Shown piece by piece: positions 1-42,986 of a stretch of 42,986 bases of DNA (position 1 is the stretch's first letter; each line of letters starts with the position of its first letter). The translations under genes were made by a program, and so were the position numbers. The stretch covers positions 1-42,986 of the forward strand of contig CAJXOL010000006.1 in the NCBI GenBank assembly GCA_913057675.1. Direction: 5' to 3'. This DNA comes from an uncultured Pseudomonadota bacterium (GTDB taxonomy: Bacteria > Pseudomonadota > Gammaproteobacteria > Burkholderiales > Eutrophovitaceae). The notes beneath the pieces were generated by a model. It did no database searches. It saw only the letters and a program-made list of their open reading frames with translations, and had not been told where the DNA came from.

Positions 1-54
1 ATATTAGGGTTGTCAATCAGAGCAAGGCATCCATCAATCACTTCACATAAATTA
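1..54 (-). other. Inverted gyrA fragment (chimeric contig end)
   Basis: Read on the minus strand, bases 54 to 1 encode N-L-C-E-V-I-D-G-C-L-A-L-I-D-N-P-N, which matches the conserved GyrA stretch NLTEVINGCLAYID (about residues 186-200 in E. coli numbering). On the plus strand the same bases give no GyrA-like sequence, and recognisable GyrA begins at LYKDTQLQ (about residue 320 in E. coli). The fragment is therefore an inverted piece from about 400 bp upstream in the same gene, joined through a few shared bases around 47-54. This is typical of a multiple-displacement-amplification or assembly chimera and not of real gene structure. Confidence 0.9.
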
Positions 55-1659
55 TACAAAGATACGCAGCTGCAAGATTCTTTTGGGATGAATATGGTGG
101 CTTTGGTCGATGGCCAACCGAAACTTCTCAATTTAAAAGATTTTATTCGGGAGTTTATTCGCCATCGAAAAGAGGTTGTCACAAGACGTACAGCTTACGA
201 ACTCCGTAAGGCAAGGCAGCGAGCGCATATTCTTGAAGGCTTGGCTGTGGCGCTATCGAATGTCGATGAGATTGTGGCCTTGATTAAGTCCATGCCTAGC
301 CCCCCAGATGCCAAAGCGGGGCTTATGGGCCGGGTGTGGCGATCTGAGTTGGTGGAGGCGTTACTGGCGCGAGGTATCGGTGAGGATATAGAGCTTCTCG
401 GGCCATATGGTTTAAAGGATGACGGCTACCATTTGTCTGACATTCAGGCGCAGAGGATTTTGGAAATGCAGCTGCAACGTCTCACAGGCCTCGAGCAGCA
501 AAAAATAGAACAAGAATATCGGGACGTGATTGATACGATTGTCGATTTAGAGGATATTCTCAGAAATACCGATCGGGTCAGAGATATTATTAAAGGTGAG
601 CTATCTCAAACTCGAGCTGATTTCGGGGATGGCCGTCGCAGCGTGATTGAGGTGAACGCGCAAGACATATCTTTAGAAGATCTCATCACGCCTGAGGACT
701 TAGTAGTCACGCTATCACATACGGGTTACATCAAGTCGCAACCGTTAAGTGATTATGAGGCCCAACGCCGTGGTGGGCGGGGTAGGCAGGCAACAAAGAC
801 AAAGGATGACGATTTTGTCGACAACTTGTTTGTTGCGCATACCCATGATTACATTCTGTGTTTCTCCGATCTTGGACGGATGTATTGGTTGAAGGTCTAT
901 GAGTTGCCTCAGGCGAGTCGCGCCAGTCGTGGCAAGCCGATAGTTAATATTCTTCAGTTAGCTGACGGTGAAAAAATCACGGCTATATTGCCGGTGAAGG
1001 AGTTTGATGATCAACGTTACGTATTCATGGCGACCAGTCGTGGGGTAGTGAAAAAAACACCACTATCACATTTTTCGCGTCCGCGACAAATGGGTATTAT
1101 TGCTGTGGACTTGGAGGATGGAGATCATTTGATTGGTGTTTCGATCACCAATGGCTCAAATGACATTATGTTGTTCTCTGATGGTGGGAAAGCAGTAAGG
1201 TTTGCTGAAGGCAATGTTCGAGCAATGGGCAGAACAGCTCGTGGTGTTCGTGGAATGCGATTGCCGGAAACTGAGTTGCTTATCTCACTCGTCGTTGCAG
1301 AAGATGAAAATCAAAGTGTATTGACAGCAACAGAGAATGGCTATGGTAAGAGAACGAAAGTGGCTGAGTATACGAGGCATGGCCGAGGTACAAAGGGGAT
1401 GGCTGCTATTCAAACCAGTGCGCGAAATGGGCGAGTAGTCTCAGCAAAATTAGTTTCTGAAAAAGATGAGGTTATGTTGATCACTACAGGTGGTGTGTTG
1501 ATACGAACTTCGGTCAGTGAGATCCGGGAAATGGGTCGTTCGACTCAAGGGGTGCGCCTTATTAATTTGGGGGTTGATGAGAAATTATCCGGTCTGGTGA
1601 AAGTCGAGGAGCAGGTTGTCATCGATGGTGATGTTGAAGGCGAAGACTTAATTGATTAG
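49..1659 (+). CDS. gyrA: DNA gyrase subunit A, C-terminal part (5' truncated)
   Basis: GyrA cuts and religates DNA in the A2B2 gyrase that introduces negative supercoils. Recognisable sequence starts at LYKDTQLQ and runs to the stop, covering the end of the breakage-reunion domain, the coiled coil (LRKARQRAHILEG) and the C-terminal beta-pinwheel that wraps DNA. The GyrA box QRRGGRG lies at 763-783 and sets gyrase apart from topoisomerase IV ParC. Roughly the first 320 residues, including the catalytic tyrosine, are missing because the contig starts inside the gene. The apparent TTG start at position 10 lies in the inverted chimeric segment and is not real. The acidic tail (GDVEGEDLID) is short compared with E. 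coli. serC follows after 72 nt, as in pseudomonads. Confidence 0.95.
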   Translation, partial: KLYKDTQLQDSFGMNMVALVDGQPKLLNLKDFIREFIRHRKEVVTRRTAYELRKARQRAHILEGLAVALSNVDEIVALIKSMPSPPDAKAGLMGRVWRSELVEALLARGIGEDIELLGPYGLKDDGYHLSDIQAQRILEMQLQRLTGLEQQKIEQEYRDVIDTIVDLEDILRNTDRVRDIIKGELSQTRADFGDGRRSVIEVNAQDISLEDLITPEDLVVTLSHTGYIKSQPLSDYEAQRRGGRGRQATKTKDDDFVDNLFVAHTHDYILCFSDLGRMYWLKVYELPQASRASRGKPIVNILQLADGEKITAILPVKEFDDQRYVFMATSRGVVKKTPLSHFSRPRQMGIIAVDLEDGDHLIGVSITNGSNDIMLFSDGGKAVRFAEGNVRAMGRTARGVRGMRLPETELLISLVVAEDENQSVLTATENGYGKRTKVAEYTRHGRGTKGMAAIQTSARNGRVVSAKLVSEKDEVMLITTGGVLIRTSVSEIREMGRSTQGVRLINLGVDEKLSGLVKVEEQVVIDGDVEGEDLID

Positions 1660-1731
1660 CCCGGTCATAAGCGGTTGCCATACTATTTTGGCGACTTAGA
1701 TTGATAAATATTCATGTTTTAGAGGTTTGGT

Positions 1732-2814
1732 GTGAGCACGATTTATAACTTTAGCGCAGGTCCCGCGGTGTTGCCAAAAGCAGTCTTAGAGAAGGCTCGA
1801 GAGGAAATGCTCGACTGGTCAGGTTCAGGTATGTCTGTTGTGGAGATGAGTCATCGCAGCAAGGAGTTTTTAAGTATTGCCGAGAATGCTGAGCAGGATT
1901 TGAGATCACTCATTGGGTTGAGTGACGAGTATCAAATTCTTTTTTTGCAAGGTGGAGCATCGACACAATTTTCAATGATTCCGATGAATCTTCTGCGCGG
2001 ATCTAGAGTTGCGGATTATATCTGCACAGGGCAATGGTCTAAGAAAGCTATTAAGGAAGGTAAAAAAATCGGCGCAGTCAATGTTGCAGCCACATCTGAG
2101 GAAGGTAATTTTTCTGAGATCCCTTCATTTGACAGATGGAATTTGAGTTCTGATGGAAGCTATGTGCACATTACGTCGAATGAGACAATTGGGGGGGTAG
2201 AGTTTCATGACTATCCGTCAGGCCTTCCTTCGCCGTTGGTGGCTGATATGTCGTCACATATTTTGTCTAGACCGCTTGATGTGTCCAAATTTGGATTGAT
2301 CTATGCTGGGGCGCAGAAAAATATTGGACCGGCTGGCTTGACCATTGTGATGGTTCGTAAGGATCTGTTGGAGCGAACTCCTCCGGATTTGCCCTCTATG
2401 TTCAGTTACGCAGTGCAAGCTGAAAACGAGTCGATGTTTAATACACCTCCGACATACCCAATTTACATGGCTGGATTGGTATTCAAGTGGCTTAAAGAGT
2501 TGGGTGGGCTATCTGTAATTGAGCAGATGAATATCAGAAAATCTTCGATGATCTACGATCAGATTGATAAAACTGGTTTTTATCGTAGTCCAATTGATAA
2601 GCAGTATCGATCGCGTATGAATGTTCCATTCAGGATTCATGACGAGAGTTTAGAGGATCTATTTTTGAAAGATGCTAAGGATGGTGGTTTACTGCAGCTA
2701 AAAGGTCATCGATCTGTTGGGGGAATACGTGCATCCATTTATAACGCAATGCCCCTAGAGGGCGTCGAGACTCTACTAGGCTTTATGCAGGACTTTGAAA
2801 ATAAACACGGCTAA
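1732..2814 (+). CDS. serC: Phosphoserine aminotransferase
   Basis: A PLP-dependent class V aminotransferase that makes 3-phosphoserine from 3-phosphohydroxypyruvate and glutamate, and also serves the related step in pyridoxal phosphate synthesis. The 360 residues match the usual length. The N-terminal NFSAGPAVLP signature is present at about residues 6-15, GGASTQF at 74-80, and the PLP lysine is K196 in AGAQKNIGPAG. It starts at GTG 1732 behind an AGAGG-like site. It is the first complete gene of the aromatic/serine supraoperon and sits 10 nt before serA, so two consecutive serine-pathway enzymes are made together. Confidence 0.96.
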   Translation: MSTIYNFSAGPAVLPKAVLEKAREEMLDWSGSGMSVVEMSHRSKEFLSIAENAEQDLRSLIGLSDEYQILFLQGGASTQFSMIPMNLLRGSRVADYICTGQWSKKAIKEGKKIGAVNVAATSEEGNFSEIPSFDRWNLSSDGSYVHITSNETIGGVEFHDYPSGLPSPLVADMSSHILSRPLDVSKFGLIYAGAQKNIGPAGLTIVMVRKDLLERTPPDLPSMFSYAVQAENESMFNTPPTYPIYMAGLVFKWLKELGGLSVIEQMNIRKSSMIYDQIDKTGFYRSPIDKQYRSRMNVPFRIHDESLEDLFLKDAKDGGLLQLKGHRSVGGIRASIYNAMPLEGVETLLGFMQDFENKHG

Positions 2815-2824
2815 GGAATATGTA

Positions 2825-4009
2825 ATGTCTCACGATTCAATTTTTAAAATTCAAACTTTAAATAATATTTCTGATGCAGGGCTCAGTCGCCTGCCGAAAG
2901 ATAACTACGTTCACGGATCTGATATTGTTGACCCTCATGCAATTTTGGTGCGGTCCGCCAATTTACTCGAGCTCGAACCATCTAAAAACTTGTTGGCGGT
3001 AGGGCGAGCGGGAGCGGGTACGAACAATATTGATATCGCAAGGCTCGCTGGCTTAGCAGTGCCAGTGTTTAATACTCCTGGGGCGAATGCAAATGCCGTG
3101 AAAGAATTGGTTTTGTCGGGTTTGCTGTTGTCGAGTAGAAATTTGGTTGGTGCTATCGATTTTGTCAGTAATCTGAAAGTTGATGGAGAGCTTTCGAAGA
3201 ACGTAGAAGCGGGCAAGAAAAAATACGCGGGGCGTGAATTGCCTGGGCGTACGTTAGGTATTATTGGGTTAGGAAAGATAGGCAGCTTGGTTGCAGATGT
3301 AGCTTTAAGGCTTGGTATGCGGGTGGTAGGCTACGACCCGAGCATTACCGTCGATGCTGCGTGGGGTTTGCCCTCAGGCGTGGTCAAGGCCGCATCTATT
3401 GCTAGCTTGGTGCGGGAGTCGGACTTTATTTCCTTGCATGTGCCGCTAAATGACGGGACCAAGAATTTAATTGACGAAGATTGTTTGGCGTTAATGAGTC
3501 CTCACACCGTTGTATTAAATTTCTCAAGGGGAGCTGTTGTTGATAATGTGGCTTTGGTCAAGGCACTTCGTGCGAATAAAATCCAACAATATATATGTGA
3601 CTTTCCGAATGAATCGCTCATTGGAGTGGATGGGGTTATTGCTCTACCCCATTTAGGGGCCTCAACGATTGAAGCCGAGGAAAACTGTGCGACCATGGTC
3701 GTTGACCAGATCCAGAGTTACTTGGAAGATGGGAATGTTGTTAATTCGGTTAACTTTCCTAACGTCTTCATGACGCGGGAGTCTTGCTACAGGATCGTTG
3801 TAATTAATGAAAATGTACCTCATATGGTCAGTCAAATATCTACGGTGTTGGGGGATGCTAAGCTCAATATTAACAATATGATCAATAAGTCCTTAAATGA
3901 GATTGCGATTACTTTAGTTGACGTTGACAGTCCTGTTGGCGATGATGTTTTGGTTACGATGAGAGCCGTCGAAGGCGTAAAACGCGTTCGTTACTTAAAT
4001 GGAGCTTAG
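2825..4009 (+). CDS. serA: D-3-phosphoglycerate dehydrogenase
   Basis: Catalyses the NAD-dependent oxidation of 3-phosphoglycerate, the first step of serine synthesis and the step before SerC. I chose ATG 2825 (394 aa) because AAGGA lies just upstream and the longer frame from 2795 would run into serC. Visible features are the Rossmann motif LGIIGLGKIGS (about residues 147-157), the catalytic Arg region NFSRGAVVDN, a Glu in FPNES, the catalytic His in LPHLGASTIEAEEN, and a C-terminal ACT domain (RIVVINENVPHMVSQIS onward), normally a serine-sensing regulatory module. It lacks the extra ASB domain of long SerA forms. Its position between serC and pheA is unusual, since in Pseudomonas-type supraoperons pheA follows serC directly. 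Confidence 0.93.
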   Translation: MSHDSIFKIQTLNNISDAGLSRLPKDNYVHGSDIVDPHAILVRSANLLELEPSKNLLAVGRAGAGTNNIDIARLAGLAVPVFNTPGANANAVKELVLSGLLLSSRNLVGAIDFVSNLKVDGELSKNVEAGKKKYAGRELPGRTLGIIGLGKIGSLVADVALRLGMRVVGYDPSITVDAAWGLPSGVVKAASIASLVRESDFISLHVPLNDGTKNLIDEDCLALMSPHTVVLNFSRGAVVDNVALVKALRANKIQQYICDFPNESLIGVDGVIALPHLGASTIEAEENCATMVVDQIQSYLEDGNVVNSVNFPNVFMTRESCYRIVVINENVPHMVSQISTVLGDAKLNINNMINKSLNEIAITLVDVDSPVGDDVLVTMRAVEGVKRVRYLNGA

Positions 4010-4018
4010 CGACGAAAT

Positions 4019-5080
4019 ATGAGTGATCCAATATCCGATTTGCGCCAGCGGATCGACACAATTGATGATTCGCTATTAGACCTGCTGAATAAACGTGCCG
4101 AAATTGCACGGCAGGTTGGGGAGGCTAAAAAGCAGGGAGTTGTTTATCGTCCGGAGAGGGAAGCTCAAGTCCATCGTAGACTCCACGAAAAAAACCACGG
4201 GCCCTTGTCGAATGACACTATCTCACATCTTTTCACAGAGGTGATTTCTTCGTGCCGAGCGCAGGAAGAGTTGCTCAATGTGGCGTGCTTGGGCCCTGCA
4301 GGAACATTCAGTCAAGAGGCCGTGCTGAAGCAATTTGGGTCTCAGGTAAATCTGATTTATTGTCCAACCATTGATGAGGTATTTAAATCCGTTGGCTCAG
4401 ATGTTGCGTCCTATGGGGTCGTTCCGCTTGAGAACTCAACTGAAGGTGCGATTAGTCGCACACTTGATTTACTATTCGAGAGTTCGTTGAAGTTGTGTGG
4501 GGAAATCGGGTTGCCTGTGCGGCATAATTTACTCAGTAAAGAAAAGGCTGAGAATATTGATAAAATCTATTCCCATTCACAGAGCTTATCGCAATGTCAA
4601 AAGTGGCTTGGTCGGCACTTTGCCTCTGCGCAGCTGATCCCCGTAGCAAGTAATGCTGCTGCCGCACAATTGGTCGCATCAGAACCACGGTCCGCTGCGA
4701 TTGCGGGACGCATTGCAGGGGAGCATTTTGGACTAACCACTATTTATTCCTCGATTGAGGATAAGCCGGACAATACAACGCGCTTTGGTGTGATTTCCAA
4801 GTCAACAGTTGGGACATCGGGTGTTGATAAGACCTCAATAGTTATTGCTGCTCAACATAAGCCAGGAGCAATTCTTAGTTTGCTTGAACCTTTGGCTGAG
4901 GGCGGTATCAGTATGACGCGTCTCGAATCTAGACCTTCGGGTTTAGGGCTATGGGAATATATGTTCTTTATTGATCTTGAAGGACACCAGGATGACAAAG
5001 CCATGCAGGCAGCATTGTCTGACATTCAGTCTAAATCTGGATTTTTTAAAATAATTGGATCCTATCCAAAGACAATTTAA
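4019..5080 (+). CDS. pheA: Bifunctional chorismate mutase / prephenate dehydratase (P-protein)
   Basis: Converts chorismate to prephenate and then to phenylpyruvate for phenylalanine synthesis. The order is an AroQ-type chorismate mutase at residues 1-90 (LRQRIDTIDDSLLDLLNKRAEIA, YRPERE), prephenate dehydratase at about 88-262 (GPAGTFSQEA, ENSTEGAISRTLD, HSQSLSQC, and the catalytic TRF at 254-256), and a C-terminal ACT domain at 272-350. The ACT domain has KPGAIL and ESRP (303-306), the family's phenylalanine-binding motifs, so feedback inhibition by Phe is expected. Length 353 aa is normal. It starts 10 nt after serA. Its 3' end is followed within 26 nt by the aminotransferase that acts on its product. 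Confidence 0.96.
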   Translation: MSDPISDLRQRIDTIDDSLLDLLNKRAEIARQVGEAKKQGVVYRPEREAQVHRRLHEKNHGPLSNDTISHLFTEVISSCRAQEELLNVACLGPAGTFSQEAVLKQFGSQVNLIYCPTIDEVFKSVGSDVASYGVVPLENSTEGAISRTLDLLFESSLKLCGEIGLPVRHNLLSKEKAENIDKIYSHSQSLSQCQKWLGRHFASAQLIPVASNAAAAQLVASEPRSAAIAGRIAGEHFGLTTIYSSIEDKPDNTTRFGVISKSTVGTSGVDKTSIVIAAQHKPGAILSLLEPLAEGGISMTRLESRPSGLGLWEYMFFIDLEGHQDDKAMQAALSDIQSKSGFFKIIGSYPKTI

Positions 5081-5105
5081 CTCTTGGGTCATAACGTTTA
5101 TCCCC

Positions 5106-6215
5106 ATGGAAAAATCTCCTTTACCTCTAAATTGTGTTCGTACGATTGCTCCTTACCAGCCCGGTAAACCGATAGACGAGCTTGCGCGAGAGTTATCACT
5201 TGATCCTGACGCCATCGTTAAGTTGGCGTCGAACGAGAATCCGCTAGGTTGTAGTAAATCTGTGATGGAAGCTTTCAGTAAGGAGCTGAAGGAGGTGGCA
5301 CGCTATCCGGATGGTGGTGGTTTTGAGCTCAAGCGTCAGTTGAGCTGTAAATTAGGTATTCCGTCTGACTGTTTGATTTTGGGTAATGGATCGAATGATG
5401 TACTCGAAATCGCTTCTATTGCCTTTTTGGATCGAGATTATTCTGCGCTTTATTCAGAGTTTTGTTTTGTGGTCAATAAACTGGCCACTCAAAGTCGTGG
5501 TGCTCAGGGTATTGAAGTGCCCGCCACGAATTATGGACATGATCTAGGACGCATGTTGGATGCAATTCAGGATAATACCCGTGTTATTTTCATCTCAAAC
5601 CCTAATAATCCGACCGGCACATTTTTGGCGCCTCGAGATGTGCTTGATTTTATAGGACAAATTCCAGCGCATATATTAGTAATTCTGGATGAGGCGTACT
5701 ACGAGTATTTGCCCCCAGAACTGCAGTCGGAAAGTGTCAGCTGGGTTAAACGTTTCCCAAATCTTCTTGTGACACGCACATTTTCAAAGATATACGGTTT
5801 GGCATCACTTAGAGTCGGATACGGAATCACTAATCCCAATGTTGCCGAAATGCTGAATCGAGTTCGTCAGCCTTTCAATGTCAATAGTTATGGTCTAGCC
5901 GCTGCGCGAGCTTCGTTACTGGATGACGATTTTGTTAGGGAGTCGGTACGGATGAATGACCTTGGTATGAAGCAACTTGTGTCTTTGGCGAGAAAGCTAG
6001 GCCTAGGGTTCATTCCATCCCGTGGTAATTTTCTGACATTCGAATTTAACCAAAAGGGAATGGAGATTTATCAACGACTGCTCGAGCGTGGGGTTATTGT
6101 CAGACCCCTCGGGGGTTACGGCCTCCCTAATCATTTAAGAGTGAGTATTGGTTTAACGGAAGAAAATAAACAGTTTTGTGAAGCGCTTGAAGTTGTACTC
6201 AGTGAAAAGGGCTAG
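5106..6215 (+). CDS. hisC: Histidinol-phosphate / aromatic aminotransferase (HisC family)
   Basis: A PLP-dependent class I/II aminotransferase. Between pheA and tyrA this HisC paralogue probably transaminates phenylpyruvate and 4-hydroxyphenylpyruvate (HisH-type role), though histidinol-phosphate activity cannot be excluded. Using ATG 5106 gives 369 aa, the family's normal size. A longer TTG-initiated frame from 5055 would overlap pheA and adds no family sequence. Motifs are LASNENPLG (40-48), the SNPNNPTG loop (164-171), DEAYYEY (195-201) and the PLP lysine K228 in RTFSKIYGLASLRVGYG. The start lacks a clear Shine-Dalgarno, so translational coupling to pheA is likely. Confidence 0.9.
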   Translation: MEKSPLPLNCVRTIAPYQPGKPIDELARELSLDPDAIVKLASNENPLGCSKSVMEAFSKELKEVARYPDGGGFELKRQLSCKLGIPSDCLILGNGSNDVLEIASIAFLDRDYSALYSEFCFVVNKLATQSRGAQGIEVPATNYGHDLGRMLDAIQDNTRVIFISNPNNPTGTFLAPRDVLDFIGQIPAHILVILDEAYYEYLPPELQSESVSWVKRFPNLLVTRTFSKIYGLASLRVGYGITNPNVAEMLNRVRQPFNVNSYGLAAARASLLDDDFVRESVRMNDLGMKQLVSLARKLGLGFIPSRGNFLTFEFNQKGMEIYQRLLERGVIVRPLGGYGLPNHLRVSIGLTEENKQFCEALEVVLSEKG

Positions 6216-6230
6216 CAGGTAATAGTGGTG

Positions 6231-7106
6231 ATGGAAAAATTTCATGTAGAACAACTCACCATCATAGGAGTTGGCTTGATTGGAGGGTCAGTGGCTTCGC
6301 GGTTAAAGCGCGATGGATCAGTCGGAAAGGTCGTGGGAGTCGGTCGTAGTATTCAAAACATGAGTTTTGCGCTTCAGGCAGGCTTAATTGATGAGGTGGC
6401 TACAGACATTCAATCAGCGGTTAAAAATGCGAGCATGGTGCTAGTTGCTGTGCCGGTGAAGCAGGTTGAGTCGGTCTTGCATGAAATTAAATTGAGCGCT
6501 AATTCTTCAGCCATCATAACGGACGTTGGGAGTACCAAAGGCGATTTTAAGCGAATGGTCGAAGAGATTATTCCTGAGCGAGCGGGGTTTGTCGTACCTG
6601 GGCACCCTATAGCTGGTTCGGAAAAAACGGGAGCGTCAGCTGCCAACGCAAATTTGTTCTTAGAGAAGAATGTGGTTTTATGCCCATTGTCACAAACTCT
6701 TCCTGCGGCATTAAGTGCCGTTAGCGATTTGTGGCAATCCTGTGGCGCTCATGTGAGTACGATGTCGGAAGAAAAACACGACAAAATTTTTTCTGCAGTC
6801 AGTCATTTGCCCCATGTGGTTTCTTATGCTCTAGTAGAAATGATGAATCGTAGAAGTGATTCCGCAGAATTGTTTGATTTTGCAGCAGGTGGATTTCGTG
6901 ATTTTTCTCGAATTGCCGGTAGCTCAGCTGAAATGTGGACCGATATTTGTCGAGCTAACCATGAGCATATTATTAATGACGTTGATTCATTTATTGCGAG
7001 TCTTGAAACGATTCGTGAATTGTTGCACTTAGGGAATTACGGTGAGTTACAGGAGATATTTGCTGCTGCTGCTGTCGCTCGTAATAACTGGGCAGCTAAG
7101 CAATGA
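6231..7106 (+). CDS. tyrA: Prephenate/arogenate dehydrogenase
   Basis: Carries out the NAD(P)-dependent oxidative decarboxylation of prephenate (or arogenate) in tyrosine synthesis. The N-terminal Rossmann motif is IIGVGLIGGSVASRL. Further family motifs are TDVGSTKG, the catalytic His in PGHPIAGSEKTG, and SHLPHVVSYAL in the helical dimerisation domain. Three in-frame starts occur close together (GTG 6225, GTG 6228, ATG 6231). I prefer ATG 6231 but cannot decide between them. At about 291 aa it has only the dehydrogenase domain. In Pseudomonas tyrA is fused to aroA, whereas here it overlaps the next gene by ATGA (7103-7106), so the two are coupled but separate. Confidence 0.94.
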   Translation: MEKFHVEQLTIIGVGLIGGSVASRLKRDGSVGKVVGVGRSIQNMSFALQAGLIDEVATDIQSAVKNASMVLVAVPVKQVESVLHEIKLSANSSAIITDVGSTKGDFKRMVEEIIPERAGFVVPGHPIAGSEKTGASAANANLFLEKNVVLCPLSQTLPAALSAVSDLWQSCGAHVSTMSEEKHDKIFSAVSHLPHVVSYALVEMMNRRSDSAELFDFAAGGFRDFSRIAGSSAEMWTDICRANHEHIINDVDSFIASLETIRELLHLGNYGELQEIFAAAAVARNNWAAKQ

Positions 7107-9064
7107 TCCTTTCTCGGGACGATGAAAAAATTGTTTTAGGAGCTCCTTATGGCGCTGGTGGGGTTGTTGTTGTTCCAGGGTCAAAGAGTATTTCTAATCG
7201 CGCACTCCTTCTTGCGGCACTCTCAATCGGCCCCACTGAGGTCAAGGACCTACTTCATTCGGACGACACACAAGTCATGATCGAAGCACTGCGCACATTA
7301 GGCTTAAAGATCTCTGCTGTCGATGATACGACGAGCATAATTGGGTGTGGTGGTGTATTTCCGAATCGGGTGGCTGAATTATTTTTGGGTAATGCGGGCA
7401 CTGCTGTTCGTACTTTAGTGCCTGTCCTTGCACTTGGCCAAGGTCAATACGATATTCGTGGGGTGCCTCGAATGCATGAACGACCTATAGGGGACCTGGT
7501 TGATGCGTTAATGAATATTGGGGCTGACATCAGCTATCAGAATCAAAAGGGTTTTTTGCCGCTAAAAATAAGACAAAGTAAGGCAGTAAAAGTTGATGAG
7601 CCCATCGAAGTGCATGGTGATGTTTCGAGTCAGTTTTTGACCGGCCTATTGTTGGCGCTTCCTTTGTTAAATAGAAGTGTTTCGATAAAAATTAAAGGTA
7701 CATTAGTCTCAAAGCCATACGTTCAAATTACGTTAGACCTGATGAGACTGTTTGGTGTTTCGGTAGAGAACGTCAATTGGTCAGAGTTTCATATTGATGG
7801 GGGGCAGGTGTATTGCAGTCCTGGTGCTCTGGAGATTGAGGGTGATGCAAGCAGTGCTTCCTATTTTTTTGCGGCAGGTCTCCTTGGCGGAGGGCCAGTT
7901 GTCGTAAAAAACGTTCCAAAAAATAGTATACAAGGAGATATCCAGTTTTTAGATGTCTTGAGCCGAATTGGTGCTGATGTCAGCTGGAGCGAAGTAGGTG
8001 TATCCGTTTCAATGCCAAAACATAATCGTGTGAAAGCATTTGACTTAGATCTTAACCATATTCCAGACGCAGCAATGACACTAGCTGTGATCGCGTTATT
8101 TGCTGATGGGCCCTGCCAGCTTACAAACATTGAGAATTGGCGCGTGAAAGAGACTGATCGATTGTCCGCTATGGCGACGGAACTTAGAAAGCTGGGTGCT
8201 GAAGTGAAGGAAGGGATTGGTAGTTTGGAGATTGTACCGCCGACATCACTTACGAATGATGTGTGCATTGATACCTATGACGACCATCGTATGGCTATGT
8301 GTTTCTCGCTCATTTGCTTCGGTGACCTGAATATTACGATTAATGATCCGATGTGCGTTAGCAAAACATTCCCACATTATTTTGATGTTTTAGAGTCTGT
8401 GCTCCAAGCGCCAGTGATTACGATTGATGGCCCTAGCGGTTCGGGCAAAGGTACGGTCGCAAAAAAAATTGCAGAAAGATTAGGTTTCTCATACCTAGAC
8501 AGCGGTGCGTTATATAGAGGAATTGGACTTTGCTATTTGACTAGTGGCGAGAAACTTGATCTTGATGATAGTGCTGCTGTCGAAACTTTTCTCAGTGGCA
8601 TCAGTTTAGAATTTTCTGGCGCCTTACTGTTTGTAAACGGTGAGGACGTGTCGCGCCGTATTAGAACGGAGGAAGTCTCTATGGCGGCGAGTAAAGTGGC
8701 GAAAAGCGAGGCTATTAGAAGCCAACTATATCGTATGCAAAGGGGTGTCAGACGAGCTCCAGGTTTAATTGCTGATGGACGAGATATGGGGAGCACTGTA
8801 TTTCCTGACGCCAAGTTGAAAATATTCCTCACAGCTTCTTTAGATGAGAGGGCTAGAAGACGTTACATGCAGTTGGTGGAAAGTGACAGCCGTGTTACCA
8901 TGGAGGGTCTTGTCGCCGAGATGGGGGAAAGAGACGCTGCTGATGGGTCTCGTGAATCCTCTCCGATGCGTCAGGCAAAGTCCGCTATTGAGCTTGATAG
9001 TACAGATAAGGGAGTCGACGAAGTGGTCCAGATTGTCATGAGTAGTTTCATAGACGCTGGCTAA
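7103..9064 (+). CDS. aroA-cmk: Fusion: EPSP synthase (AroA) - cytidylate kinase (Cmk)
   Basis: One 653-aa reading frame carries two enzymes. Residues 1 to about 433 are 3-phosphoshikimate 1-carboxyvinyltransferase, the sixth shikimate step: PGSKSISNRALLLAAL (25-40), GNAGTAVRTL (96-105), RMHERPIGDLVDAL (123-136), GDVSSQFLTG, the catalytic D322 in PDAA, KETDRLSAMATELRKLG (349-365) and DDHRMAM. Residues about 436-653 are CMP/dCMP kinase: P-loop GPSGSGKGT (443-451), LDSGALYRG, DGRDMGSTVFPDA and RARRRYMQL. Almost no linker separates the domains (VLQAPVITIDG). In E. coli aroA and cmk are neighbouring genes near rpsA; related fusions are known in other gammaproteobacteria. The residue corresponding to E. 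coli Pro101 is Thr104. Confidence 0.95.
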   Translation: MILSRDDEKIVLGAPYGAGGVVVVPGSKSISNRALLLAALSIGPTEVKDLLHSDDTQVMIEALRTLGLKISAVDDTTSIIGCGGVFPNRVAELFLGNAGTAVRTLVPVLALGQGQYDIRGVPRMHERPIGDLVDALMNIGADISYQNQKGFLPLKIRQSKAVKVDEPIEVHGDVSSQFLTGLLLALPLLNRSVSIKIKGTLVSKPYVQITLDLMRLFGVSVENVNWSEFHIDGGQVYCSPGALEIEGDASSASYFFAAGLLGGGPVVVKNVPKNSIQGDIQFLDVLSRIGADVSWSEVGVSVSMPKHNRVKAFDLDLNHIPDAAMTLAVIALFADGPCQLTNIENWRVKETDRLSAMATELRKLGAEVKEGIGSLEIVPPTSLTNDVCIDTYDDHRMAMCFSLICFGDLNITINDPMCVSKTFPHYFDVLESVLQAPVITIDGPSGSGKGTVAKKIAERLGFSYLDSGALYRGIGLCYLTSGEKLDLDDSAAVETFLSGISLEFSGALLFVNGEDVSRRIRTEEVSMAASKVAKSEAIRSQLYRMQRGVRRAPGLIADGRDMGSTVFPDAKLKIFLTASLDERARRRYMQLVESDSRVTMEGLVAEMGERDAADGSRESSPMRQAKSAIELDSTDKGVDEVVQIVMSSFIDAG

Positions 9065-9175
9065 ACGGCGACGGTCTGGCTGGTACAACCTTGCTTGATG
9101 TGCGTTTTTTTTAACTTTAATCGAGAGAATCCAACTTACTAATTTGTTGAGTTGACGTTCCCCAAAAAATATTTT

Positions 9176-10879
9176 ATGACAACCACTGATATTGAAATTC
9201 CAGTAGCCGAGAGTTTTGCTGCAATGTTTGAAGAGAGCTTGTTGCGCCAAGAAATGCGCGCAGGCGAGGTGATAACGGCCGAAGTCACACGCATCGATCA
9301 TAATTTTGTTGTGGTTAATGCAGGGTTGAAGTCCGAGAGTTACATTGCGCTTGAAGAATTTAAAGATGATAAGGGAGTACTTGAGGTACAACCCGGCGAT
9401 TATGTATCGGTGGCTATTGAATCAATAGAGGATGGGTATGGTGAGACAAAACTATCGCGTGAAAAAGCCAAAAAGATGGCTGCGTGGTTGGGTCTAGAGA
9501 AGGCCATGGAAGATGGTGCAATTGTTGAAGGTTTCGTGTCTGGTCGTGTTAAAGGCGGACTTACCGTCACCTTGGATAGTATTCGCGCATTCTTACCAGG
9601 ATCACTGGTGGATGTCCGACCAGTCAAGGATACGACGCCTTACGAAGAAAAAACACTTGAATTTAAGGTGATCAAATTAGATCGACGTCGAAATAATGTT
9701 GTCGTGTCCAGACGTGCGGTTCTGGAAGATAGTCTCGGTGAGGAGCGCCAGAAAATCCTAGAATCTCTAGAAGAAGGTGCTGTAGTTAAGGGTATCGTTA
9801 AAAATATTACAGACTATGGTGCCTTTGTTGATCTTGGTGGAATTGATGGTTTGCTGCACATCACTGATTTGGCATGGCGAAGAGTTAAGCATCCTTCTGA
9901 GGTGGTAAATATCGGTGATGAATTAGAAGCTAAAGTGCTCAAATTTGATCAAGAGAAGAGTCGTGTCTCGCTTGGTTTGAAGCAATTGGGCGAAGATCCA
10001 TGGACTGGTCTATCAAGAAGACTGCCTAAAACGACTAGACTGCACGGAAAAATATCTAATTTGACCGATTATGGAGCATTTGTTGAGATCGAGCCTGGAA
10101 TTGAAGGTCTCGTTCACGTCTCTGAAATGGACTGGACGAACAAAAATGTACATCCAGCTAAAATCGTGCAGCTCGGTGATGAAGTAGAAGTCATGATTCT
10201 GGAGATTGATGAGGACCGACGTCGTATATCTCTTGGAATGAAGCAATGCACACCAAACCCTTGGGATGAGTTTGCGGCTACCGCGGCAAAAGGAGATCGT
10301 GTTAAAGGGTCCATTAAATCCATTACAGATTTTGGTATTTTCATCGGTCTTCCTGGAGGTATTGATGGATTAGTGCACACATCAGACCTTTCTTGGACAG
10401 AGGCTGGAGAGGATGCTGTTCGGAACTACAAAAAAGGTGACGAGGTCGAGGCCGTTATCTTATTAATTGATGTTGAGCGAGAACGTATTTCTCTTGGTGT
10501 GAAACAACTAGAAGAAGATCCTCTTGGTAATGTTGTTTCTGATTTTGAGAGAGGTTCCGTACTAGAAGGTACTGTGAAATCTGTAGATGCCAAGGGTTTA
10601 GTCATTGATCTTGGTGGTGATGTAGAGGGATTTATTAAGGTTTCAGACTTGTCGCGAGATAAAAATGCATCAACCGATGCCTACTCCGTGGGACAAACTG
10701 TACCAGCAATGGTCAGTTCTGTGGACCGTAAAACTCGTATAGTTAATCTCTCAATCAAAGCGAAAGATGCAGCAGAAGAAGCCGCGGCAATTAAGAAACA
10801 TGCATCGGATACTGATGTAGAAAATGCTGGCACTACGAATCTGGGTGCTTTACTTAAGGCGAAAATGGAAAATAACTAA
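9176..10879 (+). CDS. rpsA: 30S ribosomal protein S1
   Basis: S1 binds mRNA on the small subunit and helps load leaders that lack a strong Shine-Dalgarno. Six S1 (OB-fold) repeats are visible at about residues 29-95, 113-180, 200-268, 285-355, 372-443 and 459-530. The central ones carry the classic DYGAFVDLG...GLLH and VSLGLKQL pattern. ATG 9176 gives 567 aa, close to the 557 aa of E. coli. The alternative TTG 9152 would add eight residues without family support. The start is preceded by an A/T-rich run (CCCCAAAAAATATTTT) with no Shine-Dalgarno, as known for rpsA, where S1 represses its own translation. ihfB follows 41 nt downstream, the conserved order. Confidence 0.96.
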
Positions 10880-10920
10880 GTGCCCGTTAGAATTAAATTT
10901 ATTGAGAAGGCGCAGTGTGA

Positions 10921-11211
10921 ATGACAAAATCTGAGCTGATAAGTCGCCTCTCGGTGAGGTTGCCCTCTTTTAAAGAGGAAGATGTCACTTTTTCCGTAAG
11001 TTTGATGTTAGAGGCTTTACGTGCCACGTTGGAAAAAGGGCAGCGCGCCGAGATTAGAGGGTTTGGTAGTTTTACTGTAAATTATAGACCGCCCCGAAAT
11101 GGGAGGAATCCTAAGAGCGGTGAGCAAGTCTCTGTTCCATCCAAATACGTGCCCCACTTTAAGCCCGGTAAAGAGCTCAAGGATAGAGTGAATGCCAAAG
11201 CTGGAGCGTGA
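10921..11211 (+). CDS. ihfB: Integration host factor, beta subunit
   Basis: A 96-aa member of the HU/IHF family of DNA-bending proteins, working as a heterodimer with IhfA. It shows N-terminal TKSELISRL, the [23 protein letters not shown] beta-arm region with the intercalating proline, and C-terminal [13 protein letters not shown]. Position directly after rpsA identifies it as the beta chain and not HU or IhfA. Translation starts at ATG 10921 after a GAAGGCGC sequence about 9 nt upstream. A rho-independent terminator closes the supraoperon at 11261-11294. Confidence 0.95.
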
Positions 11212-11260
11212 ATATAAGTTCTGGTTAGAGATGGGTTTGGCAACAGTTAGACAAGTCGAA

Positions 11261-11294
11261 AAAGCGGTCGAAAATTCCTCGATCGCTTTTTTTA
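11261..11294 (+). terminator. Rho-independent terminator after ihfB
   Basis: AAAGCGGTCGA (11261-11271) pairs with TCGATCGCTTT (11279-11289, one G-T pair) around the loop AAATTCC, followed by a T run. It ends the serC...ihfB transcription unit and separates it from lapA. Confidence 0.85.
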
Positions 11295-11338
11295 TATGCT
11301 TTGTAATTTCATAACTGTATAAGAAGAGGCGTTATAGC

Positions 11339-11563
11339 ATGATGAGATTTCTATCCGGCTTATTCAAACTATTCCTTTTTGCTGTGATTTTTATTTTTGC
11401 AGTTTATAATTTTGACTTGGTGACATTACGATTTGCTAACGTTTATGAGTTTCATTTGCCATTAGCTGTGGTTATATTTATGGTTTTTATTTTAGGTCTT
11501 GTTCTGGGAACTACGATGACTTGGGTCAATAGACTAACGTTAAAGAAGAGCCAAAAAAGCTAG
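11339..11563 (+). CDS. lapA: Lipopolysaccharide assembly protein A domain protein
   Basis: A 74-aa inner-membrane protein with two transmembrane helices (about residues 5-25 and 42-62) separated by a short periplasmic segment (NFDLVTLRFANVYEFHLPLA), then a basic cytoplasmic tail (RLTLKKSQKS). This is the LapA/DUF1049 layout. Two adjacent ATGs (11339, 11342) lie behind AAGAGG. It lies 11 nt before lapB. In E. coli the same pair works with FtsH to control LpxC and LPS amount. Function here rests on family and neighbour. Confidence 0.9.
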   Translation: MMRFLSGLFKLFLFAVIFIFAVYNFDLVTLRFANVYEFHLPLAVVIFMVFILGLVLGTTMTWVNRLTLKKSQKS

Positions 11564-11574
11564 AGGCCTATCCG

Positions 11575-12744
11575 ATGGAATTTGAAAACTGGTGGTTGCT
11601 CTCTTTTCCGTTGTTTTTTTTGCTGGGTTGGCTCGCAGCTAAGATCGATGTGAAACAAATTGTAAATGAGACGAGAGAAATTCCATCGACATACATCGAA
11701 GGGTTGAATTTTCTACTCAATGAAGAAAAAGATAAAGCCATTGAGGTTCTAGTTAAGCTATCCCTCGCAGAACCAGATTCCGTTGAGTTGCAGTTTGCTG
11801 TTGGTGGTCTATTTCGTGACAAAGGTGAGATGCAACGTGCTTTGACGGTGCATCAGGGCTTACTAGACAAGCCAGATTTAACTAGTGTGGAAAGGAATCG
11901 AGCGGTTCTTGCCGTGGGCCAAGATTTTTTTAAGTCGGGCATGTATGATCGAGCTGAAGAGTTCCTTAAGCGTGTTGGAGGAAAGGAATATGTGTCGGAG
12001 GCGCTAAGTCTCCTGATAGATCTATACGTGAACCAGAATGACTGGATTCAAGCTATAGAGGTGGCTCGAAAATTACAAGCAACTACGGGTGAGTCAAAAC
12101 GTGTCGAGGTGGCACATTTTATGGTCGAAATCGCTCTAAGCTATAAAGAGAAAGAAGACTATAACCAAGCTCAAGATTGGCTTTATAAAGCTATAGACGA
12201 AAATCCGATAGCCCCTAGGCCTAGAGTTGTGTTGGGTGATCTCCTTAAAGTTCAAGGCCGTTATCATGAAGCCGTTCATGAATGGGTTAAATTAGAGGAA
12301 TATGCCTCAGATTATTTGGGGCTTATAGTGGGCTCACTGATTGAGTGCCACGATAGGTTGGGAACTCGAAAGCAATGTTTAGAAAAACTGAAGGAAATCA
12401 TCAAGGTGGTCCCTAATCATGACTTGTTAGAGGCGACTTTTAATTTAAGTTTCGAGTTAGAAGGACACGAAGCTTCGCGAGAGCTCGCGCGCCAATTCTT
12501 GAGAAAAACTTCGAACATTACTTGGGCTGTTCCCATTCTTGAGTTGATAAAAAATGACTCAAGTGAAAGCTATCTCGATGACGTGAATTTACTTATTCAG
12601 GTGACAAAGTATCATGCCCAAGATGCTGGTCATGTGTGTGGTAATTGTGGCTTTCATGCTCAAGCACACTACTGGCGTTGTCCGGCATGCAGGCTTCTGG
12701 ATACTTATGTGCCATCATCATTTCAAGTCGGAGTAAATGCGTGA
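11575..12744 (+). CDS. lapB: Lipopolysaccharide assembly protein B (TPR, rubredoxin-like)
   Basis: An inner-membrane-anchored TPR protein (YciM) that acts with LapA as an adaptor for FtsH-mediated LpxC turnover and LPS assembly. An N-terminal membrane helix (WWLLSFPLFFLLGWLAA) is followed by TPR-like helical repeats over residues 35-340 and a C-terminal rubredoxin-type metal site, C355-x2-C358 and C369-x2-C372. All four cysteines are present. Length 389 aa equals the E. coli protein. The stop TGA overlaps the GTG start of pyrF (GTGA, 12741-12744), so the two are translationally coupled as in other gammaproteobacteria. Confidence 0.95.
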   Translation: MEFENWWLLSFPLFFLLGWLAAKIDVKQIVNETREIPSTYIEGLNFLLNEEKDKAIEVLVKLSLAEPDSVELQFAVGGLFRDKGEMQRALTVHQGLLDKPDLTSVERNRAVLAVGQDFFKSGMYDRAEEFLKRVGGKEYVSEALSLLIDLYVNQNDWIQAIEVARKLQATTGESKRVEVAHFMVEIALSYKEKEDYNQAQDWLYKAIDENPIAPRPRVVLGDLLKVQGRYHEAVHEWVKLEEYASDYLGLIVGSLIECHDRLGTRKQCLEKLKEIIKVVPNHDLLEATFNLSFELEGHEASRELARQFLRKTSNITWAVPILELIKNDSSESYLDDVNLLIQVTKYHAQDAGHVCGNCGFHAQAHYWRCPACRLLDTYVPSSFQVGVNA

Positions 12745-13439
12745 AATCAAAAGTTATTGTTGCTCTAGATTTTGCAAGCGAGAATCATCTGATAAGCTTT
12801 GTTGACCGTGTTGACCCTGAGCTATGTGGTCTTAAAATCGGTAAGGAACTGTTTACTGCCCTTGGTCCTCGACCGGTCGAAATGCTCGTCAAGAAGGGTT
12901 TTTCTGTATTCTTAGATTTGAAGTATCACGATATTCCTAATACCGTTGAGCGAGCTTGTGCCGCTGCCCGCGATCTTGGCGTTTGGATGGTCAATGTACA
13001 TGCCTTAGGTGGAGCAGAGATGATTCAGGCTGCGAGAAGTGGACTTGGAAATGCTCCAAATCGATCTTTGCTAACTGCGGTAACCATATTGACTTCAATG
13101 GATGCAGCGGGCCTCAGGACAATTGGATTTAATCTGGAACCTGTGGAAATGGTCAAGCGATTAGCATGTCTAGCTCAAAAATCTGGGGCGGATGGAGTGG
13201 TTTGCTCGGCTAATGAAGCTAAGGAACTTAATATATTGTTTGGTGAAAATTTTATTAAAGTAACTCCAGGTATCCGTCCGTCAGGGTCTCCTACCGACGA
13301 CCAGAAGCGTATAATGACGCCCTCTGAGGCGATGGAACAGGGCGCTGATTATCTTGTGATTGGTCGCCCGATCACTCAAGCGCAAGACCCTGTAAGCGTA
13401 TTGACCTCGGTCATACGAGATATAGACAATAGCGTATAA
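12741..13439 (+). CDS. pyrF: Orotidine 5'-phosphate decarboxylase
   Basis: Catalyses the last step of UMP synthesis, decarboxylation of OMP. GTG 12741 gives 232 aa, the normal size. Upstream in-frame codons belong to the lapB region and carry no family sequence. Motifs are VALDFAS (7-13), LKIGKE (31-36), the catalytic D59-x-K61-x2-D64 in FLDLKYHDIPNTV, and the phosphate-binding C-terminal motifs VTPGIRP and DYLVIGRPIT. It shares four bases with lapB. hldA starts 57 nt downstream. Confidence 0.95.
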   Translation: MKSKVIVALDFASENHLISFVDRVDPELCGLKIGKELFTALGPRPVEMLVKKGFSVFLDLKYHDIPNTVERACAAARDLGVWMVNVHALGGAEMIQAARSGLGNAPNRSLLTAVTILTSMDAAGLRTIGFNLEPVEMVKRLACLAQKSGADGVVCSANEAKELNILFGENFIKVTPGIRPSGSPTDDQKRIMTPSEAMEQGADYLVIGRPITQAQDPVSVLTSVIRDIDNSV

Positions 13440-13496
13440 GTTTGACGTATAAAAAACCAAGTACACTTCCTAGTTGTGGGTTTAGGTTTGCCATTT

Positions 13497-14444
13497 ATGG
13501 ACATTAATCAATTAAAACAAAGACTACAATCTGCTCGAATTCTTGTTGTAGGAGATGTAATGCTGGATCGTTATTGGTTTGGTAGTGCTGATCGAATTTC
13601 TCCTGAGGCACCTGTGCCAGTGGTGCGTGTAGATAAGACTGAATATCGACTGGGTGGTGCTGGTAATGTCGCATTGAATATTGCCGAACAAGGAGTGCAG
13701 GTACAGTTGCTTTCGGTAAGGGGTGATGATCAGGAGGGCCGAGAGTTAGAGGTACAGTTAAAACGTAATCATATCGAGTCACACTTACTGATTGATAAAC
13801 AGCTCTCCACTACGATTAAGACTCGTGTGATCGCACAGCACCAACAATTAGTGCGGATTGATTTCGAAAGTACACCAACAAACGAAATTCTGAATCAAAC
13901 CTTAAAGCGTTATGTTGATCTGGTAATGGGCGCAGATGCGATTGTATTCTCAGATTACGGTAAAGGAGGCTTGCAGCATATTGCTCAAATGATTATCGAG
14001 GCAAAAAATGCCGATAAATGCGTGCTTGTTGATCCTAAGGGTATTGATTTTGATAAGTATTGTGGCGCTTCATACATTACACCGAATACGGCTGAGTTGA
14101 GAAATGTTGTTGGCCCATGGCAATCTGAGGAAGAGCTCACTCAAAAAGTTAATACATTGCGTGAAGACCTCGACTTGAAGGGTTTGTTGCTCACTCGTAG
14201 CGAGGAGGGTATGAGCTTATTTCGTGAAGGGCACTCGCTGAACTTCCCCACTTCAGCGCAGGAAATTTATGATGTGAGTGGTGCAGGAGATACTGTGATT
14301 GGCATTTTAGCGGCAATGCTGGCAAGTGGTTGTGATATCGAGCAGTCAGTGGGCCTTGCTAACCGAGCCGCTGGTATTGTGGTGGGTAAGCTTGGAACTG
14401 CCACGGTAAACTTTGATGAGCTTTTTCCCGAGGGTGAGTATTAG
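13497..14444 (+). CDS. hldA: D-glycero-beta-D-manno-heptose-7-phosphate kinase (single domain)
   Basis: A PfkB-family sugar kinase that adds the 1-phosphate in ADP-heptose synthesis for the LPS core. It has VVGDVMLDRYWFG (17-29), SPEAPVPVV, the RLGGAGNVALN motif and the PfkB signature DVSGAGDTVIG with its catalytic Asp. ATG 13497 (315 aa) has TAGGT about 9 nt upstream; a GTG at 13476 would add seven residues. E. coli and Pseudomonas HldE are about 475 aa, with a C-terminal nucleotidyltransferase domain missing here, so adenylylation must come from a separate HldC-type enzyme outside the window. hldD abuts it with no gap. Confidence 0.9.
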   Translation: MDINQLKQRLQSARILVVGDVMLDRYWFGSADRISPEAPVPVVRVDKTEYRLGGAGNVALNIAEQGVQVQLLSVRGDDQEGRELEVQLKRNHIESHLLIDKQLSTTIKTRVIAQHQQLVRIDFESTPTNEILNQTLKRYVDLVMGADAIVFSDYGKGGLQHIAQMIIEAKNADKCVLVDPKGIDFDKYCGASYITPNTAELRNVVGPWQSEEELTQKVNTLREDLDLKGLLLTRSEEGMSLFREGHSLNFPTSAQEIYDVSGAGDTVIGILAAMLASGCDIEQSVGLANRAAGIVVGKLGTATVNFDELFPEGEY

Positions 14445-15446
14445 ATGTCAGTGATTGTAACGGGTGGTGCGGGTTTCATCGGTTCGAATTTGATTCGAGG
14501 GCTGAACGCGCGTGGCATCGTAGATATTTGGGTTGTAGATAATATTGGTTCTACTCATAAATTTAAAAATCTAATAGGCTGCCAGTTTAAGCAGTATTTG
14601 GATAAAGATGAGTTTCGTAATCTCTTACGCGATAATAAATTTGACGCTAAAGTTTCCACAATTTTTCATCAGGGAGCGTGTTCAAATACGATGGAATTGA
14701 ATGGTAATTATATGATGGATAATAATTATCAATACTCAATTGATCTGTTGGAATATGCAATTCGAAACGAGATCAATTTTATTTATGCGTCATCTGCTGC
14801 GGTTTATGGCGGGGGCACACAGTTTGGAGAAGATAAGGTTAACGAATCCCCGTTAAATGTATATGGTTATTCAAAATTCCTTTTTGATGAACTGGTCCGA
14901 GAAAGACTGCATGGAGCGAAATCACAAATAGTTGGATTGAGATATTTCAACGTGTATGGTCCTAGAGAACATCATAAAGCCCAAATGGCGTCAGTCTCAT
15001 ATCATTTATTTAGCCAGATGTGTGAGGGTGGTGCGTTGAAGTTGTTCGAGGGTAGTGGTGGATACTCTGCAGGCGAGCAAAGACGAGACTTTGTATATGT
15101 GGACGATGTAGTTAAGGTAAATCTAGAATTCTTAGATAATTCGGATCGATCCGGTATCTATAATTGTGGCACTGGCCAATCACAAACCTTTAACGAAGTG
15201 GCAGAAGCAACTATAAACGCTGTGAGAAAAAAGCGTGGAGAAGGTTTGCTGTCGCTTGATGAAATGTTGGACCAACAGATCATCACATATCGTTCTTTTC
15301 CGGATGGTTTGGAATCAAGATATCAGAGTTTCACCGAGGCGAATTCCGCAAAGCTAAAAGCTTCTGGGTCGGAAGTAATTTTTCAAGATGTTGCGTCGGG
15401 GATAGAGGCTTACGTCGATTACCTGTCTACATCGAATTTTTCTTAA
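14445..15446 (+). CDS. hldD: ADP-L-glycero-D-manno-heptose 6-epimerase
   Basis: The final step in making ADP-L-glycero-heptose for the LPS inner core. It is an extended SDR: the NAD(P) motif GGAGFIGSN (7-15), FHQGACSNT typical of HldD, YASSAAVYG (Ser region), the catalytic YGYSKFLFD, and GLRYFNVYGPREHHK. Length 333 aa matches the family. Its ATG directly follows the TAG of hldA, so both are made from one message. Confidence 0.96.
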   Translation: MSVIVTGGAGFIGSNLIRGLNARGIVDIWVVDNIGSTHKFKNLIGCQFKQYLDKDEFRNLLRDNKFDAKVSTIFHQGACSNTMELNGNYMMDNNYQYSIDLLEYAIRNEINFIYASSAAVYGGGTQFGEDKVNESPLNVYGYSKFLFDELVRERLHGAKSQIVGLRYFNVYGPREHHKAQMASVSYHLFSQMCEGGALKLFEGSGGYSAGEQRRDFVYVDDVVKVNLEFLDNSDRSGIYNCGTGQSQTFNEVAEATINAVRKKRGEGLLSLDEMLDQQIITYRSFPDGLESRYQSFTEANSAKLKASGSEVIFQDVASGIEAYVDYLSTSNFS

Positions 15447-15463
15447 AGTGTAATACATTTTAA

Positions 15464-16357
15464 ATGTCATATAAAACACTCAATGATTTAGTTGGCAATA
15501 CGCCTTTAGTCCGATTAAAACGAATGCCCGGTCACACGACTAACTTTGTTTTAGGCAAGCTTGAGGGTAATAATCCCGCTGGGTCAGTAAAAGATCGTGC
15601 TGCGTTGTCGATGATCATGAAAGCTGAAGAAGCTGGACGCATTAAACCAGGAGATACACTTATCGAAGCGACTTCAGGTAACACCGGTATCGCCCTAGCA
15701 ATGGTGGCGGCGATGCAGGGTTATAAGATGATCTTGGTGCTGCCAGAAAATGCATCTATCGAGAGAAGACAGACGATGGCTGCATTTGGCGCTAAATTCA
15801 TACTCACACCCCAGCCTCAAGGTATGGAGGGTGCGCGGGATATAGCTCAAGATATGCAAGCACGTGGAGAGGGCGTTATTCTTGATCAATTTTCCAATAC
15901 CGATAATCCACTGGCACACTACGACAATACTGGTCGAGAGATATGGGAGCAGACAGAAGGGCGCATCACTCATTTTGTGTCGAGTATGGGTACTACAGGT
16001 ACGATCATGGGCGTGTCTCGATATTTAAAGGCTAAAAATCCAGAAATTCAAATTATCGGTTGCCAACCCACGGACGGATCTCAAATACCAGGGATCAGAA
16101 AGTGGCCAGAGGCGTACTTGCCGAAAATTTTTGATTCAAAACGAGTTGATCGAGTAATCGAGGTGTCGCAGACAGACGCAGAAGAGACGACACGTCGAAT
16201 GGCAAAGGAAGAAGGGATTTTTTGTGGGATTTCGGCGGGTGGTGCGATGTGGGTTGCTTTGCAGTTAAGCACGACCCTTAAAAATGCGACGATAGTCTCG
16301 ATTGTTTGTGACAGGGGAGACCGTTATTTGTCAACGGGTGTTTTTCCTGCCGAATGA
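15464..16357 (+). CDS. cysM: Cysteine synthase B (O-acetylserine sulfhydrylase, CysM type)
   Basis: A PLP enzyme that makes cysteine from O-acetylserine and sulfide or thiosulfate. The features are LVGNTPLVRLKRM (9-21), the PLP lysine K43 in NNPAGSVKDRAAL, the substrate loop TSGNTGIAL, and the C-terminal GISAGGAMW and SIVCDRGDRYLST. At 297 aa, and without the C-terminal extension of CysK, it fits CysM. The start ATG 15464 lies 17 nt after hldD and has no clear Shine-Dalgarno. cysM followed by rlmD is the order seen in Pseudomonas. Confidence 0.93.
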   Translation: MSYKTLNDLVGNTPLVRLKRMPGHTTNFVLGKLEGNNPAGSVKDRAALSMIMKAEEAGRIKPGDTLIEATSGNTGIALAMVAAMQGYKMILVLPENASIERRQTMAAFGAKFILTPQPQGMEGARDIAQDMQARGEGVILDQFSNTDNPLAHYDNTGREIWEQTEGRITHFVSSMGTTGTIMGVSRYLKAKNPEIQIIGCQPTDGSQIPGIRKWPEAYLPKIFDSKRVDRVIEVSQTDAEETTRRMAKEEGIFCGISAGGAMWVALQLSTTLKNATIVSIVCDRGDRYLSTGVFPAE

Positions 16358-16398
16358 TGTATTTCGTACGTTTCCGACTTTAATTTTTGATGTTGAGT

Positions 16399-16437
16399 TA
16401 ATTTCACTTATTCTTGGAGTTCGTCGAATAAGAAATT
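16399..16437. repeat. Imperfect stem-loop between cysM and rlmD
   Basis: AATTTC-AC-TTATTC pairs with GAATAAGAAATT (about 16426-16437), leaving a 2-nt bulge and a 12-nt loop. No T run follows, so it is not an ordinary terminator. It could be an mRNA processing or stabilising hairpin. The rest of this 214-nt gap holds nothing else I recognise. Confidence 0.4.
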
Positions 16438-16583
16438 ATGGCGAATGGCTTAGTAATTCTGAAATCCCAAGGCATAGCCTTTAGGAACGATTCAAAAAAA
16501 TAGGCTCAGAGTTATGTTCACTATCAATTGGTGAACGCTGGGCAAAATTCTACAAGCTTAGGTGTAATACGTTGGGTACTGTT

Positions 16584-17876
16584 ATGGAAGTTTTGATTGA
16601 ATCCGTCGACCATGAAGCACGTGGTATTGGCCGTCATGAAGATAAAGTTATCTTTGTTGATAACGCTCTGCCTCAAGAGACCGTGGGTGTCGAGATAAAG
16701 AGACGCAAACCAAGCTTTGAAACCGGAGTCTCTACTTATATTAATTCTCCTTCCTCTTCGCGTATAAAACCAAAATGTTCGTATTTTGGTGTATGTGGTG
16801 GCTGTAGTTTTCAACACGTCAATTCAAAAACACAGATCGCCATCAAACAGCGGGTACTTGAAGATGCGTTGAGCCGTATTGGTAAGGTTCATCCAGAGCA
16901 GATGTTGTCGCCGATTTGTGGCCCCACGTTTAACTATCGTTCTCGTGCTCGTCTGTCGAGCCGTTATGTAATAAAAAAAGAAAAAGCTCTGGTTGGTTTT
17001 CGCGAAAAAGGTAAAAGCTATGTTGTGGATATGGTCTCTTGTGAGGTCTTGCCTAAGCATATTTCAGCACTCTTGCCGGTCTTAAGATCTTTAGTAGACT
17101 CATTCTCCATTCGAGAACGAGTGCCTCAAATAGAGGTGGCCTGTGGCGATGCTGTTGATGTCCTAGCTTTTAGGATTCTGGAAGATTTGGCGGAAGATGA
17201 TGTAAAGGCATTGAAGCAATTCGGTGAGAAGCATGATGTGGTCATTTTCACGCAACGCGGAGGACCCGGGACGCTGAGTCAAATTTATCCTAAACTTCCA
17301 GTTGCTTTAACTTACAGCATCCCTGACATGAACCTGACATTTGAGTTTGGATTGTCAGAGTTTACGCAAGTGAACACAGATGTGAATTCGGTATTGGTTC
17401 GTCGCGCAATTAACCTACTCAAGTTGCAACCGGGTGAGCGCGTCGCAGATTTATTCTGTGGCTTAGGTAATTTCTCATTAGCTATTGCTAGGAGTGGTGC
17501 AGAAGTTGTTGGGCTTGAGGCGAATCAAGAACTGATTGATCGGGCAACCGGCAATGCCGCTCGAAATCAATTGTCTGATCGCTGTGAATTTCTTGTTGCA
17601 AATCTTTTTATAGAAGGGTGTCCCGCTTATCAAGCGCTTAGGGACATTGATAAGTTGCTGATTGATCCGCCACGTGATGGAGCAATGGAGCTCATTAAGA
17701 GTATAGGTATTAATGGCCCTAAAAAAATAGTGTATGTATCTTGCAACCCGGCTACCTTAGCGCGAGATGCAGGCATACTGGTGCATGAGCACGGTTATCG
17801 CTTAACTTCAGCGAGTATCGTTAACATGTTTCCCAATACGTCTCATGTTGAATCTATCGCATCCTTTGAGAAATAA
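16584..17876 (+). CDS. rlmD: 23S rRNA (uracil-1939-C5)-methyltransferase
   Basis: A SAM-dependent 5-methyluridine methyltransferase for U1939 of 23S rRNA. The order is an N-terminal TRAM-like domain (residues 1-55: IESVDHEARGIGR, FVDNALPQETV), the four cysteines of the 4Fe-4S site (C65, C71, C74, C153), then the methyltransferase domain with ERVADLFCGLGNFSLA, the DPPRDGA motif and the nucleophile C387 in YVSCNPATLARD. ATG 16584 gives 430 aa; a TTG at 16572 would add four residues and has a better-spaced AGG, so the start is uncertain. A strong terminator follows at once. Confidence 0.93.
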   Translation: MEVLIESVDHEARGIGRHEDKVIFVDNALPQETVGVEIKRRKPSFETGVSTYINSPSSSRIKPKCSYFGVCGGCSFQHVNSKTQIAIKQRVLEDALSRIGKVHPEQMLSPICGPTFNYRSRARLSSRYVIKKEKALVGFREKGKSYVVDMVSCEVLPKHISALLPVLRSLVDSFSIRERVPQIEVACGDAVDVLAFRILEDLAEDDVKALKQFGEKHDVVIFTQRGGPGTLSQIYPKLPVALTYSIPDMNLTFEFGLSEFTQVNTDVNSVLVRRAINLLKLQPGERVADLFCGLGNFSLAIARSGAEVVGLEANQELIDRATGNAARNQLSDRCEFLVANLFIEGCPAYQALRDIDKLLIDPPRDGAMELIKSIGINGPKKIVYVSCNPATLARDAGILVHEHGYRLTSASIVNMFPNTSHVESIASFEK

Positions 17877-17902
17877 AAAAGCGCTATAAATAGCGCTTTT
17901 TT
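17875..17902. terminator. Bidirectional rho-independent terminator
   Basis: AAAAAAGCGCTA and TAGCGCTTTTTT pair around TAAA. The A and T runs on either side let it serve both rlmD (plus) and the BI-1/YccA gene (minus), which converge here. Confidence 0.9.
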
Positions 17903-17918
17903 AAAACTGTATTGGTTG

Positions 17919-18605
17919 TTAGTCCCGATTGCCTGCCAGGGCCATTAGTAAGTGCAGTAGGCTTACAAATATATTAAATAAGCTCATGTAAACACCTGTG
18001 GCCGCCATGAGGTAGTTCGTTTCACCGCCGTTGACGATGCGGCTTACATCGTGCAAAAGGAACATCGAGAAGACCGCGACGGCCAGAGCCGATATCGTTA
18101 GCGCTAAGGCGGGTATCTGTAGGAACATGTTTGCGAACATGGCAATGATAAGTACCATCATGCCCACAAATAGGAACTTACCCATAAAGCTGAAATCACG
18201 TTTGGATGTGGTTGCGATTACGCTCATGACAACCATAATACCTCCGGTTCCAGCTGCGGCTAAACCGATGAGTTCAGGTCCATTTCTCAAGGAAAGTGCT
18301 ATGTTTAAAATTGGACCTAACCACCATCCTAGGATAAAGGTCATGCCGAGAAGTAACGCAGCACCAAGACCGCTATTGCGATTTGCGGCAATCGCATATT
18401 GTAAGCCGATGACGGCGCCTAACATGACGAGTGAACTCATGATGGGATGCTTAAAAACAATGCCACTCGAAGCCATACCGACAAAAGCCCCAATAATTGT
18501 GGGGACCATAGTGAGAGCGAGCATTAGGTAAGTGTTTTTTAGGACTTTTAACTGTTGAGCTCCTAAGACACCACCAGCAGATGAAGCAGGAATGTTTGAT
18601 TGCAT
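17919..18605 (-). CDS. yccA: Bax inhibitor-1 / YccA family membrane protein
   Basis: An integral inner-membrane protein of the BI-1 (UPF0005) family with about seven transmembrane helices, ending in the family-typical YLMAATGVYMSLFNIFVSLLHLL. I start it at ATG 18605 (228 aa) because AAAGGAG sits about 10 nt upstream; the longer frame from 18653 lacks family sequence. E. coli YccA interacts with FtsH, and yccA lies next to serT there, as it lies next to tRNA-Ser here. Whether this protein restrains FtsH is inference; it would be a fitting partner for LapA/LapB, which also act through FtsH. Confidence 0.9.
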   Translation of the reverse strand: MQSNIPASSAGGVLGAQQLKVLKNTYLMLALTMVPTIIGAFVGMASSGIVFKHPIMSSLVMLGAVIGLQYAIAANRNSGLGAALLLGMTFILGWWLGPILNIALSLRNGPELIGLAAAGTGGIMVVMSVIATTSKRDFSFMGKFLFVGMMVLIIAMFANMFLQIPALALTISALAVAVFSMFLLHDVSRIVNGGETNYLMAATGVYMSLFNIFVSLLHLLMALAGNRD

Positions 18606-18644
18606 TTGGTTTACAGCTCCTTTTTTTAGAGAAAGTTGAACTCC

Positions 18645-18673
18645 ATCAGTCAATGTCTCTAACGCTGACTGAT
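18645..18673. promoter_or_regulatory. Inverted repeat in the yccA leader
   Basis: ATCAGTCA (18645-18652) and TGACTGAT (18666-18673) form a perfect 8-bp inverted repeat with a 13-nt spacer, about 40 nt upstream of the yccA start on the minus strand. It could be an operator or a leader hairpin. Confidence 0.4.
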
Positions 18674-18736
18674 ACTTACTAATCCTACATGTGTTCTTAT
18701 TATAAAGAAATAAGAGAAGATTTCTGAGATTTTAGC

Positions 18737-18766
18737 TTGGTTAATACGTACAAAATAGGAGATAAT
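18737..18766 (+). promoter_or_regulatory. Probable promoter of tRNA-Ser
   Basis: TTGGTT (18737-18742), an 18-nt spacer and GATAAT (18761-18766) lie just upstream of the tRNA at the expected distance. Confidence 0.55.
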
Positions 18767-18774
18767 AATGCTTC

Positions 18775-18864
18775 GGAAGCGTGGCAGAGCGGTTGAATGC
18801 ACCGGTCTTGAAAACCGGCAAGGGCGTGAGTCCTTCGTGAGTTCGAATCTCACCGCTTCCGCCA
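18775..18864 (+). tRNA. serT: tRNA-Ser (anticodon UGA)
   Basis: Acceptor GGAAGCG pairs with CGCTTCC. The anticodon stem CCGGT/ACCGG holds the loop CTTGAAA with anticodon TGA at 18809-18811. A long class II variable arm (about AGGGCGTGAGTCCTT) and the T-arm with GTTCGAATC are present. The CCA end is encoded (18862-18864). Confidence 0.97.
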
Positions 18865-19598
18865 ATTATATACTTCTAGCCATTCTCGCAATCCAAAATA
18901 AAAAAATTAGTATAAACATCAACAATATGCACAAAGTTTATAGGGTATGCGCGACCCATTACGACCTTGCCCATGAATGTATCTGTAAAAAAATAAAGGG
19001 TGTTGAGTGTGAGCCTCTACGAATCAAGTGCCCGATAGTCACTCGCTATTCTTATTCCCATTGTCTTCTTGCATCTTTTAATAATCCTGTGCATATCAGA
19101 CATCGCCGCTGAAGTCTCCTTTGAAGCCTCGTTTTTTCGAACCACCATCACATTCGGATAACTAAACCTTATGTAGACCGCTTCTCCGCGGGTGTTTAGT
19201 TTTTTCTGGAATTAGTTCCGCTCTTCCTAATTAGCCCATGAAAAAAGATTGAGAAACCCAGAACAGGCTATATAAGTCTATAAGTTAAATTTCGATTGTT
19301 ATCTAAGCTGCCTGCGTGAGGTTGGCAGTAATGTAGAACAAGCAGTCTATAGTTTGGCTTAAGTGTGCCGCTAAAAATAAAATAATGACAATCTTAAGAC
19401 TTAGATGGCTAGGGATGTAATTAGAAAAAAATACTAAGGCACTTTCGTTTCTCTTTTTTATTTTAACCATAGGGTCATACGATGATTTTCGATAATCTAC
19501 GTAGGGAAATTTCAAAAGTAAGTCGCGATAAAACAAAGCTCGGTGGATACGAGGTTCGCACAAGCCGAATGTCGAAGTGATTCGCTAGAGGTATACCT
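18865..19598. other. Gene-poor interval downstream of tRNA-Ser
   Basis: About 730 bp in which I find no convincing gene. Short frames on both strands lack family sequence or ribosome binding sites. It contains one terminator-like stem-loop (19162-19205). A 32-codon frame at 19482-19580 lies in the same frame as the lipoprotein that follows, separated by a TGA. Position behind a tRNA gene would suit an integration scar, but I see no copy of the tRNA 3' end. Confidence 0.5.
19162..19205 (+). terminator. Candidate terminator in the gene-poor interval
   Basis: CTAAAC (19162-19167) pairs with GTTTAG (19194-19199), with imperfect GC-rich pairing inside, followed by six T. It could end a tRNA-Ser read-through transcript or a small RNA. 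Confidence 0.4.
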
Positions 19599-20138
19599 GT
19601 GATTATTGTGGCTGGCCTAATGATTTCCGGTTGTGCAGGGACGCTCGATCATAAGCCATTCGTTACCAAGATGCCTGATCAACAACTCACTGTGATCACT
19701 GGATATTCCGAGGCCTCAGATACGATCATCTCTGACGCAGCAAGTACGGCTGTGATTTGCAAAACACCAAGCGCGCATGCAATCCGAACCGCTGCAGAAG
19801 CGGGGAGTATTAGCCTTGTCACGGTAGGAGATGATTCTACGGATTCGGAATCAGAACAAGAGGGCGGGATTGAAATGAAAGGCAGAACAGCGTCACTGCT
19901 GATGACGCAAGAGATCATGTACCGATTTTGTGAATTAAGCCGTAATGCGAAATTGACTAAACCTGAGCAAATTGATTTATTTAAAACCATCCTTGGAGTT
20001 GTGGAAGGTCCATGGGATAACCTCTCGGTCAACGAGCGCGCAACTGAGGCCCAAGTGTTTTCAGTCGCGGATCAAGCCATAACAACGCCAGACCCCACTG
20101 ACGCGGATTCTACTGATGCGAATTCTACTGATGGTTAA
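19599..20138 (+). CDS. Putative lipoprotein of unknown function
   Basis: From GTG 19599 (AGAGG 7 nt upstream) the 179-aa product begins MIIVAGLMISGC, a hydrophobic stretch plus lipobox with Cys12, but without the usual positively charged n-region. In frame, 30 nt upstream, ATG 19569 would give M-S-K then TGA then FARGIP joined to this start, a normal lipoprotein signal if the TGA were sense. The body has ICKTPSAHAIRTAAEAGSIS (53-72) and LLMTQEIMYRFCELS (99-113). The latter reminds me of an uncharacterised family with an LxRDxxYRxCE-like motif. The tail repeats DSTDANSTDG-type units. The next exported protein starts 27 nt downstream. Confidence 0.6.
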   Translation: MIIVAGLMISGCAGTLDHKPFVTKMPDQQLTVITGYSEASDTIISDAASTAVICKTPSAHAIRTAAEAGSISLVTVGDDSTDSESEQEGGIEMKGRTASLLMTQEIMYRFCELSRNAKLTKPEQIDLFKTILGVVEGPWDNLSVNERATEAQVFSVADQAITTPDPTDADSTDANSTDG

Positions 20139-20165
20139 CTTTTCAAATAATACGAAAAGATTCCA

Positions 20166-20633
20166 ATGAAAATATTCTCAATAGCAGCCTCAGCCATAGT
20201 GTGCTTTCTTTGTTTATGGGCAACGCCAAGTTCCGCATACGAACGAGTGAGGATCTACAATCACTCCCTTATGGAATTTGACGTAGAGGTATCTTATTTT
20301 TATTGCGCGGGAGATAGATGGCGCATACTTGCGGGCAAAATTAAAATCGAGAACGGAATAATCGTCCCTAGTGTGTCCCAAGCACCCGAGACGCGTGGTA
20401 AGTGTCTCATAAAGAATATTCGGGTCAGATCGGACAAAGCGCAGGTCCAGATTAATCCTTATTCGAGCATTAGTGGTACCTACGAGCACACATTTCACCT
20501 CATAAAAATGAAACATGGGAAGTCATGGCTGTTTAGGATTAAAACGGATTCTAAACTGCATCAAGTTTGTGGAAAATTGCCTCTATCTGCATGTAAGTAT
20601 GTCGACGTTCGATCGCCGAAACCTTCCAAATAA
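20166..20633 (+). CDS. Exported protein of unknown function
   Basis: 155 aa with a clear signal peptide (MKIFSIAASAIVCFLCLWATPSSA, cleavage before YERVRI). The mature part is beta-rich and basic, with four cysteines (in YFYCAGD, RGKCLI, HQVCGK, SACKYV) that could form two disulfides in the periplasm. I recognise no family. It lies 27 nt after the lipoprotein gene, so the two may share a transcript. The ribosome binding site is weak (AAAAG). Confidence 0.6.
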   Translation: MKIFSIAASAIVCFLCLWATPSSAYERVRIYNHSLMEFDVEVSYFYCAGDRWRILAGKIKIENGIIVPSVSQAPETRGKCLIKNIRVRSDKAQVQINPYSSISGTYEHTFHLIKMKHGKSWLFRIKTDSKLHQVCGKLPLSACKYVDVRSPKPSK

Positions 20634-20661
20634 TTGGTCAAATAGAGCTTAAAAATACTGT

Positions 20662-20692
20662 TTGAAGGCACGTGCATTCAAGAATCTATAAA
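20662..20692 (+). promoter_or_regulatory. Promoter with overlapping palindromic operator
   Basis: TTGAA-G-GCACGTGC-A-TTCAA (20662-20681) is a 20-bp palindrome with one mismatched pair. TATAAA (20687-20692) follows after five bases, and TTGAAG within the palindrome can act as a -35 element (spacer 19). This is the layout of a repressor operator over a promoter, 60 nt upstream of the small membrane protein genes. Confidence 0.5.
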
Positions 20693-20754
20693 ATTGAACT
20701 TCTGGGTTCGTATTTTGTCGTATTTTTAACAATGCCAAGTCTTGAGGAGTAGTA

Positions 20755-20955
20755 GTGGAACAATCAAAATTAAGAATCAAAATTGGCTGGCTTGCAGGAA
20801 TATGTGCTGGAGCATGTGCGGTTTGGTTACCGTTGGGTGTTCTCGAATATGTTCCTTTTGTGTTTGAAATACCCGGGGAAACGATGCTTCGATCACATGC
20901 AGGATTGGCGGTAGGGTCGTTAATGGTAGCGGCATGGGGTTTCTGGGAAAAATAA
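20755..20955 (+). CDS. Small membrane protein 1 of a three-gene set
   Basis: 66 aa starting at GTG 20755 with GAGGAG about 6 nt upstream. It has two hydrophobic segments (IGWLAGICAGACAVWLPLGVL and AGLAVGSLMVAAWGFW) around a polar loop EYVPFVFEIPGETMLRSH. I do not recognise the family. The good ribosome binding site and tandem arrangement with two further tiny membrane proteins support a real gene. It may be a subunit of a small membrane complex, but nothing in the sequence names the function. Confidence 0.65.
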   Translation: MEQSKLRIKIGWLAGICAGACAVWLPLGVLEYVPFVFEIPGETMLRSHAGLAVGSLMVAAWGFWEK

Positions 20956-20985
20956 CTTAAAAATAGATTTAAGAGGAGAGAGTCA

Positions 20986-21165
20986 ATGGTCAAAGTTTCA
21001 GATATGTTCATATTAATTGCTGTATTAATCTCATTTGCGGTTTCGGCATACCTGTGGTTTTCTGGCAATAAAGAGGAGGGTTTATTTACTGCAACTTGGG
21101 TAACTTCAATTCTTTGCTTTGGTATCTACTTCAACGTTTTAGCGTTAAAGAAAGGGAAAAAGTGA
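20986..21165 (+). CDS. Small membrane protein 2 of a three-gene set
   Basis: 59 aa from ATG 20986, preceded by AGAGGAGAGAG. It has two predicted transmembrane helices (MFILIAVLISFAVSAYLWF and TATWVTSILCFGIYFNVLAL) joined by SGNKEEGLF, and a basic tail KKGKK that suggests both termini are cytoplasmic. It starts 30 nt after gene 1, and its TGA overlaps the GTG of gene 3. Family unknown. Confidence 0.65.
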   Translation: MVKVSDMFILIAVLISFAVSAYLWFSGNKEEGLFTATWVTSILCFGIYFNVLALKKGKK

Positions 21166-21269
21166 GTGATAATCTAATTCTAATTGTTGGCCTTTTCTGT
21201 ACTGCTCTTACTATTCTTGGCGCCATCATGACTGTTCAGGAGTTCAAAAAACAGAGCGAGGGTGATTGA
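21162..21269 (+). CDS. Small membrane protein 3 of a three-gene set
   Basis: 35 aa, GTG 21162 overlapping the previous stop by GTGA, with AAAGGG upstream. Sequence: MSDNLILIVGLFCTALTILG then AIMTVQEFKKQSEGD. It is a single hydrophobic helix with a charged cytoplasmic tail. Short single-helix proteins of this type often modulate or complete a membrane complex; that role is inferred from its overlap with gene 2. A perfect palindromic terminator follows 32 nt later. Confidence 0.6.
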   Translation: MSDNLILIVGLFCTALTILGAIMTVQEFKKQSEGD

Positions 21270-21300
21270 TTTGCATCTAAGCAATTGAAAAATATATATT

Positions 21301-21346
21301 TATTATAAAAAAAGACCACTTTTTAAAGTGGTCTTTTTTTATAATA
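21301..21346. terminator. Perfect 22-bp-arm palindromic terminator
   Basis: The 22 bases at 21301-21322 are exactly complementary to 21325-21346 around TT. The core is AAAGACCACTTT / AAAGTGGTCTTT, flanked by A and T runs and TATTAT/ATAATA ends. It can terminate in both directions. Confidence 0.93.
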
Positions 21347-21378
21347 CCCACCATAATTTTTGTCTCTGCACTTTGGTT

Positions 21379-21408
21379 TTGACATGTGACCCATGTCGAC
21401 ATTGATTG
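21379..21408 (+). promoter_or_regulatory. Candidate promoter/operator upstream of the cyclase gene
   Basis: A consensus TTGACA lies at about 21379 inside the inverted repeat GACATG-TGACC-CATGTC. A clear -10 is lacking at 17 nt (TTGATT), so an activator may be needed, or the repeat is the operator. Confidence 0.3.
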
Positions 21409-21488
21409 CAAACTTCATGTAATTGTGCAATTGTTTTCTTGGTTCGTTAGACGGTAACGGATTTTAAACATAGAAAAGGAGCTGATTC

Positions 21489-21537
21489 GGCCCATTAATA
21501 GCGATGCCCGGGCCTACTATTAATTATTCTGGAGGGG
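21489..21537 (+). promoter_or_regulatory. Leader with two mutually exclusive stems and Shine-Dalgarno
   Basis: GGCCC (21489-21493) can pair with GGGCC (21510-21514), and ATTAATAG (21494-21501) can pair with CTATTAAT (21517-21524). The pairings cross, so they cannot form as two nested hairpins. GGAGGGG (21531-21537) follows seven bases later, just before ATG 21544. Confidence 0.45.
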
Positions 21538-21543
21538 ACCTCA

Positions 21544-22674
21544 ATGTATTTAAGTAAAGGAGCGGCTACAGCTTTCACCATTGTATTGTCAATGAGCATT
21601 CAAACGGCATATGCTGGAGCGAATGATCCATTAGAGGGGCCAATTTACGATGTGCCTTTGACTGATAATTGGGCACCATCGAAATATTGGGGGGCTGGTG
21701 ATAAGGCGGGCAGCGCTAATCACATGAAAGACTCTAACAATGTGCAAAGAGCACTTGCGACCGTGAAGAAATTTAAAGCAATCAGTGTTGGGAAGTACTA
21801 TCACAAAGAGGCACCTGCTTTTGGGCCGCGGGGTTGGAATATGACGATACCTGGAACTCCAACAGGCGGACCATTCGGTGTAAATGCGCTTTTCTATCAT
21901 GATGAATTAGTGACAACTGAAATTGGGCAGATTCAGACACAGTTTGATGGCCCTGGACACATTGGTGTGAACACTTCAAACGGAATGTTCATGTATAACG
22001 GGTTTAATCCAATGAATCCAGAGAATGGCTACGAGCGGGGCGCTGGCGGACGTGTTGTCGGTTTGGGTGATGCCGGAGTAGAGAATATTGCTCAAACTGG
22101 TTTTGTGTGCCGACTGGTTGTATTGGATGCAGTTGCCTACAAGAAAAAAATTGGCCAAATCTCAGCCAGTGCTGAGATGTTGCCGATTCCGAAGACTTCA
22201 GCCGATGTTGGTGGGATTGTCACTGCGGATGATATTGATGGCATTTTGAAGCTGCAAGGTTTAGGACCCATTCAGGCGGGCGATTGTGTTGCACTCCATA
22301 CAGGGCAGGGTAATACATGGAGCAATGATCGTTATTTGACCATGAGCTCTGAGGAGCGAGCTGCTGCACGAGCAATATTTGCTCAAGGTGAGCCTGGGTT
22401 TGGTATTTCTGCTTGTGAGTATTTTGGCCAGAGAAATATTGCACTCACGATGGGGGACACCTCAGCAAATGATGCTCAACCAGGCAATGAGGTTGAAGGT
22501 TGGGCTGTACCATGTCACACCGAGCTCCAGGTCAAATATGGTGTGTGGAACCTTGAAAATGTAGACACGAAATCGTTGGTTGATAACAAGGTTCATGAGG
22601 GAGCATTCATTTGGTCTCCATTGCGCATTATTGGTGCAACGGGTTCGCCTGGAAATCCTATCGTGCTCTACTAA
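21544..22674 (+). CDS. Exported cyclase-family metal-dependent hydrolase
   Basis: 376 aa, cyclase/kynurenine-formamidase-like superfamily (PF04199 type), which hydrolyses amide or ester-like bonds using divalent metal. A signal peptide (MYLSKGAATAFTIVLSMSIQTAYA) places it in the periplasm. The metal-binding region reads TQFDGPGHIG (about residues 125-134), corresponding to the HxGTHxDxPxH motif but keeping only the D-x-P-x-H part, as in the larger cyclase-like branch. Later conserved features are IQAGDCVALHTGQG and the C-terminal CHTELQVKYGVWNLEN. Translation starts behind a strong GGAGGGG. The natural substrate cannot be read from the sequence. It is flanked by terminators on both sides, so it is monocistronic. 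Confidence 0.85.
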   Translation: MYLSKGAATAFTIVLSMSIQTAYAGANDPLEGPIYDVPLTDNWAPSKYWGAGDKAGSANHMKDSNNVQRALATVKKFKAISVGKYYHKEAPAFGPRGWNMTIPGTPTGGPFGVNALFYHDELVTTEIGQIQTQFDGPGHIGVNTSNGMFMYNGFNPMNPENGYERGAGGRVVGLGDAGVENIAQTGFVCRLVVLDAVAYKKKIGQISASAEMLPIPKTSADVGGIVTADDIDGILKLQGLGPIQAGDCVALHTGQGNTWSNDRYLTMSSEERAAARAIFAQGEPGFGISACEYFGQRNIALTMGDTSANDAQPGNEVEGWAVPCHTELQVKYGVWNLENVDTKSLVDNKVHEGAFIWSPLRIIGATGSPGNPIVLY

Positions 22675-22724
22675 TAGTTACGAATGAGTGGCGTAAGGTG
22701 TGCGTCATTTAACCGTTTTTTTGT

Positions 22725-22756
22725 GGCCGGTTGGGTTTTAGCTCAGCCGGCTTTTT
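22725..22756 (+). terminator. Rho-independent terminator after the cyclase gene
   Basis: GCCGGTTGGG (22726-22735) pairs with CTCAGCCGGC (22742-22751) around TTTTAG, followed by five T. Confidence 0.88.
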
Positions 22757-22796
22757 AAAGTATCGCTCATTACTTTTGTGTCATCTTTTTTGAACT

Positions 22797-23369
22797 ATGA
22801 CTATAGCGAAGTATTATTTTCAGGCTTCTTTGAAGTTTGCATTGTGTTGGTTTTTATTTGTGGCTTATTCTGTATGTGCTCATCCCGGAGATGAGAATTC
22901 GATAGTCACCAATTTTGATTGTGATAAATCTTATCCTAATATGATTGATGCCTTGCCCTCTCCATTAAGGGAATTTGCTGCACTCAAATGTTTTGGTAAT
23001 GGTCAAGTGATCATGACTAAGTCGAATTGGTCATGGCGATATTCAGGAAGTTTTTTCGATATACCTCGTATACCGGCTAGTGCACATGATGAAATGGCTG
23101 CTATTCCTCCACCCTACTATTTCTCTAATATAAAGGTTGGTGAGATACGACCAGAAAATGTGAGCCGGTATTTGGATAAATTGATGGCTGACATTGTCAC
23201 GTTCAGACCCCAACTTGAAATCACTAAATTATACGATGTTGAGCTGACGAATAATCATGAAAGCATCATTCGCTTGTTCATCGCGTTAGAGATAAAAGGT
23301 AATGGTTGGCTACTCGTTTGCAACCCAGACTGTCGTCCTGAATATGTGATTTTATTCGAAGAGCGTTAA
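22797..23369 (+). CDS. Exported protein of unknown function
   Basis: 190 aa with an N-terminal hydrophobic signal (FALCWFLFVAYSVCA, cleavage likely before HPGDEN). The mature part holds four cysteines (NFDCDK, ALKCFG, VCNPDCR) and many aromatic residues. I do not recognise the family. A promoter and good ribosome binding site are not obvious; ATG 22797 lies 41 nt after the cyclase terminator. It converges on the cupin gene. Confidence 0.6.
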   Translation: MTIAKYYFQASLKFALCWFLFVAYSVCAHPGDENSIVTNFDCDKSYPNMIDALPSPLREFAALKCFGNGQVIMTKSNWSWRYSGSFFDIPRIPASAHDEMAAIPPPYYFSNIKVGEIRPENVSRYLDKLMADIVTFRPQLEITKLYDVELTNNHESIIRLFIALEIKGNGWLLVCNPDCRPEYVILFEER

Positions 23370-23428
23370 GGTACTTTTATCTAACGTCTGCTGACTTGCT
23401 TACTTTTTGGTGATTTTTTGTGGCTTTT

Positions 23429-23896
23429 TTAAGCCCCACCTTTAGGGTGAGTCGGGTCAATCCACAATACTTCTTCTGGAGCTTCGGCAGGTTCAATATC
23501 CATATTGACGGCAATTGCTTCACCATCGCTGCGACATAATACGCATTCAAGTACTTCGTCGTGACTTGCATTAATCTCTTGATGGGGAACAAAGGGCGGC
23601 ACATAAATGAAATCCCCAGGCCCGGCTTCTGCGCAAAACTCCAGGGATTCTCCCCACCTCATCCGCGCCTTACCTTTAATTACATAAATCACGCTTTCAA
23701 GGTGACCATGGTGGTGGGCGCCGGTTTTGGCATTTGCTTCTATCGTGACAGTACCGGCCCATAACTTTTTCGCACCGGTACGTGCAAAGTTAATTGCAGC
23801 CTTGCGATCCATTCCAGTCGTTGACGGAACATTACCATCTAATTTATCACTTGTGATGACTTGGACGCCATCGTGTTTCCAGGCTGCTTCACTCAT
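23429..23896 (-). CDS. Cupin-domain protein
   Basis: 155 aa, a single small beta-barrel cupin. Motif 1, TGAHHHGHLESVIYVIKG, gives metal ligands H61, H63 and E67. Motif 2, PGDFIYVPPFVPHQEIN, gives H105. The site is intact, so a metal-dependent enzyme or sensor is likely. No DNA-binding domain is attached. It lies 29 nt downstream of the ferritin-like gene on the same strand and is probably co-transcribed. Substrate unknown. Confidence 0.85.
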   Translation of the reverse strand: MSEAAWKHDGVQVITSDKLDGNVPSTTGMDRKAAINFARTGAKKLWAGTVTIEANAKTGAHHHGHLESVIYVIKGKARMRWGESLEFCAEAGPGDFIYVPPFVPHQEINASHDEVLECVLCRSDGEAIAVNMDIEPAEAPEEVLWIDPTHPKGGA

Positions 23897-23925
23897 AATT
23901 GATATCCAATATTTTATGGCTTTTC

Positions 23926-24795
23926 TTATGCAGGAATAGAATTCAAGGGATTACTAGATGAAAGCGACTTTCTGAATTTATTGAGGTCTTGAACTGAATT
24001 AAAGGTTTGTTTCAGTAGAATACTCATATTATGAAGAATCCTACCAGATACCTTACCTTCCCAATTTTTATCAAACTGGATTTGTTTGTCTAACCAATGC
24101 TCTAACCAACCGGGTTCTGGCATTCTGCTTTGTATCGTGTCGTTGGGAAATAAGGCTTCATTGACGTGCAAATTCGTTGGATGTAGTGCTTGATTGGTAC
24201 GTCGTGCCGCAGCCATGAGGACTCCAATCTTCGCGAAGGCTTTTTGCGCTTCCTCAGTATTGTTAATTAGAGCTTTTTTCATGAATTGAAGGTATGCACC
24301 ACCGTGCCTGGCCTCATCTTTTGCAATGGTCTCGTAAATCATTTTGATCACTGGCTCCGAGTGCCATTCAGAAGCTCTTTTGTACCAATGGTAGAGCCGA
24401 ATTTCACCACAGAAATGCAGCATGAGGGTCTCTAAAGGTGGCGCCTTATCAAATTCAAATCTAATTTGATGAAGTTCATCTTCAGTGGGCATTAAGTCTG
24501 GTTTGAAGCGTCTAAGATACTCAATCAATACGAGGCTGTGTTTTTGTTCCTCATAAAACCAAATGGACATGAAAGCCGAAAAGTCACTGTCATGTCTGTA
24601 ATCTCGTAAGAACATTTCTGTGGCCGGGAGAGCTGCCCACTCCGTAATGGCATTCATTTTTATTGTTTTCGCTTGCTCATCGGTGAGTAACGATGGATCA
24701 AACTGATCCCAGTTTATATCGTCAAATGTCCAGCGAGCTCTTTCGAAATCAATATAGATTTTCGGATATAGCATTTCGTTGTGTTTTGCTTCCAT
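23926..24795 (-). CDS. Ferritin-like diiron protein (acyl-ACP-desaturase-like)
   Basis: 289 aa, helical, with the ligand pattern of carboxylate-bridged diiron enzymes: E52, EExxH at 82-86 (E83, H86), E131 in CGEIRLYHWYK and ExxH at 161-164 (DEARHGG). Spacing fits the ferritin/stearoyl-ACP-desaturase/ribonucleotide-reductase R2 fold, so O2-dependent oxidation or desaturation of a lipid is the likely chemistry. It has no signal peptide. It stands 222 nt downstream of the SDR that ends a lipid-modification operon, and just upstream of a cupin. Its membership of that pathway is inference. Confidence 0.75.
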   Translation of the reverse strand: MEAKHNEMLYPKIYIDFERARWTFDDINWDQFDPSLLTDEQAKTIKMNAITEWAALPATEMFLRDYRHDSDFSAFMSIWFYEEQKHSLVLIEYLRRFKPDLMPTEDELHQIRFEFDKAPPLETLMLHFCGEIRLYHWYKRASEWHSEPVIKMIYETIAKDEARHGGAYLQFMKKALINNTEEAQKAFAKIGVLMAAARRTNQALHPTNLHVNEALFPNDTIQSRMPEPGWLEHWLDKQIQFDKNWEGKVSGRILHNMSILLKQTFNSVQDLNKFRKSLSSSNPLNSIPA

Positions 24796-25017
24796 ACCTA
24801 TGTTGTGTAATCAGTTATTGAAGATCGGAATAATTGAGTTGATAAGTCTTATTATTCTGGCTCTAGGTTTTTGATTAAGTTCAATTTAAACAGTTTATTA
24901 CTTCATTATTAATATATTCCAAATAGATCATTATTTTAAACTAGATTCATGTCGGTCTGCTTGAACCGATTGTGGGTTTCTTGATTTTTTCTATGGATAT
25001 TCTCGGTATTGAAAAGA
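24796..25017. other. AT-rich spacer
   Basis: This 222-nt interval on the minus strand, between the end of the SDR gene and the ferritin-like gene, shows no gene and no convincing terminator. It probably holds the promoter of the ferritin-like/cupin pair. Confidence 0.4.
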
Positions 25018-25794
25018 TTATTTTAAAAGTCGCATTATTTTTAAATATAAATCAATTGGAATAATATTTAGAAACTTAAATAAAATACTTAATCTTTTCG
25101 GGAAGTGTGTCTCAAATTTTCCGCTTTTCAGCCCTTTGATTGTTAACTGGGCTGCGCGCTCAGGTGACATCAGTAAAGGCATTTTAAATTCGTTTTTTTG
25201 TGTGAGTCGGGTATTTACAAATCCCGGGGAGATGAGAGATACATCTATGTTGTAACGCTTTAGTTCAAGGTGTGAACTCTGTGCTAAATGGGAGATCGCT
25301 GATCGACTGGCCCCATAATCAGAAGCATTGGGGAGTCCTCGATAGGCGGCCAAACTGGAAAACCAACTCCAGTGATATTGTTTGTTTGTTAAAGGGTGTT
25401 TAGTCCAGTAGCGCACGATTCTTGGAAATAAGTTAAACGCACTTACTAAATTAATATTCAGTCGTTTTAGTGTTGCTTCCGGGTCAAGACTTAGGACGCC
25501 TCCGGGGTGGTATACCGCGGGCAACCAAAACACCGTATCTGGAACCGTTCCTTCTTGAATAAGTAAATCCATAACATGAGCGACATTTTCAGTGCTAGAA
25601 ACATCCATTGGTAAGATTCTGGCTTTACCTGAAAATTCGTCTTTTAGTCGATTTTCGTTACGTGCAGACACGCTCAATCGAGCCTGCTGTAGTTTGAGGG
25701 CTTGGCCAAGAGCAAGTCCAATTCCCTCCGAGGCACCAATAATCCATACATGACGATCTGACCAGTCTTTAATAGGTTTGTTTGATGTGAACAT
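25018..25794 (-). CDS. Short-chain dehydrogenase/reductase with atypical active site
   Basis: 258 aa classical-length SDR. The cofactor motif WIIGASEGIG (17-26) is intact. The usual NNAG is replaced by WLPAVY at about 90-95, and the catalytic YxxxK reads Y160-G-A-S-R164. The Ser (SSLAAY, 146-147) and Tyr are kept. R for K may reduce or change activity. It is the last gene of the minus-strand operon that begins with the FAD protein, 12 nt after the DUF3833 gene. SDRs accompany Cfa/DUF1365/DUF3833 genes in other proteobacteria. Substrate unknown. Confidence 0.85.
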   Translation of the reverse strand: MFTSNKPIKDWSDRHVWIIGASEGIGLALGQALKLQQARLSVSARNENRLKDEFSGKARILPMDVSSTENVAHVMDLLIQEGTVPDTVFWLPAVYHPGGVLSLDPEATLKRLNINLVSAFNLFPRIVRYWTKHPLTNKQYHWSWFSSLAAYRGLPNASDYGASRSAISHLAQSSHLELKRYNIDVSLISPGFVNTRLTQKNEFKMPLLMSPERAAQLTIKGLKSGKFETHFPKRLSILFKFLNIIPIDLYLKIMRLLK

Positions 25795-25806
25795 CTCAGT
25801 CAGACA

Positions 25807-26352
25807 TTACTTAGAAAAACTAACCACGACATCACCTAAGTGAATGCCAAATTTTGAAAATTTGGCATGATTGACCATCACCCCGGTTTTTGAGATCCAC
25901 ATTTGGTCATCAAATTTAAAGTTTAATTTTTTATCCCCAACTTTGAGGGTGAGTGTGTAAGACCATCGGAGGACATCTTCAATGATGATCCCGGAGGCGA
26001 TGCCCACGACATCTGGCGCGCTCCCTGACCACTCCGTTTCGCTTATACGGTTAAGTGTCCACGTACGGTTCTCCACTTCACCGTCATTCCATGTGAATGT
26101 CTCCTCGAGTGTGCCTGATATGTCGTCGAAGGTTCCGACCGTGAGTACTTCAAAAGTTCGTATTATTTTCCCAGACCTGTCTTGAACAAAACCAGAGCCT
26201 TTGGTTTTTCCTGAGAAGAAAGTAACCAAATCAAATGCTGCCATAGTATTCCTTTCCTGTTGTGCAGCTTGCTCATTAGAACAGCCAATGAGAGAAGCAA
26301 TGACGAAAATGATGGATAAACTAGATGTTATTCGTTGCGTAAATGTGACCAT
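25807..26352 (-). CDS. DUF3833 family lipoprotein
   Basis: 181 aa. The signal peptide ends in the lipobox IASLIGC (Cys24), so it is lipid-anchored in the envelope. The body, with FFSGKTKGSGFVQDRSGKI, TFTWNDGE, IIIEDVLRWSYTLTLKV and DDQMW, fits the DUF3833 family, typically found beside cfa and DUF1365. Its first 32 bases overlap the end of the MFS gene, showing tight coupling. Molecular function unknown; binding or carrying a modified lipid would suit the context. Confidence 0.85.
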   Translation of the reverse strand: MVTFTQRITSSLSIIFVIASLIGCSNEQAAQQERNTMAAFDLVTFFSGKTKGSGFVQDRSGKIIRTFEVLTVGTFDDISGTLEETFTWNDGEVENRTWTLNRISETEWSGSAPDVVGIASGIIIEDVLRWSYTLTLKVGDKKLNFKFDDQMWISKTGVMVNHAKFSKFGIHLGDVVVSFSK

Positions 26353-27568
26353 TTTGACGATTATGAATGTGAAGAAGGATTAAAGAAATTGATTTTAAAA
26401 TGATTGGGCTTAAAAGATAAATTATTGCAAGAGATTCGTGCTTTGGTGTGACTCCGGGCTGGTAGCCCCAAAAGCTCAACAGGGGTAATGCTAATCCAGC
26501 CGCCATTGCTAATCCCAACTTCATCAGTAAACCCCATGACCCCATGATCATCGCAGAGCTCTTTTCTTTATTGATAAATTTAATTTTTTTGATTAATAGC
26601 ATCGAGGTCAGTAATAGTTCTGCGCCCACGAAAAGACCAGTGCCTAAGCATACTAAGGTAAACAACTCGGGGTTAGCATCATTAATCCAGAATCCGGGAA
26701 CGAACATAATGATCGTCATGCAAAGGCTTAATCTATATAGGTTGATGGTGTTGTAACGCGTAATTTTTTTCTCCCAAAACCATATCCCAATTAGTGCAGA
26801 AGTAAAATAAATGGCTAAGAGAGTCCCTCCCATTGCTTGTGATAGCCCCAAGTAATCCGTCACAAAAAACATGAATAGTGTTGCGGCGATCGCATTGGCT
26901 AGAGTGCTAATAAAAAGAGGCACCATCAATTGTGCCATTGTTAGGAATACACGCCAGTCGAGATCTTTATTGGGATTTGAGGAATGTTTAATTCTGGGTA
27001 AGCTCAGGACACAAAGGCTTGCAACTAAGGTGATGCCGATTAAGTAGATGGAAAATATCTTGGTGTGGGCCGCACTCGACAATACGGAGGCAACAATAAC
27101 TCCGAGGAGGGTGAATTGTTCCCTTCGACTAACTAATACCGACTGTTCCATCGTGTCGTTCGTCCATTGAATTGGCCACGCCTGTATTGCTATGCTCAGT
27201 GCACCGGCGCTAGTCGACACCAACAACGTGAGTAGGGCCATATACGTAAGCGCCTGTAAATCGTTGCTTAGAACATCAGGAGGGTTTATTAAGGCGATAT
27301 AGCCGGCAGTTATCAATATGGCTGATGGGATGCACCAGAGTTGAAATTTATGTCGGCTGGACGTTTTATCAATAAACTTACCAACCAAGGGGTCTGTGAT
27401 GGCATCGAGCAGTCTGACTAACATCAATGTAATCCCGATCTCAGCTAGGGACAGCTCGTATCTGTTGGCATAAACGGTAGGGATGAGAATGTATAAGGGA
27501 AGGCTCGTTGAAGCAACGACCAGGCCGGATAATCCGTAACGTAATGACTGAGTGTGGGTGACTGACAA
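26321..27568 (-). CDS. MFS transporter, GPH/MelB-like
   Basis: 415 aa with about 12 transmembrane helices. The N-terminal LVRLLDAITDPLVGKFIDKT segment is characteristic of the glycoside-pentoside-hexuronide:cation symporter branch. It starts at a TTG (27568) 24 nt after the Cfa-like gene with a weak ribosome binding site. In similar clusters an MFS gene of this branch is present, but whether it moves a lipid, sugar or drug is not visible here. Its 3' end overlaps the DUF3833 gene by 32 nt. Confidence 0.88.
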   Translation of the reverse strand: MSVTHTQSLRYGLSGLVVASTSLPLYILIPTVYANRYELSLAEIGITLMLVRLLDAITDPLVGKFIDKTSSRHKFQLWCIPSAILITAGYIALINPPDVLSNDLQALTYMALLTLLVSTSAGALSIAIQAWPIQWTNDTMEQSVLVSRREQFTLLGVIVASVLSSAAHTKIFSIYLIGITLVASLCVLSLPRIKHSSNPNKDLDWRVFLTMAQLMVPLFISTLANAIAATLFMFFVTDYLGLSQAMGGTLLAIYFTSALIGIWFWEKKITRYNTINLYRLSLCMTIIMFVPGFWINDANPELFTLVCLGTGLFVGAELLLTSMLLIKKIKFINKEKSSAMIMGSWGLLMKLGLAMAAGLALPLLSFWGYQPGVTPKHESLAIIYLLSPIILKSISLILLHIHNRQNGHIYATNNI

Positions 27569-27592
27569 AATTGAGTTTTTAGTTCACTTCTT

Positions 27593-28831
27593 TCAAATGG
27601 TGGGTTTCTTTGCGTAATGGCATATGGTGTACTGAACGACGTCAACATCTCTATTTAAAAATCCTGATCTGCAGTAGCATAAGTAAAACTCCCACATTCT
27701 CTTGAATCGGATGGGGAATCCAAGCGCTTCAATTTGCCTCCATTGTGTCTGAAACCTCTTAAACCATTCTAGTAATGTCCAGGCATAATCATGTCCAAAG
27801 CTATCTTTTTCTAGGATGTTGAACTTGTGTTTTGCGGCTAGCGTTTCAAACTGTGTTTGGCTCATAAGCATACCTCCAGGAAAGATATATTTCTGAATAA
27901 AATCGACTCCTGTTTGATATTCTTCAGTCAATGAATCGTTGATGGTGATGGCTTGAATGACTGCGCGCCCATTCGGCTTTAAAGATCGCTTAATCATTTC
28001 AAAGAATGTTTCCCAGTAAGCTTTGCCAACGGCTTCAATCATTTCAATTGAGACAATTCCATCAAATTGTTCGTCAACATCTCGGTAGTCTCGCAACAAA
28101 ATAGAACTTCTATTGTTAAGACCATTCACCTGTAATGTTTTACGTGCCCATTCCTTTTGCTCTTGAGACAGTGTGATGCCGACGTGTTTTCCCGACATGG
28201 TTTCTAGACGTATTTTGGATAGTTCTCCCCAACCGCAACCAATCTCTAATGTGGTTGATTCATCATTTAGTGGACCAAGTTTCGTGATGGCACGCGAGAT
28301 TTTAAATTGTTGCGCCTCTTCAAGGCTAGAGGCTAGTTGCCCATCGCTACTTCGGCGAGTCGCACTTGAATAGGTCATTGATTGATCCAGCCATAGCTGG
28401 TAGAAATCGTTACCAAGGTCATAGTGTGCCTGAATGTTATCCTTGGCCTGCTGTTTGGTGTTTTTTTTCAGCACATGCCGGATTCGATTTAATACGTTTG
28501 CTAATTTTTGCCCTCTGATGGGGGAGTCCAGCACACGTCTGTTTTGTCCAATAACCCATAATAGTTGATTGAGGTCTGGGGTATCCCAAAGGCCGTCCAT
28601 GTATGTTTCACCAAATGCAATGTCACCGTGAAGAATGATGCTGCGACATACCCCCCAGTTTCTAATAATTAGAATTGCAGAATTATTTTCTTTTGTAGTT
28701 ATTCCTGCCACATCTTTTCCGAAGCGGCGGATAAAACCATTTGGGCCTTGTATTTCTAAAGTTCCGACTTCTATCTGATTAAGAAAATTGAAGATAAGCC
28801 TGACCCAGAAGTTTAGAGGGGGATGTTTCAT
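27593..28831 (-). CDS. Cyclopropane-fatty-acid-synthase-like lipid methyltransferase
   Basis: 412 aa using ATG 28831, which overlaps the DUF1365 stop as ATGA. SAM-binding motif LEIGCGWGE (195-203), VGITLSQEQ and FDGIVSIEMIEAVG place it in the Cfa/MMT family acting on membrane phospholipid acyl chains. E. coli Cys139 (YSCAYW) is Ser156 here (MTYSSATR), and the LLHTIG histidine is replaced in VIQAITI, so bicarbonate-site residues differ. Such forms occur in the Cfa branch linked to DUF1365 and FAD proteins. The product may be a methylated rather than cyclopropane chain, as in furan fatty acid synthesis by UfaM, but that is inference. Confidence 0.88.
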   Translation of the reverse strand: MKHPPLNFWVRLIFNFLNQIEVGTLEIQGPNGFIRRFGKDVAGITTKENNSAILIIRNWGVCRSIILHGDIAFGETYMDGLWDTPDLNQLLWVIGQNRRVLDSPIRGQKLANVLNRIRHVLKKNTKQQAKDNIQAHYDLGNDFYQLWLDQSMTYSSATRRSSDGQLASSLEEAQQFKISRAITKLGPLNDESTTLEIGCGWGELSKIRLETMSGKHVGITLSQEQKEWARKTLQVNGLNNRSSILLRDYRDVDEQFDGIVSIEMIEAVGKAYWETFFEMIKRSLKPNGRAVIQAITINDSLTEEYQTGVDFIQKYIFPGGMLMSQTQFETLAAKHKFNILEKDSFGHDYAWTLLEWFKRFQTQWRQIEALGFPIRFKRMWEFYLCYCRSGFLNRDVDVVQYTICHYAKKPTI

Positions 28832-29604
28832 TTGTTTCTTTCGGAAAGTGTCAATGGTATTTTCTTTGCCCAAAGTACCAAGGCATTGAGGTGAATTTGA
28901 GTAATAATTTTGAGGCTTACGAAGGGATGTGTGACTAGAGCCTTCAGTGCTGAATGCCTTGTCAATGGTGCTGCTACACCGGTCATAAGGGTTTTAAGTA
29001 CTAATTGATCCGTATAGTAGTCTATGCGTGAAAAGTCGCGTTTCGTCTTTTTGTCGTAATGGAATTGAAATTGATAATGTCCCGTAACAGACAGAAAAGG
29101 AGATACGTAAAAACATTTAGGCGTAGAGATCACGTCGCCTGTTTTGAAGAACTCATGACCAAGCGGTGGCCTTAAGACATAGGTATGGTGTTGACCAAAA
29201 GTGTTATGCACTTCTGCAAAAACCGCAACAAGCTCGCCTAATTTGTTTTCGCAAAACCAGAAGCTTACAGGTTTAAATTGGTACCCCAGAACTCTTGGGA
29301 AGCACACAAGCCATATCTCCCCATCAGCAATATTCTCTAATTCATGCTCAGTGAGTATTCTGTTTAACCAGCGTTTAATGCTTTCGCCAGATCCATGATC
29401 TTCATCATTGAGGGAAATTAGGCTTTTCCGATTAATACCAAAAATCCAGTTACCCCACTGAGGCTTATCGTTTGAGGTTGCATAAAAAATAGAACGAATA
29501 GGCACGCGCACATAAAATGTTCGAGACTTTAGGGCGTGGGCCTTAGGGCTCAGCCTCTCATGCGTGACATACCCTTGAACAATTTGAGGTTGATTCCGCA
29601 TCAT
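28828..29604 (-). CDS. DUF1365 family protein
   Basis: 258 aa, opening with the family-typical YVTHERLSPKAHALKSRTFYVRVP and continuing with RVLGYQFKPVSFWFCEN, AEVHNTFGQHHTYVL, FYVSPFLSVTGHYQF and a C-terminal amphipathic region. Biochemical role unsettled; it is almost always next to an FAD amine-oxidase-like protein and a Cfa-like methyltransferase. The start follows the stop of the FAD gene with no gap, and the end overlaps the Cfa-like gene. Confidence 0.9.
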   Translation of the reverse strand: MMRNQPQIVQGYVTHERLSPKAHALKSRTFYVRVPIRSIFYATSNDKPQWGNWIFGINRKSLISLNDEDHGSGESIKRWLNRILTEHELENIADGEIWLVCFPRVLGYQFKPVSFWFCENKLGELVAVFAEVHNTFGQHHTYVLRPPLGHEFFKTGDVISTPKCFYVSPFLSVTGHYQFQFHYDKKTKRDFSRIDYYTDQLVLKTLMTGVAAPLTRHSALKALVTHPFVSLKIITQIHLNALVLWAKKIPLTLSERNK

Positions 29605-30897
29605 CTAAAGTGTCTCAATGAGCCTGTTGGCCACCCATAGACCAGATTGGTAGCCGCTTTCATGAAATCCATTGCCCATCCAAGCACCGGCTATCCAAAT
29701 GTGGTTTTCTCCTTGCAATTTTCGGATATTTTGAACAGCCTTTTCTCGATCAAGATCCATAACAGGATGTGCGTAATCAACAGATTTATGAATTTTACTA
29801 GGGTCCGGATTTTTAATGGGATTCAGGGTTACAAATAGATTTTTCTGGGTCGGCAAATGCTGGAGCTTATTCATGAAGTAAGTTACCGCCACGCGCTGAT
29901 TATCAGCTATATAGGTGTCGGAAAGATAGTTCCATGAAGCCCATGCCCGCATTTCCTCGGGCATAAGATTTTTATCTTCATGGATGATGGCAGTATTTTT
30001 TTGAAATTTTATCCGTGATAGTTCTTGTGAGAGCGGGGTTGGTAGGTTTTGTAGAATCTGCGCAGACTCATCTGCGTGCGATGCAAGAATGATATGGTCG
30101 CAAGCGATTTGCTGTTGTGCTTTGTTGCGATCTTCAATAACGACTTCTAGGCCTAATGGTGTTTTTATGACTGAGGTTACTTTGCTCTCTTTTTTAAATG
30201 TCACATTGTGGTTCTTAATGGCCGAGAGCATTGCGTCGATGTAACAACGACTCCCCCCTTTGATGCTGAACCATTGTGGTCGATTTATTAACGATAAGAG
30301 TCCGTGGTTTTGGCAAAAAGAGATAAAAAATTTTAACGGGAAATTCCGTATTTCCTTAACCGGACACGACCAGATGGCTCCTGCCATGGGAAGCAAGTAA
30401 CGCGTTTGAAAATAAGAGTCGTAGCCGTACTGGTCCAGGTAGTGCCCTAGTGTTATTGAGTTGCCTTGTGAGGTATTGCTGGGTTCGATGTGTTTCGGTG
30501 CGTTTACATTGAAACGGACGATGTCTCGGAGCATTTTTAGGAATTTAATGTCGTAGAGTCTTTTGGTTTGAGCAAAGATAGATCTTAAATTCGTTCCAGC
30601 CCACTCAAAAGCTCCATTGTCCAGTGATACGGAAAATGACATATCTGCCGGATGCGTCTCCACATTGAGGGCGGTAAGCCATTGGCGTAATCCGGGATAG
30701 GTTCGATTGTTAAATACAATAAACCCAGAATCCAGTTCTAATGGCTTCTCATCTATGGTTAGTGTGTGTGTGTGTGTGTGTCCCCCTAGGTAATCTGCTT
30801 TGTCTAGGACAGTTACTTTAGCGTGATCTTTGAGGTGCCAGCATGCAGATAGACCGGAGATGCCTGAGCCTATGACGATAACATGGTGTTTATACAT
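29605..30897 (-). CDS. FAD-dependent oxidoreductase (amine-oxidase-like)
   Basis: 430 aa using ATG 30897 (AGG 8 nt upstream; a GTG at 30915 adds six residues). An N-terminal Rossmann GSGISG (10-15) binds FAD, followed by VLDKADYLGGHTHTHTLT, LDSGFIVFN and the C-terminal IWIAGAWMGNGFHESG flavin motif of the NAD(P)-binding amine-oxidase family. It is the first gene of the lipid-modification operon. The HTHTHT run is encoded by a (CA)10 tract, prone to slippage. The substrate is probably a membrane lipid, judged from neighbours. Confidence 0.88.
   Translation of the reverse strand: MYKHHVIVIGSGISGLSACWHLKDHAKVTVLDKADYLGGHTHTHTLTIDEKPLELDSGFIVFNNRTYPGLRQWLTALNVETHPADMSFSVSLDNGAFEWAGTNLRSIFAQTKRLYDIKFLKMLRDIVRFNVNAPKHIEPSNTSQGNSITLGHYLDQYGYDSYFQTRYLLPMAGAIWSCPVKEIRNFPLKFFISFCQNHGLLSLINRPQWFSIKGGSRCYIDAMLSAIKNHNVTFKKESKVTSVIKTPLGLEVVIEDRNKAQQQIACDHIILASHADESAQILQNLPTPLSQELSRIKFQKNTAIIHEDKNLMPEEMRAWASWNYLSDTYIADNQRVAVTYFMNKLQHLPTQKNLFVTLNPIKNPDPSKIHKSVDYAHPVMDLDREKAVQNIRKLQGENHIWIAGAWMGNGFHESGYQSGLWVANRLIETL
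30762..30781. repeat. (GT)10 dinucleotide tract inside a coding region
   Basis: Twenty consecutive bases alternate G and T on the plus strand. They encode the His-Thr repeats just after the FAD-binding beta-alpha-beta unit. A gain or loss of one unit would shift the frame at about residue 50 of the FAD protein. Confidence 0.95.
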
Positions 30898-31114
30898 ATT
30901 CTGACCTGGAGACACTATTGATTATTTTGAGATACATATTAATTTGTGTTCGTCCTTGGGACCATCAGGTTAGAATTAAGTTTGGATTAGGTTCAATATT
31001 TAGGTGACATCATAGTTAATTTTGCGTGTCGTGGTATTTTCTGTCTTGTTCGGCGTTACATCATGCTTCTAGCGGTTTATGATGTACTTTTATTTGTTAA
31101 GTTGGAGGGGTTCC

Positions 31115-31753
31115 ATGTCTGACTCGCATCATCATGATCACGCACATAGCGACGTATCAACACTCACAGATATTCAGAAGCGCGTGAAAGCACTTGAATC
31201 TATCTTGGTTGATAAAGGGTTGGTTGAGCGTGACGTCATCGATCAAATCATCGAGCACTTTGAAAATAAAGTTGGACCCCATGTTGGTGCACGCATCGTA
31301 GCCCGAGCTTGGGTCAGCCCTGAGTTTAAAAAATCTTTGTTGGCTGATGCGACGAATGCGATTAACGGCGAGTTAGATTTTGCAGAGGTTGGCCAGCATT
31401 TAATTGCAGTCGAAAATAGCGATGAACTCCATAACGTAGTGGTATGTACCCTGTGTTCTTGTTATCCGTGGGATGTGCTAGGACTGCCACCAGTTTGGTA
31501 TAAATCGGCGCCATATCGTTCACGTGTCGTGAGTGAGCCTCGTTCGGTCTTGGAAGAGTTTGGTCTCGACCTGCCTCAGGATACGAAAATTAGAATTTGG
31601 GATTCTACTGCGGAAACGCGTTATTTAGTTATTCCGCAAAGGCCAAAAAATACGGAGTTGATGTCTGAAGCCGAATTGGCCGACCTTGTTACACGAGACA
31701 GCATGATCGGTACCAGTGATGTTCTAACAACTGCTGATCAAGTTAACACATGA
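31115..31753 (+). CDS. nthA: Nitrile hydratase alpha subunit (cobalt type)
   Basis: Hydrates nitriles to amides together with the beta subunit. The metal-binding motif CTLCSC lies at residues 111-116 (V-C-T-L-C-S-C-Y-P-W). Thr in the second position marks the Co3+ type; iron enzymes carry Ser. ATG 31115 is preceded by GGAGGGG, giving 212 aa. An ATG at 31079 is unlikely. The N-terminus is rich in His (DSHHHDHAHSD), which might aid metal capture. It overlaps nthB by ATGA. Confidence 0.95.
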   Translation: MSDSHHHDHAHSDVSTLTDIQKRVKALESILVDKGLVERDVIDQIIEHFENKVGPHVGARIVARAWVSPEFKKSLLADATNAINGELDFAEVGQHLIAVENSDELHNVVVCTLCSCYPWDVLGLPPVWYKSAPYRSRVVSEPRSVLEEFGLDLPQDTKIRIWDSTAETRYLVIPQRPKNTELMSEAELADLVTRDSMIGTSDVLTTADQVNT

Positions 31754-32409
31754 ATAGCATCCACGATTTAGGGGGAATGCAGGGATTCGGGCCGATAGCG
31801 CCTGAGGACGACGAACTCACATTCCATTTGAGTTGGGAAGGGCGAGTGCTCGGGCTTCAAAGGTCAATCCTCTTTTTGGGGCTTTGGAATATTGACGTGT
31901 TTCGGCATGCGCAGGAAAAAATTCAAGCCATTGATTATCTGTCTTGGTCCTACTATGAGCGTTGGGTGCATACTCTGACCGCTACAGCATTGGAGCGTGG
32001 TCTTTTTGATCAGGATGAGTTGCGTGTGGGCAAGAGCTTGAGTGGCGAGTCGCCAATAGCCACAAAAAAATTGACAATGAAAAGTATTAACAAAGCATAT
32101 GTAAGAGGCAATTTTGAGCGTATTGGTGATTCTCAACCAGAGTTTTCAGTGGGGGATATGGTTGTGACCAAGCAAACACATACTAGCCTACATACTCGAC
32201 TTCCACGCTATGCTCGTGACAAGTTGGGCACTGTGATTGCGATTCGTGGTCGGCATGTATTTCCCGACTCAGTGGTGGCTCATGGCTCCGAGGATTCTCA
32301 GTGGCTCTATACTGTGGAGTTTGAGGGTTGTGAACTTTGGGGCGATGCAGTGGATCCGACGATCAGTAATTTAATTGATGCTTTTGAACCCTATTTATCG
32401 AGAGTCTAG
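31750..32409 (+). CDS. nthB: Nitrile hydratase beta subunit
   Basis: 219 aa. It opens with MNSIHDLGGMQGFGPI, the beta-subunit hallmark, and includes the YYERWVHTL helix region and a C-terminal SH3-like barrel (FSVGDMVVTKQ, HTRLPRYARDKLGTV, YTVEFEGCELWG). These build the heterodimer that encloses the cobalt site. It overlaps nthA by four bases, and its stop comes 1 nt before the accessory gene. Confidence 0.95.
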   Translation: MNSIHDLGGMQGFGPIAPEDDELTFHLSWEGRVLGLQRSILFLGLWNIDVFRHAQEKIQAIDYLSWSYYERWVHTLTATALERGLFDQDELRVGKSLSGESPIATKKLTMKSINKAYVRGNFERIGDSQPEFSVGDMVVTKQTHTSLHTRLPRYARDKLGTVIAIRGRHVFPDSVVAHGSEDSQWLYTVEFEGCELWGDAVDPTISNLIDAFEPYLSRV

Positions 32410-32410
32410 G

Positions 32411-32794
32411 ATGAGTGATCGTTTTTCATGGGTGGACTTTTCCTTGGACTCTCCGGACGCAATTAAAGATCCGGTATTTTCAGAACCTTGGGAGGCGGAC
32501 ATTTTTGCAATGTTAGTCGCACTGGAGAAGCAAGGCTTATTTAGTTGGTCCGAATGGGGTGACGCATTAGGAGCTGAGATTCTGGTTAATTCCTCGCTTA
32601 GTGATAGAGGGACTGATTATTATATTCACGTACTCACTGCACTAGAGAAGATCTTAGCTAGTAAGCAAGTTGTTCCTGAAGATTTGCTTAAGCAGTATCA
32701 GGTGGGATGGGCTAGGGTCGCAGAGCGCACGCCACACGGTCAACCTTTGGAGTTGACTGAAGAGGATCTAGATCACGCCATAAAACCTCGTTAA
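32411..32794 (+). CDS. Nitrile hydratase accessory protein (activator)
   Basis: 127 aa, similar to the N-terminal part of the beta subunit: FSEPWEADIFAMLVALEKQGLFSWSEWGDALG, then YYIHVLTALEKIL. This is the P14K/NhlE-type activator that helps insert cobalt into the alpha subunit. ATG 32411 directly follows the nthB stop, so it is coupled. No cobalt transporter or amidase gene lies beside it. Confidence 0.88.
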   Translation: MSDRFSWVDFSLDSPDAIKDPVFSEPWEADIFAMLVALEKQGLFSWSEWGDALGAEILVNSSLSDRGTDYYIHVLTALEKILASKQVVPEDLLKQYQVGWARVAERTPHGQPLELTEEDLDHAIKPR

Positions 32795-32818
32795 CTCAGT
32801 GTATATCAAATATATTAC

Positions 32819-33661
32819 ATGCTGAGCACCCGTGACCATAATCGTTTTCAGGAGGGTTTCCGCTACGTTTATCCAGTGGTCTCTAGGCGGGCTGGAGGAG
32901 TTTCTCTAGGTATTAACCTGAATACAAATAATGCATGTAATTGGCGCTGCATCTACTGTCAGGTTCCTGGTTTGGTGCGAGGGGCGCCCCCAGCGGTTGA
33001 TGTGGAATCACTTCAACATGAATTAAGTGTGTTTTTGGGAAAAATATTGAACGGATCTTATCTTCAGGACTGTGTGCCAGAGGGGCAACGTCGTTTGAAC
33101 GATATTGCATTTTCAGGCAATGGCGAGCCAACGTCAGCCCCCAATTTCGTTGAGGCTGTGGACGCAGTTCATTACGTCCGTACTCAAACGAATGTGCCTG
33201 AATGGGTTAAAACAGTATTGATTACCAATGGCAGCTTGATCCACCAGAAAAAAGTAATTCGTGGTGTTGAGAAATTAGGTGATATCAATGGCGAGGTCTG
33301 GTTTAAGATCGATCGTGTGACTCCTGAGGGTATCCGATCCATTAATGATACGAGTGGGAATAAAAGTCGTATGGTGTCGAATCTCGAGTCTGCATCACGG
33401 GCCTGTCCAACATGGATACAGACGTGTTTATTTAAAGTGGATGGTATGGATCCTAGCAGTGCTGAGTTGGATGCCTATGTAGATCTTATTCGGGAGCTTC
33501 AAACACGAGATATTCCGTTTAAAGGTATCTTACTTTATGGGCTTGCTCGACAGTCTTTTCAACCTGAATCTTCTCGGTTATCCCCAGTTGGGAATGTGTG
33601 GTTTGAGAGTTTTGCACAAAGACTTCGAGAATTAGGTGTGACTGTTAAATTGTCAATTTAA
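32819..33661 (+). CDS. Radical SAM protein
   Basis: 280 aa. The 4Fe-4S cysteines occur as C-N-W-R-C-I-Y-C (about residues 40-47, CxxxCxxC) near the N-terminus, followed by FSGNGEPTSAPNF, the GGE-like SAM-binding motif, and VLITNGSL. The overall layout resembles the COG0731 (Tyw1-like) group. Substrate unknown. It lies 24 nt after the nitrile hydratase activator without a good ribosome binding site, so it might be co-transcribed, but a functional link with the hydratase is unproven. Confidence 0.88.
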   Translation: MLSTRDHNRFQEGFRYVYPVVSRRAGGVSLGINLNTNNACNWRCIYCQVPGLVRGAPPAVDVESLQHELSVFLGKILNGSYLQDCVPEGQRRLNDIAFSGNGEPTSAPNFVEAVDAVHYVRTQTNVPEWVKTVLITNGSLIHQKKVIRGVEKLGDINGEVWFKIDRVTPEGIRSINDTSGNKSRMVSNLESASRACPTWIQTCLFKVDGMDPSSAELDAYVDLIRELQTRDIPFKGILLYGLARQSFQPESSRLSPVGNVWFESFAQRLRELGVTVKLSI

Positions 33662-33664
33662 GCA

Positions 33665-33692
33665 AAAAAAACCGTCGTCAGACGGCTTTTTA
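33665..33692. terminator. Terminator between the radical SAM gene and dksA
   Basis: CCGTC-GTCA-GACGG flanked by an A run (33664-33671) and a T run, so it can serve both converging genes. Confidence 0.8.
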
Positions 33693-33722
33693 ATCGACAG
33701 GCTTTATGCCAACTCTGGATGT

Positions 33723-34145
33723 TTACTTTGCCATCTGTTTCTCTCGCATTTCGTCCAAGGTCTTGCAATCGATGCACAGTGATGCTGTTGGTCTTGCTTC
33801 TAGCCTTTTAAGGCCTATTTCAATGCCACAGGTGTCACAGTAACCGTAGTCACCTGATTCAATACGAGCCATCGTTTGATTGATCTTTCTAATGAGTTTT
33901 CGCTCTCGATCTCGGTTTCGGAGTTCGAGAGCCATATCTGATTCTTGGCTGGCTCGATCGTTTGGGTCGGCAAATACCGTTGCTTCGTCTTGCATGTTAT
34001 GCACTGTCTTATCAATATCCGCCCCGAGTTCGCTTTTGAGTTGAAGCAAAATCTTTTTGAAGTGATTCTTCTGCTTTGTGCCCATGTACGCCTCGCCTTT
34101 TTTGGGAGTATAGGGCTTGAATGTCGTTTTTAATTGTGTGGCCAT
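33723..34145 (-). CDS. dksA: RNA polymerase-binding transcription factor DksA
   Basis: Binds the RNA polymerase secondary channel and, with ppGpp, lowers rRNA/tRNA promoter activity. ATG 34145 gives 140 aa beginning MATQLKTTFKPY. The coiled-coil tip acidic residues D60 and D63 (ADPNDRASQ) and the zinc finger C103-x2-C106, C124-x2-C127 are all intact, so this is the zinc form. The LELRNRDRERKLIRKI segment is nearly identical to E. coli. The next gene upstream, on the opposite strand, is a tRNA operon with a promoter of the type DksA regulates. Confidence 0.96.
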   Translation of the reverse strand: MATQLKTTFKPYTPKKGEAYMGTKQKNHFKKILLQLKSELGADIDKTVHNMQDEATVFADPNDRASQESDMALELRNRDRERKLIRKINQTMARIESGDYGYCDTCGIEIGLKRLEARPTASLCIDCKTLDEMREKQMAK

Positions 34146-34244
34146 AGTGCTTTTATATGTATGTTCCTGCGATCTAAAAAACACGTGTGTATAACAGATT
34201 TATCTGGTTTTAGCAATTTTTGAGGTTAAAATGCATCAGGTGGA

Positions 34245-34281
34245 TTGACCTTTTTGGCATGAGGCGATATAGTCTCGGCCC
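34245..34281 (+). promoter_or_regulatory. Promoter of the tRNA-Pro/Arg/His operon
   Basis: TTGACC (34245-34250), a 17-nt spacer and TATAGT (34268-34273) make a near-consensus sigma-70 promoter. CTCGGCCC follows, a GC-rich discriminator typical of stringently controlled stable-RNA promoters. Confidence 0.85.
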
Positions 34282-34287
34282 TTCGGT

Positions 34288-34364
34288 CGGGGTGTAGCGT
34301 AGCCTGGTAGCGCGCCTGCTTTGGGAGCAGGATGTCGGGAGTTCGAATCTCTCCACCCCGACCA
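34288..34364 (+). tRNA. proM: tRNA-Pro (anticodon UGG)
   Basis: Acceptor CGGGGTG pairs with CACCCCG. Anticodon stem CCTGC/GCAGG with loop TTTGGGA; anticodon TGG at 34322-34324. The T-loop is GTTCGAATC and the CCA is encoded. Confidence 0.97.
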
Positions 34365-34390
34365 GTTAGGACGGCTGAGGCCTTCGAGTT

Positions 34391-34467
34391 GCGCCCGTAG
34401 CTCAACCGGATAGAGCACCAGCCTTCTAAGCTGGGGGTTACAGGTTCGATTCCTGTCGGGCGCACCA
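34391..34467 (+). tRNA. tRNA-Arg (anticodon UCU)
   Basis: Acceptor GCGCCCG pairs with CGGGCGC. Anticodon stem CCAGC/GCTGG with loop CTTCTAA; anticodon TCT at 34425-34427. The T-loop is GTTCGATTC and the CCA is encoded. Second gene of the operon. Confidence 0.97.
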
Positions 34468-34500
34468 TTAGCGCTAGGCGTGGTTGTTGGTGATATCTTT

Positions 34501-34577
34501 GGTGGGCGTAGCTCAGTTGGTAGAGCCCCGGATTGTGATTCCGGTGGTCGTGGGTTCGAGCCCCATCGTCCACCCCA
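34501..34577 (+). tRNA. hisR: tRNA-His (anticodon GUG)
   Basis: It has the extra 5' G (34501) opposite discriminator C (34574), specific to tRNA-His. Acceptor GTGGGCG pairs with CGTCCAC (one G-T pair). Anticodon GTG lies at 34535-34537 in loop TTGTGAT. The CCA is encoded. Confidence 0.97.
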
Positions 34578-34715
34578 TTGATTTCACTAGGTGTGTATTC
34601 GCGTTTGGGTTTTTATCAGCCCACAAAAAGCTGCCCAGTCTTTCTTCAGTTGTTATACTCATGCGGAGTAGTGGCTGACTTAGCTTTTCTACCCCCTAGT
34701 TGACTCCCTACGAGC

Positions 34716-35525
34716 TTATCGGCGGTCAGGCCACCCTCTGGCAGCAAGTGCGGTTTTGATCGACACAAGCACGCCCAGGGCAGCGTACGTCGTCACAAGC
34801 ATCGGCCCCGTGGGTGCATCAAGTAATGCCGATAGGCCAACACCCACAATGATTGAAAAAGCGCTGAATAACCAAGCATAAAACAGAGGTTTTTGTCTGG
34901 TAACTGTTACCAACGCTGGTAGGATTAGGCTCGCAAACACAACGTAAATACCAATCAACTGCACTGAGGCGGTAATTGTTAAGGCAAATAAAAAGTAAAA
35001 GCCCAGACCTTGCCGTAGTTTTGGTATTAACATCCAAGTCGCAAAGATGCCCCCAAAAATTGGTAGGTACAATATGACGTCATCAAGTGTTGCGAAGAGT
35101 ATTTGACCTGATAGCAAGTGCTTGAGTTCTTCGTCGCCATGGGGGTTGTTACTCAGGACGAGGATTGAGAGTGAAGCTGATAGCACGAAAAATACACCGA
35201 TCCATGCTTCTTGTAACGTAGGAAAATATTTTTCGATAAACCTAAAAATTATTCCCCCCAGCAACGCGAAGAACAAGGCGCCAAGGCTCGGAATGAATGA
35301 CAATTCAGAGAGAAAATGTTCAGTGTGGATATGTTCAGAACGAATGTGATCTGATTCAATTAGAACCTCAGTAATAATAAAACCAAGTCCTGCAATCTGT
35401 GCGATCGCTAGATCGATAAAAATAATTCCCCGCCTCAATACTTCGATGCCCAACGGTGTATGAACTACAGAGACCATGAGGCCGATCAGAAGAGCGGGCA
35501 ATACGATGTCCAACAAGTCAGCCAT
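34716..35525 (-). CDS. Metal ABC transporter permease (ZnuB-like)
   Basis: 269 aa, an ABC-3 family inner-membrane permease with about 7-8 helices. Typical are the N-terminal ALLIGLMVSVVHTPLGIEVLRRGIIFIDLAIAQIAGLG region (shared by Zn/Mn permeases) and the later IGIYVVFASLILPALVT. A His/Asp-rich stretch (ESDHIRSEHIHTEHF) follows the second helix, plausibly facing the periplasm. It starts 11 nt after the binding-protein gene. Zinc is the likely substrate because of the Zur box upstream. No ATPase gene is next to it. Confidence 0.88.
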   Translation of the reverse strand: MADLLDIVLPALLIGLMVSVVHTPLGIEVLRRGIIFIDLAIAQIAGLGFIITEVLIESDHIRSEHIHTEHFLSELSFIPSLGALFFALLGGIIFRFIEKYFPTLQEAWIGVFFVLSASLSILVLSNNPHGDEELKHLLSGQILFATLDDVILYLPIFGGIFATWMLIPKLRQGLGFYFLFALTITASVQLIGIYVVFASLILPALVTVTRQKPLFYAWLFSAFSIIVGVGLSALLDAPTGPMLVTTYAALGVLVSIKTALAARGWPDRR

Positions 35526-35536
35526 AGGTGTTTGGA

Positions 35537-36427
35537 TTAATTGGAGAGGAGCTCGATAGATTGATCGTACACTTTATAAAGATCTGTTGTTTCTGGCAAA
35601 CCACCAACGGTGTAGGGAAGTGTAATTATCCGTACTCCTGTTTTTTCGGCCACCCAATCGCTCGGGGCTTCAGTGTCGAAGGGTGATCTGATAATGGCGA
35701 GTGTCGAGTTCTGTTTAATTGTCGATACGACCTTAGCGAGATGCCGCGCGGAGGGTGGGATACCTGGTTTTTCTTCAATAGAGGTGAGCACGTTAATTCC
35801 TAAAAATTGCAAAAGGTAGCTGAATGATTTGTGTTGTACGACTACACTTTTACCTGCGAGCGATTTTCTAGCAGATTCCCATCGTTCTGTTGCGGTGAGC
35901 CACTTCGTCTCAAATTCTTTTAGGTTTGCGGCATAGTTTTCTTTGTGATCTGGGTCGATTAGTGCAAGACGCTCATTTATGATGGCAGCGGTCTTTAGTA
36001 TGATTTTAGGGTCTAGGTGTACGTGCGGATTGCCTTCGGGGTGAATGTCTCCTAAACTTCGATCTAAAATCTGTGGGATTTCGATGTTTGTGACATAGTC
36101 ACTGACCAATATGTGGCCAAGTTGGCCTGCTTGGATTGTTTTTGTGCCGTTTCGAAGTAAAAGTGGCAACCAGCCTACCTCGAGGTCAGCGCCTGAGCAG
36201 ATCAACAGATCAGCACGCTTAATCCGACTCATTAGGCTGGGTTTTACACGGATAAAGTGTGGGTCTTGCCGGCCGTGAGTGGCGGAGACTGCCTTGATTT
36301 GATCCCGCCCTATTTCCTGAGCTAATGCCTGCCATTCTGGCTCGCAGGCAAATACGAATGGTTTGGCTTGAGCGGTATTAAACGAAAAAAAACAAAGAGA
36401 AATGATTGTGGACAGCCATTTAAACAT
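35537..36427 (-). CDS. Metal ABC transporter substrate-binding protein (ZnuA-like)
   Basis: 296 aa periplasmic cluster A-I metal-binding protein. The signal peptide MFKWLSTIISLCFFSFNTAQA is followed by FACEPEWQALAQEIG. Candidate metal ligands are H57 (QDPHFIRVKPS), H135/H137 (NPHVHLDPK), a later His (VVQHKSFSY), and the acidic C-terminal site near SPFDTEAP. It lacks the long His-rich loop of E. coli ZnuA. It starts 9 nt after AGGT. The leader upstream carries a Zur box and an attenuator-like stem-loop. Confidence 0.88.
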   Translation of the reverse strand: MFKWLSTIISLCFFSFNTAQAKPFVFACEPEWQALAQEIGRDQIKAVSATHGRQDPHFIRVKPSLMSRIKRADLLICSGADLEVGWLPLLLRNGTKTIQAGQLGHILVSDYVTNIEIPQILDRSLGDIHPEGNPHVHLDPKIILKTAAIINERLALIDPDHKENYAANLKEFETKWLTATERWESARKSLAGKSVVVQHKSFSYLLQFLGINVLTSIEEKPGIPPSARHLAKVVSTIKQNSTLAIIRSPFDTEAPSDWVAEKTGVRIITLPYTVGGLPETTDLYKVYDQSIELLSN

Positions 36428-36460
36428 ATTGGTTACCTATGGTTTCGCGATAAGACGCGC

Positions 36461-36528
36461 AAAAAAAATCCTTGGAGTGGAAAAGGTTTTGCTCGTTGCG
36501 TGGAATATTATGAGCGCACTCCAAGGAT
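36461..36528 (-). terminator. Attenuator-like terminator in the znuA leader
   Basis: On the minus strand ATCCTTGGAGTG (from 36528) pairs perfectly with CACTCCAAGGAT (to 36468), with an inner GCTC/GAGC stem, followed by a run of T (plus-strand A run 36461-36468). It sits between the Zur-box promoter and the znuA start. CTCC-TCATCCTT-GGAG can form an alternative hairpin that uses one arm. Confidence 0.6.
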
Positions 36529-36552
36529 GAGGAGAATTAATCTAATTGTCTT

Positions 36553-36592
36553 AAGATAACATTTAATATGATATGTTACAACATAACATTAA
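36553..36592 (-). promoter_or_regulatory. Zur box with overlapping promoter for znuA
   Basis: GATATGTTACAACATAACATTAA (36570-36592) has arms ATGTTA/TAACAT and closely follows the known gammaproteobacterial Zur operator (pattern GAAATGTTATAnTATAACATTTC). On the minus strand TTGTAA (36576-36581) and TATCTT (36553-36558), 17 nt apart, form a promoter under the box. Confidence 0.75.
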
Positions 36593-36609
36593 GCACATAA
36601 AGAATAAGA

Positions 36610-36635
36610 ACAAACCGCGGATCGCCGCGGTTTGT
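36610..36635 (-). terminator. Terminator after the porin-like gene
   Basis: ACAAACCGCGG and CCGCGGTTTGT pair perfectly (11 bp) around ATCG. On the minus strand a T-rich stretch (TTCTTATTCTTT) follows. Confidence 0.85.
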
Positions 36636-36644
36636 CTATAACAG

Positions 36645-37982
36645 TTAGTATTTGTGTGCGCCGTGAGCGCCAAAGCTCATAAGGTACTGAAGAATTATTT
36701 GATCATCTTCGTTGCCTTCAGACAGCTTCTCGCTTCCGAGTTGAAGCCGAATTCGGCTATATTCGCTATTGGTCCAGTCAAACATAACGTTCATCTGTGA
36801 GGGGTTAAAGCCGGCTCCGTCGACTGCCGTGCCATCTAAATCGCCCGTCAGGTCTGCACTCGTCATTTTACTATACCGAACGCCGACACGTGCCTGAGGC
36901 ATCCACTTGTATGTCGCCGCAACGTAGTAACCTTTGGTTTCTGCGTCAAATGCTGATGTAGCGAATGCCTCATCTCCCGTAGCTCCGTAAGTTCCGTTCT
37001 CGTCGCGCGTAAAATGTTCTGCAGTAAGCGTGACTTCTTGGCTTCGTTCATTGCCTGTTGGTGCGAAGGTGTATCGAATGTCGTATGCCGTGAGGTTCGT
37101 ATCGCCGATGAAGGTGACTGTGCCCTCTTCAGTTACTCGTCCGCCCGTTTCACCATCGACTTTATAAGCACCTAATCGCCAGGTGCCATTTGTGCCTACA
37201 TCCCCACCAATTCGATAGAAGATTGAGGTTGCGCCAATACCTTGTCCGTCTGGAGTGCCAAATGGGAAGTCACTACCTCGAAATAAACCTACACCAAGCT
37301 CGTTATAAATCTCTGTTGGTAAGACTTTACTTATCTGGATACCGTCGTCGTTAAAACCGCCGTTTAAAAAGGCTCTATAGGGAAGGGGACGATCGACAAA
37401 ATCATCGGTGTGCGCATGTTGTTCATTGAGGTAACCCAATGTCCATAAAGCTTTTCCGAACTTAAATTGTGCGGGTGCGCCGGCACCAGGTAAGGTTTGA
37501 ACATAAGCTTCCTCCACCTCAGTGACAATCGCTCCGCCTTCTTCAACAAGTGCGTATGTGAGGCTACCATAAAATTTATCATCAATACTTGCTGAAAAAT
37601 TTATCTCCGTGTGATCTAAGCCCATGCCGCCGGTACCTCGTTCACCCTCTTCACCGATGGCGAAACCGGCCATTTCAGGTGCCGCTCGTTCGGAAAATTC
37701 TTTGAATTGACCGTTTAATACGATACCGATTGAAGGATTGAACTCATTGCTTCTGACAGAACGTCCGCCTTGGGATCCAGCGGCTGCTGCCGATTGAGAC
37801 ACTGATTTTGCTTGGATGGCTGTTTCTAATTTATTTTCTAAATCAGAAATTCTTTGTTCATATTGGTTACGCAAATCCATCAATTCTTTGCGTAAGTCGC
37901 TTACATCTTCTTGCGCACTGATTGGCGCAACGGATATAAGTCCCATAGCTGCGACTAGGCAGCATAGTGTTTTTTTCAACAT
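36645..37982 (-). CDS. Outer-membrane porin-like protein of the zinc locus
   Basis: 445 aa from ATG 37982 (a second ATG at 37985 is 3 nt further up; GGAGA spacing favours 37982). Signal peptide MLKKTLCCLVAAMGLISVAPISA, then a short coiled coil (DLRKELMDLRNQYEQRISDLENKL), then alternating amphipathic beta strands ending in aromatic Tyr. This fits a trimeric-porin or phosphate-selective-porin-like barrel. His-containing segments (EQHAHTDDF, GAHGAHKY) could bind metal. It lies between a putative zinc chaperone and the Zur-box znuA unit, so a role in zinc passage is likely but inferred. Confidence 0.75.
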   Translation of the reverse strand: MLKKTLCCLVAAMGLISVAPISAQEDVSDLRKELMDLRNQYEQRISDLENKLETAIQAKSVSQSAAAAGSQGGRSVRSNEFNPSIGIVLNGQFKEFSERAAPEMAGFAIGEEGERGTGGMGLDHTEINFSASIDDKFYGSLTYALVEEGGAIVTEVEEAYVQTLPGAGAPAQFKFGKALWTLGYLNEQHAHTDDFVDRPLPYRAFLNGGFNDDGIQISKVLPTEIYNELGVGLFRGSDFPFGTPDGQGIGATSIFYRIGGDVGTNGTWRLGAYKVDGETGGRVTEEGTVTFIGDTNLTAYDIRYTFAPTGNERSQEVTLTAEHFTRDENGTYGATGDEAFATSAFDAETKGYYVAATYKWMPQARVGVRYSKMTSADLTGDLDGTAVDGAGFNPSQMNVMFDWTNSEYSRIRLQLGSEKLSEGNEDDQIILQYLMSFGAHGAHKY

Positions 37983-38075
37983 CATCTATCTCCAAATTTC
38001 TCTAACAGTTGAGCACATAGGCTCAAAAAACTCCCCACTAAATAGTGAATAGCTGAGTTCTATTTTGTTTTTGAT

Positions 38076-38360
38076 TTAGATGTGACTTGGGGGATCTCTA
38101 GCGAGAAATGGAGCGTATGAAGTATTTAATGAGGGAGCCGCAGCCAATGTAAAAATTGGCGCACCAAATTCTTTAGAATGTTCGGCGATCGCGGTGATTG
38201 TCGACGGAGCTGAATCAAGTGCCCCGTAAGCGTTACACGCAGCACAAAAACGCTGGCTGTCGTTCTCATTGTGCAAATCCCCATCCGAAGCGTGTGCCGC
38301 GATGGTGATTTGCGCAATGGCAAAAAATATAAGAAGTGGTAGCAACCGAATAAATCTCAT
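38076..38360 (-). CDS. Small exported Cys/His protein, putative zinc chaperone
   Basis: 94 aa with signal peptide MRFIRLLPLLIFFAIAQITIAAHA. The mature part has HxxxD-type acidic/His residues and a C39-x2-C42 motif (RFCAACNAYGALDSAPS), the pattern of small proteins annotated as zinc chaperones of ABC-type zinc uptake systems (DUF2946-like). It is 90 nt upstream of the porin-like gene on the same strand. No strong ribosome binding site is visible; TTGCTT-17 nt-TATTGT could be a promoter ending right at the start. Confidence 0.6.
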   Translation of the reverse strand: MRFIRLLPLLIFFAIAQITIAAHASDGDLHNENDSQRFCAACNAYGALDSAPSTITAIAEHSKEFGAPIFTLAAAPSLNTSYAPFLARDPPSHI

Positions 38361-39012
38361 TGTGCTCGTACAATACTATTTTCTTGAATCTGAAGCAAAT
38401 TCATGTTCTTAACTAAGTCAATTGGTTTTCGATTTACCAGTCCCTTTTTACTATCAAATGGGAATCATGCCTTGCAGTCAAGGGGTGCAGGTGCTAGTAT
38501 ACGCCACCGAGTTTCTGTTGCTCTTGCCAAAAACCGTGGACTTAAGGCTTTAAAAGTTTTAATTTCACGTTCCCGCACAGCGTAGTGGGTTTCCCCAAGA
38601 TCAGACAATTTTTCTGATCCTAAGTGTTCAAATAAGAGTGAACCGGCGATCCACATGGTGTGGTTGTCATCGGATAGTGACTCTCTATTTGCAATAAGCG
38701 GGAAAGAGGAAGAGATATGGTATTTATTACTGATCGGCGGCGTTATGCTGTCGAGAAGCTTGGTTTAATCGCGTCCATTAGAGGAGCAAATGGCGCCCAA
38801 TTCATGTCATCGCGACGCGACGCATCGACAATTTTCGGATCCAACAATAAGCAACGGCCGGTTTGTGAGCAAAAGCGCCTCATCAAGAACCGTCTTGCTT
38901 CCCCCATAAATCATTAAGCGCGTAAAAGCATTTACTCCATTAATTAAAGTCGGACTCGTGGTCGGCGGCGTTTTAACGTCTAGCTGCATTGGTCTGCAAT
39001 GAGGATAGCAAT
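38361..39012. other. Gene-free interval upstream of the helicase gene
   Basis: About 650 nt between divergent genes with no gene I trust. Short frames at 38465-38656 (minus) and 38717-38917 (plus) have no family sequence. It holds a short direct repeat TCGGCGGCGTT (38734-38744 and 38963-38973, with partial similarity continuing for about 20 nt) and a hairpin GATCAGA/TCTGATC (about 38598-38619). The helicase may have a long regulated 5' leader. Confidence 0.5.
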
Positions 39013-40227
39013 ATGAACAAATTTCAAGAAATGGGTCTACCAGACCAGATTTTACAAACATTAAAAGCGATGCAATTTAGCGAGCCAACACCTATCCAGG
39101 TTGAGGCTATTCCACTAGCTATTCAAGGGAAAGATATTCTTGGTTCGGCACAAACGGGAACAGGTAAAACAGCAGCATTCGGGATCCCATTGATCGCTAA
39201 ACTTTTGGCCAATCCGCAGGGTTCTGCACTTGTAATGACGCCGACGAGAGAGCTCGCTACTCAGGTGCTGAGTCAGCTTCGTTTGATGCTTGGAAAATCA
39301 ACGAATATAAAAACAGCGCTATTGATTGGTGGCGATTCCATGTCAAAGCAAATCCGACAAATTCGAGATAAGCCACGTATTTTTGTGGGCACTCCCGGAA
39401 GAATTAATGATCATTTAGACCGTGGCATACTTAAGCTGAAGACCACAGACTTCTTGGTTCTTGATGAAACAGATCGAATGCTCGATGCTGGATTCACCGT
39501 ACAAATTGAAAAAGTGATGACTTTTTTAGCGCCAAAGCGACAGACATTGTTGTTCTCAGCAACCGTTGCACCCAATATCGCTCGTATTGCTGAAAAATAT
39601 TTAAAAGACCCTGTCCGCATCTCGGTGAGTAGCGCTTCAGCAACAGCGCCAAATATCAAGCAAGACACTGTTCGTGTAAGTGATGGCGAGAAATATACTT
39701 CTTTGATCGATAGTCTCAATGAGCGTGATGGATCTATTATTGTTTTCGTTAAGACGAAACACGGCACGGAAAAAATGGCTACTCGCTTATCCAAAGCGGG
39801 TCACAGTGCAGATGCTATCCATGGCGATTTGAAACAGAGTAAACGAGATCGTGTGATTGCTGCCTTTAGAGGTAAAAAGTATCGGATTCTGGTTGCAACT
39901 GATGTTGCAGCTCGAGGTTTAGATATCCCGCATATCGAACACGTGATCAATTATGATTTGCCGCAGTGTGCTGAGGATTATGTTCACCGTATTGGGCGAA
40001 CGGCTCGTGCGGGCGCAAGCGGATCAGCTCTGAGTTTTATTACGCCAGCAGATCGAGGCAAGTGGAACGCGATTGAACGTTTGTTAAATCCTGGAGCGAA
40101 GAGGGATACTGGTGAGCCAAGAAAGTCCACAAGGAAGCGTCGACCGAATGCGGGGCCAAAAGGTGATGTGGTAGCCTTTCGACGCGATAAGAAAAAGAAA
40201 TGGGCGCCAGCTAAAAGAGCTGCTTAA
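39013..40227 (+). CDS. DEAD-box ATP-dependent RNA helicase (DETD variant)
   Basis: 404 aa from ATG 39013 (GAGGA 8 nt upstream). The ordered motifs are Q-motif (EPTPIQ), I AQTGTGKT, Ia PTRELA, Ib TPGR, II D-E-T-D in place of DEAD, III SAT, IV VFVKT, V ATDVAARGLD, VI HRIGRTAR. A short lysine/arginine-rich tail (RKSTRKRRPNAG... DKKKKWAPAKRAA) should bind RNA. It is RhlE-like in size. Likely roles are ribosome assembly or RNA turnover, especially in the cold. An 11-bp hairpin follows. Confidence 0.93.
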   Translation: MNKFQEMGLPDQILQTLKAMQFSEPTPIQVEAIPLAIQGKDILGSAQTGTGKTAAFGIPLIAKLLANPQGSALVMTPTRELATQVLSQLRLMLGKSTNIKTALLIGGDSMSKQIRQIRDKPRIFVGTPGRINDHLDRGILKLKTTDFLVLDETDRMLDAGFTVQIEKVMTFLAPKRQTLLFSATVAPNIARIAEKYLKDPVRISVSSASATAPNIKQDTVRVSDGEKYTSLIDSLNERDGSIIVFVKTKHGTEKMATRLSKAGHSADAIHGDLKQSKRDRVIAAFRGKKYRILVATDVAARGLDIPHIEHVINYDLPQCAEDYVHRIGRTARAGASGSALSFITPADRGKWNAIERLLNPGAKRDTGEPRKSTRKRRPNAGPKGDVVAFRRDKKKKWAPAKRAA

Positions 40228-40250
40228 TCTTTTTTGGATGATTAGAAAAA

Positions 40251-40284
40251 CGCTAGGGATATTCTCATCAAAGTATTCCTAGCG
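40251..40284 (+). terminator. Stem-loop after the helicase gene
   Basis: CGCTAGGGATA pairs with TATTCCTAGCG (one G-T pair) around a 12-nt loop. The downstream T run is short and interrupted, so it may be a weak terminator or an mRNA 3' end stabiliser. Confidence 0.55.
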
Positions 40285-40318
40285 AAATTTGTGAATCTTT
40301 TTTTAAAGACCCAAGATA

Positions 40319-40347
40319 TTTACAAAATTATTTATCATAGCTATCTT
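40319..40347 (+). promoter_or_regulatory. Promoter of the HupE/PCu(A)C pair
   Basis: TTTACA (40319-40324), a 17-nt spacer and TATCTT (40342-40347), 51 nt upstream of ATG 40398. Confidence 0.6.
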
Positions 40348-40397
40348 TAATTTCAATGCATGTGTGCACAAGCGTATTTGATTTGAGGAGATTTGGG

Positions 40398-41489
40398 ATG
40401 GAACCAATGCGGTTTATGCGGGCTATGTTGTCACTGCTGTTGGTTTTCAGCTGTAGCTCAGGTTTAGCACATCAAACCAAGTTATCCAGCAGTTTGTTAA
40501 CGCTCAATGGCTCAAGTGTTCAAGCTGAAGTTGAAGTCAATGTGCTGGACCTTGAAGCCGCGCTTGATGCGACCTTCGTTAAGAGTGATGCTACTCTGGA
40601 CTTTCAGGTCATTAAGTTTCAATCCGAGGCTATATTTAATTATATTGCCAACAATAATCGACTTTTTTGTGGCTTGGATTCTCAAGTGCCAGAGCAGCTT
40701 GATAGTTTTCGTTTTGATGGCGAGCATTTGATTATTGATCTGGGTTGGTTATGCGGTGGAACTGACTTACCCACTCGATATTCAGTTAGTCTCTTTCAAG
40801 AGGTAGATGCCCAATCGAGACATGTGGTTAGTGTGTCAGGTGACCAAAATTTCGTGGAGCTTTTAAGTTTGGGCAATCAGGAGATTTCGCTTTCGACTCA
40901 ACAGCACTCCTGGTGGGATCTTGTTCTTAAATTCATCATGGCGGGTATCGAGCATATTGCAATAGGATTGGATCATATTGCTTTTTTGATAGCGGTCATT
41001 GTCTTAGGAAGAACATTTTGGCCACTATTTAAAGTAATCACCGCTTTTACAATCGCACACTCGATTACGCTTACATTGTCAGTTTTGAATGTTGTCTCGA
41101 TACCCGCAGGCGTTATCGAGCCTTTAATTGCATTAAGTATTGTGTATGTGGCGGTAGAGAATTTTTTTGTAAAGGATCTCGAGCGACGCTATTGGGTAAC
41201 CTTTATGTTCGGATTGATTCATGGTTTTGGTTTTGCATCGGTTTTAAGAGATTTTGGATTGCCGCAAGATGGCTTAATTTGGGCGCTCGGCTCATTCAAC
41301 GTGGGTGTTGAGCTAGGTCAACTTGCGATCGTCCTCGTCGCTATCGCAGGATGGCGATTGATGACTATATTGCCTTTCTTTATGTCGTCAGGGCAGGGGA
41401 TCATTCGGAAAAGAAGAGCATCATTATTGATATCAGCCTTTGTGGGTTTGTTGGGATTCGGTTGGTTTGTCGAGCGTGTGTTTTTATAG
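40398..41489 (+). CDS. HupE/UreJ family membrane protein
   Basis: 363 aa using ATG 40398 (GAGGAG 9 nt upstream). A signal peptide (LSLLLVFSCSSGLAH) precedes a periplasmic domain of about 150 residues, then about six transmembrane helices with the HupE/UreJ_2 hallmarks GIEHIAIGLDHIAFLIAV, TIAHSITLTLSVL and FGLIHGFGFASVL. Family members are linked to nickel, cobalt or copper handling. Its partner 54 nt downstream is a copper chaperone, so a copper role is favoured here, but the metal is not certain. Confidence 0.85.
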   Translation: MEPMRFMRAMLSLLLVFSCSSGLAHQTKLSSSLLTLNGSSVQAEVEVNVLDLEAALDATFVKSDATLDFQVIKFQSEAIFNYIANNNRLFCGLDSQVPEQLDSFRFDGEHLIIDLGWLCGGTDLPTRYSVSLFQEVDAQSRHVVSVSGDQNFVELLSLGNQEISLSTQQHSWWDLVLKFIMAGIEHIAIGLDHIAFLIAVIVLGRTFWPLFKVITAFTIAHSITLTLSVLNVVSIPAGVIEPLIALSIVYVAVENFFVKDLERRYWVTFMFGLIHGFGFASVLRDFGLPQDGLIWALGSFNVGVELGQLAIVLVAIAGWRLMTILPFFMSSGQGIIRKRRASLLISAFVGLLGFGWFVERVFL

Positions 41490-41543
41490 GTTTTTGCAGC
41501 AAATTTGTGCGAATTCAGTGTAAATTTTTTAGAGAGGTTTGTT

Positions 41544-42023
41544 ATGTTTAGATATTTAGGTTTACTCTTTTTCGTAAATGCGTCTTTGGTATTTGCGGGA
41601 CATCATGAGCCAACGGAGCATCCTAGTGAGATGCATATTATGAATGCCTGGGTTAAAGAACCGTTACCGGGTGTTGACGCTACCGCAGCGTACCTCTTCA
41701 TACACAATCATGGAGAGCTTGCTGATCGCTTGATTGGCGTGTCCACGTCTATTGCTAAGCTGAGTGAGATTCATGAAATGTCGCATGATGATGGTGTTAT
41801 GAAAATGCGGCGGTTGGACTCAGGTATTTTGATTGCTCCTGACCAAAAAGTGCAACTAGAGTCGGGTGGATTACACATTATGCTTTTTAATCTCAATAAA
41901 TCGATTATGGCGGGCGAGGCTTATGTCCTGACATTAGAGTTTGAGAGAAGTGGGCAATTAGATGTGCCTGTTATCGTGAAAAAGCTTGCAGATTCTCAAT
42001 CGCATGACCACCACCATCACTAA
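41544..42023 (+). CDS. Periplasmic copper chaperone PCu(A)C
   Basis: 159 aa from ATG 41544 (AGAGAGG 6 nt upstream). Signal peptide MFRYLGLLFFVNASLVFAG. The Cu(I) site residues are H77-E-M79, M86/M88 and H111-I-M113, close to the family's HxM...M...HxM pattern. It ends in a His-rich tail (HDHHHH) that may take Cu(II). PCu(A)C proteins deliver copper to the CuA site of cytochrome oxidase. Coupled to the HupE-like gene. Confidence 0.92.
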   Translation: MFRYLGLLFFVNASLVFAGHHEPTEHPSEMHIMNAWVKEPLPGVDATAAYLFIHNHGELADRLIGVSTSIAKLSEIHEMSHDDGVMKMRRLDSGILIAPDQKVQLESGGLHIMLFNLNKSIMAGEAYVLTLEFERSGQLDVPVIVKKLADSQSHDHHHH

Positions 42024-42078
42024 TGAATTACAGAGTAGATCTTAAGATTGAAAATGCGCTCATGTTGCAGTACTGCTT

Positions 42079-42940
42079 ATGATCACCGCTGACGGCATCG
42101 CCCTTCGGCGCGGTGAGAAGGTTCTTTTTCAGAATGCTCGTTTTACATTTTATGCACGTAATAAAATTGGAATAACGGGCAGTAACGGCTCTGGGAAAAG
42201 TAGTTTATTTGCGTTATTGCTTGGCGAGATGCAGACCGACGCTGGCACTCTCGGGATTCAGCCAGGACTCGTGATTTCTCATGTTGCCCAAGAGTTGCCA
42301 AGAGGCGCTCGCCGTGCGATTGATTATGTCATCGATGGCGACGTTGAGCTTCGTGAGGTGCAATGTAAGCTCAAGGCTGCCGAGGAGCAAGAGGATGCTG
42401 ATCAGATCGGTATTTTGCATGAACACCTTGGCGCGATTAATGGTTACAGTGCGGAGGCAAGGGCGAATCAATTGCTTGATGGTTTAGGGTTTAAGGCTGA
42501 GGACGTGATTAATCCAGTTGATTATTTTTCAGGTGGGTGGCGCATGCGTCTTAACTTAGCTCGAGCGTTGATGTGTCGTTCCGATCTCTTATTATTGGAC
42601 GAACCGACCAATCATTTGGATCTTGATGCTGTAATTTGGCTTGAGTCATGGCTTAAACATTTCCCGGGTACCTTGTTGTTAATATCTCACGACCGCTCTT
42701 TTTTGGATAATGTCGTTCAGACAATTTGCTTTATCGATGGTGGGGCACTAAAGACTTATAAAGGCAATTATTCTGCGTTCGAGGTGCAGCGTGCATCCCA
42801 CCTTGCACAGGAAAAAGCGTCGTACATTAAGCAACAACGCGAGATAGATCATATGAAAAGCTTTGTTGAGCGTTTTCGTGCGAAAGCGACAAAAGCCCGA
42901 CAAGCGCAGAGTCGAATGAAGCAATTGGCAAAGTTGGAGC
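42079..42940 (+). CDS. yheS: ABC-F ATPase YheS (3' truncated by adapter)
   Basis: About 287 native residues of an ABC-F protein (full length around 630). Walker A GSNGSGKS (34-41), the signature FSGGWRMRLNLARAL, Walker B LLLLDEPTNHLDLDAVIWLE and switch His in LISHDRSF form the first ABC domain. The linker (FRAKATKARQAQSRMKQL) is highly conserved in YheS. ABC-F proteins act on ribosomes. The last six apparent residues L-S-L-I-H-I and the stop come from the adapter. Confidence 0.93.
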
Positions 42941-42986
42941 TGTCTCTTATACACATCTGACGCTGCCGACGATATGCAGTGTGTAG
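42940..42986 (+). other. Nextera transposon end, i5 index and P5 start (adapter contamination)
   Basis: CTGTCTCTTATACACATCT (42940-42958) is the Tn5 mosaic end. GACGCTGCCGACGA (42959-42972) is the i5-side Nextera adapter. TATGCAGT (42973-42980) is the reverse complement of the ACTGCATA (506) index, and GTGTAG begins P5. None of it is genomic. Confidence 0.99.

Follow-up and report, generated by a model that had tools for sequence, protein, structure and literature searches.

We describe three small genes, sp1, sp2 and sp3, in the window (the whole 42,986-nucleotide stretch of DNA analysed here), whose host is a Burkholderiales bacterium with a 2.1 Mb genome. With a probability of roughly one half, we read this trio as a co-translated operon for a five-helix inner-membrane hetero-complex that belongs to a light/photo-oxidative-stress regulon. 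Because the genes are kept together and often lie beside genes for light sensing or the repair of light damage, their products probably form a small membrane complex of the light-stress response. These surroundings, and not the palindrome found upstream of sp1, suggest the function.

Three small protein genes in the window

The features discussed below are as follows.

18775 to 18864, plus strand: tRNA-Ser(TGA) gene; the trio lies directly behind it, without the palindrome, in two same-genus relatives
20662 to 20681, no strand: near-perfect 20-bp palindrome, proposed operator; single copy, not conserved
20755 to 20955, plus strand: sp1, 66 aa, GTG start, two predicted transmembrane helices (residues 3-29 and 44-62)
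20986 to 21165, plus strand: sp2, 59 aa, ATG start, two predicted helices (residues 4-26 and 29-58)
21162 to 21269, plus strand: sp3, 35 aa, GTG start, single helix, C-terminus (V/I)QEFKK
21301 to 21346, no strand: perfect palindromic hairpin with A/T tracts and 22-nt arms; equivalent hairpins in two relatives
25018 to 30915, minus strand: genes for an SDR, DUF3833, MFS, a CMAS/UfaM-like methyltransferase, DUF1365 (UfaO-type) and an amine-oxidase-like flavoprotein, 4 kb downstream of the trio

A sequence-only reading of this DNA had proposed three proteins of these lengths with hydrophobic helices, and the ORFs lie where it had placed them. All three products are hydrophobic. AlphaFold models contain two helices in sp1 (pLDDT 91) and two in sp2 (pLDDT 84); a single hydrophobic stretch is present in sp3. 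Of the three, sp2 is the most conserved, with the core motif YLWFxGxxEEGLFTAxWVPSILCFGIYFK. In sp1, Arg46 just before helix 2 is near-invariant and the remainder is variable. The sp2 and sp3 frames share 4 nt (GTGA) at their junction, in agreement with the tight or overlapping junctions that had been claimed. A strong ribosome binding site had been assigned to each gene; good sites are indeed present for sp1 (GAGGAG) and sp2 (AGAGGAGAG), but the only signal upstream of sp3 is AAAGGGA. Translation of sp3 is probably coupled to that of sp2.

Between the window and four same-genus relatives, dN/dS is ~0.1 for sp1, ~0.03 for sp2 and ~0.07 for sp3. In these comparisons pS is mostly 0.5-0.7, near saturation with the exception of the close sister, and pN is 0.01-0.16. 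The sequence-only reading had staked its case on synonymous-site bias, and the bias is strong. Judged by these rates, all three genes are under strong purifying selection. Since pS is near saturation and pN is low, sp1, sp2 and sp3 are all genuine protein genes, and on this comparative evidence their coding status is beyond doubt.

By profile comparison, no curated family covers sp1, sp2 or sp3. Searched singly against Pfam and NCBIfam, none of the three gave a match above the cut-off, and alignments, compared with both databases for sp2 and with Pfam for sp1, gave none either. Weak similarity was seen between sp2 and two helices of PF07695 (7TMR-DISM_7TM; 20.6 bits). Membership of that family was rejected: the score is below the curated cut-off of 29 bits, and sp2 has two helices whereas PF07695 has seven. 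Solved structures contained no sequence match for sp2, and Foldseek searches with sp1 and sp2 returned generic helical matches only, with E above 2 and no activity indicated. A plasmid search found only a distant haloarchaeal protein with the helix-2 motif. This 94-aa Halobaculum plasmid protein (L117:3935-4219) has the motif (GLFVGLWAPTILAFASYYK) in common with sp2, a hint that the family may be wider. A literature search among open-licence papers found no description of the trio.

The palindrome and the hairpin

The sequence-only reading had described the trio as a self-contained, repressor-controlled cassette, with the palindrome at its promoter and a perfect palindromic terminator at its end. 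The terminator is real. The hairpin has a folding energy of -24.5 kcal/mol (z -9.5 against shuffles). In the sister species a hairpin built from other stem bases occupies the same place (z -5.7), and in a third species there is a further hairpin, with a T run. We conclude that the hairpin is probably a bidirectional terminator. Elsewhere in the host genome, on contig C10 of G000 (35943-35983, L003), there is a terminator-like hairpin that is 83-85% identical.

The palindrome (TTGAAGGCACGTGCATTCAA) also exists, with 9/10 pairs matching, 74-93 nt upstream of sp1, but its proposed role does not hold. By chance, 43 kb should contain about 1.3 palindromes this good; 3 were seen, among them the terminator itself and one beside a gene end. 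No second copy was found in the host genome, even with 2 mismatches allowed. The palindrome is broken in the sister species, the nearest relative (TTAAAGGCACGCGCATTCAA), and absent from the other relatives compared. A search of the plus strand found no sigma-70 promoter. With a single genomic copy, a broken counterpart in the sister species, none in the other relatives and a quality expected by chance, the palindrome does not support the operator claim, which we rejected. The claim of self-containment fares no better: in many genomes the trio is not self-contained, because it has 4-nt overlaps with photolyase or SDR genes. What the trio does have is its own terminator; a conserved operator palindrome was not found. 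A cassette with a dedicated repressor at the palindrome, or a toxic-peptide/toxin-antitoxin cassette, would fit the distance of the palindrome from sp1 and the strong terminator. We consider it very improbable, given that the palindrome is unique and not conserved, that the window contains no linked regulator gene, and that purifying selection acts over long distances in conserved operons, unlike in fast-evolving toxic peptides.

In the window, tRNA-Ser(TGA) and the trio are separated by ~1.8-1.9 kb of other DNA. Because the trio directly follows the tRNA in two relatives, the segment at 18865-20650 looks like a lineage-specific insertion behind the tRNA gene. It contains ORFs for a lipoprotein-like 179-aa protein and a secreted 155-aa protein.

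Conservation and neighbours of the trio

sp2 is present in 7 of 61 relatives and then in further families of the same order. A scan of genome contigs yielded 239 sp2 loci, and the locus statistics given here rest on the best 80 of them. An sp3-like ORF (31-78 aa, one hydrophobic helix, C-terminus usually EF plus basic residues) is present in 80/80 loci and starts at most 13 nt from the sp2 stop, most often as an ATGA overlap. An sp1-like two-helix ORF lies upstream of sp2 in 76 of 79 evaluable loci, in the order sp1-sp2-sp3; the script counted 75, to which we added L037, excluded by a hydrophobicity threshold. One clade (L088, L089 and L093) lacks sp1 and keeps sp2 and sp3. A different ORF stands in sp1's place before sp2 in these three loci. 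The trio order is kept in Burkholderiales, Methylophilaceae, OM182, Woeseiaceae, Halieaceae, Microbulbifer, Legionellaceae and Ectothiorhodospiraceae, and a divergent trio is present in G014 (L016). The distribution is broad but patchy, with a clear sp2 in 8 of 369 genomes sampled from the class. Conservation as a unit, on which the sequence-only reading had also relied, is thus borne out, the genes being kept together in Beta- and Gammaproteobacteria (two former classes). Co-conservation, fixed order and overlapping stop and start codons are what an operon-encoded hetero-complex would show.

Several observations accompany this survey. A single genome, G613, has two sp2 copies (contigs C71 and C75). 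Natural fusion of the trio genes was considered for two genomes with long open frames around sp2 and rejected, as the frames are overlapping ORFs. MAGs titled Bordetella parapertussis or Klebsiella pneumoniae carry the trio (L042, L053, L086 and L113); these titles look like misnomers, and the contexts resemble those of other betaproteobacterial MAGs.

We clustered all genes neighbouring the 80 loci, and Pfam confirmed the recurring families: DPRP, DNA photolyase, MerR HTH, PAS, SDR, DUF427, DCC1-like, DUF3429, amine oxidase and fasciclin. In unrelated lineages the trio adjoins photolyase, DPRP, LitR-like MerR, short-LOV, BLUF, DUF3429, DCC, fasciclin or SDR genes. DPRP lies near the trio in 8 loci (0.14 expected, P 4e-12) and photolyase in 7 (0.33 expected, P 6e-8), with expected counts taken from all DPRP and photolyase genes in 44 trio genomes; these P values are optimistic because the loci are partly related to each other. 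The matches occur in separate lineages, including Legionellaceae, Methylophilaceae and betaproteobacterial MAGs. Clustering with photolyase-type genes is thus above chance for the family, but not seen for the window copy. In the window, neither photolyase nor MerR adjoins the trio, the genes at 25018-30915 are outside the trio operon, and the DPRP of this genome is on another contig. DPRP is also commoner in trio genomes (24/44 versus 67/361, pooled, P 8e-7, kinship uncorrected), and within single samples the association of its presence or absence is weak or marginal (P 0.03-0.05).

Some loci show close linkage. In L100, 4-nt overlaps join photolyase to sp1 and sp3 to SDR; similar overlaps join SDR to sp1 in L064 and sp3 to SDR in L049 and L105. 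SDR genes occur in 17 of the 80 loci and LitR-like MerR genes in 8. The neighbouring MerR HTH proteins are 321-347 aa long; NCBIfam CarH and MlrA match the HTH only, far below the cut-off. In L049, L053, L058 and L071, the MerR gene is divergent and 235-279 nt upstream of sp1. In L031 the surroundings of the trio include genes for BLUF, GTP cyclohydrolase I, lipocalin and DCC as well as two for MerR proteins, one of which has B12-binding domains; L032 has TspO. A short PAS/LOV gene adjoins the trio in L113 (7315-7710), L060, L063, L030 and L032. The cysteine motif of LOV photoreceptors is GxNCRFLQ. The short PAS/LOV proteins encoded next to the trio carry GKTPRILQG at this position and for that reason may not form the usual photo-adduct. 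The divergent MerR genes, the adjoining PAS/LOV genes and the BLUF gene would all suit a signalling or regulatory module, embedded in the membrane, that relays light or redox signals to adjoining LitR/LOV/BLUF regulators. We find this rather improbable: no conserved sensor or catalytic residues were seen except sp1 Arg46 and the sp2 core, a regulator is absent from most loci, and the search for a MerR homologue in the window's own genome (a weak one, without a positive control) found none.

When the loci were dereplicated at 80% nucleotide identity, 16 of the 51 clusters had DPRP, photolyase or MerR and 24 had any light-type gene. About half of the clusters, then, have no light-type gene nearby. 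This would be expected if the trio were a module of small subunits, made constitutively and without specificity for light, in a membrane enzyme or in a respiratory/electron-transfer complex, with the photolyase neighbourhood reflecting a shared regulon in some lineages only. The very strong conservation of sp2 and the genes for HiPIP iron-sulfur proteins, which are electron carriers, near the trio in three genomes (L031, L042 and L064) are consistent with it as well. However, no large subunit recurs beside the trio among the neighbours of the 80 loci, and, once same-genus synteny and common transporters are set aside, it is mainly light-type genes that recur next to it in different lineages. 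We therefore regard a constitutive module as unlikely.

In the light-stress reading that we prefer, sp1, sp2 and sp3 would be co-translated and assembled into an inner-membrane hetero-complex with 2+2+1, or five, transmembrane helices. The trio would be among the genes that beta- and gammaproteobacteria turn on under light or photo-oxidative stress. The complex would act at the membrane side of this response, together with flavin and pterin enzymes: photolyase/DPRP, SDR, an amine-oxidase-like flavoprotein and sometimes HiPIP. Most likely it would protect or adjust either the membrane itself or electron transfer there. That the three proteins form a complex, that their genes are induced by light and that they have a biochemical activity is what we infer here. 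Tentatively, we propose that this three-subunit, five-helix membrane complex of ~160 residues is a dedicated light/photo-oxidative-stress effector that, in many beta- and gammaproteobacteria, acts together with flavoproteins of the photolyase family and with pterin and SDR enzymes.

Relation to known light-response genes and small membrane proteins

Gene sets that respond to light are widely conserved among non-photosynthetic bacteria. To our knowledge, their membrane part is mostly unexplained. The trio offers three concrete proteins, none with a curated family, that accompany photolyases, LOV/BLUF sensors and LitR-like regulators in several orders. Its carriers include many water-dwelling beta- and gammaproteobacteria, with cultivable ones in Microbulbifer and Methylopumilus. 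The trio is also an example of how widely conserved genes can escape annotation when they have only 35-66 codons.

Pseudomonas mendocina has two LitR regions (PMC9758184). One contains photolyase, SDR, FAD oxidoreductase and UfaM; the other contains a class II LitR (321 aa), a short LOV, FolM, FolE and FolX (PMC9758184). The Pseudomonas LitR/PmlR regions resemble the trio loci in their MerR-type class II LitR of ~320 aa, short LOV, photolyase, SDR, FAD oxidoreductase, UfaM and GTP cyclohydrolase/pterin genes. They differ in that no set of three small membrane proteins is named for them in the consulted passages of that paper, and the suggested link of the trio to light comes from gene neighbourhood. 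Nor do the consulted passages of PMC7380195 mention a trio-like set.

The cluster at 25018-30915 in the window consists of the same kinds of genes as the LitR light-regulated/furan-fatty-acid set (PMC9758184, PMC7380195). One member of DUF1365 is UfaO, an enzyme for furan fatty acids that has been investigated in connection with chrR in Rhodobacter sphaeroides (PMC7380195). Like the Rhodobacter ufaM/ufaD/ufaO set, the window has a CMAS-type methyltransferase, DUF1365 and a flavoprotein, here downstream of the trio. The likeness is at the Pfam level, and the window set is separate from the trio operon.

Small membrane regulators of larger membrane proteins, for instance MgrB (PMC10576120), are like the trio in size and in being membrane peptides with one or two helices. 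In the MgrB case one protein acts on PhoQ (PMC10576120), whereas the trio consists of three co-conserved genes in one operon.
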